This document shows positions 1 to 64,000 of a stretch of DNA of 64,000 bases, piece after piece (the first letter of the stretch is position 1; the number at the start of each line of letters is the position of its first letter). The DNA is from Burkholderia sp. USMB20. GTDB lineage: Bacteria > Pseudomonadota > Gammaproteobacteria > Burkholderiales > Burkholderiaceae. The notes below the pieces were generated by a model that saw only the letters and a program-made list of their open reading frames with translations, did not search any database and was not told the DNA's origin. The stretch spans positions 59,548 to 123,547 of the forward strand of contig NZ_JTAN02000004.1 in assembly GCF_000949135.2 (NCBI RefSeq). The letters run 5' to 3'. A program made the translations under genes and the position numbers.

Positions 1-1
1 C

Positions 2-1120
2 ATGACGAGTGCGGCTGTCGGCGGCATCATCGCGTCGCTCGCCGACGCGAAGCTGATCGAATTCGCCGGCCGCACCGAAGGCCAGCGCGGCCAGCCGGCG
101 TCGCTGATTCGTCTCGATCCGAATGGGGCATTCGGCATCGGCGTCCGCATCGACCGCATGCGCATCGAAACGGCGCTGGTCAACTTCGCGGGCGAGATCA
201 TCGGCTGCCGCTCCCACGACACCCTGCTCCCTCCGCCCGCGACCGTGCTCGAACTGGTTCGCAGCGACATCGAAGAGATGCAACGGCTGCTGCCCGCGCA
301 GGATCGCGATCGGCTGGCGGGCGTCGGCGTGGCCCATCCGTTCAACCTGGGAAGTTGGCTGCGCGAACTCGGCCTGCCGGCCGAAGCCTTCCGCGCGTGG
401 GCCGAGATCGACCTGGCCCGGGAACTCGCCAATGTCATTCCGCTGCCGGTGTTCAGCGAAAACGACGGCAACGCGGCCGCGATCGCCGAACTGTTCTATG
501 GCTGCGGCCGGCAACGCGACAATTTCGTCTATCTGTTCCTCGGACCGGTGATCGGCGGCGGCATCGCGATCGACGGCGACTGCCTGCACGGCCGCACCGG
601 CAACGCCGGCGATTTCGCCGTGATGCCCGTACACCCGAGCCGCCTGCCGTCGGCGCCCGCGCCGCACGGCGCGTGGGACATCCTCCTGACGCGTGCGTCG
701 TTGAGCGCGCTGATTCGTCATCTGCGCCATTGCGGCGAGCGGGTCGAGAACCGCGCGGATCTCAACGACTGCATCGCACGCAACGTGCCGGCCGTCGACG
801 AATGGATCGACGATTGCGTCGATGCGCTCGCGTTCGCGCTGCGCGGGGCGCTATCCGTACTCGATTTGCCGGTCGTCGTCCTTGATTCGGACGTTGACGC
901 CGGCCTGCTCGACACGCTCATGCAACGCCTGGGCGTGGCGCTCGCCGACATCACGCCGGAAGCCCGCAGCGCGCCGGAACTCGTGCGCGGCTCGTTCGGC
1001 GCCGACGCCGGCGCGATCGGCGCCGCGACGCTGCCGATGTTCTTCAACTTCTCTCCACGCTCCGGCATCCTGCGCGGTGCAGGCCTGGATACGCAAGAGG
1101 TCGCTTATGTCGCGTTCTGA
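2..1120 (+). CDS. ROK family transcriptional regulator (5' end cut by window edge)
   Basis: The frame is open to the left edge, so the N-terminus is missing. What remains starts inside a winged helix-turn-helix ([18 protein letters not shown]), followed by a ROK sugar-kinase-like domain with the ENDGNAAA segment (about residues 153-160) and a glycine-rich [13 protein letters not shown] stretch. The cysteine cluster that binds zinc in many ROK proteins is not visible after the GNAGDF motif. ROK repressors such as NagC and Mlc respond to sugars and usually control sugar transport or catabolism. Here the stop overlaps the start of a sugar ABC ATPase remnant, so the regulator probably once led or belonged to a sugar transport operon that is now destroyed. 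The effector is unknown. Confidence 0.85.
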
Positions 1121-1198
1121 GTCCCCCCGGCCGCTGCTCGAGATGCGCGGCATCAGCAAGACCTTCCCGGCCGTGCGCGCGCTCGACAACGTCAGCCA
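1107..1198 (+). pseudogene. N-terminal remnant of a sugar ABC transporter ATP-binding protein
   Basis: The first 30 or so codons ([20 protein letters not shown], then [10 protein letters not shown]) match the start of RbsA/XylG-type sugar ABC ATPases. The ATG overlaps the end of the ROK regulator, the usual coupled arrangement. Similarity stops at about 1198, before any Walker A motif, and the frame runs into unrelated sequence and a stop at 1263-1265. The rest of the roughly 500-codon gene is absent, so it cannot function. The break coincides exactly with the end of the opposite-strand permease remnant. Confidence 0.75.
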
Positions 1199-1727
1199 CG
1201 GCGTCAGGTGGAAGCCGCGCGACACTTCGCTCAGGTCGCGCGGCACCGTGCGCAGCGACTGGTAGAAGCTGAACGTCATGTTCCACGCCTGGCTCGTGAA
1301 GATCGCGAAGATCGCCGCGAGCTCGGCGCCGAGCACGCGGCCCGGGAACAGTGCGAGGAAGAACGTGACCGTAAACGAGATATAGCCGAGCACCGGCACC
1401 GACTGCAGGATGCGAGGATCGGGATCAGCACCATGCCGGCACGGCGGCTTTCGCGCGGCGTGCCGTTTACAAGCGTGATACCAGCGACGCGACCATCGCC
1501 GGCGAGCATCCGCAGGTGGTGCCCACGCAGTATTCGGGCAGGTCGACGGGCGAGCGAGATCTTCTGCGTCTGCAGCACGGCGATCGGCGCCATTGCGATG
1601 AACGCCGACGATCGCCATTGCGAGTATCCGATGATCAGCGGAAACGCGACCGCATCCCAGCGGTTGGGAGCACGCGCCACGCGGACGCGTTGGCGGTGCG
1701 ATTCGGATCGAAGAAACTGATATCCAT
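1196..1727 (-). pseudogene. Frameshifted N-terminal remnant of a NitT/TauT-like ABC transporter permease
   Basis: Read on the minus strand from an ATG at 1727 (MDISFFDPN), the gene continues in different frames: PNRWDAVAFPLIIG and LIPIL in one, then RILQSVPVLGYISFTV through [12 protein letters not shown] in another. The pieces are collinear with the amino-terminal half of Burkholderia ABC permeases of the NitT/TauT type, so at least two frameshifts lie between about 1415 and 1700. Similarity ends at W codon 1196-1198, before the conserved EAA loop. The gene is truncated as well as frameshifted and must be dead. Confidence 0.75.
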
Positions 1728-1807
1728 CGGTAGCGTCTTGGTCGAATTGAAAATCGATGGGATCGGCCGCGTGACGCGCGGCCGGATGCGCCGTTAGCCG
1801 GCGCGGC

Positions 1808-2062
1808 TCAGAACGGCTTGTGGCGCGCCCGGTACAGGACCGCCGAACGCGCGATCGACGCAGGCAAGACCAGCACCCGCGCGACGGCGGGCAGCATGAT
1901 CGGCAGGACCGAACCCTCCTTGACCGGACCGGGATCCGCGCTCAGCTGAACGCCGACGTAGACGACGCCGCAGGCAACGATCGGCAAGAACGGCGCGAAG
2001 CCGATGGTGCGCGTGCGATGACCGCCCGCACCGCTGGTTTCCGTTGCCGCGAGATTCGGCAT
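1808..2062 (-). pseudogene. Internally deleted PiT-type inorganic phosphate permease remnant
   Basis: This 84-codon frame starts MPNLAATETSGAGG, continues with a hydrophobic helix (APFLPIVACGVVYVGVQL) and KEGSVLP, then ends LPASIARSAVLYRARHKPF. The first part resembles the leader and first helix of Burkholderia Pit phosphate permeases as I recall them, and the tail resembles their last helix, as if most of a 500-residue transporter were deleted in frame. A PHO-box-like sequence lies about 60 bp upstream, which supports the phosphate link. The family call comes from memory of the family, not from a search. A small intact membrane protein is the alternative. Confidence 0.5.
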
Positions 2063-2120
2063 GAGGGGCTCCGGAGAAGTGATTCGGTGTCGCAGGCTAT
2101 CGGGCGGACATGACGCAAAC

Positions 2121-2149
2121 GTGACGTGTCACTTACAGGACATTGACAG
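2121..2149 (-). promoter_or_regulatory. Candidate PHO box (three PhoB-type half-sites)
   Basis: On the minus strand three 7-bp units follow each other with 4-bp spacers: CTGTCAA (2149-2143), CTGTAAG (2138-2132) and ACGTCAC (2127-2121). The 11-bp period and the CTGTCA-like units match PhoB binding sites. It lies in the divergent region between the Pit-like remnant (start 2062) and the metallophosphoesterase (start 2307) and could serve either. Confidence 0.5.
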
Positions 2150-2306
2150 GTCATCCGCCGGTGGTCCGTCATTGCGCCGCAAGCCGCGAGCAACCTCGCA
2201 ACGCGCGGGAATAAATCCGCCGCCGCAGCGGTATGGCATACGAAGGCGCCGGCTTATTCCAGGACGATCCGGCCGTCCGGTTCCGTCACACGAATGCGAG
2301 GCTCAC

Positions 2307-3251
2307 ATGTCTTCATCGAATCCCACCCGCCCGTCGCGTCGCAAGGCCCTGCAATGCATGGCGTTCGGCGGCCTCGGCACGCTGTTTACGCTGTCGGGCG
2401 GCATCCTGACGCCGTTCGACCTCGCGCTCGCGCAAAGCGGCGCCGCACTCCCCGCGGACAAGGGCCGGCCGCTGTTCGTGCAGATCAGCGACACGCACAT
2501 CGGCTTCAACAAGGACGCGAATCCCGACGTCGCGGCCACGCTGCGGCAGACCATCGAGCTCGTCAACGCGATGCCTGCCACGCCCGCGCTCGCGATCCAT
2601 ACCGGCGACATCACGCACCTGTCCAAGGCAGCGGAGTTCGACCAGGCGTCGCAGCTGCTGTCCGCGCTGCGCGTGCCGGAGCTGCATACGGTGCCCGGCG
2701 AACACGACGTGACCGACGGCTCGGGTGCCGAATATTTCAGCCGCTTCGGCAAGGCGTCGGACAACCGCGGCTACTACAGCTTCGATCACGCGGGCGTGCA
2801 CTTCGTCGCGCTCGTCAACGTGATGCACTTCAAGCCGAACGGGCTCGGCAGCTTCGGCGACGAGCAGCTCGCGTGGCTCGCGCAGGATCTGAAGGGGCAA
2901 TCGTCGAGCACGCCGATCGTCGTGTTCTCGCACATGCCGATGTGGACCATCTACGAGCCGTGGGGCTGGGGCACCGGCGACGCACCGCAGACGATGGCGC
3001 TGCTGCGCCGCTTCGGCTCGGTCACCGTGCTGAACGGGCACATTCACCAGATCGTGTCGAAGGTCGAAGGCAACGTGACGTTCCACACCGCGCGCTCCAC
3101 CGCGTTCCCGCAGCCGACCGCCGGCAACGGCCCCGGCCCGGTGCCGCTCACCGTGCCGCGCGACCGGCTGCCCGCGATGCTCGGCGTGACGACCGTCGAC
3201 TTCGCCGGCCATCCCGTGGCGGCGTCGCTGCGCGACACGACGCTGGCCTGA
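2307..3251 (+). CDS. Tat-exported metallophosphoesterase
   Basis: Calcineurin-like phosphoesterase of 314 residues. A twin-arginine signal (SRRKALQCMAF, then a hydrophobic stretch to about residue 42) directs it to the periplasm. The metal-binding motifs appear in order: DTH (62-64), GD (100-101), GEHD (131-134, where most relatives have GNHD), SHMP, and GHIH. I chose the ATG at 2307 because it gives a proper Tat signal; the frame stays open upstream. The cupredoxin gene follows after 47 bp and is probably cotranscribed. The substrate is unknown. A phosphatase or phosphodiesterase role would fit the PHO-box-like site upstream, but that is inference. Confidence 0.85.
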   Translation: MSSSNPTRPSRRKALQCMAFGGLGTLFTLSGGILTPFDLALAQSGAALPADKGRPLFVQISDTHIGFNKDANPDVAATLRQTIELVNAMPATPALAIHTGDITHLSKAAEFDQASQLLSALRVPELHTVPGEHDVTDGSGAEYFSRFGKASDNRGYYSFDHAGVHFVALVNVMHFKPNGLGSFGDEQLAWLAQDLKGQSSSTPIVVFSHMPMWTIYEPWGWGTGDAPQTMALLRRFGSVTVLNGHIHQIVSKVEGNVTFHTARSTAFPQPTAGNGPGPVPLTVPRDRLPAMLGVTTVDFAGHPVAASLRDTTLA

Positions 3252-3298
3252 TCCCTCGCCTGATCCCTCGCCCGATTCCGCTACGCAAGGAGACCGAC

Positions 3299-3640
3299 AT
3301 GACCTTCCTCAAGCCCTCGACGCTGCTGGCGGCGCTGACCCTGTGCGCGGCCGCCGCCGGCACGCCGCTCGCCGCATTCGCGCAACCCCCGGCCGGCCCG
3401 CTCGTGACGATCCACAACTTCATGTTTTCGCCGATGTCGACCACGATCAAGGCCGGCACGACGGTCACGTGGAAGAACCTCGACGCGGAACCGCATACCG
3501 TCGTCAACGACGCGGGCATCTTCCATTCGAACGCGCTCGACCAGGACGAGACCTACTCGTTCCGCTTCGACAAGCCGGGGGTCTACAAGGTGTTCTGCGG
3601 GATTCATCCGTACATGAAGGAGACCATCACCGTGGAATGA
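3299..3640 (+). CDS. Periplasmic cupredoxin (plastocyanin-like)
   Basis: A 113-residue protein with a Sec signal peptide (cleavage likely after AAFAQ, about residue 29) and a single blue-copper fold. The type 1 copper ligands are all visible: H66 in EPHTV, C100 in VFCGIH, H103, and M106 in YMKE. Such small cupredoxins carry electrons or bind copper in the periplasm. A good ribosome site (AAGGAG) sits ahead of the ATG. It lies directly behind the Tat metallophosphoesterase. A short direct repeat (CTGATCCCTCGC twice) fills the gap between them. Confidence 0.85.
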   Translation: MTFLKPSTLLAALTLCAAAAGTPLAAFAQPPAGPLVTIHNFMFSPMSTTIKAGTTVTWKNLDAEPHTVVNDAGIFHSNALDQDETYSFRFDKPGVYKVFCGIHPYMKETITVE

Positions 3641-3763
3641 CGCGGCGCAGCGCGCCGCACCATGCGCGCGAAGATCCGGCACCGCAGAGCGACGCCCGCC
3701 GATCGCCTACACTGGTTCCAACCGGCCGGCCCCCGCCGGCCGTCACCGACCACGAGGCAAGCG

Positions 3764-4903
3764 ATGACGGCAAGTCAACCCGCACACCCGAAGCTACCCG
3801 GACAGGTCGTGCTCGTGCTCCAGGGCGGCGGCGCACTGGGCGCATACCAGCTCGGCGTATTCGAGGCAATGGACGCGGCGGGCATCCAGCCAGACTGGGT
3901 AATCGGCACGTCGATCGGCGCGATCAACGCGGCGCTGATCGCCGGCAACGCTCCCGCGCGCCGCGCGCAACGAATGGCCGAATTCTGGCGCCACGTCACC
4001 GAACGGCCCGCCGTGACCGTGCCGGGCTTCCCGACGAGCTGGGACAAGATCGGCTCGGAACTCGCGGTGATCGGCGCGGGCCTCACGGGATTCTTCCGGC
4101 CGAATCCCGCCGCGTGGCTCGGGCCGCTCGCGCGGGTCGGCGTCGAGCACGCGTCGTACTACGTGGTCGAGCCGCTGCGCGACACGCTCGCGTCGCTGAT
4201 CGACCTCGACCTGCTGAATGCGTGCCGGCCGCGACTGACCGTCGGCGCGGTCAACGCGTGCACCGGCACGATGCGCTATTTCGATTCGCGCGACCGGCCG
4301 CTCGACATCGACCACGTGATGAGCTCGGGCGCGCTGCCGCCCGCGTTCCCGGCCGTGCGGATCGACGGCGCGCCCTACTGGGACGGCGGCATCTATTCGA
4401 ATACGCCGGTCGAGGTCGTGCTCGACGATGCGCCGCGCCGCAGCTCGATCATTTTCTCGGTGCAGATGTGGAATCCGGTCGGGCCCGAGCCGCAAAGCAT
4501 CTGGCAGGTGTCGGAGCGGCAGAAGGACATCCAGTACGCGAGCCGCACGGACGGCAACATCGCGCGGCAACAGCAGATTCACCGGCTGCGCCACGTGATC
4601 AAGGAACTGGTGATGCGGCTGCCGGAGGCGGAGCGCACGTCGGCCGACGTGCAGGCGCTCGCCGCGTGGGGCTGCCAGACGACGATGCACGTGATCAAGC
4701 TCGCAGCGCCGCGGCTCGACGGCGACGATCAGTGGAAGGACATCGATTTCACGCCGGACGGCATCGCGGCGCGCCGGCAGGCCGGGTTCGACGCGACGAT
4801 GGAGGCGATCGCCGCGCGACCGTGGGATCAGCCGATGGACCCGACGGAAGGGCTCAGCGTCTGGAGCCCGGAAGAGAACCGGATCGGCGAACGGCACAAC
4901 TGA
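3764..4903 (+). CDS. Patatin-like phospholipase
   Basis: 379 residues. The patatin hallmarks are present: glycine-rich oxyanion loop GGGALGAYQ (21-29), nucleophile elbow GTSIG (48-52, Ser50), and the DGG motif at about residue 207 supplying the catalytic aspartate. There is no signal peptide, so it probably acts in the cytoplasm or at the inner membrane face on acyl lipids or thioesters. The C-terminal third resembles the DUF3734-type extension found in many proteobacterial patatins. The ATG at 3764 is preferred over the longer frame because the patatin domain begins 15 residues later. Confidence 0.85.
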   Translation: MTASQPAHPKLPGQVVLVLQGGGALGAYQLGVFEAMDAAGIQPDWVIGTSIGAINAALIAGNAPARRAQRMAEFWRHVTERPAVTVPGFPTSWDKIGSELAVIGAGLTGFFRPNPAAWLGPLARVGVEHASYYVVEPLRDTLASLIDLDLLNACRPRLTVGAVNACTGTMRYFDSRDRPLDIDHVMSSGALPPAFPAVRIDGAPYWDGGIYSNTPVEVVLDDAPRRSSIIFSVQMWNPVGPEPQSIWQVSERQKDIQYASRTDGNIARQQQIHRLRHVIKELVMRLPEAERTSADVQALAAWGCQTTMHVIKLAAPRLDGDDQWKDIDFTPDGIAARRQAGFDATMEAIAARPWDQPMDPTEGLSVWSPEENRIGERHN

Positions 4904-4951
4904 GGCAGCCGGCGCAACGTCCGCGCGCGCACCGCCCTGCCCGGCAGCGGC

Positions 4952-5656
4952 TTAAAGCGCACGGACGATGCCGCCGTCGACGCGAATGTTCTGCCCGGTG
5001 ATGTAGCCGGCGCCTTCCGACAGCAGGAACGTCACGGTCTGCGCGATCTCCTGTGTCTTGCCGAAACGGCCGACCGGAATGCGCGCGACGATTTCGGGCG
5101 TCTCCGGCCAGCTATCGATGAAGCCGGGCAGCACCGAATTGATGCGGATGTTGTCCTTCGCGTACCGGTCGGCGTACAGGCGCGTGAACGCACTGAGCGC
5201 CGCGCGCAGCGCGGACGACACCGGCATCGCCTGCTCGGGCGCGTCGGCCGCGAAGCTCGAAATGTTGACCACCGCACCGCCGCCCTGCTTCAGGAAGACC
5301 GGTGTCACGCGGCGCAGCACGCGCGCGACGTTGAGCACGATCAGGTCGAGCCCTTCGTGCCATTTGTCGTCGTCGATCGAGAGCAGGTCGCCCTTCGGCG
5401 GATGCCCGGTATTGTTGACGACCGCATCGATACGGCCGTACTTCGCGAGCGTCTCGTTCACGAAGCGCGCGATGTCGGCGTCTTCGGTGACCGACCCCGC
5501 CACGCCGAACCCGCCGAGTTCCTTCGCCAGTTCGACCGCGCTGCCGGACGGCGACATCAGCGCGACGCGATAACCGTTGCTCGCGAGATCCCGCGCGATT
5601 GCGGCGCCCATACCCTTGCCCGCCGCCGTCACCAAAGCCACTTTCTCTACAGTCAT
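4952..5656 (-). CDS. SDR-fold protein with altered catalytic residues
   Basis: 234 residues with a Rossmann fold: cofactor loop TAAGKGMG near the N-terminus, VVNNTG in mid-protein, catalytic-type serine in VVNISS, and VDGG at the end. The YxxxK motif is not conserved: the aligned segment reads VSSALRAAL, with serine for tyrosine and arginine for lysine. It may therefore be inactive, bind rather than reduce a ligand, or use other residues. The start at 5656 has a ribosome site (AGGAGAACAGC). It is transcribed divergently from a GcvA-type LysR gene, which is the likely regulator. Confidence 0.8.
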   Translation of the reverse strand: MTVEKVALVTAAGKGMGAAIARDLASNGYRVALMSPSGSAVELAKELGGFGVAGSVTEDADIARFVNETLAKYGRIDAVVNNTGHPPKGDLLSIDDDKWHEGLDLIVLNVARVLRRVTPVFLKQGGGAVVNISSFAADAPEQAMPVSSALRAALSAFTRLYADRYAKDNIRINSVLPGFIDSWPETPEIVARIPVGRFGKTQEIAQTVTFLLSEGAGYITGQNIRVDGGIVRAL

Positions 5657-5776
5657 GCTGTTCTCCTGGATGGGTCGGCGCAGCGCCGCGATCATCGTCT
5701 ATGGCAGCACTGTAGGACTCTATAATCGGCTTGTCGAACCATGATTTCTCCACCCACCCTGTAGAATTTCTACTGC

Positions 5777-6676
5777 ATGAAGGCGCTATCGCGTACCCGC
5801 CGGTTCCCGCCGCTCAATGCGCTTCGCGCGTTCGAGGCCGCCGCGCGACACCTCAATTTCCGGCTGGCCGCCGACGAACTCGGCGTGACCCAGGGCGCGG
5901 TGGCGCAACAGGTCAGGCATCTGGAGGACGTCGTGGAGGTTCAGCTGTTCCGGCGACTGCCCAGGGGGCTGGCGCTGACGCGCGAAGGGCTCGAGTATTT
6001 TTCGTCGGTCCAGCGTGCGCTGCAGATCATCTCCGACGCCACGGACGCGCTCGGGCAGCGCCCGACGGTTCTGGCGGTCAGCACGACGCCGTCGTTCGCG
6101 TCGAAGTGGCTGATTCCGCGCCTGTCGGACTTCGGCCGACTGCATCCCGACATCGAGGTGCGCGTGATCGCCGACGAAAGGCTGGCGTCGTTCCGGGCCG
6201 ACGGCGTCGACATCGCGATTCGACTGAGCAAGCCGCCGTTCCCGGCCGGCCTGGTCGCCGAGTTGCTGTTTCCGCTCGACATCTTTGCCGTCGCCAGCCC
6301 GAAACTGCTCGACAGCGGCTCGCCGATCCGGACGCCCGCGGACCTCGCAAAGCACGTGCTGTTGCACGACGCGCACGATCTGTGGCCCGAGTTCATCGAC
6401 AAGCTCGGCGGCAAAGGCCGGGCCGATCCGACCAAGGGGCCGCGGTTCAGCCAGTCGCTGCTCGCGATCGACGCCGCGGTCGCCGGCCAGGGCATCGCGC
6501 TGACCAGCGAGCCGCTGGTCGAACGCGATATCGCGGAAGGCCGGCTGCGGCGCGTGTTCGACTTTTCGTTTCCGATGTCGCTCGGGTTTTACGTCGTCTT
6601 TCCGCAGGCCAATGCGCATTCGGAGGCGCTCGATGCGATGCGGCGGTGGCTGTTCGCGCAGTACGGGAACGGGTGA
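5777..6676 (+). CDS. LysR-family regulator (GcvA type)
   Basis: 299 residues with an N-terminal winged helix-turn-helix (FPPLNALRAFEAAARHLNF onward, about residues 14-75) and a type 2 periplasmic-binding-like effector domain. The phrase FPPLNALRAFEAAARH and the ALxxTREGLEYF segment are typical of the GcvA branch. It is divergent from the SDR-fold gene across about 120 bp containing a T-rich stretch, the usual layout for a LysR regulator and its target. The effector is unknown. Confidence 0.9.
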   Translation: MKALSRTRRFPPLNALRAFEAAARHLNFRLAADELGVTQGAVAQQVRHLEDVVEVQLFRRLPRGLALTREGLEYFSSVQRALQIISDATDALGQRPTVLAVSTTPSFASKWLIPRLSDFGRLHPDIEVRVIADERLASFRADGVDIAIRLSKPPFPAGLVAELLFPLDIFAVASPKLLDSGSPIRTPADLAKHVLLHDAHDLWPEFIDKLGGKGRADPTKGPRFSQSLLAIDAAVAGQGIALTSEPLVERDIAEGRLRRVFDFSFPMSLGFYVVFPQANAHSEALDAMRRWLFAQYGNG

Positions 6677-6729
6677 CACGCTGAAGTCCGACCGATCAAC
6701 AACCCCACTTCCATCAGTGCCTTCGCACG

Positions 6730-6753
6730 TATCGTTATTTTCCGATATATGAT
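6730..6753. promoter_or_regulatory. Candidate ArsR operator and -10 element
   Basis: An inverted repeat TATCG, 8 bp, CGATA (6730-6747) runs into a good -10 hexamer TATGAT (6748-6753), 45 bp ahead of the ArsR-type gene. An ArsR repressor bound here would cover the promoter and autoregulate the ArsR/reductase pair. Confidence 0.4.
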
Positions 6754-6798
6754 TCGCCCATCGACGATACCCGTTTGCCCCGAACATCACGCCCTTCC

Positions 6799-7107
6799 AT
6801 GCCGACCGAACTCGACATCGACGCGATCCTGAAAGCGCTCTCGAACCCCGTGCGCCGGGAAATCCTCGTCTGGCTGAAAACGCCGGGCGCGCATTTCCCG
6901 GAGCAGACGCTGCCGTACGACCACGGCGTCTGCGCCGGGCAGATCGACGCGCGCTGCGGGCTGTCGCAGTCGACGGTTTCCGCGCACCTCGCGACGCTGC
7001 AGCGCGCGGGGCTCGTGACGTCGACGCGGATCGGCCAATGGGCGTTCTTCCAGCGCAACGAGGCCGTCATCGACGCATTTCTCGACGCCCTGCGTCGCGA
7101 ACTCTGA
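6799..7107 (+). CDS. ArsR-family helix-turn-helix regulator
   Basis: 102 residues from the ATG at 6799; a TTG at 6775 would add 8 residues. The winged helix is clear: ILKALSNPVRREILVWL, then LSQSTVSAHLATLQRAGLV as the recognition helix and wing. A short insert with one cysteine (HGVCAGQIDARCG) lies between helices, so a thiol-based sensor is possible. The next gene is an old-yellow-enzyme reductase 72 bp downstream. This pairing is common, and the ArsR protein probably represses that reductase until an electrophile is present. Confidence 0.85.
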   Translation: MPTELDIDAILKALSNPVRREILVWLKTPGAHFPEQTLPYDHGVCAGQIDARCGLSQSTVSAHLATLQRAGLVTSTRIGQWAFFQRNEAVIDAFLDALRREL

Positions 7108-7178
7108 CCCAGGCCATGCGGGCCACCCGCCGCGCACGACGCGACGGCCATCCCGTCTTTCGTGAAGAGGTTATCTCC

Positions 7179-8240
7179 ATGCCCACCCTGTTCGACCCCG
7201 TTACCCTCGGCGACCTGACCCTGCCGAACCGCGTCGTGATGGCGCCGCTCACCCGTGCCCGCGCCGGCAGCGCGCGCGTGCCCAACGACCTGATGGCCCG
7301 CTATTACGCCGAGCGCGCGTCGGCCGGCCTGATCATCAGCGAAGCGACTTCGGTCACGCCGCAGGGCGTCGGCTACGCGGACACGCCGGGCATCTGGTCC
7401 GACGAGCAGGTGGAAGGCTGGAAGCGCGTGACGCAGGCCGTGCACGCGGCGGGCGGCCGCATCGTTTTGCAGCTCTGGCACGTCGGCCGGATTTCCGATC
7501 CGGTGTTCCTGGACGGCGACCTGCCGGTCGCGCCGAGCGCGATCGCCGCAGGCGGTCACGTGAGCCTCGTGCGGCCGCCGCGTCCGTACGTGACGCCGCG
7601 CGCGCTCGACATCGATGAAATTCCGGGTATCGTCGCCGCGTACCGCAGGGGCGCGGAAAACGCGAAGAAGGCGGGCTTCGACGGCGTCGAGATCCACGGC
7701 GCGAACGGCTACCTGCTCGACCAGTTCCTGCAGGACAGCACCAACCTGCGCACCGACGCGTACGGCGGCCCGATCGAGAACCGCGCGCGCCTGCTGCTCG
7801 AAGTGGTCGACGCGGCGATCGACGTGTGGGGCGCGGGCCGTGTCGGCGTGCACCTCGCACCGCGCGGCGACGCGCACACGATGGGCGATTCCGACCCGGC
7901 CGCGACGTTCGGCTACGTCGCACGCGAACTCGGCCGCCGCAAGATCGCGTTCATCTTCACGCGTGAATCGTATTCGGGCGACCAGCTGAGCCCGCGTCTG
8001 AAGGAGGCGTTCGGCGGCCCGCTGATCGCGAACGAGCAGTTCACGCTCGAATCGGCGCAGGACACGCTCGCGAGCGGCCACGCCGACGCGATCGCGTGGG
8101 GCAAGCTGTTCATCGCGAATCCGGACCTGCCGCGTCGACTCGAACTCGGCGCACCGTTGAACAAGCCGGTGCCGGAGACGTTCTACGCCGAAGGCGAGAC
8201 GGGTTACACCGACTACCCGGCGCTCAGCGACGCGGCCTGA
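7179..8240 (+). CDS. Alkene reductase of the old yellow enzyme family (NemA-like)
   Basis: 353 residues, the normal length for NemA/OYE proteins. It opens LFDPVTLGDLTLPNRVVMAPLTR. The flavin-site phrase QLWHVGR, the substrate-binding pair H and N in VEIHGANGYLLDQFL, and the RTDAYGG segment are all present. Enzymes of this family use NADPH and FMN to reduce activated C=C bonds, quinones, nitro compounds or nitrate esters in the cytoplasm. It is probably cotranscribed with, and controlled by, the ArsR gene just upstream. Ribosome site AGAGG precedes the ATG. Confidence 0.9.
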   Translation: MPTLFDPVTLGDLTLPNRVVMAPLTRARAGSARVPNDLMARYYAERASAGLIISEATSVTPQGVGYADTPGIWSDEQVEGWKRVTQAVHAAGGRIVLQLWHVGRISDPVFLDGDLPVAPSAIAAGGHVSLVRPPRPYVTPRALDIDEIPGIVAAYRRGAENAKKAGFDGVEIHGANGYLLDQFLQDSTNLRTDAYGGPIENRARLLLEVVDAAIDVWGAGRVGVHLAPRGDAHTMGDSDPAATFGYVARELGRRKIAFIFTRESYSGDQLSPRLKEAFGGPLIANEQFTLESAQDTLASGHADAIAWGKLFIANPDLPRRLELGAPLNKPVPETFYAEGETGYTDYPALSDAA

Positions 8241-8253
8241 CGGCCGGCGGCCC

Positions 8254-8283
8254 GTTCATGCGCGCACGTCCGCGCGCATGAAC
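8254..8283. terminator. Hairpin between convergent genes
   Basis: A perfect 12-bp stem (GTTCATGCGCGC with GCGCGCATGAAC) around a 6-nt loop lies between the ends of the alkene reductase and the GNAT gene, overlapping the last codons of the latter. There is no T-tract, so termination without Rho is uncertain. Confidence 0.4.
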
Positions 8284-8783
8284 ACGCGCTGCGTCTCGTC
8301 GAGCCCGCGTGCAACGTGATGCGCGCGGATCGCATGCAGCGTGTCGTCGAGCGATGCGTCGTCGATGATGTCGAAGCCCAGGCGCGCGTAGTACGGTGCA
8401 TTCCACGGCGCGTCGCGAAACGTCGACAGCACGACCTGCGCGATGCCGTCTTGCGCGGCGCGCATCATGATCCGTTCGATCAGGCGCGCGCCGATCCGCT
8501 GCCCCGCATGCGACGGCGCGACGTCCAGCTCCTCCAGATAAAGCCGCTGCGCATCGAGCAGCCGGTAGAACGCGAAACCCACGCAGGCCCCCGCTTCGTC
8601 CGTCGCCACATACGCGCGACCGTCGTCGATGCGTGCGAGCACGTCGGCCGCATCGGTCGGCTCGCCTTCGGCGATGTCGGACATGCCGATGTCGCGAAAG
8701 CGCTGGGCGGCGGCCACTTCCACGGCGGCCATCGCGGCTGCGTCTTCCCGCGTGGCGGGACGAATCCGGATCGATACTGTCAT
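8256..8783 (-). CDS. GNAT-family N-acetyltransferase
   Basis: 175 residues. The acetyl-CoA loop appears as VAPSHAGQRIGARLIERIM (motif A), followed by NAPYYARLGFDI typical of motif B. The start is taken at the ATG at 8783; a GTG one codon earlier is possible. Acceptor unknown: relatives modify small molecules, peptides or antibiotics. It is convergent with the alkene reductase and has no obvious operon partner. Confidence 0.85.
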   Translation of the reverse strand: MTVSIRIRPATREDAAAMAAVEVAAAQRFRDIGMSDIAEGEPTDAADVLARIDDGRAYVATDEAGACVGFAFYRLLDAQRLYLEELDVAPSHAGQRIGARLIERIMMRAAQDGIAQVVLSTFRDAPWNAPYYARLGFDIIDDASLDDTLHAIRAHHVARGLDETQRVFMRADVRA

Positions 8784-8866
8784 CACGACGAGGTAGGCAG
8801 GCAGGAACGGCCGTCACTATAATCGAAACTTCATACCTTTCGAACGCCTTGCCCACGAGGTTCGCC

Positions 8867-9478
8867 ATGACGCTGTCCGCGCTCGCCGTGTTCGCCATCG
8901 CCCTGCTCGTCACCGCCGGCACGCCCGGCCCGAGCGTCGCCGCGCTCGTCGCGCGCGTGCTGACGAACGGCGTGCGAGACGTGCTGCCGTTCCTCGCCGC
9001 GATGTGGATCGGCGAGGCGCTGTGGCTCACGCTGGCGGTGGCCGGGCTGTCGGCGTTCGCACGCACGTTCGAGACGGGCCTGCTCGTGCTGAAGCTGCTC
9101 GGCGTCGCGTACCTGCTGTTCCTCGCGTGGAAGATGTGGACCGCGCCGACCGACACGCAGGCCGGCGACCTGCCGCGCGGCCAGTCGCCGTGGCGCATGT
9201 TCGTCGCGGGCACGCTGGTCACGCTCGGCAATCCGAAGATTATGCTGTTCTATCTCGCGCTGCTGCCGACGATCGTCGATCTGACGCATGTCGGTGTGCT
9301 CGCGTGGGCCGAGCTCGTCGGCACGATGCTCGCGATCCTGATTCTCGCCGACTGCTTCTGGTCGCTGCTCGCGGTGCGTGCGCGCGCATTTCTGACGTCG
9401 GCACGCGCGAAGCGGGTCGCGAACCGCACGAGCGCGACCGCGATGGCGGGTGCGGCGGTGGCGATTGCGACGCGGTAG
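8867..9478 (+). CDS. LysE/RhtB-family amino acid exporter
   Basis: 203 residues with about six membrane helices. The N-terminal motif TPGPSVAALVARVLTNG corresponds to the conserved TPGP signature, and TLVTLGNPKIMLFYLALLP is the second family block. Relatives export amino acids or homoserine lactones through the inner membrane. Divergent from the GNAT gene across about 80 bp. Substrate not predictable. Confidence 0.9.
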   Translation: MTLSALAVFAIALLVTAGTPGPSVAALVARVLTNGVRDVLPFLAAMWIGEALWLTLAVAGLSAFARTFETGLLVLKLLGVAYLLFLAWKMWTAPTDTQAGDLPRGQSPWRMFVAGTLVTLGNPKIMLFYLALLPTIVDLTHVGVLAWAELVGTMLAILILADCFWSLLAVRARAFLTSARAKRVANRTSATAMAGAAVAIATR

Positions 9479-9518
9479 TCCGTCGATCGCACACCCTACC
9501 GCTCTCTGCAGACCTGCG

Positions 9519-9857
9519 ATGCCGCAACTCGAGAAAATTCCCGCGGCACTTGCCGCACTGTCGATTTCTCGTCGCGAGATCGTGCTTCCGCTCGACGCCG
9601 CGCTCGAATGCATTGACTATTGCGAGCGTCATCGCATTCCGATCTATGGTTGGGAAGGTTGGGTCCTGACTGCCGACGGACGTGTCGGACATGGCAGCGC
9701 TCCGCAGGGCACCGTGAGTCTTGATGATTGGCCGCTGGCGGAGGCCACCGCGTTCTGCCGCAGCACGATGGTGTCCGAATCGAAGGTGTGGCACAACGAA
9801 TACCCCGGGACAACCGACCAGCTGCATTTCTGCATCACGATCGGCGACACGTACTGA
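9519..9857 (+). CDS. Hypothetical protein, about 112 residues
   Basis: I do not recognise this gene. From the ATG at 9519 it reads as a soluble protein with a central IPIYGWEGWVLTADGRVGHG stretch and three cysteines, no signal peptide and no membrane segment. Its base composition is less GC-rich than its neighbours, and its third codon positions are less biased. The region after it to 9971 contains no further gene. It may be a recent acquisition. Confidence 0.6.
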   Translation: MPQLEKIPAALAALSISRREIVLPLDAALECIDYCERHRIPIYGWEGWVLTADGRVGHGSAPQGTVSLDDWPLAEATAFCRSTMVSESKVWHNEYPGTTDQLHFCITIGDTY

Positions 9858-9971
9858 TTGCCCCACCCGCGCGATCGGTCCTCGATATCGACGGCGTCTC
9901 GAATGCCACGCATTTCACCTTTCTCAGGCAGTGCCCCGATCAGCTAGTTCGCGATCGTCAATGCGAATGCG

Positions 9972-10892
9972 CTAACAACCCACCGACCTGCGCCTGCCAC
10001 CCGCCACAGGCACATCCTCATTACACTCAACCAACGCCCGCACCAGCGCCCAGTCATCGTCGTCGCAGAAATCGAGGAGCATCGCGCCGCACGGCCCGCG
10101 CGCTTCGCGCAACCGCGCCGCGAGCCGCGCCTGAATCCCGACCACCCTGCCGTCGCCGCGCGCGACCACCGACGGATTCGCGCCCATTCCCGTGCCGCTG
10201 CAGAAATTGATCGCCCAGCGCCCGCTCTCCGGCGACGGCATGCGGCTCAGCAGCGCATCGATCACACGCCACTTGTAGTGGATCGACCCGGCGACAGGCA
10301 CACGGTATTCATCCTGGATCACGAACGCCGCATCCGGATGATCGACCGTAAACGTCGCATTGTCGGGCCACGCGGTCAGGTCGATGCCCAGCGGCCGGCT
10401 GCTGCGGAACCGCCGCAACAGCACCATCGCGCCGCGCACGTCGCCGAGCGCCGGCAGCGCGCCGCCCGCATGCCAGCGCAGCCGCGGATGCCGCGCGCAA
10501 TGCGCATCGAACGTCGCGTCGAAACTGCGCGTGCACGCATGCGCCGGCCATTCGTCCTTCACCGACATCACGATGCATTCGCGCGGATGCGCATCGAGAA
10601 AGCGCGTGCAGTCCGCGAGCACGTCGTCGAACGACAGGCCGAGCGCGATGCCGCCGTGATGGATGTCGAACGTATCGCCCCGGTGCCGGCAGCGAATGTC
10701 GAGCAGCCGCACGCCATGCGCGAGCTGCGCATCGAGCGGCGCGCGCTGCGTGCGCACGAGCGGATCGTCGACCGTATACGCACAGGTGTCATGGCTGCCC
10801 GGTAGGGTCAGCGTATGCAGCGGCCGCGCGTCGTCGAGCGCCGACATCCAGTCGGCCAGCGGCGTGGAGGCTTCGTGTCGCGAAGGGATCAT
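9972..10892 (-). CDS. PI-PLC X-domain phosphodiesterase
   Basis: About 306 residues. The catalytic histidines of bacterial phosphatidylinositol-specific phospholipase C are visible in TLPGSHDTCAY and DIHHGGIALGL, with the metal- or substrate-site motif LLDIRCRH between them. No convincing signal peptide follows the ATG at 10892, so it may be cytoplasmic or the start may be misplaced. An ATG at 10847 would begin just before the domain. Its start codon is only 6 bp from that of the divergent LacI gene, leaving no room for a separate promoter. Confidence 0.8.
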   Translation of the reverse strand: MIPSRHEASTPLADWMSALDDARPLHTLTLPGSHDTCAYTVDDPLVRTQRAPLDAQLAHGVRLLDIRCRHRGDTFDIHHGGIALGLSFDDVLADCTRFLDAHPRECIVMSVKDEWPAHACTRSFDATFDAHCARHPRLRWHAGGALPALGDVRGAMVLLRRFRSSRPLGIDLTAWPDNATFTVDHPDAAFVIQDEYRVPVAGSIHYKWRVIDALLSRMPSPESGRWAINFCSGTGMGANPSVVARGDGRVVGIQARLAARLREARGPCGAMLLDFCDDDDWALVRALVECNEDVPVAGGRRRSVGC

Positions 10893-10898
10893 GAATCG

Positions 10899-11921
10899 AT
10901 GACTGACAAGGAAAGAAAGACATGGGTGACCGCGTCGGATGTCGCCGTGCGGGCCGGCGTGTCGCGCTCCGCGGTGTCGCGCGCGTTCTCGCCGACGGCG
11001 AGCATCGCGCCCGAGACGCGCGAACGCGTGATGGCGGCCGCGCGTGCGCTCGGCTACCAGGTCAACCTGATCGCGCGCGACATGATCACGCAGCGCAGCA
11101 GCATGATCGGCGTCGTGACGGCCGGGTTCGAGAATCCGTTCCGCGCGCGGCTGCTGTCGGACCTGATGGCCGCGCTCGGGCAGCGCGCGTTCACGCCGCT
11201 CGTGACCAATGCGGACGATCCGCATCAAGTCCGGCAATCGCTCGAACGGCTGCTCAGCTACCGGATCGCGGGCCTGGTGATGACGTCCGCTTCGCCGCCG
11301 CTGTCGGTCGCACGACAGTATCTCGACCACCGGATTCCCGTCGTGATGATCAACCGCGAAGCGAACCTGCCGGGCGCGGACGTCGTCGTCAGCGACAACG
11401 CCACGGGCGCCGTCCACGCGGCGCAACGGCTCGTGCGGGCCGGCGCGCGCCGGCTCGCGTTCGTCGGGCCGCGCACCGCGAGCTACAGCGCACGCTCGCG
11501 CGCGGATGCGTTCGAGCAGGCGCTGCAATGCGGCGACGCGTACGATGCGGCGCTCGTCCGCGTGATCGATACGGACTCCGACACGCACGCATGCGGCCTC
11601 GACGCCGCACGGCAACTGTTCGCGACGGGCGAGCGGCCGGACGGTGTGTTCTGCTCGTCCGACCTGCTCGCGCTCGGCATGATCGACGCCGCGCGCGACG
11701 CCTTCGGCTTGCGCGTGCCCGACGACCTGCGCGTGATCGGCTTCGACGACATCCCCGCCGCCGCATACGACGCCTACCGGCTCTCGACGCTGCGCCAGGA
11801 CACGCAAGGCCTCGCGCACGCGGCCGTCGACCTGCTCGCCGACCGGATCCAGACGTTCGACGGCGCGTCGCGCACGCGGGTCGTGCCGGTTACGCACGTG
11901 GTGCGGCATAGCTGCGCGTAA
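10899..11921 (+). CDS. LacI-family transcriptional regulator
   Basis: 340 residues. An N-terminal LacI helix-turn-helix (VTASDVAVRAGVSRSAVSRAF, about residues 10-30, with the hinge helix near residue 60) precedes a periplasmic-binding-like sugar domain. The phrase DGVFCSSDLLALGMIDAAR and VIGFDDIP are typical of the family. Its stop lies 9 bp from the end of the convergent sugar ABC transporter operon, and a perfect LacI-type palindrome stands in front of that operon, so it is probably the operon's repressor. A ribosome site (GAAGGG) precedes the ATG. Confidence 0.9.
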   Translation: MTDKERKTWVTASDVAVRAGVSRSAVSRAFSPTASIAPETRERVMAAARALGYQVNLIARDMITQRSSMIGVVTAGFENPFRARLLSDLMAALGQRAFTPLVTNADDPHQVRQSLERLLSYRIAGLVMTSASPPLSVARQYLDHRIPVVMINREANLPGADVVVSDNATGAVHAAQRLVRAGARRLAFVGPRTASYSARSRADAFEQALQCGDAYDAALVRVIDTDSDTHACGLDAARQLFATGERPDGVFCSSDLLALGMIDAARDAFGLRVPDDLRVIGFDDIPAAAYDAYRLSTLRQDTQGLAHAAVDLLADRIQTFDGASRTRVVPVTHVVRHSCA

Positions 11922-11930
11922 CGCGTCGCG

Positions 11931-12791
11931 TCACTTCAGCCCGCCGGCGAAGCCGCGCAGCAGGTAGCGCTGCACGTAGCCGGCCACCGCAAGGGTCGGT
12001 AGCGACGCCAGCAGCCCCGCGCTCATCAGGTCGCCCCAGTCGATGCCGTTCTCCGTCACGTAGCCGGCAATCGCAAGCGGCAGCGTGAAGCGGCTCGGCG
12101 TCGACACGAACAGCAGCGCGATCAGGAACTCGTTCCATGCGGCGATGAACACGAAGATCGCGGTCGCGATCAGCCCCGGCGCGCACAGCGGCAACACGAT
12201 CTGCACGAGCCGCCGCGCGAGCCCCGCGCCGTCGATGCACGCGGCCTCCTCGTATTCGACGGGCACGTCGCGCACGAACGCGAGCAGCATCCAGATCGCC
12301 ATCGGCAGCGCGTAGATCTGGTAAGCAAGCATCAGCCCGAGCGTCGAATCGAGCAGATGCAACCGCTTCGCGAGCGCGAACAGCGGCACCGCGATCGTGA
12401 TCGGCGGCATCAGCTTCAAGGCCAGCACGAGCATCAGGAACAGCACATCCAGCCGCGCCGGAAACCGCAGCCGCACGAGCGCGTATGCGGCCGGAAACGC
12501 GAGCGTCAGCGCGAGCAGCGTCGTGCCGAACCCGACCAGCAGCGAATTGGCGAGCGGCGCGCCGATACCGTTCGACCACACCGACGCGAAATGCTCGAAC
12601 GTCGGTGCAGCCGGCCAGATCCGCAGCGGATGATCGAGGCGTTCGAGCGTCGGCATGAACGCCGCGCCGGCCATCCACAGGCACGGCAGCAGCAACAGCG
12701 CGAGCGCAATGATGCGCAGCGCCCACGGCGCGGCATGCGCGAACGCGGCACCCTTTCGCGCGTGCGCGAGGTACGCGGATCGCGCCGTCAT
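11931..12791 (-). CDS. Sugar ABC transporter permease (MalG-like)
   Basis: 286 residues with about six membrane helices and the ABC-permease EAA loop (YEEAACIDGAGLARRLVQIV). It ends in RYLLRGFAGGLK, a common end for MalG/UgpE-type subunits. The ATG overlaps the stop of the upstream permease by 4 bp, so the two are translationally coupled. It is the second inner-membrane half of a carbohydrate uptake (CUT1) transporter. Substrate unknown. Confidence 0.92.
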   Translation of the reverse strand: MTARSAYLAHARKGAAFAHAAPWALRIIALALLLLPCLWMAGAAFMPTLERLDHPLRIWPAAPTFEHFASVWSNGIGAPLANSLLVGFGTTLLALTLAFPAAYALVRLRFPARLDVLFLMLVLALKLMPPITIAVPLFALAKRLHLLDSTLGLMLAYQIYALPMAIWMLLAFVRDVPVEYEEAACIDGAGLARRLVQIVLPLCAPGLIATAIFVFIAAWNEFLIALLFVSTPSRFTLPLAIAGYVTENGIDWGDLMSAGLLASLPTLAVAGYVQRYLLRGFAGGLK

Positions 12792-13657
12792 GCGCGCCGC
12801 TTGCGAACCGTCTGCCATACGTACCCCGAAACGAGCAGCGCGGACGCCGCCAGCATCAGCACCGACGCGGCGCTCGCCGGCCCGACGTTGAAGAAGCGGA
12901 AGCCCGTGTCGTAGATGTAGGTCGACAGCGTCTGCGTCGCGTTGCCGGGGCCGCCGCCCGTCAGCGCGTAGACCTTGTCGAACAGCTTGAACGTGTCGAT
13001 CGAGCGCAGCAGCAGCGCGAGGCCGATCTGCGGCGCCGCGAGCGGCAGCGTGATGTCGCGCAGGCACTGCCATTCGCTCGCGCCGTCGGTGCGCGCGGCT
13101 TCGTACAGTTCCTGCGGGATCGATTGCAGCCCGGCCAGCACGATCAGGAACGCCATCGGCGTCCACTGCCACACGTCGACGAGCGCGAGCGACCACAACG
13201 CAAGATGCGGATCGGACAGCCAGCGCACGCCTTCGACGCCGAACGCGGCGAGCAGCGCGTTCAGGAAGCCGTCGAAGTTGAGCCAGTTGCGCCAGATCGC
13301 CGAGCACACGAGCGTCGACAGCATCATCGGCAGGATCGCGAGCGGCAGCGCAATGCGCCGCCCCGGAAACGCGCGCACGAACAGCAGCGCGAGACCGAAG
13401 CCGAGCGCGACCTCGACGAGCGACGCCGCGATCGTGAAGCGCAGCGTGTTGCCGAAACCGGCCGCGAACGCGTCGTCGCCGAGCACCGCGCGATAATTCG
13501 CGAGCCCGATGAACGCGCGCCGGCCGGCCGTATAGTCGACCTGGCAGAACGAGTCGATCAGCACCTGCGCGACCGGGTACAGCGCGAGCGCGGCCAGCAC
13601 CAGCAGCGCGGGCCCGAGCAGCGCGACGAACGGCAGGCCGCGGCCGAGGGCTTTCAT
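12788..13657 (-). CDS. Sugar ABC transporter permease (MalF-like)
   Basis: 289 residues, about six membrane helices, EAA loop YEAARTDGASEWQCLRDITL and TGGGPGNATQTLSTYIYDTG near the C-terminus, both characteristic of MalF/UgpA-type CUT1 permeases. It lies 34 bp behind the binding protein and overlaps the MalG-like gene, so the three genes form one operon. Confidence 0.92.
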   Translation of the reverse strand: MKALGRGLPFVALLGPALLVLAALALYPVAQVLIDSFCQVDYTAGRRAFIGLANYRAVLGDDAFAAGFGNTLRFTIAASLVEVALGFGLALLFVRAFPGRRIALPLAILPMMLSTLVCSAIWRNWLNFDGFLNALLAAFGVEGVRWLSDPHLALWSLALVDVWQWTPMAFLIVLAGLQSIPQELYEAARTDGASEWQCLRDITLPLAAPQIGLALLLRSIDTFKLFDKVYALTGGGPGNATQTLSTYIYDTGFRFFNVGPASAASVLMLAASALLVSGYVWQTVRKRRA

Positions 13658-13691
13658 GCGCGGTTTCCGGACGATGCGTGGCGGCGTGCCG

Positions 13692-14930
13692 TCATTTGCC
13701 GGCCGCGGCCATCGCCTGCGCGATCTTCTGCTGCGCCTGGCGCAGCGCGGCGTCGGGAGCGGCCTGCCCGGTCAGCGCGAGCTGCAGCTGGTCGCCGAGA
13801 ATGCTCTCGACCTGCTGCCAGTCCTTCACGCGCGGCCGCGCACGGCCGGCCTCGAGCGCCTTCAGCTGATCGGGGTACCAGCGGTACTGGCGCACCAGCG
13901 CCGGATCGGCGAACACGCTGCGGCGCGTCGGCGGAATGCCGATCCCGGCGAGACGCGTTTGCGTGTCGCGCGAGCTCAGGTAGGCCAGGAAATCCTGCGC
14001 GAGCTTCGCGTGCGGCGCATCCTTCGGAATGCCCATCTGCCAGATGCCGAGCATCGGCGCCGGGCCGGCCGTCTGCCCGGGCGGCGGCTGCAGCGCGATC
14101 TGCCCGACCACGCGCGACTGCTTCGGATCGTCGAGCGCCGGGATCCACGCCGGCCACACCTCGATCGACTGCGCGGCCGTGCCGCGCTGCAGTGCGTCGC
14201 GCACCTCGGCGGCGCCGTACACGTCGACGTCCTTCGGCGCGGCGGTCTTCAGCGCAAGGAAAGTCTTGAGCGCGGCCTGCGACTCGCGCGAATCGATCGT
14301 CACGTTGCCGGCACGGTCGAACACGTCGCCGCCGTAGGCCCACAGGATCGGCAGGAAGCCCGTCACGACCGGGTTGCCCTTGGTGCCGCGGAACACGACG
14401 CCCGACACGCTCTTGTCCGCGCCGCCGATGGTCTGCGCGATCTTCAGCACGTCGTCCCAGTTGCGCGGCGGCTGCAGCTGGTACTTCGCGAGCAGGTCCC
14501 TCCGGTACGCGAACATCTCGACGTTGCCGACGATCGGCAGCGCGTACAGCGCGCCCGCCGCGTTGCGGCCGAGCGCGACCGCGGACGGCACGAGATCGGC
14601 GTCGGCGAGCGCGGCCGGCAGCGGCTTCAGCCAGCCGTTGCCGATGAATTCGGGTGCCCACGTATCGTCCATCATCACGAGGTCGTACGTGCCGGTGCCT
14701 TCGCGCATCGACAGCTTCAGCTTCTGGTACAGGTTCGCGTTCGGCAGCTTGAGCAACTCGATGTCGGTGCCCGGATGCAGCTTGGTGAAGCCGGCGACGG
14801 CGTCGGCCAGCCCCTTGCCGTAGATGTCGTCGCGGCCCGCGATGACGAGGTCCGCCGCGAAGGCGTGCGAGGCGGCAACGGACAGCGCAACGGCGGCGGA
14901 CAGCCCGCGCAGGCGGCTCAGCAGGGTCAT
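13692..14930 (-). CDS. Sugar ABC transporter substrate-binding protein
   Basis: 412 residues with a Sec signal peptide (cleavage after ASHAFA, about residue 25). The mature part is a family 1 extracellular solute-binding protein, with YDLVMMDDTWAPEFIGNGWLK and the ALPIVGNVEMFAYRRDLL stretch. It delivers a carbohydrate to the two permeases encoded behind it. No ATPase gene is in this operon; a shared MsmK/UgpC-type ATPase from elsewhere would be needed. A GAGAGA ribosome site precedes the ATG. Confidence 0.9.
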   Translation of the reverse strand: MTLLSRLRGLSAAVALSVAASHAFAADLVIAGRDDIYGKGLADAVAGFTKLHPGTDIELLKLPNANLYQKLKLSMREGTGTYDLVMMDDTWAPEFIGNGWLKPLPAALADADLVPSAVALGRNAAGALYALPIVGNVEMFAYRRDLLAKYQLQPPRNWDDVLKIAQTIGGADKSVSGVVFRGTKGNPVVTGFLPILWAYGGDVFDRAGNVTIDSRESQAALKTFLALKTAAPKDVDVYGAAEVRDALQRGTAAQSIEVWPAWIPALDDPKQSRVVGQIALQPPPGQTAGPAPMLGIWQMGIPKDAPHAKLAQDFLAYLSSRDTQTRLAGIGIPPTRRSVFADPALVRQYRWYPDQLKALEAGRARPRVKDWQQVESILGDQLQLALTGQAAPDAALRQAQQKIAQAMAAAGK

Positions 14931-14971
14931 GTGGTCTCTCTCGATCGGCGTGGTGGCGAGCCGCCGGGCGC

Positions 14972-14985
14972 TGCACACGTGTGCA
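14972..14985. promoter_or_regulatory. LacI-type operator in front of the sugar transporter operon
   Basis: A perfect 14-bp palindrome, TGCACACGTGTGCA, with the central CG usual for LacI/GalR operators, lies 41 bp upstream of the binding-protein start. The LacI gene at the far end of the cluster is the obvious candidate to bind it. Confidence 0.6.
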
Positions 14986-15123
14986 ACGCGGGCGACGCTT
15001 CGGGCGGCCTGAAGCGAACGCCATTGTTCACGTCGATCGTTAAGAATTTGTGGCACGCGGCGAAAGCGGCCGGCGGTGCGGCCGCCCGCCCCGCCCGCCG
15101 CCCGTGCCGTCGTGTGCGTGCCG

Positions 15124-16332
15124 TCAGAAGTTCACGCGAATCCCGGCCATCACCGCGAGCTGCCGGCTCGAATTGCTGTTCGCGAGCACCGGAATCTGCG
15201 CGTAGTTCACCGCATTGCCGTTCGCGTCGGTGCCGAGCCCCGTGCCGCTCGCGATCTGGCCGATCGCGACCGCATACAGCGCGGTGCGCTTCGACAGGCT
15301 GTAGTTCGTGCCGACGTTGACCTGGTGAAAACGCGTCGTGCCGCGGCCGTCCGTGTGCGCGGCGTTGAAGATGTACGCGACGCCGCCCTGCAGCGCGGGC
15401 GTGAACATGTACGTGACGTTCAATTCGCCGATGTCGAACGTGAACGCCTGCGTGCGCGGCTGCGCGCCGGTCGAGAAATAGCGGCTGTCGCCGAGGCGCG
15501 TGTGCGTGTAGGTCAGTGCGACCGTCGCCGCGCCGAGCGTCACCGAGCCGCCCGCGCCGAACGCGCGCATCGAGCCGGCGTCCTGCAGCAGGCAGTACAT
15601 CGCGCCCGGGTTGCTGCACGCGAAGTCGCCGATATAGCCGCTCGCGCCGCCGAGCGCCGCGTCGAGCGGCTGGTGCAGGTCGAGATAGCCGACCGAGAAC
15701 GCGACCGGCGCACGCGTGTAGGTCGCGGCGACCGCATAGCCGCGCTTCGCGGAAAAGTCGCCAGCCTGGCCGCCGAAGCTGAACGTGCCGCCGAACGTCA
15801 GGCCGTTGAAATCCGCGCTGGTGAACTTCACCGCGTTGTTGAAGTTGAACGCGGCGTTCAGGTTGTCGACATCGCCGAGGTGCGAGCCGTACGGCGTCGC
15901 CCAGTTGTTGCTCGATACGTATGCGCCGAGCATGTCCGTGTACGAGTCGTATTGCCGGCCGAGGCCGAGCGTGCCGATCGCATCCTGGCGCAGCCCGACC
16001 CACGCCTGCCGGCTGAACGCGGTGCCACCCTGCAGCGCCTGCCCGTTCGCGGACAGGAACTGCTGCTCGAGCGAAAACACCGCGTCGAGCCCGCCGCCGA
16101 GCGGCTCGGCACCCTGAAATCCGAAGCGGGACGGCACGAGGTTGCCGCCGCCCATCTGCCATGCATGGCCGCCGCCCGTGCTGCCGTCGGCGCGCGTGAA
16201 CTGCTGGTTCGTCGAATAGATGATGCCGGTGTCCACGGTGCCGTACAGCGTCACGCTGCCGGAGGTCTGCGCGTGCGCGTGCATGCAACCCAGCGTGGCC
16301 GCGGCCGCGGCCAGTCTTCGTCCGATCTTCAT
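15124..16332 (-). CDS. Gram-negative outer membrane porin
   Basis: 402 residues: signal peptide ending MHAHA, then a mature start QTSGSVTLYGTVDTGI, and a C-terminal MAGIRVNF with the terminal phenylalanine needed for outer-membrane insertion. The pattern of alternating beta strands and the SRFGFQGAEPLGGG loop are those of the Burkholderia/Neisseria trimeric general porins. The start at 16332 has a strong ribosome site. It may work with the sugar transporter behind it or with the amine cluster ahead; a partial copy of the amine-cluster motif lies about 100 bp upstream. Confidence 0.92.
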   Translation of the reverse strand: MKIGRRLAAAAATLGCMHAHAQTSGSVTLYGTVDTGIIYSTNQQFTRADGSTGGGHAWQMGGGNLVPSRFGFQGAEPLGGGLDAVFSLEQQFLSANGQALQGGTAFSRQAWVGLRQDAIGTLGLGRQYDSYTDMLGAYVSSNNWATPYGSHLGDVDNLNAAFNFNNAVKFTSADFNGLTFGGTFSFGGQAGDFSAKRGYAVAATYTRAPVAFSVGYLDLHQPLDAALGGASGYIGDFACSNPGAMYCLLQDAGSMRAFGAGGSVTLGAATVALTYTHTRLGDSRYFSTGAQPRTQAFTFDIGELNVTYMFTPALQGGVAYIFNAAHTDGRGTTRFHQVNVGTNYSLSKRTALYAVAIGQIASGTGLGTDANGNAVNYAQIPVLANSNSSRQLAVMAGIRVNF

Positions 16333-16508
16333 GTCCCGTCCCTCTGTTGTCATCGATTCGCAGTGCGAACCGATGGTGTTGTCGATTTCGGTGACAGGAC
16401 TCTATCCAGCGAAAATTCGGGACCCCTATCCCAAATCAGCAAATGGTGAAGCGAACGGAACGGGCGACACGCGACGCCGCCCGGCGGCGCCGTCGCGATG
16501 CGAAGACG

Positions 16509-17453
16509 TCATTCGGGGCGCAAGGTTTGCGACGGCAGCTCGCCGAACAGGTCGCGATACTCGCGCGCGAAATAGCCGAGATGCGTGAAGCCCCAGCTCG
16601 CGGCGGCCTCGCCGACGCCCAACTGATGCGCGGACGTCGTGCGCAGCAGGCGCCGCACCGCATTCAGCCGGATCGTGCGCAAATAGCCGACGGGCGTGAC
16701 ATCGGCGACGCGCTGGAAGCTCGTCTGCAGCGTGCGGCGGCTGCAGCGCAGCGCGCGGCACAGCTCGAGCACGGTGACGGGTTCCTCGGGCCGGTCGCGC
16801 AGGTGTTTCTCGCAACGGCTGACGATATCGCTGTAGGTGGCGTGCGTGATGTCGCGGCGCTCGACGCCGATGCCCTGCTCGAGCGCATCGAGGAACATGC
16901 CGAGCATCGTGTCGCGGAACATCTTGCGGGTGGCCGCGTATTCGAGGCAGCCGGGGTTGCGCTGCGCGTCGTCGATCAGCGACGACAGCCGCGCGCCGAG
17001 CGCGACGCCTTGCGCGTCCGACAGCCGCGTGACGTGCCGCAGCTTGCGCGCGCCGGCTGCGCCGAATTCGGCCTCGCAGAGCTCGTCGACCATGTCCGAC
17101 GCCGCGCTGATCCCGACCAGTCCCATCCCTTCCGGCGTATGGAATTCGAAATCCTCGCCGGCGCGCAGCGCGAGCAGCGCATAGCCGTCGACCGGCTGGC
17201 TCTGGAACGTGCCGGCGAGCGGCACCGACAGCGGCACCGCGAGCGACGTGCGCCCGGCCGGTGCGAGGCCGGTTTGCGCGACACGCCGGTTGGTCGTCTC
17301 GCGGAAGAAATGGAAATCGTCGTACAGCACCTGCGTGACGGTGCCCCTGAAGCGGCCCGGCGTCATCTGGCGGTAGACCTGATGCCAACCCGCGATCGCG
17401 AGCCCGTGGTCATGCACGTCTTCGTGTGAGCGTGACTGGAACAGCATCGGCAT
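16509..17453 (-). CDS. AraC-family transcriptional regulator (EutR-like)
   Basis: 314 residues from the ATG at 17453. The C-terminal third has the two AraC helix-turn-helices: VTVLELCRALRCSRRTLQTSF, and GVGEAAASWGFTHLGYFAREY. The long N-terminal domain resembles the ethanolamine-responsive EutR/EatR-type branch. It lies next to DUF3156 and ethanolamine-permease genes on the same strand, so it probably controls amine uptake. The longer frame starting at 17504 is less likely because its first 17 codons lack a ribosome site. Confidence 0.85.
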   Translation of the reverse strand: MPMLFQSRSHEDVHDHGLAIAGWHQVYRQMTPGRFRGTVTQVLYDDFHFFRETTNRRVAQTGLAPAGRTSLAVPLSVPLAGTFQSQPVDGYALLALRAGEDFEFHTPEGMGLVGISAASDMVDELCEAEFGAAGARKLRHVTRLSDAQGVALGARLSSLIDDAQRNPGCLEYAATRKMFRDTMLGMFLDALEQGIGVERRDITHATYSDIVSRCEKHLRDRPEEPVTVLELCRALRCSRRTLQTSFQRVADVTPVGYLRTIRLNAVRRLLRTTSAHQLGVGEAAASWGFTHLGYFAREYRDLFGELPSQTLRPE

Positions 17454-17507
17454 CTCCGGTAAAACCCTGATTCCACGCTGCGGCCGCACGGCGCGCAGCG
17501 CCACAGC

Positions 17508-18098
17508 TTACCCCCGCAAAATTCCGCGCAGTGCAGTTTCGAATGCAAGACAGGCCGCCGACAGCGCGGCGGCCTGCTCGCCGGTCACGCGCACGTAGCG
17601 GCGAAACGACGGCATCCGGTTCACGACCTCGCTGCCGCCGAACGGCACGACGGCGAGCGTCCAGCGGCCGTCGTGCGCGGCGATCGTACAGTCGGTCAGG
17701 TGCAGCGGGCGCAGCGCGTCGGCGAGCGACGAATCGGCGACGAGTGCGGCCACCGTCCGCGCGAATCCGGGGTCGCTTCCCGGCTCGGGCGCGGCCACGA
17801 TGCCGGTGCGCCGCAGCCAGCCGGTCTGCAGCACGCGTGCAAGGCCCTGCGCGGCCGGGCCGTCCGCGCTGATCGACACCTGCACGCTGACCGTATGCAT
17901 CAGGAACTGGCGGTCGACGTGTTCTTCGATGCTCACGCGCACGCCGTTCGGCAGCCGGGCCAGGATTTCGGCAGCGCCGCCGTTCGCGTCGCGCACCGCA
18001 CCGAGGTCGACGAGCACGCGTGCGGCGATCGCGCCGGGCCGGTGGCCGGGCGGCGGCGCGTCGGGCGCCGCGCGCCAGCGGGCGAGCACGGCCCTCAC
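17508..18098 (-). CDS. DUF3156 family protein
   Basis: 196 residues starting with GTG at 18098, which overlaps the stop of the permease gene (GTGA), so it is translationally coupled to it. It has no signal peptide or membrane helix and shows alternating alpha/beta character, with SIEEHVDRQFLMHTVSVQVS in the middle. The family has no known function but repeatedly sits beside ethanolamine permease genes, as here. A role in amine uptake or its control is inferred only from that. Confidence 0.7.
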   Translation of the reverse strand: MRAVLARWRAAPDAPPPGHRPGAIAARVLVDLGAVRDANGGAAEILARLPNGVRVSIEEHVDRQFLMHTVSVQVSISADGPAAQGLARVLQTGWLRRTGIVAAPEPGSDPGFARTVAALVADSSLADALRPLHLTDCTIAAHDGRWTLAVVPFGGSEVVNRMPSFRRYVRVTGEQAAALSAACLAFETALRGILRG

Positions 18099-19597
18099 GA
18101 TGCGACGTGCTCGTTGCGCAGCACTTCCTCGACCGGCACCGGCCTGAACGGATGCCGGCGCTGCACGACGAGCGTCCAGAACAGCGCGTACAGCGCGGTG
18201 AGCCCGAGCATCACGCCGAACGGCACGTAGATGTCGCGCGCGTTCATGCCGGGCGGCGTGATGTACCAGATCGCGAGCACGATGCCGACGCTCGACACGA
18301 TCTGCGGCAGCGGGAACAGCGGCGATCGGTACGGGCGCGGCAGGTCCGGGCGGCGGATGCGCAGCATCACCACCGACGCGGTCACGAGCAGGTATGCGGT
18401 GCCCCACGCGCAGGTCGCGGCGAGCACGAGATGCAGGATGCTGTCGAGATTGCCGTTGATCAGCCACGCATGGAAGATCGGCACGACCGCCGCCGCGACA
18501 ATGCCGACCACCGGCGTCTTGAAGCGCGGATGCAGATACGCGAAGCAGCGCGGCAGCGCGCCGTCGATCGCCATCCCGTACAGGATGCGCGGCAGCCCGG
18601 CCATCAGCGTGTTGATCGTCGCGGCGCCCGCGCACAGGAACGCGATGCCGAACCAGATGCGGCCGAAGGGCCCGAGCACCTGCAGCGCGAACGCGGGAAT
18701 CGCGCCCGGCGTGTCGAGCAGGTGCGTGAGGCCGTCCGGGCTCACCGGCACGTTCGCGACCTGGCGCCGGATCGCCGCGCCGTACAGGAACATGCAGATC
18801 GCGACGCCGACGAGGCCGAGCGCCATCGCGCGCGGAATCGTGCGGCCCGGCGCCTTCATTTCCGGCGCGAGCGGCGTGACAAACTCGCAGCCGACGAACA
18901 TGAACATCGCCATCCCGACCAGCGACAGCACGGCCGGCACCGACGTGCCGACTTCCGAGCCGCCGAACCAGCCGTCGAGATGCACGGCCGGCGCGGCCGC
19001 GAGGCCGAGGATGCCGAAGATCATCAGCGACAGCCACATGCCGGCCGTCAGCACGATCTCGAGCTTGCTGAACACCTTGATGCCGATGATGTTGGTGATC
19101 GCGAACGTGACCACGAGGCCGACGCCGACGAGCCACGAGCTGTTGTGCTTCTCGAGCGCGGCGTTCAGCGATTCGAAGTTCACGAGCGCCATGATGCCGC
19201 TCAGGATCGTCTCCGCCGTGCCGGCGAACACGTGCACGAGGAAATACGCGGAAATCGTGCCGGTGATCGCCCAGAAGCGGCCGAGCCCGCACGACAGGTA
19301 ATCGTAAACCGAGCCGGCCGTCGGCAGCATCGCGGCGGCTTCGGAGAACGTCGTCGCCTGCGCCTGCATCATCACGAACGCGATGATCATCGCGACCGCG
19401 AACGCCCAGCCGCCCATCCCGAAGCCCGAGGTCGCGGTGAGAATCACCGGGCTCGCCATGATGAGGCCGACGGCGCTCGCCAGCGCGGTCGGAAACCCGA
19501 CCGCACCGGCCTTCAGCACCGTGCCGCCGCCCGCTTCAGCCGACGCACCGGCGGGCGTGTCGCCCGCTGCGCCGGTCATTCCAGACCATCCCGACAT
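18095..19597 (-). CDS. eat: APC-family amine permease, ethanolamine permease type
   Basis: 500 residues, about 12 membrane helices. The first helix region (TALASAVGLIMASPVILTAT), the FVGCEFVTPLAPEMKAPGRT segment and the overall length match the ethanolamine permease (Eat) branch of the amino acid-polyamine-organocation family. It imports an amine across the inner membrane. Ethanolamine ammonia-lyase genes are absent from the window. The neighbours are instead an aminotransferase and an aldehyde dehydrogenase, so another primary amine may be the real substrate. A shared 15-bp motif lies about 166 bp upstream. Confidence 0.8.
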   Translation of the reverse strand: MSGWSGMTGAAGDTPAGASAEAGGGTVLKAGAVGFPTALASAVGLIMASPVILTATSGFGMGGWAFAVAMIIAFVMMQAQATTFSEAAAMLPTAGSVYDYLSCGLGRFWAITGTISAYFLVHVFAGTAETILSGIMALVNFESLNAALEKHNSSWLVGVGLVVTFAITNIIGIKVFSKLEIVLTAGMWLSLMIFGILGLAAAPAVHLDGWFGGSEVGTSVPAVLSLVGMAMFMFVGCEFVTPLAPEMKAPGRTIPRAMALGLVGVAICMFLYGAAIRRQVANVPVSPDGLTHLLDTPGAIPAFALQVLGPFGRIWFGIAFLCAGAATINTLMAGLPRILYGMAIDGALPRCFAYLHPRFKTPVVGIVAAAVVPIFHAWLINGNLDSILHLVLAATCAWGTAYLLVTASVVMLRIRRPDLPRPYRSPLFPLPQIVSSVGIVLAIWYITPPGMNARDIYVPFGVMLGLTALYALFWTLVVQRRHPFRPVPVEEVLRNEHVAS

Positions 19598-19762
19598 CTT
19601 CGTCTCCTTCCCTTTTCGGGCCGGAACCGGCGCTGCGGCGCCCGCTCCGAGCCATGCTTCGCGGTCGGCCCGGGGCGGCGCTCAAGCGCCGGCACCCGGG
19701 CCCCTGTCGATCCAAACCTGATCCGATGTCGAAAAAATACGCAGGCAAAATAATCCGGTCAT

Positions 19763-19779
19763 AGCGCAAATCGGCAAAC
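19763..19779. promoter_or_regulatory. Amine-cluster motif, copy 1 (upstream of the permease)
   Basis: AGCGCAAATCGGCAAAC, one of three near-identical motifs (AGCRCAAATYGGCAA) in front of genes of this cluster, all in the same orientation relative to the genes. A binding site for the LuxR or AraC regulator is the simplest reading. Confidence 0.5.
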
Positions 19780-19849
19780 CGGCGGTGGCGAACGGGTTAT
19801 CCCGCCCTCCACCGCCGGTTCGGCGTCATGCGCTCATGCCGTCACGGCC

Positions 19850-21190
19850 TCATGCGAACGGCACGGCCTCGAAGCCCGCCGCGAGCGCGTCGACGATCCG
19901 GTCGAGCTGCTCGCGCTGGATCACGAGCGGCGGCGACAGGATGATCTTCGTGCCGACCGGCCGCACCAGCACGCCGTGCTCGCGCGCCACTTCCGCGACC
20001 GCGTTCGCATAGCCGGACAGCGGGTCGATCGGCTCGCGGGTCTGCTTGTTCGCGACGAGATCGAGCGCGAGCATCAGCCCCTTGCCGCGCACCTCGCCGA
20101 CCGCCGCGAAGCGTTCCGGGAACGACTGCAGCGCTTCGAGCAGATACGCGCCCTGCTTCGCCGCGTTCGCCGGCAGGTCTTCCTTCACGACGATGTCGAG
20201 GCTCGCGATCGCGGCCGCGCAGGCGACCGGGTGCCCTGCGTACGTGTAGCCGTGCATGATCGCGCCGCCGAAGTCCGCGTTCGCGGCGAACGCATCCTCG
20301 ATCCGCGCGTTCACGGCCGTCGCGCCGAGCGGCACGTAGCCGGACGAGATCCCCTTCGCGAGACACATGATGTCGGGGCGCACGCCCCAGCCGCGGCTGC
20401 CGAACAGGCTACCGCTGCGGCCGAAGCCGGTCACGACTTCGTCGGCGATCAGCAGCACGCCGTAGCGGTCGCACACCTCGCGCACGAGCGGCCAGTAGTT
20501 GGCCGGCGGCACGATCACGCCGCCCGCGCCCTGCACCGGCTCGGCGATGAACGCGGCGACCGTGTCGGGGCTCTGGAACTGGATCTCGCGCTCCAGCATT
20601 TCCGCGCAGATCCGCCCGAGTTCCTCCGGATCCTGCGTGAACGGGTTGCGGTACAGCCACGGCGTCTCGACGTGGAAACAGCCGGGCAGGTTCGGCTCGT
20701 AATTGCGGCGGAACACCGTGTTGCCGTTCACCGACGCGCCGCCGAAGTGCGTGCCGTGATAGCCCTGCTTCAGCGAGATGAACTTGGTGCGGTCGGCCTG
20801 GCCGCGCACCTTCCAGTACTGGCGCGCGATCTTCAGCGCGGTCTCGATCGAGTCCGAGCCGCCCGAGCTGTACAGCACGCGGCGCATCCCTTCCGGCTCC
20901 ATCATGTCGATCAGCTTCTTCGACAACTCTTCCGCGCGCGGATGCGAGATGCCGTCGAACAGCTGGAAGTATTCGAGTTCGTCGAGCTGGCGCACGATCG
21001 CATCCTTCACTTCCTGGCGGTTGTGCCCGACGTTCACGTTCCACAGGCCCGCGACGCCGTCGACCAGCTGCTTGCCGGTTTCGTCGAACACGTAGCAGCC
21101 GTCGCCGCGCACGATGCGGATCGGCTTGCGCTGTTTCATTTCGTTCGGGTGCAGCATCGGGTGCCAGAATTTCGCTTCGTTGTAGCTCAT
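19850..21190 (-). CDS. Class III (omega) aminotransferase
   Basis: 446 residues of PLP-dependent fold I aminotransferase. Visible: LVDGVAGLWNVNVGHNR, YSSGGSDSIETALKIARQYW, the PLP-phosphate and ring residues in LLIADEVVTGFGRSG, and the Schiff-base lysine in MCLAKGISSGY. Such enzymes move the amino group of a terminal amine to pyruvate or a keto acid, giving an aldehyde. The aldehyde dehydrogenase encoded just ahead on the same strand (106-bp gap) would oxidise it. Start at 21190 with GGAGA nine bases upstream. Polyamine aminotransferases such as SpuC are close relatives; the exact amine is unknown. Confidence 0.88.
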   Translation of the reverse strand: MSYNEAKFWHPMLHPNEMKQRKPIRIVRGDGCYVFDETGKQLVDGVAGLWNVNVGHNRQEVKDAIVRQLDELEYFQLFDGISHPRAEELSKKLIDMMEPEGMRRVLYSSGGSDSIETALKIARQYWKVRGQADRTKFISLKQGYHGTHFGGASVNGNTVFRRNYEPNLPGCFHVETPWLYRNPFTQDPEELGRICAEMLEREIQFQSPDTVAAFIAEPVQGAGGVIVPPANYWPLVREVCDRYGVLLIADEVVTGFGRSGSLFGSRGWGVRPDIMCLAKGISSGYVPLGATAVNARIEDAFAANADFGGAIMHGYTYAGHPVACAAAIASLDIVVKEDLPANAAKQGAYLLEALQSFPERFAAVGEVRGKGLMLALDLVANKQTREPIDPLSGYANAVAEVAREHGVLVRPVGTKIILSPPLVIQREQLDRIVDALAAGFEAVPFA

Positions 21191-21296
21191 TGCAATCTCC
21201 ACTTTCGGATCGTTTGAACCTCGATCGTCCGGGGTCGGGGTTCGAGGTTTTCGGGTTGTTCGCGGGGTTCGTGGTGTTCGGAGCAGGCGCCGCGCG

Positions 21297-22799
21297 TCAG
21301 TGCGCGATGCAGACGGATTTGGTTTCGGTGAAGCCTTCGATCGCGTACTGGCCGAACTCGCGGCCGATGCCCGATTGCTTGTAGCCGCCGAACGGCATCG
21401 ACGGGTCGAGCGGAATGTGACAGTTCACCCACACGGTGCCGGCCTCGATCTGCGGCACGAGGTTCATCACGCGCTTCAGGTCGTTGCTCCAGATGCTCGC
21501 GGCGAGGCCGTACGGCGACGCGTTCGCGAGTCGCACCGCGTCGGCCGCATCGTCGAACGGCACGACGACGATCACCGGGCCGAACACTTCGTCGCGCACG
21601 ATCGCGCTGTCCGGATGCGGATCGGCGATCACGGCCGGCTTCACGTAGTAGCCGGGCAGGTCGTCGGCGGGCGTGCCGCCCGCGAGGAACGTGAGGCCCG
21701 CGCGGCGTGCGCCTTCGATGTGCTCGACGACCTTGTCGCGATGGTGCGCGGAGACGAGCGGGTTGATCTGCGCGGTGGTATCGAGCCCCGCGCCGAGCTT
21801 CATCGACTGCGCGACGCCCGCGAGGCCGTCCGCGAGCTGCGCGAATTTGCTGCGATGGACGTAAATGCGCGACGCTGCCGCGCATACCTGCCCCTGGTTG
21901 AAGAACGCGCCGGCGGCGACGCCGTCGAGCGCCTGCGCGACGTCGACGTCGTCGAGCATCACGATCGGGTTCTTGCCGCCGAGTTCGAGCGAGAAGCGCG
22001 TCATGTTCTGCACGGCCGCCGCGCCGACCAGCTTGCCGGTCGCGGTCGAACCCGTGAACGAGATCTTCGCGATCGACGGATGGCTCGACAGCGCGGCGCC
22101 GCACGTGCGGCCGCCGGTAACGACGTTGAACACGCCGGGCGGCACGCCGGCGTCGAGGGCGAGTTCGGCGAGACGCAGCGCGGTGAGCGGCGTTTCCGGC
22201 GACGGCTTCAGCACGATCGTGCAGCCGGCCGCGAGCGCCGGAATCAGCTTCCACACCGCGATCATCAGCGGGAAATTCCACGGCACGATCGCCGCGACCA
22301 CGCCGACCGGCTCCTTGCGCGTATAGGCCGTATAGCGGGCGCCGGGCGGAAACGGGATCGACACGTCGAGCGTCTGGCCGGTGATCTTGGTCGCCCAGCC
22401 GGCCATGTAGCGCACGTATTCGACGCTCGCGCCGACCTCGATCGCGCGCGACACGTGGATCGACTTGCCCTGGTTCAGCGTTTCGAGTTGCGCGAGCGTT
22501 TCGGCGTCGGCCTCGATCAGGTCGGCGAGCTTCAGCAGGATGCGCTCGCGGTCCGCCGGGCGCAGCCCGCTCCACACGCGGGTGTCGAACGCCTGCTTCG
22601 CGCTCGCTACCGCGCGGTCGACGTCGTGCGCGTCGGCATCGGCGACCGTCGCGAGCCGCTCGCCCGTCGCCGGGTCGTACACGTCGAGCCGCGCGGGCGA
22701 GTGCGCGCGCTGCATGGCGCCGTCGATGAAAAGGCCGAAGTCGCGTGCGACGAAGGTACGCACGGTGTCGCTGACCGCGACGAAGTTCGTGGTGCTCAT
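21297..22799 (-). CDS. NAD(P)-dependent aldehyde dehydrogenase
   Basis: 500 residues, normal for the family. The catalytic cysteine lies in FFNQGQVCAAASR, the general-base glutamate in FSLELGGKNP, and the cofactor loop in FTGSTATGKLV. It resembles phenylacetaldehyde or gamma-aminobutyraldehyde dehydrogenases. It probably oxidises the aldehyde produced by the neighbouring aminotransferase. ATG 22799 (GAGACG upstream) is preferred to 22820. The upstream region contains the shared cluster motif and, further back, a hexamer repeat array. Confidence 0.9.
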   Translation of the reverse strand: MSTTNFVAVSDTVRTFVARDFGLFIDGAMQRAHSPARLDVYDPATGERLATVADADAHDVDRAVASAKQAFDTRVWSGLRPADRERILLKLADLIEADAETLAQLETLNQGKSIHVSRAIEVGASVEYVRYMAGWATKITGQTLDVSIPFPPGARYTAYTRKEPVGVVAAIVPWNFPLMIAVWKLIPALAAGCTIVLKPSPETPLTALRLAELALDAGVPPGVFNVVTGGRTCGAALSSHPSIAKISFTGSTATGKLVGAAAVQNMTRFSLELGGKNPIVMLDDVDVAQALDGVAAGAFFNQGQVCAAASRIYVHRSKFAQLADGLAGVAQSMKLGAGLDTTAQINPLVSAHHRDKVVEHIEGARRAGLTFLAGGTPADDLPGYYVKPAVIADPHPDSAIVRDEVFGPVIVVVPFDDAADAVRLANASPYGLAASIWSNDLKRVMNLVPQIEAGTVWVNCHIPLDPSMPFGGYKQSGIGREFGQYAIEGFTETKSVCIAH

Positions 22800-22888
22800 G
22801 GGCGTCTCGATGATTGTCATGACTGGGCCGCGTGCGCTTCGGCATGCGGGTGTCGAACCACTGTATCGACGGGGGATCGCGCCCGGTG

Positions 22889-22905
22889 AGCGCAAATTGG
22901 CAAGC
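22889..22905. promoter_or_regulatory. Amine-cluster motif, copy 2 (upstream of aldehyde dehydrogenase)
   Basis: AGCGCAAATTGGCAAGC, about 90 bp upstream of the aldehyde dehydrogenase start; 14 of its first 15 bases agree with copy 1. Confidence 0.5.
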
Positions 22906-23012
22906 GCGTGCGGGACCGGAACGCGGGTGACTCGGGAACGTGGAATGGCGGCGGGCGAGCGTCGCGTTATCGTCGGATCGATGGCGGGGTGTGGCGTGGT
23001 GCGATGCGGTGC

Positions 23013-23126
23013 GACGTGGACGTGGACGTGGACGTGGATGCGGACGCGGGTGCGGGTGCGGGTGCGGATGCGGATGCGGATGCGGATGCGGATGCGGATG
23101 CGGATGCGGATGCGGATGCGGATGCG
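23013..23126. repeat. Hexanucleotide tandem repeat, 19 units
   Basis: Nineteen 6-bp units without interruption: GACGTG four times, GATGCG, GACGCG, GGTGCG three times, then GATGCG ten times. The array fills the gap between the LuxR stop (23133) and the aldehyde dehydrogenase promoter region. The ten identical terminal units suggest recent slippage. Confidence 0.95.
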
Positions 23127-23132
23127 GAAAAG

Positions 23133-23864
23133 CTACAGGAACAACGCGCCGACCAGCTCGGTGCGGTTCGACACGCCGAGCTTCCGGTACATGCGCATCA
23201 GATGCGTCTTGATGGTCGGCTGGCCGAGCGCGAGATCGCGTGCGATTTCCTTGTTCGAGCGGCCGTCGCGTACGAGTCGCGCGATCTGCTCCTCGCGGTA
23301 GGTCAACCGCTCCTCGCAACCAATCCGGTGAATCCCGCGCCGCGCGCGCAGCAGCGGGGCCAGCGCGGCTTCGGCGACCGGCTGCAGCCGTGCCAGCGCG
23401 TCGATCTCGCCTGATGCGTACCGGCCCGCTGTGCGGTTGCCGTCCGCGTCGCCCGTCCCGAAGCGCAGCAGCGAAAACGCGCCGACCGTGCGGCCCGCGT
23501 CGTCGCGCAGCCAGATCTCGACGACGTCGGCCACATCGTGCCGTCGCAGGAAACGGGTCCAGTACGCGGACGCATCGCGTCTTTCGTCAGGCAATTGGGA
23601 CGCGAGCGTCACGACCGCACGTTCACCTGCCGCGCAGCGCGACGGGTGCAGCGGATCGAGCATCCGGTAGCGCGCGATGTAGGTGCGATGCATCGCCTCC
23701 GGCATCCCGAACAGCTCGAAATCGGCCGGCTCGCCGCTCAGGTCGAGCCGGTAGAACACGGTCGCGGACGGGCTCGCAAACGCGTCGAACGCATCGACGC
23801 ACGCGCGTAGCGCGCGCTGCCAGTCGGCGGCTTCGTGGTCGGCGGAAGCGGATGAGGTCGGCAT
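23133..23864 (-). CDS. LuxR-family helix-turn-helix regulator
   Basis: 243 residues from the ATG at 23864. The C-terminal LuxR/FixJ-type helix-turn-helix begins at LTYREEQIARLVRDGRSNKE and continues through PTIKTHLMRMYRKLGVSNRTEL. The N-terminal part is not a receiver domain: there is no phospho-acceptor pattern. It may sense a small ligand directly. It lies upstream of the aldehyde dehydrogenase on the same strand. Because the cluster motif also stands 70 bp ahead of it, it probably autoregulates and drives the amine genes. Confidence 0.85.
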   Translation of the reverse strand: MPTSSASADHEAADWQRALRACVDAFDAFASPSATVFYRLDLSGEPADFELFGMPEAMHRTYIARYRMLDPLHPSRCAAGERAVVTLASQLPDERRDASAYWTRFLRRHDVADVVEIWLRDDAGRTVGAFSLLRFGTGDADGNRTAGRYASGEIDALARLQPVAEAALAPLLRARRGIHRIGCEERLTYREEQIARLVRDGRSNKEIARDLALGQPTIKTHLMRMYRKLGVSNRTELVGALFL

Positions 23865-23933
23865 GATGGGAGCGGCCGGCGGCCGAACGCGTCGAAGGTC
23901 GGGCCAGCCTACCCGCGCCGAAATGGGCCGGTG

Positions 23934-23950
23934 AGCACAAATCGGCAATT
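23934..23950. promoter_or_regulatory. Amine-cluster motif, copy 3 (upstream of the LuxR gene)
   Basis: AGCACAAATCGGCAATT, 70 bp upstream of the LuxR start; it keeps the AGCRCAAATYGGCAA consensus of the other two copies. Confidence 0.5.
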
Positions 23951-23980
23951 CGTCCGCAGGGGGCGGATGACGAAGCTGCC

Positions 23981-24180
23981 GGCCATGTCGCGACAACGGA
24001 GCCTGCGACGGAAAGGCATGCGCCGTGAGCCGTGCGGACGATGATGGCTGTCGACGGTGGCGCGAGACATCGCACGCACGGGCCGTGTCCCGACGACAGA
24101 ATCCGCGTCGGATAGGCATGCGCCGCGCGCCGTGCGATCGAAAATGGATGTCGAGGGCGGCGCGGAACATCGCGCGCCGA
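23981..24180. repeat. Diverged 100-bp tandem duplication
   Basis: Positions 23981-24080 and 24081-24180 align throughout with an exact 100-bp offset, including shared AGGCATGCGCCG blocks at 24014 and 24114 and a shared GGCGCG-gACATCGC segment at the ends. The copies have diverged, so the duplication is old. It fills most of the 424-bp gap between the LuxR gene and the zinc metallopeptidase; no gene is supported there. Confidence 0.8.
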
Positions 24181-24288
24181 TCGAGCGCGATCGGAATGAT
24201 CAGCGAAATGCGCGGAGCGGCCGCACGCGCGGCCGCGAAACGGCGGCGCGGCAGCGTGTGCGCCGCGCCCGGTCAGTCAGGGTCCGCG

Positions 24289-25164
24289 TCAGTGCGCGTT
24301 CGCGGCGAACGTGTCGCAGGCGCTTACTTCACCCGACTCCATCCCGCGCCGCAGCCAGTACACGCGCTGCTCGCTGGTGCCGTGCGTGAAGCTCTCCGGC
24401 ACGACATAGCCCTGGCCTTGCTGCTGCAGCCGATCGTCGCCGATCGCAGCCGCCGCCTTCAGCCCCTGCTCGAAATCGCCGGGCTCCATCAGCCGCTGGT
24501 TCGCGCGCTGCGCGTTGTTCGCCCACACGCCGGCGAAGCAGTCGGCCTGCAGTTCCATCCGCACCGACAGCGCGTTCGAGCGCGCTTCGCTCGAACGGCG
24601 GCGCGCGGCATCGACCTTGTCGGAAATGCCGAGCAGGTTCTGCACGTGATGGCCGACTTCGTGCGCGATCACATAGGCCTGCGCGAAATCGCCACCCGCG
24701 CCGAAGCGCTTGCGCAGTTCGTCGTAGAAACCGAGATCGATGTATACGTTGCGGTCGCCCGGACAATAGAACGGCCCCATCGCGGTCTGGCCGGTGCCGC
24801 ACGCGGTCGGCGTCGAGTTCGTGAACATCACGAGCTTCGGCGACTGGTACTGCGCATGCAGCTGGGTGTTGAAGACGCCCGTCCACGTGCGCTCGATATT
24901 GCCGAGCACCTTGCGCGTGAACACCGCGCCGGGATCGTTCGCCGCCGCGCCCTGATGCTGCGTGGGCGCGGGCTGCGCCTGCTGCTGGCGGCCCTGCAGC
25001 GCCGATGCGCCTTCGAGCACGACGCGCGGGTCGATCCCGAAGAAATACGATGCGGCCAGCGCGACCACGATCGTGCCGATGCCGATCGTCGCGCGTCCGC
25101 CGCCGAACCCGCCGCCGCGTCGATCCTCGACGTTCACGCTTTCCCTTTCGTCGTCCAGCCTCAT
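24289..25164 (-). CDS. Neutral zinc metallopeptidase (YpfJ family)
   Basis: 291 residues. One N-terminal membrane anchor (about 25-43, after a glycine-rich RRGGGFGGGR) and a zinc site HEVGH (168-172), followed by ELQADCFAGVWAN, which gives the third ligand. It also carries CGTGQTAMGPFYCPGDRNVYID, typical of the family. The catalytic domain should face the periplasm. Physiological substrates are unknown. The start at 25164 has a GGAGGG ribosome site. The gene stands alone behind the acetone carboxylase regulator. Confidence 0.9.
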   Translation of the reverse strand: MRLDDERESVNVEDRRGGGFGGGRATIGIGTIVVALAASYFFGIDPRVVLEGASALQGRQQQAQPAPTQHQGAAANDPGAVFTRKVLGNIERTWTGVFNTQLHAQYQSPKLVMFTNSTPTACGTGQTAMGPFYCPGDRNVYIDLGFYDELRKRFGAGGDFAQAYVIAHEVGHHVQNLLGISDKVDAARRRSSEARSNALSVRMELQADCFAGVWANNAQRANQRLMEPGDFEQGLKAAAAIGDDRLQQQGQGYVVPESFTHGTSEQRVYWLRRGMESGEVSACDTFAANAH

Positions 25165-25528
25165 TGCCGGCCCTCCCTTCCTTGTCGTTGTGCTGACCGG
25201 ACAGCCCCCGGCAGACGATTGATTCCCATTGCGACGTGCAGCGTCCGGCGCGCCATCGCACGGCGGCACCGCCCGGTCAGTGGTGCGGCACCATGCAGTA
25301 CCGCGCCGCCTCATCGTTACACGACGCACGCGGCACCCGGGCGACGGTCTGACGCACGCGCCATTTTGCCGACCTTGGCGTCTTATCGCAAAATAAGGAG
25401 CATAGAGCGACCGGACCGGCGACATCGTCATTCTTTGCAAAATGACGGCGCGTGCGGCCCGGGAGGACGAGATGACCGGCGGAAGAACCAGGCTTGCCCG
25501 TCTGCCGCCCGGCCAGGCCTGCCGCGAC
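25165..25528. other. Intergenic region without a supported gene
   Basis: Between the sigma-54 activator stop and the metallopeptidase start. It holds an inverted repeat CGTCATT, 8 bp, AATGACG (25426-25447) that could be an operator or weak terminator, and CCATTTTGCCGACCTTGGCG at 25361-25380. A similar 20-mer (16 of 20 identical) lies at 27610-27629, ahead of the activator gene. Confidence 0.5.
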
Positions 25529-27556
25529 TTACTTCGCGTGACCTCGACGAACGTCGCTCACTGCTTCGAGCAAGCGGTACTTGCGGATCTTTTCATAGAG
25601 CGTGCTCTTCGCGATGCCGAGCTGACTCGCTGCCTTCGTCAGATTGCCGGCATGACGCGCAAGCGCGCGACGGATCGATTCCGCCTCAGCCATCTTCAAC
25701 GAGTCGCCCGCATCCGGCGCGAGCGCGTCGACGGCCCGCGCGGCGCATGCATCGATCGGCGCCCCCGCGCCGATCTCGGCAGGCAGCTTGTCGGCCTTTA
25801 TCACCGGGCTGTCCGACAGCAGCAGCGCCCCCTCGATCGCGTTCCGCAGTTCGCGCACATTGCCGGGCCACGGATAGCGCAACAGGCGTGCATACGCATC
25901 GTCGTCGAACGACCTCGGGGAGAGGCCATACGACTCGCACAGATGCCCGAGCCAATGCGCAATCAGCGCCGGCAGGTCCTCGCCGCGCTCGCGCAAGTTC
26001 GGTATCGACACGGTCGTGACCGCGATCCGGTAGTACAGATCCATCCGGAACCGGCCGTTCGCGACGGCGTCCTTCAGATCCCGGTGCGTCGCCGCGACCA
26101 GCCGGAAATTCACCCTGCGCGGCGTATTCTCGCCCAGGCGATAGATTTCGCTCTCCTCCAGCACGCGCAGCAGGTGCGGCTGGATGTCGAGCGGCATTTC
26201 CCCGATCTCGTCGAGAAACAGCGTGCCGCCATCGGCCGCTTCGATCTTGCCCGCCGCACCGGACTTGCGTGCGCCGGTAAATGCGCCTTCCGCGTAGCCA
26301 AACAACTCGCTGGCCAGGAGGTCTCTCGACAACCCGCCGCAGTTGAGCGCAACGAACGGACCGTCGGCGCGATCGCTCGCCTGGTGGATACCCTGCGCGA
26401 ACAGTTCCTTGCCGACGCCGGTTTCGCCAAGCAGCAGCACCGGCACCCTGGACGGCGCGAGCTGGCGCGCACGATTCACGGCCGCCCGCAATGTGGCGCT
26501 GTCGCCGACGATACGCTCGAACCCTCGCGGCTCACCGCCGTGCCGTTCCCGTCCGCGCGCGATCGGAACGGCGCCGCGGGGATTCGTGATGCCCGGCGTC
26601 ACGATCATGTAGCCGAGCACGTCCGCACCGTCACGCACGGTTTCGATGTGGCCGCGCGACAGCCATGCCGGCGCACTCGCCGACAGGCGGCCGTCGCCCG
26701 CGTAGTGCTCGAGTTCGGGCAGCGCGAACGCCGCGTCGCACCGGATATCGAATCCGAGCCGGCGCAACACCGGAACGACCTGCGCGTTGGCCTTGACGAG
26801 TCGGCCGCGTTCGTCGACGACGATCACCGCATCGGAGGAAGACGCACCGAAGCGTGACGCGCAGCGGTCGAGCAGGCTCAGACGGCGCGCCATGCCCTCC
26901 TTCGCGAGCCGGCTTTCGATGCGGCCCGCAAGCGATACCGCGAGCGCAAGGCTGTATGGGTTGTAGGTCTGCGCGAGCCCCGAAATGTCGATCACGCCCA
27001 ATACGTGCCCGTCGCGCGGATCCTGGATGACGGTCGCCGAGCAGGTCCAGCGCTTGATGCCCGCGCAGAAGTGCTCCGCGCCATGGATCTGGACCGGCTG
27101 CCTGAGCGCGAGCGCGGTGCCGATCGCATTGGTGCCGCAATTCAGCTCGGTCCACTCGCAGCCCGGAATGAGGCCGACCTCGCGCGCAGGCTCGACGATC
27201 CGCATGTCGCCCTCCTGCTGGAGGATCATCCCGCTCGGATCGGCCAGCAGCATTACCGTACCCGTCTGCGAAAGAAAATCCCGGGTGTGCTGCATCAGCG
27301 GCAGGCTCGCATCGACGAGGCGACGGTTCGACGTGCGCCACTGCACGAGCCCGTCTTCATCGAGCGGCGGCGGCGCACGGTCGACGCCGGGATCGACGCG
27401 GCTGACGAGACAGCGCTGCCACGAATCGTCGACCACGCCGCGTACGTCGGGCGAACGCCACTCGCTGCCTGTCACCAGATGCTCCCATGCGGCCATGATG
27501 CTCGCGTCATGGCGTGGACTGGGAAACCAGTCCATCGGCGTGCCTCTCTGTTGCAT
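25529..27556 (-). CDS. acxR: Sigma-54-dependent activator of acetone carboxylase genes (AcoR/AcxR type)
   Basis: 675 residues. The N-terminal GAF-type sensor region (about residues 60-300) is of the AcoR type. The AAA+ domain follows, with Walker [11 protein letters not shown], the sigma-54 contact loop EGAFTGARK, and Walker [15 protein letters not shown] Fis-type helix-turn-helix ends the protein ([20 protein letters not shown]). It lies just behind the acetone carboxylase operon on the same strand, separated from it by a strong terminator. That operon has a consensus sigma-54 promoter and an upstream palindrome, so it is the likely target. The inducer is probably acetone or a related ketone or alcohol, inferred from context. 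Confidence 0.88.
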
Positions 27557-27904
27557 GTCTGTCTCCTGGCGGTGTCGTGACGGCACCAACCGCACGGCCG
27601 TCTCAGCGGCCATTTTGTCGACTTTGTGGGGCGCCCGACCGCAGCCGGCGGCGAGCGTAGCGACTATCGTACTCCGTCCCGGCGCCTCGACGTCCGTCCG
27701 GACACCAACCACTGCAAGCAATGCGCGCGCCAGCAAGCGGTCGCCCGCACGTCGTCGCGCGGCTCGGCACGCCGTCGAGAACCGGTGGCCGAAAAGAAAC
27801 CGGCCGTTCGAAAATCGAACGGCCGGAAATCGAACACTTTACGCGAACGAAGCCGAAGCGAGGCCGGCGAACGCCGAGCCACGCGGACAGCGTCAAATGT
27901 CAGA
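27557..27904. other. Region between acxR and acxC
   Basis: No gene is supported here; the frames on both strands are composition artefacts. It contains the acx operon terminator (27791-27826) and, 54 bp ahead of acxR, CCATTTTGTCGACTTTGTGG (27610-27629), partly repeated at 25361-25380. Confidence 0.5.
27791..27826 (-). terminator. Rho-independent terminator of the acetone carboxylase operon
   Basis: A perfect 12-bp stem (CCGGCCGTTCGA with TCGAACGGCCGG) and a 3-nt loop at 27800-27826. On the minus strand it is followed by a T-rich tract (TTTCTTTTC). It lies about 80 bp after the acxC stop. Confidence 0.85.
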
Positions 27905-28411
27905 TCATTGCACGCGCTCCGGAACCGGCAGCTTCACCCATTCCGCGTAGAACGCATCGATGTCGGGTTCGAAGTCGTGAATGACCGGGTACCACGGCGT
28001 AGGCGCCTCGACGTCGTGCATCGCGCCGCAAGTCGGGCAGTAGTATTCGCGATAGACCTGCCATTGCGTGTCGGGCGCCATCAAGCGTGGGTAGACCTCG
28101 TCCATCGCCTCTTCGGATTCGCGCACGAAGATGTTCGCATGCAGTTTCCAGTTGTCGCGGTAATCGCAGAACACATGGCCGCAGTCGCATTGCGTGACCC
28201 AGTGCTTCGTCGCCCATTGCTGCACGATGTACAGGTGCGGGCCGAGCGGCAACACGATGCGGTCCTTCCAGCCGAGCTTCTGCTGCAGCGCATCGACATA
28301 CATCCGGAAGCGCTCGCCGTCCTTCGGCATCGACAGCATGCGCAACGTGGTGTCCCAGTCGAGCTTGCCGTCGACCATGTTCCTGATCTGTTCCTTGGTG
28401 TAGGTAGACAT
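27905..28411 (-). CDS. acxC: Acetone carboxylase gamma subunit
   Basis: 168 residues, the family length. Cysteines at 75, 77 and 82 (CDCGHVFC) and at 125 and 128 (CPTCG) form a probable metal site. The opening MSTYTKEQIRNMVDGKLDWD is typical of the subunit. Acetone carboxylase joins acetone and bicarbonate to acetoacetate at the cost of ATP in the cytoplasm. The gamma subunit completes the heterohexamer. It lies 40 bp behind the alpha-subunit gene, last in the operon. Confidence 0.92.
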   Translation of the reverse strand: MSTYTKEQIRNMVDGKLDWDTTLRMLSMPKDGERFRMYVDALQQKLGWKDRIVLPLGPHLYIVQQWATKHWVTQCDCGHVFCDYRDNWKLHANIFVRESEEAMDEVYPRLMAPDTQWQVYREYYCPTCGAMHDVEAPTPWYPVIHDFEPDIDAFYAEWVKLPVPERVQ

Positions 28412-28451
28412 CTCCAGTCCTCCATGTGGGTGATAGTGCGCAGGGTCCGGT

Positions 28452-30776
28452 TCACTCCTCGACCAGCACCACTGTATTGACGTCGGGCATCTTCGACAGG
28501 TCCATGCGGAATTTCGAGCCGTAGGTCGGCACGTCGAGCTCGTCCTCGGTGAGCGTCCACGTGTCCGGCAACTCCCAGAACGCGCGGAACTGCTGCTCGA
28601 ATTTCGTCGACAGGCCGAAGCTCGTCGCGAACATGTGCTGCACCTGTGTCGATGCATGCTTGAGGAGGATCCGCTCGCGCTCGCCCTTCATCCATTCGCG
28701 AGTCGGTTGCGAGCGCGCGAGACGCGCGTTGCGGATCTCGATGCGCCGCAGAGCGGTCGCTTGCGGATCGACCGTCCAGATGCCGTTGACATCCCGCGTC
28801 GCCACCGCCCCATAGACCTTCTGCGCGTATTCGGGCAGCAGCACCGCGTTGTTGAGATCGCGTTCGATCGCGTCGATCTCGCGGTCGAGCGGATCGCCGA
28901 AGCCGGGGCCGCCGCGCAGATAGTTCAGGTAGAGATCGTAGTTGCTGTAGCAGTCCTCCGTGGTCATGCATTGCTGGTCGCGCTTGACGACCGCGCCGGC
29001 GTTCAGGTGGTTTTCGTAATCCGGCAGGTCCGGATTCGTATCGCCGCCGAGCGGCAGGCTCTCGCCGAGCGCGATGCGCTCCTCGATGCCAGTGCGATGC
29101 GCTTCGAAACGATAGCCGGTGGCGGGCGGGTAGCCGCCCATCAGGCCCCAGTCGCTGTTCATGTAGCCGTTGCCCATGAAGAACATCGTCCAGTCCTGCG
29201 CCTTCCAGACCATGCGCAGCGTCTCGAATCCGCAACCGCCGCGGTACTTGCCGTAGCCGCCCGAATTCGACTTCACGTTGCGGCCGAGGTACAGCAGCGG
29301 CTCGGCCATCTCCCAGATCTCGATGTCGCCCATGTCGCCTTCGGGGTTCCAGATCGCGGCCGCGTGATTCAGACCGTCCTTGATCGCGCACGCGCCGGTG
29401 CCGCACGACGACGCCTCGAAGCTGTTCACCGCATGGATATCGCCGTCCTGGTTGATCCCGCCGCCCTGCAGCCAGTTCGACGTGTTGGCGTTCCCCGCGT
29501 TGACCTCCTCGAGATAGCCGCGGCTGAAGTACGCCTGCGACAGGGCGCGCCACATCGCGCTCCAGCCCGACACCAGGAAGTGCCACGCGTAAGCGTGTCC
29601 GGTGCGGCGGTCGTCCGGGTTCATCCACGCGCCCTTGGGCAGGTGGAATTCGGTGCCGAAATACGCACCGTCGTTGATGCGCTGCGTCGGCACCAGCGTC
29701 TGCGTCATCATCACCCAGATGCCGCTCGTGAACGCTACCTGGTGCGCGTTGTACGAGTGCCAGCCCCAGCGGCTCGCGCCCTCGAAATCGAGACGCCACG
29801 AGCCGTCCTTGCGAATCTCCATCTCGACCGGCGAATGCATGATCGAGTCGAGCTTCGCAAACGCGGACGACGTCTGCACGTCCGGATGGTCGTACGGCAC
29901 GTCGACGAACGCGACCTTGCGATACTTGCCCGGCAGCGTCATCGCCTTGAGGCGCGTCTGCAACCCGCGCCGTCCTTCCTCGATCACCTCGAAGCCGAAT
30001 TTCTCGTAGGCGTCGAGGCCCTCCTCGTCGATCACTTCCTCGATCAGATCGCGGATCATGTGGCAGCCGGCGATGCGCGTGCGCTCGTCGAGAATCCAGT
30101 ACTTCGGCGTGCGAACCGAGCGCTGGCTCTCGTGCAGCCAGTCGCGCAGCGGCGTGTCGTTCACCCCTGTCTTACGGCACGTAATCATGTAGCCGTCGCC
30201 GAAACGCTGCACCTGGCCCGTCGACATCGAGCCCGGCGTCACCGCGCCGGTATCGATCACGTGCGTGACGCCGCCAACCCACCCGACCAGCTTGCCGTGC
30301 GCGAAAATCGGCACGATCGTTGCGATGTCGCACGGGTGGACGTTGCCGATCGAGCAGTCGTTGTTGGTGAACATGTCGCCGGGCTGAATGCCCGGATTGG
30401 CTTCCCAGTTGTTTTCGATCATGTACTTGATCGCCGCGCCCATCGTGCCGACGTGGATGATGATTCCGGTCGACGTGAGCACGCAGTCGCCCGCCGCGTT
30501 GTAGAGCGTGAAGCACAGCTCCCCTTCCTGCTCGACGATCGGGCTCGCGGCAATCTTCTTGGCCGTTTCGCGCGCATGCACGAGGCCGCCGCGCAGCTTC
30601 GAGAAGATCTTCTCGTAGCGGATCGGATCGCGCTCGCGCAGCTCGAGCCGTTCGAGCCCGTTGTAATGGCCGGTTTGCGCGGTGCGCTCGAGAATGCCGT
30701 CGCGAAACTGCTTGAGCGTCTGGCCGTTCTTTAGCAGATCGGCGAAGCCGACTTCCTGGCTGGACATCATGTTCAT
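28452..30776 (-). CDS. acxB: Acetone carboxylase alpha subunit (hydantoinase B family)
   Basis: 774 residues. Hydantoinase B/oxoprolinase-type protein: RGGLVHARETAKKIAASPIV, then GDMFTNNDCSIGNVHPCDIA as the conserved metal-binding region, and GYGKYRGGCGFETLRMVWK near the end. It fits the acetone carboxylase alpha subunit in length and by its neighbours. It starts 11 bp after acxA with an AGGAG ribosome site in the gap. It carries out the carboxylation step together with the beta subunit. Confidence 0.92.
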   Translation of the reverse strand: MNMMSSQEVGFADLLKNGQTLKQFRDGILERTAQTGHYNGLERLELRERDPIRYEKIFSKLRGGLVHARETAKKIAASPIVEQEGELCFTLYNAAGDCVLTSTGIIIHVGTMGAAIKYMIENNWEANPGIQPGDMFTNNDCSIGNVHPCDIATIVPIFAHGKLVGWVGGVTHVIDTGAVTPGSMSTGQVQRFGDGYMITCRKTGVNDTPLRDWLHESQRSVRTPKYWILDERTRIAGCHMIRDLIEEVIDEEGLDAYEKFGFEVIEEGRRGLQTRLKAMTLPGKYRKVAFVDVPYDHPDVQTSSAFAKLDSIMHSPVEMEIRKDGSWRLDFEGASRWGWHSYNAHQVAFTSGIWVMMTQTLVPTQRINDGAYFGTEFHLPKGAWMNPDDRRTGHAYAWHFLVSGWSAMWRALSQAYFSRGYLEEVNAGNANTSNWLQGGGINQDGDIHAVNSFEASSCGTGACAIKDGLNHAAAIWNPEGDMGDIEIWEMAEPLLYLGRNVKSNSGGYGKYRGGCGFETLRMVWKAQDWTMFFMGNGYMNSDWGLMGGYPPATGYRFEAHRTGIEERIALGESLPLGGDTNPDLPDYENHLNAGAVVKRDQQCMTTEDCYSNYDLYLNYLRGGPGFGDPLDREIDAIERDLNNAVLLPEYAQKVYGAVATRDVNGIWTVDPQATALRRIEIRNARLARSQPTREWMKGERERILLKHASTQVQHMFATSFGLSTKFEQQFRAFWELPDTWTLTEDELDVPTYGSKFRMDLSKMPDVNTVVLVEE

Positions 30777-30787
30777 CGCATGTCTCC

Positions 30788-32932
30788 TTACTTGACTTCG
30801 CTGAGATGGAAGAGGCGGTGCTTGTCGAGCGTGGTGGCGAAGCCCTTCGGGACGACGAACGTCGTCGCGTCGGATTCGATGATCGCGGGCCCCGCGATCT
30901 CGTTGCCCGGCTTGAGCGACTCCATTCGCCAGATCACCGCGTCATGCCACTGCTTGTGCCGATACAGACGCCGCGTACCGATACGCGCGTCCGCCGGCGG
31001 CGTGGGGCCGGCAATGGCGTCTTCCGGCAATACCGGCTTCTGCGTGACGACCATGCCGCGCATGATCGCGCCCGTGACCGAGAAGCCCAGCTCCGGCGAG
31101 CGCGCGGAGCTCGCGTACACGCGGCCGTAGGTCTCTTCGAAGGCCGTCACGATCTTGTCCCAGTCGTCCGCACCGGACGCGCCCGCGATCGGCGATTCGA
31201 TTTCGAGGTCGTTGAGCTGGCCCATGTACTGCATCCGGAAGCCCGGCCGCAATATCACGTCCCGCTCGCCGAAACCGTTGATGCGAAACTCGTCGATCAC
31301 CTTGGCGGTCAGTTCGGCCCAGGCCTTCTGGATCGTCTGCGCGGCCTGCGCCTTATCGGCGTCGGACGCGAGCTGCGGCAGCGCGAGATCGACGCTCTTG
31401 TCGTAGCGATACTCGAAATCCGCGCACGCGCAGCCGAATGCCGAGAAGCCCGCCGCCCACGCCGGCACGACGACATCCTTGAAGCCGAGGCCCTCGGTGT
31501 AGCCATAGGTATGAACCGGCCCCGCGCCGCCATACGAGAAGCACACGAATTCGGTCGGGTTGTACCCTTTCGCGCTGACGTTCGAGCGCAGGTATTCGCG
31601 CAGTTGCAGGTCGAGCAGCTCGATCACGCCGGCCGCCGCATCCTCCACGGAGAGTCCGAGCGGCTCGGCGATCTGCACGCGAATGTGCTCGCGGGCGCGA
31701 TTCACGTCGAGCTTGATCTGGCCGCCGAGGAAGTTGTCCGGGTTCAGGTAGCCGAGCACGACGTGGCAATCGGATACGGAAACCGTCGTCAGGCCGCTGT
31801 CGGGCCAGCACGTGCCGACGCGATAGCCGGCGCTGTCCGGCCCGAGCTTGATGGCCCCGCTGTACGGATCGAGCCGCACGAAGCTGCCGGCGCCCGCGCC
31901 GACCGAATCCATCGTGACGAGCGGCAGCGACAGCACCAGGCGCGCCATGTCCGGGTCGGACGCGATCGCGAATTTGCCCTTCGTGATGAGCGCCATGTCG
32001 AACGACGTGCCGCCGATGTCCGAGCATGCGATGTTGTCGTAGCCGAGCGCCTCGCCGAGGAGCTTCGAGCCGATCACGCCGCCGATCGGCCCCGACACGA
32101 TGGTGCGCGCCAGTTCCTTCGCTTTCCAGCTGATCGTGCCGCCGTGCGTCGCCATCACGCGCAGGTCGAATTTCGCGCCGTGCTTGCGGAAGCGGTCGCT
32201 GACTTTCCTGAGCGTCTGCCGCGACGGCTCGGCCGCATACGCTTCGAGCACCGTCGTGTTCATCCGGTGGCTTTCCTTGCGCTGCGGGTAGTAGTCGACC
32301 GATGCGAACACCGGGAGATCGACGCCGCGCGCAGCCAGCTCGTCGCGCACGATGTCCCGCGCCTGGCGCTCGCTCGCGGCGTTTTTGTGCGACTGAAGAA
32401 AACAGATGACGATCGCTTTCGCACCGGCGGCGACGAGCTCCCGCGTAGCCTGCCGCACTTCGTTTTCCCGCAGCGGAATCACGATCTCGCCCTGGACGTC
32501 CGTACGCTCGGTGACACCTCGCGTTCGCGACAACGGCACGAGCGGCTCGTCGTAGCGGTGCGTATTCAGGTGGATGCGCTCTTCGAGCGCGTACCCGAGG
32601 TAGCTCTGGATCGCCCGCCCCATCAGGTGCACGTGCTCGAAGCCCTTGTTGACGAGCAACCCGACGTCGAGCCCCTTGCGCTGCACGACGCGGTTGAGCA
32701 TCGCAGTGCCGGAATACACGCAGGTGACCAGTTCCGGATAGACGTCGTCGACGTCGCGTTGCCAATGCGCGAGCGCGTCCTGCGACGAGTTGAAGATCGC
32801 GAGTGATTCATCCTCCGGATTGCTTTGCGCCTTGCCGACGACAAACCGTCCGTCCTCGCGCACGAAGAAGGTGTCGGTCATCGTGCCGCCCGCGTCGATG
32901 CCCAAGACCTGGACTTGCGAAAGTCCTTCCAT
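30788..32932 (-). CDS. acxA: Acetone carboxylase beta subunit (hydantoinase A family)
   Basis: 714 residues. Hydantoinase A/oxoprolinase fold with the phosphate loop GIDAGGTMTDTFFV at the N-terminus and SDIGGTSFDMALI in mid-protein, the two ATP-binding elements expected of the subunit that activates acetone and bicarbonate. First gene of the operon. A consensus sigma-54 promoter lies about 95 bp upstream and no other promoter is evident, so expression should depend on the sigma-54 activator. Confidence 0.92.
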   Translation of the reverse strand: MEGLSQVQVLGIDAGGTMTDTFFVREDGRFVVGKAQSNPEDESLAIFNSSQDALAHWQRDVDDVYPELVTCVYSGTAMLNRVVQRKGLDVGLLVNKGFEHVHLMGRAIQSYLGYALEERIHLNTHRYDEPLVPLSRTRGVTERTDVQGEIVIPLRENEVRQATRELVAAGAKAIVICFLQSHKNAASERQARDIVRDELAARGVDLPVFASVDYYPQRKESHRMNTTVLEAYAAEPSRQTLRKVSDRFRKHGAKFDLRVMATHGGTISWKAKELARTIVSGPIGGVIGSKLLGEALGYDNIACSDIGGTSFDMALITKGKFAIASDPDMARLVLSLPLVTMDSVGAGAGSFVRLDPYSGAIKLGPDSAGYRVGTCWPDSGLTTVSVSDCHVVLGYLNPDNFLGGQIKLDVNRAREHIRVQIAEPLGLSVEDAAAGVIELLDLQLREYLRSNVSAKGYNPTEFVCFSYGGAGPVHTYGYTEGLGFKDVVVPAWAAGFSAFGCACADFEYRYDKSVDLALPQLASDADKAQAAQTIQKAWAELTAKVIDEFRINGFGERDVILRPGFRMQYMGQLNDLEIESPIAGASGADDWDKIVTAFEETYGRVYASSARSPELGFSVTGAIMRGMVVTQKPVLPEDAIAGPTPPADARIGTRRLYRHKQWHDAVIWRMESLKPGNEIAGPAIIESDATTFVVPKGFATTLDKHRLFHLSEVK

Positions 32933-33026
32933 GGTGATGTCTCCAATGATTGAAGTCGTGATGAGCCGCGCTCCGGTTCGAACGGGGTCATCGTTCGATC
33001 CCGGGCGTCGGCTCATCTGCAAGGAG

Positions 33027-33041
33027 GCAACAACCGTGCCA
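33027..33041 (-). promoter_or_regulatory. Sigma-54 (-24/-12) promoter of acxABC
   Basis: On the minus strand TGGCAC (33041-33036), 5 bp, TTGC (33030-33027): an exact match to the -24/-12 consensus with correct spacing, about 95 bp ahead of acxA. Confidence 0.85.
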
Positions 33042-33137
33042 TTCGGTGGATCCGGCCGATCGGCGCGCCCCGGTCAAGCCAGGCGGGGCGCCCATCGGAT
33101 GGAGCGGGTTGCTTCGGGCAGGCGACTCACCTTGGAC

Positions 33138-33152
33138 GTCCGGATTCCGGAC
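33138..33152. promoter_or_regulatory. Candidate upstream activator site of the acx operon
   Basis: A perfect palindrome GTCCGGATTCCGGAC (7-bp arms, 1-bp centre), centred about 105 bp upstream of the -24 element. That is the usual place for binding of a sigma-54 activator such as the neighbouring AcxR-type protein. Confidence 0.55.
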
Positions 33153-33362
33153 TGGTCAGGCGTCCGAATATCAGTCGGCTCCCCCGGCGGGCGGGTGCAC
33201 GCTTGCCCCGGATCAGGAACGGAGGCAGCGCGGGCGCCTCGCCGTGCGGCGTGACGTCATCGCCGGCCGTCGCCCCTCATTCACGTTCATCCTTTCGGCT
33301 GATACCGGCATTCATCCGTGCCGCCTAAAGTGACCGGAAACGCCCCCCTTACGGAGAACGAC

Positions 33363-34154
33363 ATGACGCACCCGCAACCCCGTACGATCGCGATCACCGG
33401 CGCCGGCACCGGCATCGGCGCCGCGTGCGCGCGCCGCTTCGCCGCCCGCGGCGACCGCGTCGTACTGATCGGGCGGCGCCGCGCACCGCTCGACGCGCTC
33501 GCCGCCGAGACGGGCGGCCTCGCGCTCGCCGGCGACGCCGCGAGCACGGCCGACTGGACCCGCTTCCTGCCGGAGATCGCCGGGCGGTTCGGCCCCGTCG
33601 ATGCGCTCGTCGCGTGCGCGGGCGGCCACGGTCTCGGCCGCGCGGACGAAACCGACGACGCGCAATGGCGCGACGCGCTGCATGCGAACCTCGATACCGC
33701 GTTCGTCAGCGCACGCGCGTGCCTGCCCGACTTGATCGCGCAGCGCGGCAGCATCGTGCTGGTCGCGTCGATCGCCGCGCTCGCGGCCGGGCCCGGCGTA
33801 TGCGGCTATACGGTCGGCAAGCATGCGCTGCTCGGGCTCGCGCGATCGCTTGCACGCGACTACGGGCCGCACGGCGTGCGCGCGAACGCGGTGTGCCCGG
33901 GCTGGGTCCGCACGCCGATGGCCGATGCAGAAATGGAACCGCTGATGTCCGCATACGGCGACACGCTCGACGGCGCGTATGCCCGCGTGAGCGCCGACGT
34001 GCCGCTGCGGCGCGCGGCCGATCCGGACGAGATCGCGGCCGTGTGCGCATTCCTGGCATCACCGGATGCGTCGTTCGTAACGGGCGCAACGCTCGTCGCC
34101 GACGGTGGCGCAACGGTCGTCGACGTGCCGACCCTCGCATTCGACACGCTTTGA
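33363..34154 (+). CDS. SDR-family oxidoreductase
   Basis: 263 residues with cofactor loop TGAGTGIG, ACAGG, serine in VLVASIAAL, YTVGK (YxxxK) and a terminal VADGG: all catalytic elements of a classical short-chain dehydrogenase. Ribosome site GGAGAACG precedes the ATG. First of a run of same-strand genes (LysR, DUF4286, MHS symporter, DUF2848). The cluster probably handles a hydroxy- or keto-acid brought in by the symporter, but the substrate is not apparent. Confidence 0.88.
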   Translation: MTHPQPRTIAITGAGTGIGAACARRFAARGDRVVLIGRRRAPLDALAAETGGLALAGDAASTADWTRFLPEIAGRFGPVDALVACAGGHGLGRADETDDAQWRDALHANLDTAFVSARACLPDLIAQRGSIVLVASIAALAAGPGVCGYTVGKHALLGLARSLARDYGPHGVRANAVCPGWVRTPMADAEMEPLMSAYGDTLDGAYARVSADVPLRRAADPDEIAAVCAFLASPDASFVTGATLVADGGATVVDVPTLAFDTL

Positions 34155-34375
34155 TGCATGGGGATACGCCGCCCGCACCACGCTTCTTCACTGCACGGGG
34201 ACGCATCGCCCGCGCGCGCATCGTGACGGGCGGCCGCGCTCGCCGCCGGTACGCGACCGCCCGTTCCCTCGCCCGGCGCATGCACCACGCCGCGCGCGCT
34301 TCCCACCCCGGAAATCCGCTAACATCGACCGATCCCGCCGCCCCCGCGCGGCCCTGCCTCACCGATCGGCATTCG

Positions 34376-35434
34376 ATGAACATCCGGTTTCTTGAAACCT
34401 TCGTCTGGCTCGCGAAGCTGGAGAACTTCCGGCTCACGGCCGAGAAACTGCACACGACGCAGGCGGCCGTGTCGAGCCGCATCGCGTCGCTGGAAGAAGC
34501 GTTCGACGTGCGGCTGTTCGACCGCAACACGCGCTCGGCGACGCTCACGCCCGCGGGGCGGCGCATGCTCGCGTACGCGGAACGCATCGTGCGGCTCGAC
34601 AGCGAGATGCGGCGCGACATCGACGCAGCGAGCGACGCGGGGCTGATCCGGATCGGCGTGATCGAGTCGATCGTGCACAGCTGGTTTCCGGCACTGATGG
34701 CGCAATTGCGCGAGCGCTATCCGCGCCTCGACGTCGAGATTACCAGCGACACGACACTGCACCTGATCCGCCTGCTTAGCACCGACGGCGTCGACCTGAT
34801 CCTGCAGACCGACCCGGTGCCGGGCCCCGACTTCACGAACCTGCCGCTGTGCGAATTCCCGGTGCGCTGGGCGGCGAGCCCGCGTCTCGGGCTCGGCGGC
34901 GAACGGCTCGACGTCGCGCGGCTTGCCGCGTACCCGATCATCAGCTTCTCGCGCCACTCGGGCCCGCACGCGACGATCGAGCGGTTGTTCGCGGCCGTCG
35001 AGCGGCCGGCCAGCATCAACTGCATCACGTCGGTCGCCGCGATGATCCGGCTCGTCGCCGACGGTTTCGGCGTGGCCGCGCTGCCGCCCGCGATCATCGG
35101 GCGCGAACTGCAGGAAGGCGCGCTCGAACTGCTCGACGTCGAACCCGAATTCCCCGCGCTGCCGCTCGTCGCGTCGTATCGCACGCAGGGGCTGCCGGTC
35201 GCCGCGCGCATCGCGGAACTGGCGAGCGAAGTCGCGCGCGCAATGCCGGCGGTTTCCAGTCATGCGAGGCCCGCCGCGTCGGCAAAGGCCGAGGCCGAAA
35301 CCGAAACCGAAACCGACATCGTCGACAAGTCCCCCGCCCGCTCGGCGAAAAAAGCCCGACCCGCGTCGGCAAAACGCACGCCCCAATCCGCGTCGCCCGC
35401 CCCCTCGGCGAAACGCCGCCCGCGCCGCTCATAA
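34376..35434 (+). CDS. LysR-family regulator with a basic C-terminal tail
   Basis: 352 residues, about 50 longer than usual. Residues 1-60 form the LysR helix-turn-helix and 90-290 the effector domain. Residues 295-352 are a low-complexity tail: an ETETETD stretch encoded by a short CGAAAC repeat, then SAK-repeats rich in Lys, Arg, Ser, Ala and Pro, like a histone H1 tail. ATG 34376 is chosen because it begins the LysR domain. The much longer open frame upstream is a GC artefact. It stands between the SDR gene and the transporter and is likely their regulator. Confidence 0.88.
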   Translation: MNIRFLETFVWLAKLENFRLTAEKLHTTQAAVSSRIASLEEAFDVRLFDRNTRSATLTPAGRRMLAYAERIVRLDSEMRRDIDAASDAGLIRIGVIESIVHSWFPALMAQLRERYPRLDVEITSDTTLHLIRLLSTDGVDLILQTDPVPGPDFTNLPLCEFPVRWAASPRLGLGGERLDVARLAAYPIISFSRHSGPHATIERLFAAVERPASINCITSVAAMIRLVADGFGVAALPPAIIGRELQEGALELLDVEPEFPALPLVASYRTQGLPVAARIAELASEVARAMPAVSSHARPAASAKAEAETETETDIVDKSPARSAKKARPASAKRTPQSASPAPSAKRRPRRS

Positions 35435-35533
35435 GAAAACCTGTTCACCGCGAATTTGTTTTCTTGTTGGACGGGTGCGGCCCGTCTTCGGGACACTGCG
35501 GTTCCTGACACACCCCGTCACAAGGAACCCGCC

Positions 35534-36220
35534 ATGTCCCGCCTTTCCCTTCCGCACGGCCAGCTCTGCGTCTGGACGGACATCGATCCCGCGCACGAAG
35601 CCGATTTCAACGCGTGGTACGACCGCGAGCACATGCAGGAGCGTGTTGCGATTCCCGGCTTCACGCATGCGCGGCGGTTTCGCGCGACCGACGGCGGCCC
35701 GCGCAAGTACCTCGCGCTGTACGTGACGGACACGCTCGACGTATTCCATAGCGACGCGTACCGGCGCGCGTTCACGCAGCAGACCGCGTGGTCGCTCGCG
35801 AACTTCGAACGGATGACGGGCACGCAGCGGCGGGTCGGCGACCTGACGATCGAGGCCGGCGACGGCGAAGGCATGCATCTCGCGCTGTTCGTGCTACCGC
35901 CGGAGCGCGTCGACGTGCCGCACCTGCGCGAGCGCTTCGACGCGGCGCTGCACGAACCCGGCATCCACGCGGCCCGGCTGTTCCGCACCGCGCCGGACCT
36001 GTCCGCGCCGATCGGCGCCGATGCGGCCGCGCGTCCGGCCGCCGACGCGCTCGTGCTGATCGAGGGCAGCGATGCCGCGGCCACGCGCCGCGTCGCCGCC
36101 GCGATCGCCGGTCACGACGACGTGCGCACCTTCGACCTGCTGTGGCGCGCCGCCGCGCCGCAGCCGGCTGCCGGTCGCGACGCCCAAGCAAAACCGGCCG
36201 CCGCCGCGCTGCCCGCCTGA
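35534..36220 (+). CDS. DUF4286 family protein
   Basis: 228 residues. The opening block (WTDIDPAHEADFNAWYDREH, then MQERVAIPGF) is the ferredoxin-like EthD/DUF4286 pattern, and a second, weaker alpha/beta half follows (MHLALFVLPPERVDVPHLRERF). Such proteins often accompany degradation enzymes and may bind or modify intermediates. No signal peptide. Ribosome site AAGGAA. It is followed by an MHS transporter gene. Confidence 0.75.
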   Translation: MSRLSLPHGQLCVWTDIDPAHEADFNAWYDREHMQERVAIPGFTHARRFRATDGGPRKYLALYVTDTLDVFHSDAYRRAFTQQTAWSLANFERMTGTQRRVGDLTIEAGDGEGMHLALFVLPPERVDVPHLRERFDAALHEPGIHAARLFRTAPDLSAPIGADAAARPAADALVLIEGSDAAATRRVAAAIAGHDDVRTFDLLWRAAAPQPAAGRDAQAKPAAAALPA

Positions 36221-36309
36221 ACGCCGACGCCGCCACCGGCCGCGCCGTCCGTGATCCACACGCGGCCCGCGCATCGGTCCCCGCGCGTCCCCCCGTCCTC
36301 CTTCACGAC

Positions 36310-37629
36310 ATGCCCGACACCATGAGCACTCTCGCCCAGCCCGCCGCCCACGCGCCCCGCCGCGTCCGCAACAGCCGACTCGCGACCGCGAGCATGATCG
36401 GCACGTCGCTCGAGTGGTACGACTTCACGATCTACAACACGCTCGCCGCGCTCGTCTTCAACCACCTGTTCTTTCCGTCGGTCGATCCGCTGGCCGGCAC
36501 GATCCTCGCGTTCTCGACCTATGCGGTCGGCTACGTGTCGCGTCCGCTCGGCGGCTTCGTGTTCGGCAACCTCGGCGACCGCATCGGCCGCCGCGCCGTG
36601 CTGATGCTCACGCTCGTGCTGATGGGTGTCACGACCGCGCTGATGGGCGCGCTGCCGACCTATGCGCAGGCCGGCATCCTGAGCCCGATCCTGCTCGTCG
36701 CGCTGCGCTTCGTGCAGGGTGTCGCGCTCGGCGGCGAATGGGCCGGCGCAGTGCTGCTGTCGGTCGAGCACGGCGACCAGAAACGGCGCGGACTGTCCGC
36801 GTCATGGACACAGATCGGCCCGTCGTTCGGCACGCTGCTCGGCACCGGCTGCATCGCGCTCGTGACGCTCTCCACCACGTCCGACGCCTTCCTGTCGTGG
36901 GGCTGGCGCGTGCCGTTCGCGGCCAGCGCGCTACTCGTCGTATTCGGTTTCTGGCTGCGGCGCGGCGTCGACGAAACGCCGCAGTTCGAGCAGCTCGCCG
37001 AGTCGCACGCGACCGCCGACGTGCCTGTCGCCGAAGTGCTGAAGTGTCACTGGCGGCGCCTGCTGATCGCCGGCGGCTCGCGGATCGGCTCCGACGTGCT
37101 GTACGCGCTGATCGTCGTGTTCACGCTGACCTACGTGACGACCGTGCTGCACCTGTCGCGCCCGGTCGCGCTGACGGCCGTGATGATCGGCACGGCCTGC
37201 AACGCGCTCGCGGTGCCGTTCTTCGGCGCGCTGTCGGACCGCTTCGGACGCCGTCCGGTATACCTCGCCGGCGCGATCGCCGGGATCGTATGGGCGTTCG
37301 TGTTCTTCGCGATGCTCGATTCGGCGCGGCCGGGCGCGATCGTCGCGGCGGTTGCGATCGGCCTCGTGATCCATGCTGTGATGTACGGCCCGCAAGGCGC
37401 GTTCGTCACCGAACAGTTCCCGACCCGCGTGCGTTATGCGGGCTCGTCGCTGGCCTACACGCTCGCCGGCATCGCCGGCGGCGGCTTCGCACCGCTCGTG
37501 ATCGCCACGCTGTTCCGCCAGACGGGCACGACGACGGCCGTATCGCTGTACGTCACCGCGGCGCTCGTCGTCACGTCGATCGCGCTGCTGGCCGCGCGCG
37601 AGACCGCGCACCGGCCGCTCGCGGATTGA
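36310..37629 (+). CDS. MFS transporter of the metabolite:H+ symporter family
   Basis: 439 residues, 12 membrane helices. TSLEWYDFTIYNTLAALVFN and RPLGGFVFGNLGDRIGRR are the signatures of the MHS branch (ShiA, PcaT, KgtP relatives), which import organic acids with protons. Two in-frame ATGs lie at 36310 and 36322. Placed between DUF4286 and DUF2848 genes, it is the uptake step for the cluster. Substrate unknown, perhaps an aromatic or hydroxy acid. Confidence 0.9.
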   Translation: MPDTMSTLAQPAAHAPRRVRNSRLATASMIGTSLEWYDFTIYNTLAALVFNHLFFPSVDPLAGTILAFSTYAVGYVSRPLGGFVFGNLGDRIGRRAVLMLTLVLMGVTTALMGALPTYAQAGILSPILLVALRFVQGVALGGEWAGAVLLSVEHGDQKRRGLSASWTQIGPSFGTLLGTGCIALVTLSTTSDAFLSWGWRVPFAASALLVVFGFWLRRGVDETPQFEQLAESHATADVPVAEVLKCHWRRLLIAGGSRIGSDVLYALIVVFTLTYVTTVLHLSRPVALTAVMIGTACNALAVPFFGALSDRFGRRPVYLAGAIAGIVWAFVFFAMLDSARPGAIVAAVAIGLVIHAVMYGPQGAFVTEQFPTRVRYAGSSLAYTLAGIAGGGFAPLVIATLFRQTGTTTAVSLYVTAALVVTSIALLAARETAHRPLAD

Positions 37630-37678
37630 ACATCCCCGCCGGTCGTTTCACTCATTCGCACTTCGAACGGATACCCGC

Positions 37679-38380
37679 ATGCAAGCCCTGTCGTTCAACG
37701 TGATGTCCCTGCAAGGCGCGCCCGCCCAGGTCGACGTCGAGATCGAACGTGTCGTGATCGCCGGCTGGGCCGGGCGCGATCCGGACGCGATCCGCGCACA
37801 CATCGACGAACTCGCGGCGCTCGGCGTCGCGCCGCCGTCGGCCACGCCGTGTTTCTATCGCGTGTCGTCCGCGCTGCTCACGCAGGCGCCGTCGATCGGC
37901 GTGCTCGGCGCACGCTCGGGCGGCGAGATCGAGTGCGTGCTGATCGACAGCCCGGTCGGCACGCTGGTGACGGTCGGCTCCGATCATACGGATCGGGAAG
38001 TCGAGGCCTACGGCGTCGCGGTGTCGAAACAGGTGTGCGCGAAACCGCTCGGCCGCGACGCGTGGCGTCATGCGGACGTCGCCGATCATTGGGACGCGAT
38101 CGAGATGCGTTCGTGGTGGATCAAACCCGGCGGCGAGCGCGTCGCATATCAGCACGGCGCGGTCAGCGGGCTGCTTGCGCCCGCCGCGCTGTGGCACCGC
38201 TTCGACGACCGGCGCACGATGCCCGCGCGCTGCGCGATGTTCGGCGGCACGGTCGCCGTACACGGCGCGATCGCGGCGATGGGCGACGGTGACGCGTTCG
38301 AGATGGAACTCCACGATCCGGTGCTCGGGCGCAGCCTGCGGCACCGGTATGAGGTCGAGGTATTGCCGGTTGTCGCGTAA
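37679..38380 (+). CDS. DUF2848 family protein
   Basis: 233 residues matching the DUF2848 pattern: short N-terminal strand pair, VVIAGWAGRDPDAIRAHIDE, then TPCFYRVSSALLT and GSDHTDREVEAYGVAVSKQ, which looks like a metal or active site. The fold recalls fumarylacetoacetate-hydrolase-like proteins. It lies 49 bp behind the MHS symporter and is probably cotranscribed. A hydrolase or lyase acting on the imported acid is an inference. Confidence 0.8.
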   Translation: MQALSFNVMSLQGAPAQVDVEIERVVIAGWAGRDPDAIRAHIDELAALGVAPPSATPCFYRVSSALLTQAPSIGVLGARSGGEIECVLIDSPVGTLVTVGSDHTDREVEAYGVAVSKQVCAKPLGRDAWRHADVADHWDAIEMRSWWIKPGGERVAYQHGAVSGLLAPAALWHRFDDRRTMPARCAMFGGTVAVHGAIAAMGDGDAFEMELHDPVLGRSLRHRYEVEVLPVVA

Positions 38381-38455
38381 AGGACGGTGGCAGGTGCGCA
38401 GGCAATAAAGAACCCGCCCGCACGCGGCCCCGTCACCCGCCTTCAGCGCTCGCCG

Positions 38456-39436
38456 TCATCGCAAGCAGCCCAGCCCGGCCAGCGTCGCCTCTACCGCCGT
38501 ATCGAGCGGCGTCACCGGCTCGCGGCCCAGCACCGCCGTCACCCGCGCGTTGTCCATCCGGAGCGGCTCGCGCCACAAATAGCGCATCTCGAGCATCTCG
38601 CGCATCGTCGTGACGAACGGCGCCGCGACCCACACGAGCCACCACGGGAAACGCCGCACCGTCGGCCGCATCCCGTGCCGCTGTGCGACGCGGCGCACGG
38701 CCTGCGCCATCTGCGTGCCGTCCGCGTCCCAGTGACCGCCGAAGTGGAAGCGCGCGAACGGCGCCAGCGTGTCGCGCCGCTCGATCAGCTCGACCATCGT
38801 GCGCGCGACGTCCGGCAGGTACGCCCATTGATGGCCGACGCCCGGCCGGCCCGGCACGCTGATGGCCGCGACGGGCCGCCCGGCCTTGACGAGCGCCTGC
38901 CCGAACCAGTTGTTGCCCGCGTGCGCCCCGAAGAAATCGCCGGCCCGCACGATGATCGTCCGGACGCCCTGCGCGGTCGCCGCCTGCAACCGCCGCTCCA
39001 TCTCGACGCGGATCGCGCCCTTGCGCGTCACCGGATGCTGCGGCGCCTCTTCGCGCAGCACCGGAAACGCGTCGGGGCCATAGTTGTAGACCGTCCCCGG
39101 CAGCACGACGGTCGCCTGCGCCAGCGTCGCCGCCGCGATCGTGTTGTCGAGCATCGGCAGCACCTGCGTCGACCAGTTCCGGTAGCCGGGCGGATTCACC
39201 GCATGCACGATCACGCTGCAGCCGCGCGCCGCGCGAACCACCGCCTCGCGGTCGAGCGCGTCGCCGCGCAGCCACGCGATCCCGTCGCGCTCCACGGTCT
39301 CGGCGTCGAGCCCGCGCTTGAGCGCGCGCACCTGCCAGCCGGCATCGCGCAACTGACGCGCGACCTCGCCGCCGATACCTCCGCTCGCGCCGAGCACGAG
39401 TGCCTGTCGTTGCGTCCCGCCTGCGTTCGCCGTCAT
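38456..39436 (-). CDS. NAD-dependent epimerase/dehydratase-family protein
   Basis: 326 residues of extended SDR: LVLGASGGIGGEVARQLRDA at the N-terminus, VIVHAVNPPGY, and TVYNYGPDAFPVL where the catalytic tyrosine lies (YNYGP, usual for the family), then REEAPQHPVTRKGAIRVEME. The typical YxxxK lysine is not obvious, so activity is uncertain. The start at 39436 has a CGGAGAACG ribosome site. Divergent from a LysR gene with a 12-bp palindrome between them. Confidence 0.85.
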   Translation of the reverse strand: MTANAGGTQRQALVLGASGGIGGEVARQLRDAGWQVRALKRGLDAETVERDGIAWLRGDALDREAVVRAARGCSVIVHAVNPPGYRNWSTQVLPMLDNTIAAATLAQATVVLPGTVYNYGPDAFPVLREEAPQHPVTRKGAIRVEMERRLQAATAQGVRTIIVRAGDFFGAHAGNNWFGQALVKAGRPVAAISVPGRPGVGHQWAYLPDVARTMVELIERRDTLAPFARFHFGGHWDADGTQMAQAVRRVAQRHGMRPTVRRFPWWLVWVAAPFVTTMREMLEMRYLWREPLRMDNARVTAVLGREPVTPLDTAVEATLAGLGCLR

Positions 39437-39509
39437 TGCCGTTCTCCGTGAATGAACCGTTGTCAGCACCCATTCTGGCGCGAGGCAGCCTAACAAGGAA
39501 TTGCCTAAC

Positions 39510-39521
39510 CCGATGCATCGG
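39510..39521. promoter_or_regulatory. Candidate LysR operator
   Basis: A perfect 12-bp palindrome CCGATGCATCGG between the divergent epimerase-like gene and the LysR gene (start 39536), 14 bp ahead of the LysR start codon. Confidence 0.45.
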
Positions 39522-39535
39522 CTATACATTTATGC

Positions 39536-40435
39536 ATGGCCATCGATCTGAACTGGGAACGCTACCGCACCTTCCTCGCCGTGCTGACGGAAGGCTCGCT
39601 GTCGGGCGCGGCGCGCGCGCTCGGCATCACGCAGCCGACGGCCGGCCGCCACGTCGCGGCGCTCGAAGCCGCGTTCGGCCAGACGCTGTTCACGCGCTCG
39701 CCGTCGGGGCTGCTGCCGACCGAGGCGGCCCTGGCGCTGCGCGGCCATGCCGAGGCGCTGCGCAGCGCGGCGGCCGCGTTCGAGCGCGCGGCCGCGAGCC
39801 ACGGCGCGGGCGTGCGCGGCACCGTGCGGATCTCGGCCAGCGACGTGATCGCGGTCGAGGTGCTGCCGCCGATGCTCGCGCAGTTGCGGCGCGACCATCC
39901 GGGGCTCGTGATCGAACTGGTGCCGACCGACCGCATCCAGGACGTCCTGAATCGCGAGGCCGACATCGCGGTGCGGATGGCGCCGCCCGCGCAGGAGGTG
40001 CTCGTCGCGCGGCGCATCGGCGCGCTGGAAGTCGGGCTGCATGCCCGCGACGACTACCTGGCGCGCAACGGTACGCCGTCATCGACGGACGAACTCGCCC
40101 ATCACGCGCTGATCGGCTTCGATACGGTCACGCCGTTCATCCGCGCGGCGGGGCGCGGGATGCCGCTGTGGAACCGCGATGCGTTCGCGCTGCGCACCGA
40201 CAGCAATCTCGCGCAGCTCGCGATGATTCGCGCGGGCTACGGGATCGGCTTCTGCCAGAACCGGCTCGCGCAGCGCGATGCGCGGCTCGTGCGCGTGCTG
40301 CCGGACGGGCCCGCGACGAAACTGGAAACCTGGATGGTCATGCACGAGGATCTGCGGACGAGCCCGCGTTGCCGGGCCGTGTTCGATGCGCTGGCGAACG
40401 GGCTGCGTGCGTATGCCGAAGGGACGGCCGACTAG
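39536..40435 (+). CDS. LysR-family regulator
   Basis: 299 residues: winged helix-turn-helix (YRTFLAVLTEGSLSGAARAL onward, with GITQPTAGRHVAALE as recognition part), then the ligand domain. It likely controls the divergent epimerase-like gene and itself through the palindrome between them. Confidence 0.9.
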   Translation: MAIDLNWERYRTFLAVLTEGSLSGAARALGITQPTAGRHVAALEAAFGQTLFTRSPSGLLPTEAALALRGHAEALRSAAAAFERAAASHGAGVRGTVRISASDVIAVEVLPPMLAQLRRDHPGLVIELVPTDRIQDVLNREADIAVRMAPPAQEVLVARRIGALEVGLHARDDYLARNGTPSSTDELAHHALIGFDTVTPFIRAAGRGMPLWNRDAFALRTDSNLAQLAMIRAGYGIGFCQNRLAQRDARLVRVLPDGPATKLETWMVMHEDLRTSPRCRAVFDALANGLRAYAEGTAD

Positions 40436-40477
40436 GCCGTTCCCGCCCGCCGCACGCGCGAATCGCCGCGGCGCGCG

Positions 40478-40798
40478 CTATTCGTGGATCTTGCCGGCGA
40501 ACAGGATGTCGGCCATGCGCCGCCACGGGTTGTCGGGCAGGTCGTAGCAGCGCAGCCCCTCGTCGGACGCCTCGGCCCAGTCGACCATCGCCTCCAGGTA
40601 CTCGCCGATCGAGCGGTTTTCCCAGCCGAGCGCGGCGGCCGCATACGGCGCCGGCGGCAAGTCGGCCTCGAGCTGGCGCTCCTTGTGCCAGTCATGGCCG
40701 AGCACGCGCAGGAAACGGATCAGCGAGCGCTCGTCGATCACCCGCTCGAGCGCGTGCGCCAACCGCACGGCCATCTCGCTTTTCAGTTCGTCGTTCAT
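40478..40798 (-). CDS. DUF7660-like small protein
   Basis: 106 residues, acidic, no signal or membrane segment. The core LGWENRSIGEYLEAMVDWAE followed by NPWRRMADILFAGKIHE resembles the DUF7660 pattern (W..fAdiL.aAkiyE). That family has no known function; members occur as isolated genes and near polymorphic toxin loci. It is followed upstream on the same strand by another small orphan gene, 26 bp away. Confidence 0.6.
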   Translation of the reverse strand: MNDELKSEMAVRLAHALERVIDERSLIRFLRVLGHDWHKERQLEADLPPAPYAAAALGWENRSIGEYLEAMVDWAEASDEGLRCYDLPDNPWRRMADILFAGKIHE

Positions 40799-40824
40799 GC
40801 GTATCGCCCCCTGCTACGCAACGT

Positions 40825-41091
40825 TCAGAACGCTTCCAGCTCGCACCAACCGGGATACGTTTCCTCGACGATGAAGAAATCGTCGAAGTAGACCAGCCCG
40901 AGCCGTTCGAGCGACCTCATGCACGCATCGGCGGCGTCGCCGCCGAAGAACGGGCCGAGCGACACCAGCCGGTCCGACTCGTCGAAACAGTCGGCGAAAT
41001 TGAATTCGCGCATGAGCGCGGACAGGTCGACGTCTTTCTCGACCAGCGCCGCGCGTCGAACGACGATCCCGAAATCTCTCGATATTTTCAT
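40825..41091 (-). CDS. Hypothetical protein, 88 residues
   Basis: I do not recognise this gene. It begins MKISRDFGIVVRRAAL, is acidic and rich in Phe and Asp, and ends FDDFFIVEETYPGWCELEAF. No membrane helix. It looks like a small soluble partner or immunity-type protein. It lies immediately ahead of the DUF7660-like gene on the same strand, so they are probably cotranscribed. No matching toxin gene is in the window. Confidence 0.6.
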   Translation of the reverse strand: MKISRDFGIVVRRAALVEKDVDLSALMREFNFADCFDESDRLVSLGPFFGGDAADACMRSLERLGLVYFDDFFIVEETYPGWCELEAF

Positions 41092-41150
41092 CGGTACCGA
41101 CTCCCGTCGAATACGTGCCGCTGCGCCGACGCGCATGCGTGCTTCATGCT

Positions 41151-42023
41151 TCACATCAGCAACTGCCGCGACAGGACCTCGCGCGCCTGCGTGACCGTCT
41201 CGCGCTCGCCCGGCATCGGCGGCGTCAGCGAGAACACCGCGTCGGGCAGCGTCGGCAGCCGGTATTTCGCGCCGAGCCGCACGAGGCCCTCGCCGATCGC
41301 CGACGCGCACAGGCAGCCGACGCCGAGCCCCGCCGCCAGCATCGACTGCAGCCCCGCGACGCCCGACGCGCTGTGCACGAGCACGTACGGCGCGTGCTGC
41401 TCGTCGAGCGAGCGCACCGCGATCTGATGCATCATGCAGTCGTCCGGCAGCAGCACGAGCGGCAACGGCTCGGGCAACTGCTCGGCGAGCGCGGGCGACG
41501 TGACCCACGACAGCGGCTCGCGCCGCAGCACCCAGCGCGTATCGGCCGACGCGGGCCGGAACGGGCCGCTCGACAGGTTCATCACGACGCCAAGATCGAT
41601 CTGCCCGCGCGCATGGGCAGCTTCGATCTCCGCGCTCTTCATCGCGCTCACGTGCAGGCTCAGTTGCGGGTAGCACTCCCGCAACCGCGCGAGCAGGCCC
41701 GCGACTTCATGCGTCCGGTAGTAGTCGGTGATCGCGACGCGCAATTCGCCCTTGATCGCCTGTCCACGCACTTCGTCGAACGCGGCCTCGTTCAGCGCGA
41801 CGATGCGCCGCGCATGCTGCAGCAGGCGCGCGCCGGCCGGCGTCGGCTCGACGCCGCGCTTGCTGCGCACGAACAGCGGCACGCCGGCGCGCGACTCGAG
41901 CTTGCGCACCTGCTCGCTGACCGTCGACTGTGACAGATGCAGCAGCGGCGCGGCCGCCGTTAGGCTGCCCGCATCCGCCACCGCCGCGAACGTGCGTAAC
42001 TGATCCAGGTCGAAACCGCGCAT
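41151..42023 (-). CDS. LysR-family regulator
   Basis: 290 residues: DLDQLRTFAAVADAGSLTAA and HLSQSTVSEQVRKLESRAGV form the helix-turn-helix, followed by a normal effector domain. ATG 42023 has a GGAGAG ribosome site; the upstream ATG at 42035 lacks one. Divergent from a DHA2-type exporter with an inverted repeat between them. It probably controls that exporter. Confidence 0.9.
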   Translation of the reverse strand: MRGFDLDQLRTFAAVADAGSLTAAAPLLHLSQSTVSEQVRKLESRAGVPLFVRSKRGVEPTPAGARLLQHARRIVALNEAAFDEVRGQAIKGELRVAITDYYRTHEVAGLLARLRECYPQLSLHVSAMKSAEIEAAHARGQIDLGVVMNLSSGPFRPASADTRWVLRREPLSWVTSPALAEQLPEPLPLVLLPDDCMMHQIAVRSLDEQHAPYVLVHSASGVAGLQSMLAAGLGVGCLCASAIGEGLVRLGAKYRLPTLPDAVFSLTPPMPGERETVTQAREVLSRQLLM

Positions 42024-42032
42024 CGCACTCTC

Positions 42033-42057
42033 CATCCATCGAATAACCCGATGGATG
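42033..42057. promoter_or_regulatory. Candidate LysR operator (9-bp inverted repeat)
   Basis: CATCCATCG (42033-42041) and CGATGGATG (42049-42057) are perfect inverted repeats 7 bp apart in the divergent LysR/exporter promoter region. Confidence 0.5.
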
Positions 42058-42182
42058 CTACCACCAATTCCCGCTTTTCCGATTCATCGGCGGTCCGCAG
42101 AATATCGGTTCAACGGCCCGCCGAACCCGTTTCCACGGGATTCGGCATGCGTTGCGGCCGCCATTCTTCCGGATTTCCGTTC

Positions 42183-43643
42183 ATGACCGACAACACCCTC
42201 GCCCCTTGCGCACCGGCCGGCGCGGCCGCCGCGGCACCGCCGCGCAGCCATCACGGCTGGGCGCTCGTGGTCCTGCTGGTCGGCGCCATTCTGCCGCCGC
42301 TCGACTACTTCATCGTGAATCTCGCGCTGCCGGCCATCCGCGACGGCATCGGCGCGCGGCCGGCCGAGCTGCAGCTCGTCGTGTCGGCCTACGCGTGCGC
42401 GAACGCGGTCGTGCAGATCACCGGCGGGCGTCTCGGCGACCTGTACGGCCGCAAGCGGATGTTCATGATCGGGATGGCCGGGTTCGTCGTCGCGTCGGCG
42501 CTGTGCGGGCTCGCCGGCAGCGGCGCGGTGCTGGTCGGCGGCCGCGTGCTGCAGGGCCTGTTCGCCGCGATCCTCGCGCCGCAGGTGCTCGCGACGATCC
42601 GCAGCGTGTTCAGCCCGCAGGAGCAGGTGCGCGTGATGGGCTTCTACGGTTTCGTGTTCGGCCTCGCGGCCGTGATCGGCCAGCTCGGCGGCGGCGCGCT
42701 GATCGACCTGCATCCGTTCGGGCTCGGCTGGCGCGCGATCTTCCTGGTCAACGTGCCGATCGGCATCCTTGCGCTGCTCGGCAGCTGGCGCTTCATCCCG
42801 GAAAGCCGGCCGCCGCGCGGCCAGCGCATCGACGTGCCCGGCACGGTGCTGCTGTCGCTGTTCCTGCTGATGCTCGTCTATCCGCTCACGCACGGACGCG
42901 AGGCGGGCTGGCCGCTGTGGATGATCGCGTGCGTCGTCGGTGCGCTGCCGATGCTCGGCGCGCTGCTGGCGGTCGAAGCGCGCCGGCTCGCCGGCGGTCG
43001 CGATCCGCTGCTCGACGTGCGTCTGCTGCGCAATCCGGTCGTCGCGCTCGGGCTCACGCTCGCGTTCCTGTTCTACATGCTGAGCGCGTTCTTCCTGAGC
43101 TACGGCATCTATCTGCAGGGCTGCCTGAACTGGTCGCCGCTCGCGTCGGGGGTCGCGATCCTGCCGCTCGGCATCGGCTTTCTCGCGAGCCCGCTGCTGA
43201 TGCCGCATCTCGTCGAGCGGTTCGGCGGCTATCGCGTGCTCACGCTCGGCTTCGCGATGCTCGCGGCCGGGGTCGCGACCGCCGCCGCGCTGGCCGGCGA
43301 TCATGCGCCCGGCCCGGGCTTTTACGCGGGGATCGCGGCGATCGGCATCGGGCAAGGCCTCGTGCTGCCGTCGGTCGTGCGGATCGTGCTCGCGGAAGTC
43401 GACGCGGCGCGCGCCGGGGTCGCATCCGGCATGGTCACCGCGATGCTGCAGATCGGCGCGGCCGTCGGCGCCGCGACGCTGGGCGGGCTGTTCTTCGCGC
43501 GGCTCGGCGCGCAGCCGCGTGCGCTCGACTACGTGCAGGGGTTCAGGACGGCGATGTGGGCGCTGGCGGCCGTGCTGCTGGCGTGCGTCGCGTTGTCGGC
43601 CGCATTGGGGCCGATGCATCGGCGGGGGCGGACAATCGCGTGA
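42183..43643 (+). CDS. MFS exporter, DHA2 (14-helix) family
   Basis: 486 residues with 14 predicted membrane helices. The motif LDYFIVNLALPAIRDGIGA, then GGRLGDLYGRKRMF and GRVLQGLFAAILAPQVLATI are typical of DHA2 drug:H+ antiporters. It is probably a multidrug or metabolite efflux pump of the inner membrane, regulated by the divergent LysR protein. No periplasmic adaptor or outer-membrane partner gene is adjacent. Confidence 0.9.
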   Translation: MTDNTLAPCAPAGAAAAAPPRSHHGWALVVLLVGAILPPLDYFIVNLALPAIRDGIGARPAELQLVVSAYACANAVVQITGGRLGDLYGRKRMFMIGMAGFVVASALCGLAGSGAVLVGGRVLQGLFAAILAPQVLATIRSVFSPQEQVRVMGFYGFVFGLAAVIGQLGGGALIDLHPFGLGWRAIFLVNVPIGILALLGSWRFIPESRPPRGQRIDVPGTVLLSLFLLMLVYPLTHGREAGWPLWMIACVVGALPMLGALLAVEARRLAGGRDPLLDVRLLRNPVVALGLTLAFLFYMLSAFFLSYGIYLQGCLNWSPLASGVAILPLGIGFLASPLLMPHLVERFGGYRVLTLGFAMLAAGVATAAALAGDHAPGPGFYAGIAAIGIGQGLVLPSVVRIVLAEVDAARAGVASGMVTAMLQIGAAVGAATLGGLFFARLGAQPRALDYVQGFRTAMWALAAVLLACVALSAALGPMHRRGRTIA

Positions 43644-43715
43644 CGACGCCGGCCAGGGAAGCCCTCGCCGGCAGCGAATCGCGGCATGCGCGACCGCTTG
43701 TCGGCGGCGGGCTCG

Positions 43716-43922
43716 CTAATGATGCTTGTGCTGCGCGTGCCGTGCTTCCCATTCGGCCAGTTCGACGCGATAGCGCGCCAGCGCTTCGTCGTACAGGTCG
43801 AACACGCACGGCGAGCAGCCGCTGTTGCAGCAGTCTTCCAGTTCGGGTTGTTCGGGCGGGGTCGGACGCGGATCGTCGGCGAGCGCATCCGCGGAGGCAG
43901 GCTTGGTCACGGCTTCAGTCAT
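43716..43922 (-). CDS. Oxidoreductase-like small cysteine protein (PF09791-type)
   Basis: 68 residues. PPEQPELEDCCNSGCSPCVF followed by DLYDEALARY is the full pattern of the oxidoreductase-like N-terminal domain (Cys31, 32, 36, 39). It could bind a metal or take part in a redox reaction; in other proteins the domain is fused to larger enzymes. It ends in a His-rich HAQHKHH. Convergent with the exporter. Confidence 0.8.
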   Translation of the reverse strand: MTEAVTKPASADALADDPRPTPPEQPELEDCCNSGCSPCVFDLYDEALARYRVELAEWEARHAQHKHH

Positions 43923-44160
43923 ATGGTGTCGAACGCCCAGTATACGGTGATGGTCGGCGGCATGCAGGCACGCACCGGGCGCAGCCGCGCATCCACCCCA
44001 CGGACAGGAGTCGCGCCACGGCCGAAGCCGTGAATCCGCCGGAACGCCGGGCGCCGTTCGGCGCCTTCTCGATGGCCGCGATCCAGGGCGACGGCCGGAT
44101 CCCGATCGAAATCGCGGCGATCGCGGAAATCTCGCGTGCGCGATTTCGCATGCCCTGACG

Positions 44161-44176
44161 TCGCACTCGAGTGCGA
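44161..44176. repeat. 16-bp perfect palindrome
   Basis: TCGCACTCGAGTGCGA, 15 bp after the stop of the SDR gene. It has no T-tract and no loop, so it is not a convincing terminator. No role can be assigned. Confidence 0.5.
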
Positions 44177-44190
44177 TCACCCGCTCCCTG

Positions 44191-44904
44191 CTACGCCACG
44201 CGACCGCTCACCGGAATCGATGCGCCGGTGATCGCCTGCGCGTCGGGCGACAGCAGGAATCCGATCGTCGCCGCAAGCTGCTCGGGCCGGACCCAGCGCG
44301 TGAAATCCGCATCCGGCATGTCCGCACGGTTCGGCGGCGTGTCGATGATGCTCGGCAGCAGCGCGTTCACGGTCACGCCGCGATCGAGCAGTTCCGCCGC
44401 CAGCGCCTCGGTGAGCCGCGCGACGCCCGCCTTCGCAGCTGCATAGGCGCCCATCCCGGCGCCCGCCTTGAACGCCGCGCCCGCGCCGATGTTGACGATG
44501 CGGCCGGCCGGGCTCGTCACCAGATACGGCAGCGCGGCCTTCGACGCGTTCAATGCCGTCTTCACGTTCAGTTCGTACATGCGGTCCCACGTGGCCGCGT
44601 CGCCGTCGGCGATCGTCTGCCAGACGAACGCGCCCGCGATGTTCAGCAGCGCGTCGACCCGGCCGAATTCGCGATTCACCGCTTCAAGGGCGCGCGCAGC
44701 CGCCTGCGGATCGACGAGGTCGATGCCGCCGATGCGCAGCGCATCGGCCGGCACGCCGGGCAACGCCTGCGCGTCCGGCACCGCGCCGCGGCCGATCAGC
44801 GCGACGCGCGCGCCGCGCTGGCCGAGCCAGGCGGCCGTGGCGACGCCGAGATGGCCGAATCCGCCGGTGATCGCGACTGCCTTGCCTTTCAGGTCGTGTT
44901 CCAT
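44191..44904 (-). CDS. SDR-family oxidoreductase
   Basis: 237 residues. Cofactor loop TGGFGHLG, LNIAGAF, and AYAAAKAG (YxxxK) are present. The usual catalytic serine 13 residues before the tyrosine is replaced by alanine in IVNIGAGAAFKAG, so either the reaction is altered or another residue helps. Ends with ITGASIPVSGRVA. Ribosome site AGGAGAGC. It stands alone. Confidence 0.82.
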   Translation of the reverse strand: MEHDLKGKAVAITGGFGHLGVATAAWLGQRGARVALIGRGAVPDAQALPGVPADALRIGGIDLVDPQAAARALEAVNREFGRVDALLNIAGAFVWQTIADGDAATWDRMYELNVKTALNASKAALPYLVTSPAGRIVNIGAGAAFKAGAGMGAYAAAKAGVARLTEALAAELLDRGVTVNALLPSIIDTPPNRADMPDADFTRWVRPEQLAATIGFLLSPDAQAITGASIPVSGRVA

Positions 44905-45113
44905 CGATGTGCTCTCCTGGGTCGAGGGGGTTGGATGATACGTGGTTCGGGGCGATGCCGGTACCGACACGGACGCGCGTGGCCAGCGTTTCGACAGCGT
45001 AGCGCCGTTCATGCTTGCGCGCGCACGGCGATCAATGCGTCACCGCCAACGCAGCCGCTCGGTTGATCCGCAGCCGTGAAGGCGCGCACCGCGCATGACG
45101 GTGGACGGCAGGA

Positions 45114-45218
45114 GGTAGGCGTTAGGCGTTAGGCGTTAGGCGACAGGCGACAGGCGGCGGGCGGCGGGCGGCAGACGGTGGGCGGGGGAAGGCGGACGGT
45201 GGACGGCCGACGGCCGGG
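45114..45218. repeat. Degenerate heptanucleotide tandem repeat, 15 units
   Basis: Seven-bp units in one uninterrupted register: GGTAGGC, GTTAGGC three times, GACAGGC twice, GGCGGGC twice, then GGCAGAC, GGTGGGC, GGGGGAA, GGCGGAC, GGTGGAC, GGCCGAC, GGCCGGG. It lies in the 422-bp gap between the SDR gene and the DapB-like gene, ending 108 bp before the latter's start. No gene is supported in the gap. Confidence 0.9.
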
Positions 45219-45326
45219 CATAATGCGCGAACACGGTGCGCCGCACGGTGCCCCGTGATCGCGCCGGGTCCTTGAACGGCCCGCGTCGTTTCCGTAACGA
45301 AACCCGAACCTCAACCCGTCTATCCC

Positions 45327-46004
45327 ATGCAAGTACTCGTCGTTGGCACCGGCAAGCTGGCAACCGAACTGCTCGGCTCGCACCGGCTCGACCCCGCAAC
45401 CTGTCGCGTGACGGCCTGGTCGGACCCCGCACGCACCGAGACGCGTTCGATCGTCGTGCACGCCGGATCCGGCCGCGAGCTGCCTGCCGCGATCGAATTC
45501 TGCCGCGCAACGGGCTCGCCGCTCGTCGAGTTGTCCACCGGCTCCGAGCTCGAAACCGGATCGCACGACTTCCCCGTCGTGCTTTGTCCGAATACGAACA
45601 TCCTGATGCTGAAGTTCATGAGCATGCTGGAAACCAGCGGCCATCTGTTTCGCGACTGCCGCATCAGCGTGACGGAGTCGCACCAGGCCAGCAAGACCTC
45701 CGTGCCGGGCACTGCGGTCGGCATCGGTCAGGCACTCGGCGTGCCGGCGCAGGACATCCGCTCCGTGCGCGACCCCGACGAACAGCGCGACGCCCTGCAG
45801 ATTCCCGACGATCAGCTCGGCCGCCATGCGTTCCACCGGATCCGCATCGAGGATGGCGCATGCAGCCTGCAGTTCGAATCGCGCGTGTACGGCGCGTCGC
45901 CTTACGCGGACGGCGTGTCGCGGATCGTCGAGACCGTCCGGCAGCACGAACTCGAACCCCGCCGATACTCGATCGTGGAGTTCATCCGCAACGGCTGGCT
46001 GTAG
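45327..46004 (+). CDS. DapB-like dihydrodipicolinate reductase family protein
   Basis: 225 residues. The N-terminal VLVVGTGKLATELLG is a nucleotide-binding turn, and the VTESHQASKTSVPGTAVGIG segment resembles the DapB active-site helix SxxHxxxKxDxPSGTA in altered form. It is shorter than real DapB (about 270). A reductase for a related imine or keto acid, not the lysine pathway, is more likely. Single gene. Confidence 0.7.
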   Translation: MQVLVVGTGKLATELLGSHRLDPATCRVTAWSDPARTETRSIVVHAGSGRELPAAIEFCRATGSPLVELSTGSELETGSHDFPVVLCPNTNILMLKFMSMLETSGHLFRDCRISVTESHQASKTSVPGTAVGIGQALGVPAQDIRSVRDPDEQRDALQIPDDQLGRHAFHRIRIEDGACSLQFESRVYGASPYADGVSRIVETVRQHELEPRRYSIVEFIRNGWL

Positions 46005-46086
46005 GCGCGACGGTGCGCTGATCGCGCCGACGCCACCGCGGCCGGCACATTCGACGGCCGCGATCGCACGATCGCGCACGCGCCGC

Positions 46087-46899
46087 TTACCCGTCGCCCA
46101 GCACGGCCCCGCTCTCCGGCAGCGTCGCGCCGCCGTCGACGACGATCGTCTGCCCGGTGATGTACGCCGCATCGGCCGACGCGAGAAACAGCATCGCGTT
46201 CGCGATGTCCTCCGGCTCGCCCATCCGCGCGAGCGGAATATCGCGCGCGATCTGCGCGGCGACCGACGCGTCGCCGAGATTGCCGGCGGCCGGCGTGCGG
46301 ATCATCCCCGGCTCGACGCCGTTGACCGTCACGTTGCGACGCGCGAGTTCGAGCGCCGCCGCGCGGATGAAGCCGTTCACGCCGGCCTTCGACGCCGCGT
46401 AGTGCGCGAGCCCCGGATAGACGACGCGCGGCCCGGTCACCGACGACGTGACGAGCAGCCGCCCCGCCCCCGCACGCTCGAACGCCGGCAGCGCGGCCTG
46501 CGCGAGCCAGAACAGCGCCGACAGGTTGACCGACAGCGTGCGCTCGAGGATCGGCTCGTCGATCCGCGCAAACGGGGTCAGCGGGAAGTACGCGGCGTTG
46601 TGAACGACGACGTCGAGCCGGCCGCCGTCGCGCTCGACCGCCGCGACGAGCGCGCCGAGTTCGTCGCGGCTCGCGGCGTCGACGCGATACGCGCGCGCGT
46701 CGCCGCCCGCACTGACGAGGGCGTCCGCCTGCGCGGCAGCGGCATCGCCGTTGAGATCGGCGAGCGCGACGAACGCATCGGATTCCGCGAAACGGCGCGC
46801 GATTGCCGCGCCGATCCCCTGCGCGGCGCCCGTGACCAGCACGACGCGTCCGCTGAAATCCGCACGCAGGCGGGCGCTGCCCGGCACGGCGCTCATCAT
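46087..46899 (-). CDS. SDR-family oxidoreductase (partner of MoaF)
   Basis: 270 residues with TGAAQGIG, HNAAYF, SSVTG (Ser), HYAASK (YxxxK), GMIRTP and VDGG: a complete classical SDR. The ATG overlaps the stop of the MoaF-type gene by 4 bp, so the two are coupled. The moaE/moaF pair in the Klebsiella monoamine operon has the same make-up (an SDR with MoaF). Substrate unknown. Confidence 0.88.
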   Translation of the reverse strand: MMSAVPGSARLRADFSGRVVLVTGAAQGIGAAIARRFAESDAFVALADLNGDAAAAQADALVSAGGDARAYRVDAASRDELGALVAAVERDGGRLDVVVHNAAYFPLTPFARIDEPILERTLSVNLSALFWLAQAALPAFERAGAGRLLVTSSVTGPRVVYPGLAHYAASKAGVNGFIRAAALELARRNVTVNGVEPGMIRTPAAGNLGDASVAAQIARDIPLARMGEPEDIANAMLFLASADAAYITGQTIVVDGGATLPESGAVLGDG

Positions 46900-47726
46900 T
46901 GCGCCTCGCCGCCGAGCGGATGCACGGTTTCGTTCAGCACCTGCGCATGCGCGCCGACCGGGAAGTTCGACAACGTGCCGAAGTCGCCGCCCTGATAGCC
47001 GAAGATCTTGCCGTCCGTCTTGCGTTGAGCGAGATCGATCAGCACGACGCCGAGCGTCGGCACCACCTTTTCGCGCCACACGAACAGATACAGTTCATCG
47101 GCAATCCTGAAGTAATGGCAGCGATCCACGTCCGCCAGCCCGCCTTCTACGCCCTGCAGGCACTGCCATGCGTAGAAGTTCTCGTTCAGGTAGATGTGCT
47201 CGTAGCATTCGGTCGGGCTGTAGCGATACATCGTCCGCTTGCCGATCAGTTCGCGCGTGGGCCCGTGCAGCGGGCCCGGCTGCGCATGGCCGCCGAGCGT
47301 GCCGTGCCGGAATGCCGCGTCGACGCCAGTCAGCGGCAACCCGCGCGAAACGCGCGTGAACGCGTCGACATGTGTGTCGGCCTCGGTCGGCAGCGTGCCG
47401 ATCACCGACGTCCACACGCCGCGGCCGACATCGATCACGAGGCTGACGGACGTCGCGCGCGCCACCGGATCGATGTAGTCGACGAAGTACAGGTCGTCGC
47501 GCAGCCCCGTGACGCGGCACGGCGCATGGCCGCCCGTGCCGGTCGCCACATCGCGCCATTGCAGCGCACCCGCCTCGAACGTATAGACGCGCCATGCGCC
47601 CGTTGCGTCGCCGAGGGCCAGGGACCGCCCGACGAGCGCGTTCACGGGCGTGAGGATGTTCGCGTCCGGTGCAAAGCCGTCCGCGAGCGCGCCAACCTGA
47701 ATGAATACCGGATCCTGTCGTTCCAC
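46896..47726 (-). CDS. moaF: MoaF family protein
   Basis: 276 residues from a GTG at 47726 with ribosome site GGGAG; an ATG at 47783 would add 19 residues. MoaF features: PVFIQVGALADGFAPDANILTPVN, SPTECYEHIYLNENFYAWQC, and KIFGYQGGDFGTLSNFPVGA at the C-terminus; two lipocalin-like halves are likely. MoaF proteins are often annotated as molybdenum-cofactor biosynthesis, but the name comes from a monoamine-regulated operon. Cotranscribed with the SDR and divergent from an AraC gene. Confidence 0.85.
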   Translation of the reverse strand: MERQDPVFIQVGALADGFAPDANILTPVNALVGRSLALGDATGAWRVYTFEAGALQWRDVATGTGGHAPCRVTGLRDDLYFVDYIDPVARATSVSLVIDVGRGVWTSVIGTLPTEADTHVDAFTRVSRGLPLTGVDAAFRHGTLGGHAQPGPLHGPTRELIGKRTMYRYSPTECYEHIYLNENFYAWQCLQGVEGGLADVDRCHYFRIADELYLFVWREKVVPTLGVVLIDLAQRKTDGKIFGYQGGDFGTLSNFPVGAHAQVLNETVHPLGGEAQ

Positions 47727-47896
47727 CTGCCGTCTCCCGCGCAGCTTCAGGCCCGGCGGGCCGTGTACGCTGCTCATGTGCACATGGTGCGGGCTGCACG
47801 CGCCGCACGGTATCGGCCAAAAGGATGAAGGGCGCGCGGCGCCGGAACGCGCTACAGTGCATGTGATCCGCGCCGCTGCCGGCGCGAGGAGCCCCC

Positions 47897-48691
47897 ATGC
47901 ACCGTGTCACCCACTACCGACGGACCGATGAAGGCATCGAGGCGATCAGCCTCGAGTCCGACCGCACGTTTCCACGGCACGCGCATGACGAATTCGGGGT
48001 CGGCGTGATCGTCAGCGGCGCGCACCGGTCCTGGAGCGGCCGCGGGCAGGTCGATGCGCTGGCCGGCGACGCGATCATGGTCAATCCGGGCGAAATGCAC
48101 GACGGCATGCCGATCGGGACGGGCACGGCGCGGCGCTGGCGGATGCTGTACCTCGCGCCGGCGCTGGTCGCGGGCGTCGCGGCGGAAGAAGGCCTCGGCG
48201 GCGTCGAGCTCGCGCATCCGGCGGTGCGCGACGCGCGGCTCGCGGCCGCGTTCGGCCGGTTGCATGCTCGAATCGTCGCAGGAGATACCATGCCGCTCGC
48301 CCGCGACGAGGCGCTCGTGACACTGGTCGCCGGGCTGCTTGCGCGGCATTCGAACCGGGCGCTGCCGGCCGCCGGCGTCGCGCCGGCGATCCGCGTGGCC
48401 CGCGAGCGGCTCGATGCGGCGCCCGCCGCACCCGTCTCGCTGGCCGAACTCGCCGGCCTGAGCGGCGTGAGCCGCTTCCAGCTGCTGCGCGGGTTCGCGC
48501 GTGAACTCGGCATCACGCCGCACGCGTATCTGGTGCAGTCGCGCACGCGGCTGGCGCGGGCACTGCTCGCGAGCGGCCGGCCGATCGCGGATGCCGCGGC
48601 CGAAGCCGGTTTTGCCGACCAGAGCCACCTGACGCGCGCGTTCGCACGCCAGTTCGGGATCACGCCGGGACGATTCACGCAGGCCGGCTGA
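47897..48691 (+). CDS. AraC-family regulator with cupin sensor
   Basis: 264 residues. An N-terminal cupin-like domain (FPRHAHDEFGVGVIVSGAHR) and C-terminal AraC helix-turn-helices (VSLAELAGLSGVSRFQLLRG, then IADAAAEAGFADQSHLTRAF). It is divergent from the moaF/SDR operon across 170 bp and is its probable activator. Confidence 0.9.
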   Translation: MHRVTHYRRTDEGIEAISLESDRTFPRHAHDEFGVGVIVSGAHRSWSGRGQVDALAGDAIMVNPGEMHDGMPIGTGTARRWRMLYLAPALVAGVAAEEGLGGVELAHPAVRDARLAAAFGRLHARIVAGDTMPLARDEALVTLVAGLLARHSNRALPAAGVAPAIRVARERLDAAPAAPVSLAELAGLSGVSRFQLLRGFARELGITPHAYLVQSRTRLARALLASGRPIADAAAEAGFADQSHLTRAFARQFGITPGRFTQAG

Positions 48692-48897
48692 CGGACCTCG
48701 CGGTCCCGGCACGACCGCCGCCGTGGCGCGACGTCGTCGATCGCCGCCGTTCGGCAACAACGATGGCGCTTGATAGCAGCGCCACCGGTCATCCGGAGAC
48801 ACCGAGCGCAATACCCTTCCGTTCACCCGCTCCGCTCGCCGGCGCCGCTGCAATTTCGTTCAAGACGCCCGCGCCGCCGCACGCGACCATGCGGCAC

Positions 48898-49857
48898 ATG
48901 AAAACACGACTGATCGGCTATCTCTATCTCGCCGCCGCGATGGCGGGCGTCGGCAGCACCGTCATCGCGAGCCGCCTCGCGGCCGGCGGCCTGCCGCCGT
49001 TCGCCGCCACCGCGCTGCGCTTCCTGATCGCAACCCCGCTGCTGTTCGCGCTGATGCGGGCGCAGCGGCTGCGATGGCCGCGGCTCTCCGCACGCGACGC
49101 CGTGCTGCTGGTCGTGCAGGCTGCGGCGGGCGGGGTCGGCTATACGGTGCTGCTGATCAGCGGCACGAAGCTGTCGTCGCCGGTCGATGCGGGCGTGATG
49201 CTCGGCACGCTGCCGGCGATGTCGACGCTGATCGCGGCGGTCGTGCTGCGCGAGCGGCAAACGCGGCGCGACTGGAGCGCGGCCGCGCTCGCCACCGCCG
49301 GCGTGGTGTTGGTCACGTTCGCGCCCGGCCAGGCCATGCCGTCGCTCCGGACGCTCGCCGGCGACGCGCTGGTGCTGGCCGCCGTCGCATGCGAGGCCGT
49401 GTTCATCCTGCTCAACCGGCGGCTGTCGGCGCCGTTGCCGCCGCTCACGCTGTCGACGGCGATGTCGGGCCTCGGCTTCGTGCTCGCACTGGTGCCGGCC
49501 GCGTTCGAATGGCACGCGCTGGCGACGAACTGGAACATCGGCGCGGTGTCGGCGATCGTGTACTACGCGCTGGTGCCGACCGTGCTCGGTTATCTGTGCT
49601 GGTATGCGGGTTCGGCGCGAACGAGCGGCACCGAAGCCGCGCTGTTCACGGCGGTTGCGCCGGTCTCGGCCGTGCTGTTCGCGGTCGCACTGTTCGGCGA
49701 GACCCTGGGCGGCACGCGACTCCTCGGCATCGCGCTCGTCGTCGCGGGAATGCTGGTGGGCGCGACGCGGCGGCGCGAGCCGCCGGCACGCGCAACGGAC
49801 TCACGGTCGAGGTCGCCAGCGCGCCCAGCGGCATCCACGTCGACTGCTACCGATTGA
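48898..49857 (+). CDS. DMT-family (EamA) exporter
   Basis: 319 residues, 10 membrane helices in two EamA halves (first half GSTVIASRLAAGGLPPFAAT, then the second repeat near WNIGAVSAIVYYALVPTVL). Relatives export amino acids, nucleosides or drugs. ATG 48898 is used; an in-frame ATG at 48889 is possible. The C-terminal 25 residues are an unusual Arg/Ser/Pro-rich tail. It follows the AraC gene but is not tightly linked. Confidence 0.87.
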   Translation: MKTRLIGYLYLAAAMAGVGSTVIASRLAAGGLPPFAATALRFLIATPLLFALMRAQRLRWPRLSARDAVLLVVQAAAGGVGYTVLLISGTKLSSPVDAGVMLGTLPAMSTLIAAVVLRERQTRRDWSAAALATAGVVLVTFAPGQAMPSLRTLAGDALVLAAVACEAVFILLNRRLSAPLPPLTLSTAMSGLGFVLALVPAAFEWHALATNWNIGAVSAIVYYALVPTVLGYLCWYAGSARTSGTEAALFTAVAPVSAVLFAVALFGETLGGTRLLGIALVVAGMLVGATRRREPPARATDSRSRSPARPAASTSTATD

Positions 49858-49982
49858 TCCGCGTGCGCGGCGACTGTAGGAATGTGTCCGCCCGCGGCAA
49901 AATCGTTGCGCACCGTCGCACAAGATGCAATATTCGCGTGGCCGGGCCATTCGACAACCACCGAACAATAATTCGCATCACC

Positions 49983-50531
49983 ATGAACAAGAAGGAAGCA
50001 AAAACAAGAATCGCGGCGCTGCTGTCCGCGGGTGCGAGGAAAGCCGACGTGCTGGCCGAACTGGCCGAACAGGGCCTCAAGGATCGCGTGCTCGCGCGCC
50101 TGATCGCGTCGCGCCCCGACCCTGAGCTGTGCAGGAAGAACAAGGTGCATACACGGGTCCTGATCGGGCTCGGCATCGCGCAGTTGGTGATCAGCGTCGC
50201 ACTCGCCTATCTCATCCTGGTGGACACACTCAGCATCGGCGCCGCGGTGCTGTTCCTCGCACTGACGGTGCCGCTGTCGCTGCTGTTCATCTGGGGCTTC
50301 GCGACCCATCGCGTCGGCGCATATCACGCGTTCATCATTCTGTCGCTGCTGCAGGTACCGAAGACCATCGCCGATCTCGGCCGCGATCCGTCGGCCGCGC
50401 TGCCTACCCTCGGGGTGACCGTCATCCTGGTCGGCTACGTCTGGTTCGTCCGCAACCGGCTGTTCCCCGACTTCGGCTGGTTCACGCCGCGCAAGGTCGA
50501 GGGCCGTTACGCGTTCGTGGAAACCGCCTGA
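49983..50531 (+). CDS. Hypothetical membrane protein
   Basis: 182 residues. An N-terminal helical part (KKEAKTRIAALLSAGARKAD, residues 1-55) precedes four predicted membrane helices (about 58-80, 83-103, 108-125 and 138-157) and a short cytoplasmic end. I do not recognise the family. The first 50 residues look like a small helical bundle or DNA/protein-binding module. It is convergent with the entericidin gene. Confidence 0.7.
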   Translation: MNKKEAKTRIAALLSAGARKADVLAELAEQGLKDRVLARLIASRPDPELCRKNKVHTRVLIGLGIAQLVISVALAYLILVDTLSIGAAVLFLALTVPLSLLFIWGFATHRVGAYHAFIILSLLQVPKTIADLGRDPSAALPTLGVTVILVGYVWFVRNRLFPDFGWFTPRKVEGRYAFVETA

Positions 50532-50559
50532 TACCGCACACCACGCACCACGCACCGTG

Positions 50560-50606
50560 AAAAAGGCGCCGGGCCGCCCCGCAATCGCGGGACGGCCCGG
50601 CGCCTT
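50560..50606 (-). terminator. Rho-independent terminator of the entericidin gene
   Basis: A 14-bp perfect stem (AAGGCGCCGGGCCG with CGGCCCGGCGCCTT) capped by an inner CCCGC hairpin. On the minus strand it is followed by TTTTTC. It could also stop transcription of the membrane-protein gene from the other side. Confidence 0.85.
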
Positions 50607-50628
50607 CTGCATTCCGGAACCCGGCAGC

Positions 50629-50763
50629 TTATTTGGCCTTCTCAGCCGTATCGCTGATTGCCTGGCCACCCTTCGAAATGTCCTGCCCCACGCCTGCAAC
50701 GGTATTGCAACCGGCGAGCGCGGCGGTCACCACCAGCAGCACTGCAGCAATCGTACGCGTCAT
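50629..50763 (-). CDS. Entericidin A/B-family lipoprotein
   Basis: 44 residues: MTRTIAAVLLVVTAALAGCN with a lipobox LAGC (Cys19), then GVGQDISKGGQAISDTAEKA. That is the complete entericidin pattern. Such small lipoproteins sit in the cell envelope and are linked to stress and programmed lysis (EcnA/EcnB). Ribosome site AAGGAGAACG precedes the ATG. A strong terminator follows. Confidence 0.92.
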   Translation of the reverse strand: MTRTIAAVLLVVTAALAGCNTVAGVGQDISKGGQAISDTAEKAK

Positions 50764-50941
50764 GCTCGTTCTCCTTCGAGTCAACATGCCCGACCGGGCG
50801 AATCGTATGCGGCGTGGTGCCCTGCGGTGTGCAGGACACGGGGCCTGACCTGATTATACGGAGACGGCCGCCGTGCGCCAGTGCCGACCGCGCCAGTGCC
50901 CTCGCACGACACGGCCGGCCGGCCGGTCGCACAGATTTTCC

Positions 50942-50985
50942 TTGACTTCGTCGGCACGCGAACTAATATACGCACCGCGTATATT
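50942..50985 (+). promoter_or_regulatory. Promoter with embedded palindromic operator of the HTH-ATCase gene
   Basis: TTGACT (50942-50947), 17 bp, AATATA (50965-50970) form a sigma-70 promoter. The -10 lies inside a perfect inverted repeat: AATATACGC (50965-50973) and GCGTATATT (50977-50985), 3 bp apart. A protein bound there would block RNA polymerase. Confidence 0.6.
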
Positions 50986-51003
50986 TCTCATCAGGTGCCG
51001 CCG

Positions 51004-52299
51004 ATGACCGTTCCCCAGCAAGCCTTCCTGCGCGACGCGATGCGCCGCCTCAACATGACCCGCGAAGCGTTCGCGAACCGCATCGGCGTGAGCCGCCGCG
51101 CGCTCGACACGTGGCTGTTGCCCGACGACTCGCAGGAATCGCGCGGGATGCCCGAGATCGTCGAACGCTTCGTGTCGGAAATCGTCGAGCGCTCGGCACC
51201 GGACGGCGGAGACTATACGCAAAGCGTAGACAAACAGGAGCTCGCAAAGCAATTCCTGTTCGAAGGCAAGCCGCAGTTGATCTCGGTGGACCAGTTCTCG
51301 CGCGACTCGGTCGAGGCGCTGTTCCGCGTCGCCGACGTGATGCAGCCGATCGCGCGCCGCCACAAGATCTCGCGCGTGCTCGAGGGCGCAGTGCTCGGCA
51401 ACCTGTTCTTCGAAGCCAGCACGCGCACGCGCGTGTCGTTCGGCGCGGCCTTCTGCCGGCTCGGCGGCTCGGTGTGCGACACGACCGGCTTCACGTTCTC
51501 GTCGATGGCCAAGGGCGAATCGATCTACGACACGAGCCGCGTGATGGCCGGCTACGTCGACGCACTCGTGATCCGCCACCCGGAGAAAGGCTCGGTTGCC
51601 GAATTCGCGCGCGCGACCAACCTGCCGGTGATCAACGGCGGCGACGGCCCGGGCGAGCACCCGAGCCAGGCACTCCTCGATCTCTATACGATCCAGCGCG
51701 AGTTCTCGCGGCTCGGCAAAATCGTCGACGGCGCGCATATCGCGCTCGTCGGCGACCTGAAATACGGTCGCACCGTGCATTCGCTCGTCAAGCTGCTCGC
51801 GCTGTACCGCGGACTGAAGTTCACGCTCGTGTCGCCGCCGACGCTCGAAATGCCCGCGTACATCATCGACCAGATCGCGACGAACGGCCACGTGATCGAG
51901 CAGACGAACGACCTCGCGGGCGGGCTGCGCGGCGCGGACGTCGTCTATGCGACGCGGATCCAGAAGGAGCGCTTCACCGACGAGTCGTTCGAGGGCTATA
52001 CGCCGGATTTCCAGATCAACCAGGCGCTCGTCGACTCCGTCTGCAAGCCCGACACGCTGATCATGCACCCGCTGCCGCGCGACAGCCGGCCCGGCGCGAA
52101 CGACCTGTCGGTCGACTTGAACCGCGATCCGCGACTCGCGATCTTCCGGCAGACCGACAACGGCATTCCGGTGCGGATGGCGATCTTCGCGGTGCTGCTC
52201 GGCGTCGAGAATCTCGTCCAGCATTCGATGCGCGATGCGACGTGGCGCCCGCCGGCGTACCTCGGGCCGGAGGATGCGGTGTTTCACGGAATCGATTGA
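51004..52299 (+). CDS. Aspartate carbamoyltransferase with N-terminal helix-turn-helix
   Basis: 431 residues, about 120 longer than a catalytic ATCase chain. Residues 80-431 are a complete ATCase: carbamoyl-phosphate loop FFEASTRTRVSF (STRTR 139-143), loop lysine 170 in SMAKGES, HPSQALLDLYTI, ATRIQKERF and HPLPRD. So it should make carbamoyl-aspartate. Residues 5-45 (LNMTREAFANRIGVSRRALDTW, in pieces) look like an XRE-type helix-turn-helix. The promoter -10 lies in a perfect inverted repeat, and a second such site is inside the gene at codon 71. Pathway genes are not adjacent. It may be a second, differently controlled ATCase. Confidence 0.85.
   Translation: MTVPQQAFLRDAMRRLNMTREAFANRIGVSRRALDTWLLPDDSQESRGMPEIVERFVSEIVERSAPDGGDYTQSVDKQELAKQFLFEGKPQLISVDQFSRDSVEALFRVADVMQPIARRHKISRVLEGAVLGNLFFEASTRTRVSFGAAFCRLGGSVCDTTGFTFSSMAKGESIYDTSRVMAGYVDALVIRHPEKGSVAEFARATNLPVINGGDGPGEHPSQALLDLYTIQREFSRLGKIVDGAHIALVGDLKYGRTVHSLVKLLALYRGLKFTLVSPPTLEMPAYIIDQIATNGHVIEQTNDLAGGLRGADVVYATRIQKERFTDESFEGYTPDFQINQALVDSVCKPDTLIMHPLPRDSRPGANDLSVDLNRDPRLAIFRQTDNGIPVRMAIFAVLLGVENLVQHSMRDATWRPPAYLGPEDAVFHGID
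51214..51230. promoter_or_regulatory. Second copy of the operator-like repeat inside the ATCase gene
   Basis: TATACGC (51214-51220), 3 bp, GCGTAGA (51224-51230): same core (TACGC, 3 bp, GCGTA) and spacing as the promoter site 250 bp upstream. It lies between the helix-turn-helix and the ATCase domain. Confidence 0.4.
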
Positions 52300-52371
52300 C
52301 CCGCATCCAGTGTCGCGCGGCCAGACTCGAGATTGCTGAAGATCGAGCGCCGCGCGCCGAAGCAACGCACG

Positions 52372-52403
52372 ACGCGCCGCCTTGCACGGCGCGTTTTCAT
52401 TTT
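52372..52403 (+). terminator. Rho-independent terminator of the ATCase gene
   Basis: 8-bp stem ACGCGCCG/CGGCGCGT with a 7-nt loop, followed by TTTCATTTTC on the plus strand, 73 bp after the ATCase stop and ahead of the convergent toxin gene. Confidence 0.7.
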
Positions 52404-52437
52404 CGGCGCGGGTGATATCGAGGCGACCGGCCGGAAG

Positions 52438-52857
52438 TTAGCGAACCCACGGATCGATCACGCGCAGGCCCGCTGCTTCGAACGGTGCGACGTCGCGCGT
52501 GGCCACGATCAACCCGTTGGCTGCGGCGGTTGCAGCGATGAAGCCATCGGCAGGCGCCATCGTGTGCCCCAGGGCGCGCGCCTTCGCGCGTAGGCTCGCA
52601 TATGCGTCACTGGCCGCATCGTCGAACGGCAGAATCCGCCCGCGAAACAACGGCACGACGCGTTGCTCGATGTTTTGGTGCAGCCAGTCTCGCCTGCGCC
52701 CCTCCGGCAACGCGGCCACGCCGAATCGCATCTCGGCCAGACTGATCGCGGCAAGAAACAGCGTCTCGACGTTTTGCGCGTCGAGCCATTCGATCACGGC
52801 CGCGCTCGGTTCGCGTCGCAGCGGCTCCGAAATGACGTTGGTATCGACCAGAATCAT
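52438..52857 (-). CDS. PIN-domain toxin (VapC/FitB-like)
   Basis: 139 residues. The acidic residues of the PIN nuclease site are in place: VDTNVISE (Asp5), LAEMRFG (Glu), PADGFIAATA (Asp) and ATRDVAPF (Asp). Probably a ribonuclease toxin held inactive by the RHH antitoxin, whose stop codon its start overlaps by 4 bp. Related to FitB. Confidence 0.88.
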   Translation of the reverse strand: MILVDTNVISEPLRREPSAAVIEWLDAQNVETLFLAAISLAEMRFGVAALPEGRRRDWLHQNIEQRVVPLFRGRILPFDDAASDAYASLRAKARALGHTMAPADGFIAATAAANGLIVATRDVAPFEAAGLRVIDPWVR

Positions 52858-53093
52858 TCGAAGCTCATCGGATCGGTTGGCGATTGATCGCGCTGAACCT
52901 CGAGATCGATGCCGCCAGCCTCTCGCCCGATCTCCGCCAGCAGCGTTCCCAGCCTGGGACGTCCGCCGGGCCGAACGGCCTGCTCGAGGATATCGCGCAC
53001 CTCGGCCTCGGTACTGCGGCCATGTTGTGCAGCACGGATTCGAAGCGCGCGATGCACCTCGTCGGGCAGGTTTCTAACAGTGATCACAGGCAT
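52854..53093 (-). CDS. FitA-like ribbon-helix-helix antitoxin
   Basis: 79 residues. MPVITVRNLPDEVHRALRIR AAQHGRSTEAEV is the typical FitA ribbon-helix-helix: it binds DNA as a dimer and represses the operon, and its C-terminal part neutralises the PIN toxin. An in-frame ATG at 53129 would add 12 residues. It precedes the toxin with an ATGA overlap. Confidence 0.88.
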   Translation of the reverse strand: MPVITVRNLPDEVHRALRIRAAQHGRSTEAEVRDILEQAVRPGGRPRLGTLLAEIGREAGGIDLEVQRDQSPTDPMSFE

Positions 53094-53276
53094 GATGCGC
53101 CTCACTACATTTGCTTTCAATGCAGTCATATTATCACCTTGCTGTCATTTTGGACGAGTGAAGACCCGATCACTGTAAACCGCCCGCCTCGCCTTTCCCA
53201 CTCGGCCATTCGGCCATCGCCGCAACCCCGCACGCGCTCGGCAGCCCTCCGCCACATTCGCCAACACTCCTCCCAC

Positions 53277-53303
53277 AAATGAGAACGCGAACGCTTCTCA
53301 TTT
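53277..53303. promoter_or_regulatory. Candidate Fur box
   Basis: AAATGAGAA (53277-53285) and TTCTCATTT (53295-53303), inverted and 9 bp apart, in an AT-rich stretch about 115 bp ahead of the siderophore receptor start. The AATGA/TCATT arms resemble Burkholderia Fur sites. Confidence 0.5.
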
Positions 53304-53416
53304 AAAAAGAAATTACATAGAATGCCACCTGAAAACAAATCGTAATAATTCCCGGCGGCATGCACATTTCCGTAGCGCGTCGTTCCCGGGGCCACACTGC
53401 GAGGTCGAAGCGCATC

Positions 53417-55660
53417 ATGAAGTCCCGTCCTGACGAGCAGAAGCTCGGCAAATTCACCACCCTGTGCAGCGTGCTCGCCGCGAGCCCGGCGTTCGCCGAC
53501 GGCACGCCGCCATCCGCCCCGGTCGGCACCGAAGGCCATCTCGCGCCGATCGAGGTCCAGGGCAAGGCCGAGCACAGCTACAAGGCCGACTTTTCCGCAT
53601 CCGCGAAATTCACCGCGCCGCTCGTCGACACGCCGAAGTCGGTGACCGTGATCCCGCAGGAACTGATCCAGAGCAGCGGCGCGGCGACGCTGACCGAAGC
53701 GCTGCGCACCGTGCCCGGCATCACGTTCGGCGCCGGCGAAGGCGGCAACCCGCTCGGCGACCGCCCGTTCATCCGCGGCTACGACACGCAGGGCAGCATG
53801 TTCGTCGACGGGATGCGCGACACGGGCGCGACCACGCGCGAAATCTTCAACACGGAACGCGTCGAGATCACCAAGGGCTCCGACGGCGCGTACGGCGGCC
53901 GCGGCGGCGCGGGCGGCAGCATCAACCTGATCACGAAGGCGCCGCACCTCGGCACGACGGCCGCCGCGAGCGCGGGCCTCGGCACCGACCGCTATCGCCG
54001 CTTCACCGCCGACGGCAACTGGCAGTTCGCCGATCACGCGGCGTTCCGCCTGAACCTGATGAGCCACAACAACGACGTCGCCGGCCGCGACGCCGTCAAC
54101 AACGAGCGCTGGGGCGTCGCGCCGTCGATCGCGTTCGGCCTCGGCACGCCGACGCGCGTGACCGCGAGCTACTACCACCTGTCGACCGACGACATGCCCG
54201 ACGGCGGCATTCCGTACTTCTACACGACGTCGAACAAGCCCGCGAACGTCGACACGATCTATCCGGCGCCGGTCGACCGTCACAACTTCTACGGCCTGAT
54301 CGACCGCGACTTCCGCAAGACCACGTCGGACATCAGCACGATCAAGATCGAGCACGACATCACGTCGAATCTGACGGTGCGCAACACCACGCGCTACACG
54401 GAATCGACGCAGGACTACATCTGGACGCAGCCCGACGACAGCCAGGGCAACGTGGTCAACGGCCGTGTCTGGCGCCGCAACAACAATCGCGACAGCTCGA
54501 TCAACAGCCTCGCGAACCTGACCGAACTGTTCGGCGAATTCCGCACCGGCCCGTTCAAGCACAGCTTCACGACCGGCATCGAGCTGACGCGCGAATGGGG
54601 CAAGCGCGATTCGTACACGGTCGCGACCGACAAGGGCACCATCTGCCAGCAAGGCATCGGCGCGCCGTCCGGCTACAACTGCACGAGCCTGTGGTCGCCT
54701 GATCCGAACGATCCGTGGGCCGGCTCCGTCACGCGCAACAACGACTATGCGCATGCACGCACCACGACCAAGTCGATCTACGGCTTCGACACGATCGAGC
54801 TCACGCCGCGCTGGCAGGTGAACGCCGGCGTGCGCGTCGACGATTACTCGACCCGCTTCACCGACACCAAGGCCAACGGCAGCAAGACCTACACGCGCGA
54901 CGACACGCTCTTCAACTGGCAGGCCGGCCTCGTGTTCAAGCCCGCGCAGAACGGCAGCATCTACGCGTCGTATGCGACGTCGTCGACGCCGGCCGGCATG
55001 CTGCTCGGCGAAGGCAGCGAAACGCAGTCGCTCACGCCGGGCCGCGGCGGCGTCGGCCCGAACGCCGATCAGATGGCCCCCGAGAAGAACCGCAGCATCG
55101 AGCTCGGCACGAAGTGGAACGTGCTGAACGACAAGCTGTCGCTGACCGCCGCGCTGTTCCAGATCGACACGACGAATGCGCGCGTGACGCTGCCGAACAA
55201 CCAGTACGCGATGGTCGGCAACAAGCGCGTGCAAGGTCTCGAACTCGGCGTCGCCGGGCAGATCACGAAGCAGTGGCAGGTGTTCGGCGGCTATACGTAC
55301 ATGAAGAGCGAGCTGCGCGACAACGGCAAGGATGCAGCGAATGACGGCAACCGCTTCCCGAATACGCCGAAGCACAGCCTGACGATGTGGTCGAACTACG
55401 ACGTGACGCCGAAGTTCACTGTCGGCGGCGGCGCGTTCTACATGTCGGAAGTGTTCGGCGATCCCGCGAACCTGCGCGCGGTGCCGTCGTACTGGCGTTT
55501 CGACGCGATGGCGCAATACCGGATCAACAAGAAGCTCGACCTGCAGCTGAACGTGAACAACCTGTTCAACCGCACGTACTTCGATCAGGCGTATCCGGCG
55601 CACTACGCGTCGATCGCGCCGGGCCGCTCGGCGTTCGTCACGCTGAACGCGCGCTACTGA
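53417..55660 (+). CDS. fiu: TonB-dependent siderophore receptor (Fiu-like)
   Basis: 747 residues from the ATG at 53417; the open frame allows 19 more. Signal peptide to AASPAFA. Plug domain with TPKSVTVIPQELI, RGYDTQGSMFVDGMRDTG and GGSINLITKAP; 22-strand barrel ending in TLNARY with an aromatic terminus. The close likeness to Fiu/CirA-type catecholate receptors, together with the Sel1-repeat and PiuC genes that follow, indicates uptake of catechol-iron compounds and of catechol-conjugated antibiotics. Probably repressed by Fur. Confidence 0.9.
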   Translation: MKSRPDEQKLGKFTTLCSVLAASPAFADGTPPSAPVGTEGHLAPIEVQGKAEHSYKADFSASAKFTAPLVDTPKSVTVIPQELIQSSGAATLTEALRTVPGITFGAGEGGNPLGDRPFIRGYDTQGSMFVDGMRDTGATTREIFNTERVEITKGSDGAYGGRGGAGGSINLITKAPHLGTTAAASAGLGTDRYRRFTADGNWQFADHAAFRLNLMSHNNDVAGRDAVNNERWGVAPSIAFGLGTPTRVTASYYHLSTDDMPDGGIPYFYTTSNKPANVDTIYPAPVDRHNFYGLIDRDFRKTTSDISTIKIEHDITSNLTVRNTTRYTESTQDYIWTQPDDSQGNVVNGRVWRRNNNRDSSINSLANLTELFGEFRTGPFKHSFTTGIELTREWGKRDSYTVATDKGTICQQGIGAPSGYNCTSLWSPDPNDPWAGSVTRNNDYAHARTTTKSIYGFDTIELTPRWQVNAGVRVDDYSTRFTDTKANGSKTYTRDDTLFNWQAGLVFKPAQNGSIYASYATSSTPAGMLLGEGSETQSLTPGRGGVGPNADQMAPEKNRSIELGTKWNVLNDKLSLTAALFQIDTTNARVTLPNNQYAMVGNKRVQGLELGVAGQITKQWQVFGGYTYMKSELRDNGKDAANDGNRFPNTPKHSLTMWSNYDVTPKFTVGGGAFYMSEVFGDPANLRAVPSYWRFDAMAQYRINKKLDLQLNVNNLFNRTYFDQAYPAHYASIAPGRSAFVTLNARY

Positions 55661-55663
55661 TCG

Positions 55664-56419
55664 ATGGAAACCGTCTCGCTGAAGGCGCTCGCGTCGGTGT
55701 CGCCGCGCGCGTTCGCCGACATCCTGGCCGGGCCGCCCGAGCGCGCCGCCGCGTGGGTCGCGGCTGCCGCCGATAACGGGATCGTCGACGCGCAGGCCGT
55801 CTACGGCCAGTACCTGCTCGACGGGCACGGCGTCGCGCGCGATCCGGCCGCCGCATGCGGCTGGTTCCGGCACGCGGCGCGGGCCGGTCACCCGATGGCG
55901 ATGAACATGCTCGGCCGCTGTTACGAGTTCGGCTGGGGGACGGCGGCATGCGCGCCGGTGGCCGTGTACTGGTATCGGCTCGCCGCGCAGGCCGGGCTCG
56001 ACTGGGGCATGTACAACTACGCGACGGCGCTCGCGCTCGGCAACGGCATCGACGAGGATCGCGCCGCCGCGCTCGACTGGTTTCGCCGCGCGGCCGCGCT
56101 CGGCCATGCGAAATCGATCAACCTGATCGGCGGCTTCTACGAGGACGGCTGGGTCGTGACCGCCGATGCCGACGCCGCGTTCGACCACTATCGCCGCGCC
56201 GCCGAGGCCGGCGATTTTCGCGGCCAGTTCAACCACGCGCGGCTGCTCGCCGAGCGCGGGCGCGTCGACGAAGCCGTCGTCTGGCTCGCGCGCGTGCCGG
56301 CCACCGCTACCCCCGCGTTCGTCGCGAAGATGCGCGCCTATCTCGCGTCGTCGCCGCTCGATGCGTTGCGCGCGGCGGCGATGCAGTTGCCGTCTCACGG
56401 CATGGAATCCGAATCATGA
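55664..56419 (+). CDS. Sel1-repeat protein of the iron-uptake operon
   Basis: 251 residues with about five Sel1-type repeats ([20 protein letters not shown], then [19 protein letters not shown] and similar blocks of about 36). No signal peptide. It starts 3 bp after the receptor stop and overlaps the PiuC gene by 4 bp, so all three are translated together. Its job in iron uptake is not known; such repeats mediate protein contacts. Confidence 0.88.
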
Positions 56420-57099
56420 TGCTTCATATCCCCGGCGTGTTGACCAAGGCACAGGTCGCGCAATGCCGCGAGATGCTGGATGCCGCCGACTGGGTCGACG
56501 GCAACGCGACATCCGGCGCGCAGTCGGCGCTCGCGAAACGCAACCGGCAGTTGCCGGAAGGTTCGCCGGTCGCGCGCGCGGCCGGCGATGCGATCCAGGA
56601 TGCGCTGGCCCGGCATGCGCTGTTCTTTTCGGCGGCGCTGCCGCTGAAGGTGTTTCCGCCGCTGTTCAATCGCTATGAAGGCGGCGAGATGTTCGGCACG
56701 CATGTCGACAACGCGATCCGGCTGCTGCGCGGCACGGATTTCCGCGTGCGCAGCGATCTGTCGGCGACGCTGTTTCTCGAGGAACCGGACGCGTACGACG
56801 GCGGCGAGCTGTGCGTCGAAGATACGTACGGCGTGCATCGCGCGAAGCTGCCGGCCGGCGATCTCGTGCTGTATCCGGCGTCGAGCCTGCATCACGTCAC
56901 GCCGGTCACGCGCGGCGAGCGCGTCGCGTCGTTCTTCTGGATCCAGAGCATGGTGCGCGACGATGGCGACCGCACGCTGCTGTTTCAGCTCGATACGCAG
57001 ATTCAGGCGCTTTCCGCGGAAAAAGGCGCGAAGGATCCGATTGTGATTTCCCTGACGGGGATTTATCACAACCTGTTGAGGAAATGGGCGGATGCGTAG
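56416..57099 (+). CDS. piuC: Fe(II)/2-oxoglutarate-dependent PKHD-type hydroxylase
   Basis: 227 residues. The iron ligands of the PKHD/YbiX (PiuC) family are visible: FGTHVDNA (His96, Asp98) and [11 protein letters not shown] (His159 or 160, with the Arg that binds 2-oxoglutarate). The opening [20 protein letters not shown] is the family start. Gene next to the Fiu-like receptor, as in many proteobacteria; the substrate is unknown. Confidence 0.9.
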
Positions 57100-57185
57100 C
57101 ATGGGCTGATCACGCGACGTCCGCCGTGAAGTACGTCGCCGGAGCCGGCGCTCCATCGCTTGCATCGGTTCACGATGCATGTCTA

Positions 57186-57209
57186 AAATGACCATCGTCA
57201 AATGACCAT
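57186..57209. promoter_or_regulatory. Direct repeats ahead of the second toxin-antitoxin pair
   Basis: AAATGACCAT occurs at 57186-57195 and again at 57200-57209 (14-bp period), 9 bp ahead of the antitoxin start. The position fits an operator for the antitoxin. Confidence 0.5.
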
Positions 57210-57218
57210 GCTCATATC

Positions 57219-57458
57219 ATGATGCCGCACGCTCCCGTATCGAAATCCGAATTCAAGGCTCGCGCACTCGAATACTTCCGGCTCGTCGAGGCGTCGGGCG
57301 AAAGCCTGATCGTCACCGACCATGGCAAGCCAACGCTCGAAATCCGGCCGTATCACGCACGCGAGGCTCAGCCGTTGGACATATTGCGCGGCTCGGTCAT
57401 GCGCTACGACAATCCTCTCGATCCGATTGCGGAAGATGACTGGGAGGCGTCGCGGTGA
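57219..57458 (+). CDS. Phd/YefM-type antitoxin
   Basis: 79 residues: SKSEFKARALEYFRLVEASG, then ESLIVTDHGKPTLEIRPY, the Phd/YefM fold that binds DNA and, through the C-terminal tail, the toxin. The stop overlaps the toxin start (GTGA). Confidence 0.87.
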   Translation: MMPHAPVSKSEFKARALEYFRLVEASGESLIVTDHGKPTLEIRPYHAREAQPLDILRGSVMRYDNPLDPIAEDDWEASR

Positions 57459-57850
57459 TCGTGCTGGATACGCATGCATTGGTCTGGTGGGTGGCGGGCG
57501 ATCCGTCGCTCAGCAAGAAGGCGCGAAGCGCGATCGATCGCGCGCGCGGCGAGGGCGCACTTGCTGCGTCCGCGATCTCCGCATGGGAAATCGCGATGCT
57601 GGTGCGCAACGAGCGCCTCGCATTGACGATGGATGTCGATGCGTGGCTCGCGACAGTCGCGCAAATCGACGGCATGCGCTTCGTGCCGGTCGACGCCGAC
57701 ATCGCCGCGAGGTCCACCGCGCTGCCCGGCACTTTTCACAAGGATCCAGCCGACCGCATGATCGTCGCGACTGCGCGCCGGCTCGGTGCGCCGCTCGTCA
57801 CCCGTGACGAAAAGATCCGTGCATACGCGCACGTCAAGACACTTTGGTGA
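57455..57850 (+). CDS. PIN-domain toxin (VapC-like)
   Basis: 131 residues starting with GTG at 57455. Active-site acids: LDTHALVWW (Asp), SAWEIAML (Glu), DPADRMIVATA (Asp) and TRDEKI (Asp). It resembles the short PIN toxins that pair with Phd-type antitoxins. Probably a ribonuclease acting on tRNA or mRNA. Confidence 0.88.
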   Translation: MIVLDTHALVWWVAGDPSLSKKARSAIDRARGEGALAASAISAWEIAMLVRNERLALTMDVDAWLATVAQIDGMRFVPVDADIAARSTALPGTFHKDPADRMIVATARRLGAPLVTRDEKIRAYAHVKTLW

Positions 57851-58219
57851 CCGTCATGGGCACGTCGGCCGAATCGCAACACCGACACATCCGCACGCCG
57901 CTCGACAGACGATTCATCTGACGGAACCGATGATGGCGATCACGCGAAGCCGTCCATGAACGATCGACGCTTTACCTCGCACCCACTTCACGTATTACCC
58001 GTCGGGTTAGCGGCATTAGCCGTTCAGCGACCGCGATTGAACCGTGATGTAACGAGAATCGCACTCCATAAACGGCCCCGTCGAGGAAACCATGCTCGAC
58101 GAACGCGCCCGCCGACATTCTTTCCGACGACAACGCCCCCGCGTCGGTAACATCCGCACTTGCCGATCCCCGCCCGCTCCCGCACAATCGGGCCACCTGC
58201 CTTCCCTCCTCCCGCGCCG
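57851..58219. other. Intergenic region without a supported gene
   Basis: Short open frames on both strands (for example 57956-58150) lack ribosome sites and family features. I see no repeat, terminator or RNA gene here. Confidence 0.5.
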
Positions 58220-58804
58220 ATGTCCTATGCGTCACTCGCCACCGGCGTCCTGCTCGCCGGCGGTCTCGGTCAACGCTTCGACCCAAGCGGTCTGCACAGC
58301 AAGCTGCTCGCGCGGCTTCCCGACGGCACGCCGGTTGCGGTCGCCGCCGCCCGTCGTCTGGCGGCGGCCACGGCCGAAGTGATCGCCGTCGTGCGTCCCG
58401 GCGCCGAAAAACTCGCGATTTTGCTGAACGACGCCGGCTGCCAGGTCGTCTATGCGCCCGACGCGATGCGCGGCATGGGCGCGAGCCTGGCAGCCGGCGT
58501 TCGCACCTCGCCGGACGCGCCCGGCTGGCTGGTCGCGCTCGGCGACATGCCGTGGATCGCGGCGTCCACCTACGAAGCGGTCACACGCGCCCTCGACGCC
58601 GACGATGCATCGATCGTCGCCCCCGTGCACCGCGGCGTGCGCGGCCATCCGGTCGGCTTTGCCGCGCACCACTACGAGGCGCTCGCCGCGCTGGACGGCG
58701 ATACGGGCGCCCGCGCGCTGTTCGCCAGCGCGCCGGTGAACCTGCTCGAGGTCGACGATCCCGGCATCCTGCGCGACGTCGATACGCCCGCCGATCTGCG
58801 CTGA
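58220..58804 (+). CDS. MobA-like nucleotidyltransferase
   Basis: 194 residues. ATGVLLAGGLGQRFDPSGLHSK is the nucleotide-binding loop of the NTP-transferase family, with LVALGDMPWI as the metal-binding motif and HPVGF further on. Closest to the molybdenum cofactor cytidylyl- or guanylyltransferases (MobA/MocA); it may serve a molybdenum hydroxylase encoded elsewhere. Confidence 0.85.
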   Translation: MSYASLATGVLLAGGLGQRFDPSGLHSKLLARLPDGTPVAVAAARRLAAATAEVIAVVRPGAEKLAILLNDAGCQVVYAPDAMRGMGASLAAGVRTSPDAPGWLVALGDMPWIAASTYEAVTRALDADDASIVAPVHRGVRGHPVGFAAHHYEALAALDGDTGARALFASAPVNLLEVDDPGILRDVDTPADLR

Positions 58805-59001
58805 CCGCGGCGCGCGCCGGCCGCACCCGCATCGTGGCGCTGTTTGCGCGCGATCCGGCGCGATACCTGCAGCGGCTCGCCTGTCGCCGGCAATCCGCAT
58901 GCCGCCGCGAGAATCCCCCGGCAAACACCCGTCCGATTGCCTATAACGGAGACGAGACGCGCCCGCCGCGCCACCGCCGTCACGCCTTGCGCGAGTTCCC
59001 C

Positions 59002-59145
59002 ATGGACCACACGACCCCGATGCCCGAGCCCCCGGCCGACCCGAACCGCGATCCGGAAGACGATCCGCTGTCACCGCCGCCACCGGGGCATCCTCACGAC
59101 AATCCGCAGCAACCCAACGGACCGCCAAGCAAGGATCCTGTCTAG
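59002..59145 (+). CDS. Proline-rich small protein
   Basis: 47 residues, acidic, with about 17 prolines (MPEPPADPNRDPEDDPLS, then PPPPGHPHDNP). No membrane segment or signal. A weak ribosome site precedes it. It may be a real small gene or a chance frame; its strong residue bias is compatible with either. Confidence 0.45.
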   Translation: MDHTTPMPEPPADPNRDPEDDPLSPPPPGHPHDNPQQPNGPPSKDPV

Positions 59146-59215
59146 CCGGCATCCGCCTGCGCCATCAGGCCTGCCCCGGCACTCGCCCTGACAAACGACA
59201 CGGCCGCTGCCGCGG

Positions 59216-60154
59216 CTACGCCGCCGCGCCTTCCCGCGCCACGCGCACCTCGTACGTCTTGAGGTGGTTGTACGCGATCCGCAGCAGCGACAGCGCATCC
59301 GCCGCCTGCGGGTCGCGGCGCGCGAGCAGGTCGCCGATCACGTGATCGGCTTCGACCCGCGCGCGATTTTCGACGTCGCGCAGCATCGACGCGGTCAGCG
59401 GCGACGGCGTCAGCACCATCCGCTGCATCCGCTCGACCGCGGCGGGATCGGGCCGGTAACCGTTGTGCGCGGCGATCGCGCTGCACTCGTCGAGCATCGT
59501 CTCGAGCAGGCGGCGGCCGTCCGGCGCGGCCAGAATGTCGCCGATCGAACCGCGAAACAGCGACGTGCTCGCCGCGAGCGTCGCGAGGAACACCCACTTG
59601 TCCCACATCCGCGCGGCGATGTCGTCGCTGAGCGTCGCCTCGAAGCCCGCGCCGCCGAGCACGTCGGCCACCGCGCGCACGCGCGCCGATTCGCCGCCGG
59701 CGAGTTCGCCGAACGACAGCCCTGCCGTGTCGTTCAGGTGCACGACCCGCTGTTCGCGATCGAGCGTCGCCGCGATCACGCACAGGCCGCCGAGCACCTG
59801 CGCGGCACCGAACCGTTCGCGCAGCACGTCGAGATGGCGCATCCCGTTGAGCATCGGCAGGATCAGCGTCGACGGCCCGACGAATGGCGCGAACGATGCA
59901 ATCGCATCGTCGAGGCTGTAGGCCTTGCAGCTCAGCAGCACCAGGTCGAACGGCCCGGCCGTGTCGCTCGCGCGCACCGTCTGCACGTTCGCGAGCGTCA
60001 GGTCGCCGCGCGGGCTGCGAATCAGGAGCCCGTCGCGCGCGAGCGCGGCCGCGCGGCCGTCGCGCACCAGGAACGTTACGTCGCGCCCCGCCGCCGCGAG
60101 CCGGCCGCCGAAGTATCCGCCGACCGCGCCGGCCCCCACCACCAGAATTCGCAT
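59216..60154 (-). CDS. 2-dehydropantoate 2-reductase family protein
   Basis: 312 residues. MRILVVGAGAVGGYFGGRLA is the NADP-binding start, and KAYSLDDAI and WDKWVFLATLAASTSLFRG match the ketopantoate reductase (PanE/ApbA) family, including the Lys in KAYS and in MWDKW. Similar proteins act in pantothenate synthesis or in catabolic pathways; the context does not decide. It is preceded by AGGAGGCAACG. Confidence 0.87.
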   Translation of the reverse strand: MRILVVGAGAVGGYFGGRLAAAGRDVTFLVRDGRAAALARDGLLIRSPRGDLTLANVQTVRASDTAGPFDLVLLSCKAYSLDDAIASFAPFVGPSTLILPMLNGMRHLDVLRERFGAAQVLGGLCVIAATLDREQRVVHLNDTAGLSFGELAGGESARVRAVADVLGGAGFEATLSDDIAARMWDKWVFLATLAASTSLFRGSIGDILAAPDGRRLLETMLDECSAIAAHNGYRPDPAAVERMQRMVLTPSPLTASMLRDVENRARVEADHVIGDLLARRDPQAADALSLLRIAYNHLKTYEVRVAREGAAA

Positions 60155-60400
60155 CGTTGCCTCCTTTCAGGTTCGTTCGCCGCCGTGCGCCCGACCGTCG
60201 GGGCACGGCGCGCCATCGCCCGACAGTATAGCGACGCAGAATATGTATATGCATAGATGCCCGCACCACGCTCGCCGGTATCGGGCCGCTACCGCTTCTA
60301 AGGGATTTCCCGCCTACGGCAACGTTCGTTGCATGCCGTCAACGAGTTATCCCGTCACGCCGTTCCGGCGCGCCTGTTCGACCGACCGACCTCACTACCC

Positions 60401-61954
60401 ATGCGCATCCTTTCCCTGAATCAGAAACTCGCCTCGATGATCGTCATTCTGTGGCTCGGTCTGCTCGTGATCGCCGGCATCGGCGCGTGGCAGACGCGCG
60501 CGTCGATGATCACGGACCGCCGCGATCAGCTTGCGTCGCTGGTCGCGCAGGCGACGAACGTCGCCGACCACTACTACAAGCTGTCGCAACAGAATGCATT
60601 GCCGGAGGCCGACGCGAAGCAGAAGGCGCTCGAGGCGATCGCCGCGATGCGCTACGGCACCGACGGCTACATCTCGATCAACGATTCGAAGCCGGTGATC
60701 GTGATGCATCCGATCAAGAGCGAGCTCAACGGCAAGGACGTGTCGAATTTCGCGGATCCGAGCGGCAAGCATCTGTTCGTCGAGATCGTGAAGGCCGGCA
60801 ACATGGAAGGCGGCAAGGGTTTCGTCGAGTATCTGTGGCCGAAGCCGGGTGCCGACAAGCCGCAGGACAAGACCAGTGCGGTGCAGCGCTTCGCGCCGTG
60901 GGACTGGTATCTCGTGACGGGCATGTACATGGACGACGTGCGGTCGGCCGTGCTCGCGAGCGTCGGCCGCTGGCTCGCGATGACGGCCGTGCTCGGCGCG
61001 ATCGCGACCGCCGTGATGGTGCTCGTGCTGAAAAGCGTGCGCGCGAACCTCGGCGGCGAACTCGAAGTGGCGCTCGACGCCGCGCGGCGCATCGCGCAGG
61101 GCGACCTGACCGCGCGCGTGAACGTCAAGCATGACGACCGCGGCAGCCTGCTGCATGCGCTGCACACGATGCAGAGCGGACTGATCGACATGGTGTCGCG
61201 CGTACGGATGGGCACGGAGAACATCAACGTCGGCGCGAGCGAGATCGCGTCGGGCAACACCGACCTGTCGCAGCGCACCGAAGAACAGGCGGCCGCGCTC
61301 GTGCAGACCGCGTCGAGCATGGATCAGATGACCGCGAACGTGAAGCAGAACGCGGACAGCGCCGCGCAGGCCGCCACGCTCGCCGGTCAGGCCGCGCAAG
61401 TCGCGACGCGCGGCAGCGAGGTGGTCGACGATGTCGTGCGCACGATGAACGAGATCACCGACCGCTCGCACAAGATCGGCGACATCATCGGCGTGATCGA
61501 CGGGATCGCGTTCCAGACCAACATCCTCGCGCTGAACGCGGCCGTCGAAGCGGCGCGCGCGGGCGAACAGGGCCGCGGTTTCGCGGTGGTCGCGGCCGAG
61601 GTGCGCTCGCTCGCGCAACGCTCGGCCACGGCCGCGAAGGAGATCAAGTCGCTCATCGAGTCATCGAACGAAACCGTCGAGCACGGCGCGACGCTCGTCA
61701 CGAACGCGGGCGAGACGATGGCCGAGATCGTGCAGTCGGTGCGGCGCGTGAACGAGATCCTCGACGAGATCAGCCATGCATCGCGCGAGCAGAGCGCGGG
61801 GATCGAGCAGGTCAACCGTGCAGTGGGCGAGATGGATCAGGTCACGCAGCAAAACGCGGCACTCGTCGAGGAAGCCGCGGCGGCCGCGCATTCGCTGCGC
61901 GACCAGGCCGAAGCGCTGCGCGACGCCGTTACGCGGTTCGCGTTGCCGGCTTGA
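60401..61954 (+). CDS. Methyl-accepting chemotaxis protein (single Cache)
   Basis: 517 residues. Membrane helices at about 12-31 and 186-212 flank a periplasmic single-Cache (sCache_2) domain with [20 protein letters not shown] and [17 protein letters not shown] segment follows, then a signalling domain with the conserved hairpin [20 protein letters not shown]. It should sense a small ligand, often a carboxylate, and control the flagellar kinase CheA. Confidence 0.92.
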
Positions 61955-62181
61955 CGGCCGGGGTCCTGCCCCGCCCTTCCGCGCGTGTCGCGCCGGAGGG
62001 CGGGAGTGGCGTGTACCTCAACACGGCCAACCGCTGAATCCGCTTCCGTTCGGCGTCGCGGTTGACGGCATCTCGTAGCCACACTCGTTGGAACTGTCGA
62101 CCGGTCATGTGTCCAGTCGATCGCGTTCCGACACGTTGCGAATCCGCAAGCGAAGCAATCACGCCACAGCGCTGCCTTACG

Positions 62182-63663
62182 TCACCACGAATAGCCCTGC
62201 ATGCCGTAATCGGTGTCGTGTCGACGCCCCCACCAAGGGAGGTACGCGTTGTTTCCACCGCGTGCGCGGAACCAGTCTTGGTCCGGATCGATCGGAGTGA
62301 GCTTCGACGGTGGTCTGACGACGACGGCGACGGGGTGCTCGGGGTCGGTCGTGCCTGCGACCAAGGCGTTGCCGCCGAAGTGGTTGATTCGGCCGATTGC
62401 GAGTGCGACGTCGGTCAATGCGCTGCCGGTTCCCATGTCGCCGAGCAGGGCTGCCGTGTTGAAGGTCTGATTCGTGTGGTCGTATTCAGGGAGGGTTTCG
62501 GTCAAGGTCTGCGCGAGCGAGACAACGCGTACCGACGCTGCGTCGCTGGGTACACCTGCGTCGTGGACGATGTAATTCAGGTCCGTGACCGCAACACCGG
62601 CATTGCGTGCTGCTTCGTCGATCGTGGCTTTCCATGCCTGCACGGCGCGTGTCGTGCCGACCTTCCGTGAAAAATCGTGCGTGTTGCCGGTTGCGGCCTT
62701 GCCGATCCAGGCGAGCGGCTCGCGCTCGGTGTTGAAGTTCGGGCCGGCGAGGAACAGCACGACGAGGTTTTCGTTGATCTGTGCATCCGTGGGCGGGAAG
62801 TTAGGAGCGTCCCAGTTCATTGCCCATACGGTCTTGTCGGGGTTCGCCTGCAAGTAATCCAGCGCGTTGTTCAGCGATGTGAAGCCGGCGTTTGCACCGC
62901 CTTGAGTGATTTGCACGTCGGGAGGTGTGTCGCGGCTCCAAAGCGTCTTCGGTGATGGCGGGCCAATTTCGAAGCATTCGACGAACTCATTGGTCAAGTA
63001 CGTCTTCGCTTCGATCGGATCGAGCCTTGGAGGTAACGCGAACTCGATATGTGTTCCGGCAAGCTCGCGCCAATCTTTGGTGTTTTCGGACTTTACGGTG
63101 TAGAAATATTTCGCATTTGCAAAATAACGAGAGCGCGGCAACAAGAGAAATTTTCCGACGTACTTGTGATAGAAGCCCTTGAATGTTTCTTCGCCTTCGT
63201 TGCCGTAAACCAATGCTCCAATGGACCGAAGTGACGAAAATTTTTCGGGCTTCGTGCGCACCATGTCATCATTCTTATTGGGCTTGACAAGTCCTTGTGT
63301 CCACAGCAATTGCCACTCGGTCGGATAGTCCATGCGTTGCAGCGGATTCAACCAGATTAAACCAACGACTTGCGCAACGAATGGCTTGGCCTGCTCCTCG
63401 GCTGCAGGTGCTGCCTTCACCGCAGACTCTTTGACAGAGGCGGCTTGTGCCGGACGCGCCATGGCCGTGGTGAAGAGAAACGCCACGAGCGCAGCCAGGC
63501 CGGGCACGAAAAAGAATCGCTTCATCCAATCTCCTAATTCCAAATGTGCCGGGTCGGGTTGTTCCACGTGTGCCATCGTCGTGGCGATGAGCACGATGGC
63601 AATCAGCCATACCGAAACAGCAATTGCAACACGTCGTTGCCATGTAGCAATCAGCGTCTTCAT
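62182..63663 (-). CDS. tla3: Type VI lipase adaptor Tla3-like protein (DUF2875)
   Basis: 493 residues with two N-terminal membrane helices (about 11-32 and 49-69), then a soluble thiolase-like domain (ALLGDMGTGSALTDVALAIG, and YIVHDAGVPSDAASVRVVSL). It matches the DUF2875/Tla3 family as I know it: the adaptor that helps load the Tle3 lipase onto the type VI spike. The ATG overlaps the stop of the upstream Tle3-like gene. Base composition is clearly less GC-rich than the rest of the window, suggesting horizontal origin. Confidence 0.7.
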   Translation of the reverse strand: MKTLIATWQRRVAIAVSVWLIAIVLIATTMAHVEQPDPAHLELGDWMKRFFFVPGLAALVAFLFTTAMARPAQAASVKESAVKAAPAAEEQAKPFVAQVVGLIWLNPLQRMDYPTEWQLLWTQGLVKPNKNDDMVRTKPEKFSSLRSIGALVYGNEGEETFKGFYHKYVGKFLLLPRSRYFANAKYFYTVKSENTKDWRELAGTHIEFALPPRLDPIEAKTYLTNEFVECFEIGPPSPKTLWSRDTPPDVQITQGGANAGFTSLNNALDYLQANPDKTVWAMNWDAPNFPPTDAQINENLVVLFLAGPNFNTEREPLAWIGKAATGNTHDFSRKVGTTRAVQAWKATIDEAARNAGVAVTDLNYIVHDAGVPSDAASVRVVSLAQTLTETLPEYDHTNQTFNTAALLGDMGTGSALTDVALAIGRINHFGGNALVAGTTDPEHPVAVVVRPPSKLTPIDPDQDWFRARGGNNAYLPWWGRRHDTDYGMQGYSW

Positions 63664-64000
63664 ACGACACCCCCGACCTTGAGATAGAACTCACCTTCGC
63701 GTTCGTCGGCAATCGCCTCGGGGATCGCGCCCTCGCTGTCCTTGGCATGGGCCCATTCTTGTATCGACATTCGATCAAGCGTTCCGTACGCAAAGTAATT
63801 GGTGTACTTTTTGTTCCGGTTGGTGTCGGGAATGCCATCTCTCATCCGCCAATCTGCTTCAATACGCAGCGATTTGAGTTGCTTCTCGGTCAGGTAGCAG
63901 AGACCAACAGAAACGTCATACGCAAGTGCCTTTTCGGCATGCTCGGGGTTGGTCATCGTCGTTGAGTGATTCGTCGGGCTGTTGGTCGCACCGCGATCGA
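63660..64000 (-). CDS. tle3: C-terminal part of a Tle3-like type VI lipase (cut by window edge)
   Basis: The frame is open to the right edge, so only the last 113 residues are seen (DRGATNSPTNHSTTMTNPEH onward). The end, HAEKALAYDVSVGLCYLTEKQ then LDRMSIQEWAH, looks like the C-terminal DUF3274 region of Tle3 lipases. The catalytic domain would lie beyond the window. The stop overlaps the Tla3 start by 4 bp, the gene order known for this effector pair. Confidence 0.6.
   Translation of the reverse strand, partial: DRGATNSPTNHSTTMTNPEHAEKALAYDVSVGLCYLTEKQLKSLRIEADWRMRDGIPDTNRNKKYTNYFAYGTLDRMSIQEWAHAKDSEGAIPEAIADEREGEFYLKVGGVV

Follow-up and report, generated by a model that had tools for sequence, protein, structure and literature searches.

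The window analysed here is a stretch of 64,000 nucleotides from Burkholderia sp. USMB20, and on its plus strand, from an ATG at 51004 to a stop codon ending at 52299, it carries a gene for a 431 aa protein that joins an aspartate transcarbamoylase (ATCase) to a predicted helix-turn-helix (HTH) domain, hereafter called HTH-ATCase. The protein passes the cut-offs of two ATCase families, TIGR00670 (298 bits; cut-off 236.95) and PRK11891 (NCBIfam NF008853; 895 bits; cut-off 560), and the PRK11891 alignment spans residues 1-431. The name PRK11891 does not denote an HTH, since all 55 aligned rows match the family at E up to 1e-100, those without an HTH included. Two Pfam domains make up the catalytic part, namely the carbamoyl-phosphate-binding domain at residues 92-231 (51277 to 51696, plus strand; PF02729 OTCace_N, 7.8e-43) and the aspartate-binding domain at residues 243-397 (51730 to 52194, plus strand; PF00185 OTCace, 6.4e-28). 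Among PDB entries, the catalytic chain matches 6ypo (1.3e-71), 5g1n (1e-69) and E. coli-type chains such as 1d09 (4e-58), which we take to be PYRB, CAD and an E. coli-type chain, respectively; in the best 60 of 85 matched PDB sequences, no best stretch begins before residue 75.

Residues S139, T140, R141 and T142, K170, and H219, P220 and Q222 are invariant in 55 aligned relatives, as are, in those same 55 rows, R256, R318, Q320, E322 and R323, and H355, P356, L357 and P358. We take STRT, HPxQ and the 80s-loop lysine to be the carbamoyl-phosphate/aspartate motifs of HTH-ATCase. FxExSTR, RxQxER and HPLP are given as ATCase motifs in the pertinent part of a review (PMC4581275). From the sequence we infer that HTH-ATCase is a working ATCase. 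The first-pass annotation had assigned residues 80-431 to the enzyme, and the motifs are indeed intact, but alignable ATCase begins only at about residue 89-92, and residues 63-88 form a variable linker.

Directly downstream of the gene, on the minus strand at 52438-53129, are two overlapping small ORFs (139 and 91 aa) that look by eye like a VapC/FitB-type PIN toxin and its antitoxin, and beyond them, on the plus strand at 53360-55660, is a 766-aa ORF that looks by eye like a TonB-dependent siderophore receptor. On the upstream side, on the minus strand at about 50642-50764, lies a small lipoprotein-like ORF, entericidin-like by eye. Judged by eye, the neighbouring genes point to a single-gene unit for HTH-ATCase.

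Residues 5-45 (51016 to 51138, plus strand) had been read as an XRE-type HTH, and AlphaFold2 predicts a helix-turn-helix fold there: the model of residues 1-75 has four helices (5-15, 20-27, 31-37 and 51-64) with a mean pLDDT of 80. Pfam HTH_3 matches residues 9-34 below its gathering score (17.9 bits vs 23; E 0.0032), and 23 of 30 relatives match it at E up to 1, with a best value of 0.002. A sequence search of the HTH profile against PDB chains returned no significant match (best E 0.12), and Foldseek with the N-terminal model gave a weak best match (E 0.042). The helix at residues 31-37, RRALDTW (51094 to 51114, plus strand), is presumably the DNA-reading helix, by analogy with the XRE fold; its R32, A33, L34, D35 and W37 are invariant in 30 aligned rows. 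Across 115 loci, mean column entropy is 0.353 bit in HTH residues 5-45 vs 0.335 bit in residues 89-400. The fourth helix (residues 51-64; 51154 to 51195, plus strand) runs into the linker (residues 63-88; 51190 to 51267, plus strand), where entropy is 2.33 bit at residues 63-70 and 1.64 bit at 76-88, and where pLDDT is under 50 at residues 65-78 and 85-90, as it likewise is in the catalytic stretches 152-156 and 158-162. Because this linker between the HTH and catalytic parts is poorly conserved and modelled with low confidence, any coupling of ligands to DNA binding, such as the response to carbamoyl phosphate, aspartate or a nucleotide suggested in the first-pass annotation, would be speculative.

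A scan of 30 genomes with the HTH profile recovered HTH-ATCase in 20, plus two further stretches in which the domain stands unfused. In one of them (L241; G244:C3:111567-111776; E 7.7e-24) a stop codon directly follows the domain, and the other (L242; G173:C42:59421-59585; E 1.6e-5) has an open frame of 67 codons, with an ORF nearby that is nucleotidyltransferase-like by eye. Unfused HTHs of this type are a possible source of the domain fused to the ATCase.

Upstream of the gene, a scan for sigma-70-like promoters found one site, TTGACT-16-TAATAT, at 50942-50969 (shuffle mean 0.1), with the -35 box TTGACT at 50942 to 50947 and the -10 box TAATAT at 50964 to 50969, both on the plus strand. TTGAC is kept at the -35 position in most of the g1 and g20 upstream regions listed, and the flanks vary. 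The -10 box had been described as embedded in a perfect inverted repeat, and the sequence agrees: an exact 9-3-9 repeat, AATATACGC-ACC-GCGTATATT, lies at 50965 to 50985, overlaps TAATAT and contains five of its six bases. We call this candidate operator O1. In relatives its distance to the start codon ranges from 24 to 74 bp, and is 112 bp in one, and although this distance varies, the promoter sequence around O1 is kept. A second candidate operator, O2 (TATACGCAAAGCGTAGA), lies within the gene at 51214 to 51230, with one mismatch to the core; it spans codons 71-76 (YTQSVD), where a second site had been proposed, and its centre is 247 bp from that of O1. On its own, a scan of the window with 3 mismatches allowed is unremarkable (2 sites vs 1.28 expected; 33 of 100 shuffles reach 2). 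The nearest genome (G001, 8.1 Mb), which shares 20% of the window's sampled words, contains exactly two sites with 0-1 mismatch, and these are O1 and O2.

To compare relatives, we assembled 191 loci, the window included, chosen from the matches listed so as to spread over genera; the recognition helix is intact in 168 of them, the HTH is decayed in 5, and the other 18 have none. Further loci were fetched and stand outside these counts (L001-L009, L110-L124, L126, L127, L145-L148, L161-L175, L236-L246, and L247-L326, the last being 80 named loci). Each locus was given an upstream score, the largest number of the 14 fixed letters in TATACGC-N3-GCGTATA that any site within 150 bp upstream matches. 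This score is 10-14 in every one of the 168 HTH-intact loci and 7-9 in all 23 others, so that at a score of 10 or more the count is 168/168 vs 0/23. Dinucleotide shuffles of the HTH-positive upstream regions reach 10 in 7.1%, 11 in 1.4% and 12 in 0.04% of cases, and taken singly the lone score of 10 (L206) is therefore unconvincing, as are, to a lesser degree, the three scores of 11. The criterion for an intact helix was broadened once the scores were known; by the stricter criterion there are 159 intact loci, scoring 12-14, and 14 decayed ones, of which 9 score 10-13. Sites of 12 or more number 164 upstream, 126 in codons 51-100, and 5 in the remaining 0.94 Mb of the loci (2 in other parts of the genes, 3 across 750,603 bases of flank), and the 23 HTH-less or decayed loci, 172,516 bases in all, hold no site of 12 or more. 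The operator is kept down to 64% protein identity, with differing flanks, and its half-sites are fixed while the spacer is free, a pattern that fits a protein dimer on DNA and not an RNA stem. The repeat is thus conserved in relatives, and only where the HTH is intact: by this comparison of sequences, operator and intact recognition helix go together. Few independent events carry this link: 2 contrasts stand on supported branches, and the best tree has 3 (sign test p 0.5). We also looked for a matched change of operator and helix, and rejected it: L206-L208, from one genus, pair the helix RRTLD with a GTG half-site, and L212, with RRTLD and a normal half-site, contradicts them, so that no helix-operator rule for RRTLD can be drawn.

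The decayed loci belong to one genus (g346) of family f4, in which the recognition helix is degraded in five species (L176-L180) with genomes of 0.7-0.8 Mb, RRALD having changed to forms such as LHTLN or ANILN. The HTH is missing altogether in three reduced genomes of the same family, one also of genus g346 (G1111; L181) and two others (G1014 and G373), and neither the five decayed loci nor these three retain a site above 9. The catalytic part stays in all six g346 genomes and is their only ATCase over the cut-off. In the tree, the five decayed loci together with G1111 and G1014 form a clade nested within HTH-intact sequences (99/87), and G373 is a long branch of unsure placement. In such AT-rich reduced genomes, operator and HTH could both have been lost through general decay. 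HTH-less ATCases occur in other families as well, some of them 65-70% identical in the catalytic part and without the operator. Seven such loci (L149-L155) come from family f60, of the same class and another order, and match the catalytic part at 65-70% identity; the HTH may have been transferred or lost there, the trees favouring neither. Five other HTH-less ATCases of the class (L156-L160) are more distant, at 55-58%. The relatives with and without the HTH, the decaying reduced genomes among them, offer a ready natural experiment.

At the O2 position, at least 11 of 14 letters match in 146 of the 168 HTH-intact loci, the site being weak or absent in the other 22, and at least 12 of 14 match in 126 loci, each with a single site whose first base falls at nucleotide 201-213 after the start codon's A. 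The residues Tyr71-Thr-Gln-Ser-Val75 are kept although they fall within the most variable part of the protein. Codon choice there is unusual: Val is encoded by GTA in 98 of 99 rows (vs 4.1% elsewhere in the gene), Ser by AGC in 94 of 95 (25% elsewhere) and Tyr by TAT in 86 of 89 (30% elsewhere). For four of the five O2 codons, codon constancy is the highest among all conserved columns that encode the amino acid in question; the fifth, Gln73, ranks 13 of 17, and its third base falls in the spacer. This comparison shows that O2 is held at the DNA level. The spacings between O1 and O2 in 145 loci, before thinning, appear by eye to group at 235-238, 243-249 and 254-260, but once thinned to 33 they give P 0.15 at a period of 10.5 bp, and no period tried falls below 0.09, so that helical phasing lends looping no support. 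A second upstream site that compensates for a lost O2 was considered and rejected as a rule: a site of 11 is present in 4 of the 22 loci without O2 vs 3 of the 146 with it, which is suggestive for a few lineages.

We then asked how far the operator is confined to this gene. The genome sets (32 for the motif scan, 21 for the ATCase count and 30 for the HTH profile) were hand-chosen, with reduced genomes included deliberately. The motif scan of 32 genomes yields 26 sites with one mismatch or none, of which 21 lie at the HTH-ATCase gene and 5 elsewhere, and the reversed pattern gives 7. Such a site lies at the gene in 16 of the 19 genomes with an intact HTH-ATCase, the other three having sites of 11-12 letters there, and the 13 genomes without an intact HTH-ATCase contain no such site at all (reversed pattern, 4). 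The operator is therefore, by this comparison, dedicated to the HTH-ATCase gene. A wider regulon was looked for and rejected, as the off-locus sites (L163, L169, L243, L244 and L245) adjoin no pyrimidine gene, judging the ORFs by eye, two of them are a single stretch shared by a pair of congeneric species, and the five do not exceed the control.

With matching sites conserved on the promoter, and usually also in the coding sequence, wherever the HTH is intact, the enzyme most likely represses its own gene. The first-pass annotation had proposed such self-regulation, and it is well supported by comparison, since the HTH fold is predicted, the repeat is conserved in relatives, and it is conserved only with an intact HTH across the 191 loci. 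As a mechanism, we propose that HTH domains from two subunits would pair on TATACGC-N3-GCGTATA, the dyad that overlaps the -10 box, that the dimer on O1 would keep RNA polymerase off the promoter, and that binding at O2 about 247 bp downstream would strengthen repression by cooperation, looping or a road-block, the outcome being feedback on enzyme level. Repression rather than activation is suggested by the overlap of O1 with the -10 box. We put the probability at roughly 0.87 that HTH-ATCase is both a working enzyme and a repressor of its own promoter and, by motif, of nothing else, with O2 strengthening the repression.

ATCase catalytic chains form trimers (PMC4581275, in the part concerned), so a dimer bound to the dyad would need either two paired trimers or two of the three HTH domains of one, and a hexamer might span both operators. 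In the E. coli holoenzyme, according to the same part of that review (PMC4581275), regulation works via regulatory dimers that link two trimers, and the HTH dimers of HTH-ATCase might occupy their place. A more speculative extension, which we consider rather doubtful, is that HTH dimers do replace the regulatory dimers, that two trimers so joined as a hexamer loop O1 to O2 across 247 bp, and that the trimers, moved by substrate, change how far apart the HTH dimers lie, so that catalytic state, and not the amount of enzyme alone, sets expression. If true, this would be an ATCase performing its allosteric feedback on DNA.

Four other explanations were weighed against self-repression. A separate transcription factor might own the palindromes, the N-terminal domain serving only the assembly or regulation of the enzyme, and it is in keeping with this that the HTH is sub-threshold in Pfam and its DNA binding only predicted. 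Such a factor, however, would have to be present wherever HTH-ATCase is intact and have this gene as its sole target (21 of 26 sites, the other 5 vs a control of 7), and the operator is gone in the five loci with a degraded recognition helix, and we regard this explanation as improbable. That HTH-ATCase acts from O1 as an activator we likewise consider quite improbable: O1 covers the -10 box in the window, where bound protein should exclude RNA polymerase, its distance to the start codon varies while the surrounding promoter sequence is kept, and Aca proteins, of similar fold, repress from an inverted repeat in the core promoter, per the relevant part of PMC9410906. The repeats might instead work in RNA, as an attenuator or a PyrR binding site, and the canonical pyrB of the nearest genome does adjoin a PyrR-like gene (by eye). 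A -10 box at 50964-50969, however, predicts a start near 50976, which would leave no more than one arm of O1 in the transcript, the arms are fixed in sequence rather than compensatory, and the sole Rfam match in 50600-52500 falls far short of its gathering score (16.7 bits vs 145.1, E 0.47), which together make the RNA reading very unlikely. Finally, a chance palindrome in a conserved promoter, its conservation reflecting close kinship only, would suit the unremarkable mismatch scan of the window, but it has next to no chance of being right given conservation to 64% protein identity with differing flanks and absence from HTH-less relatives 65-70% identical in the catalytic part.

As for the role of the enzyme, HTH-ATCase or an HTH-less or decayed relative is the sole TIGR00670 match over the cut-off in 14 of the 21 chosen genomes, and the other seven have two. 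These 14 comprise five of full HTH length (G071, G218, G228, G417 and G456), five decayed and four without an HTH, and the recognition helix is intact in the three full-length ones inspected (G071, G417 and G456). The enzyme family can therefore probably sustain pyrimidine synthesis by itself, an argument against a role in catabolism only. Within the genus, 61 of 61 sampled genomes encode the protein at full length (residues 1-431), and when named genomes were scanned with the HTH alignment, Burkholderia gave the best matches, including B. aenigmatica and B. seminalis, which we take to be members of the cepacia complex. In the nearest genome, the HTH-ATCase gene is the second ATCase over the cut-off; the canonical one (L246, at G001:C9; 343 codons) lies between PyrR-like and PyrC-like ORFs (by eye), so that the two ATCases stand in different settings.

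Burkholderia has been described as having a second ATCase of about 430 residues with HPLP besides a canonical one of about 340 residues with HPGP, and its role, perhaps catabolic, is left open in that section of the review (PMC4581275). By length and HPLP motif, HTH-ATCase is this second enzyme. The section on it (PMC4581275) is silent on an N-terminal HTH or operators, and 'helix-turn-helix', 'DNA-binding' and 'N-terminal extension' do not occur in the main text of that review. Likewise, the main text of a paper on palindromes of XRE regulators (PMC12565409) contains none of TATACGC, aspartate, carbamoyl, pyrB or Burkholderia. In the open literature, covered by titles and the starts of abstracts and with most subscription journals and bioRxiv outside that scope, we found no report of HTH-ATCase or its operators; earlier biochemistry of Burkholderia ATCase may exist. 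The present analysis suggests a concrete and testable role for this second Burkholderia enzyme, that of a biosynthetic ATCase probably under its own control, the biosynthetic part following from its family supplying the sole ATCase in those 14 of 21 genomes. Already known are the PRK11891 family annotation, the long Burkholderia ATCase in the review and the class of enzyme-repressors; an ATCase as an enzyme-repressor, with an operator in its own linker codons, looks to be new.

BirA, PutA and NadR each hold a catalytic and a DNA-binding domain in one polypeptide and control their own pathway, and HTH-ATCase shares this layout of an enzyme-repressor fusion. We know of no transcarbamylase among such fusions. 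In pyrimidine metabolism itself, PepA at E. coli carAB is a metabolic enzyme and a DNA-binding repressor, per the part of PMC6245113 concerned, and like HTH-ATCase it is a trigger enzyme of pyrimidine control. PepA, however, is an unrelated aminopeptidase that acts through N-terminal basic patches, with about 230 bp of DNA wrapped, on a different gene, carAB (same part of PMC6245113), whereas HTH-ATCase would use a fused HTH and a specific dyad at its own gene. By a weak Foldseek match, the closest solved folds to the N-terminal model are those of Aca1, a phage HTH protein whose structure was solved on palindromic DNA, and other anti-CRISPR-associated HTH autorepressors. Aca repressors use one or two inverted repeats, one of them in the core promoter (PMC9410906, in part), and the candidate operators of HTH-ATCase resemble that layout, with a repeat in the core promoter and one or two in all. 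ATCase is a textbook allosteric enzyme, and in this lineage it has apparently been joined to a sequence-specific repressor, with a dedicated operator retained and usually a further copy in the enzyme's own linker codons.
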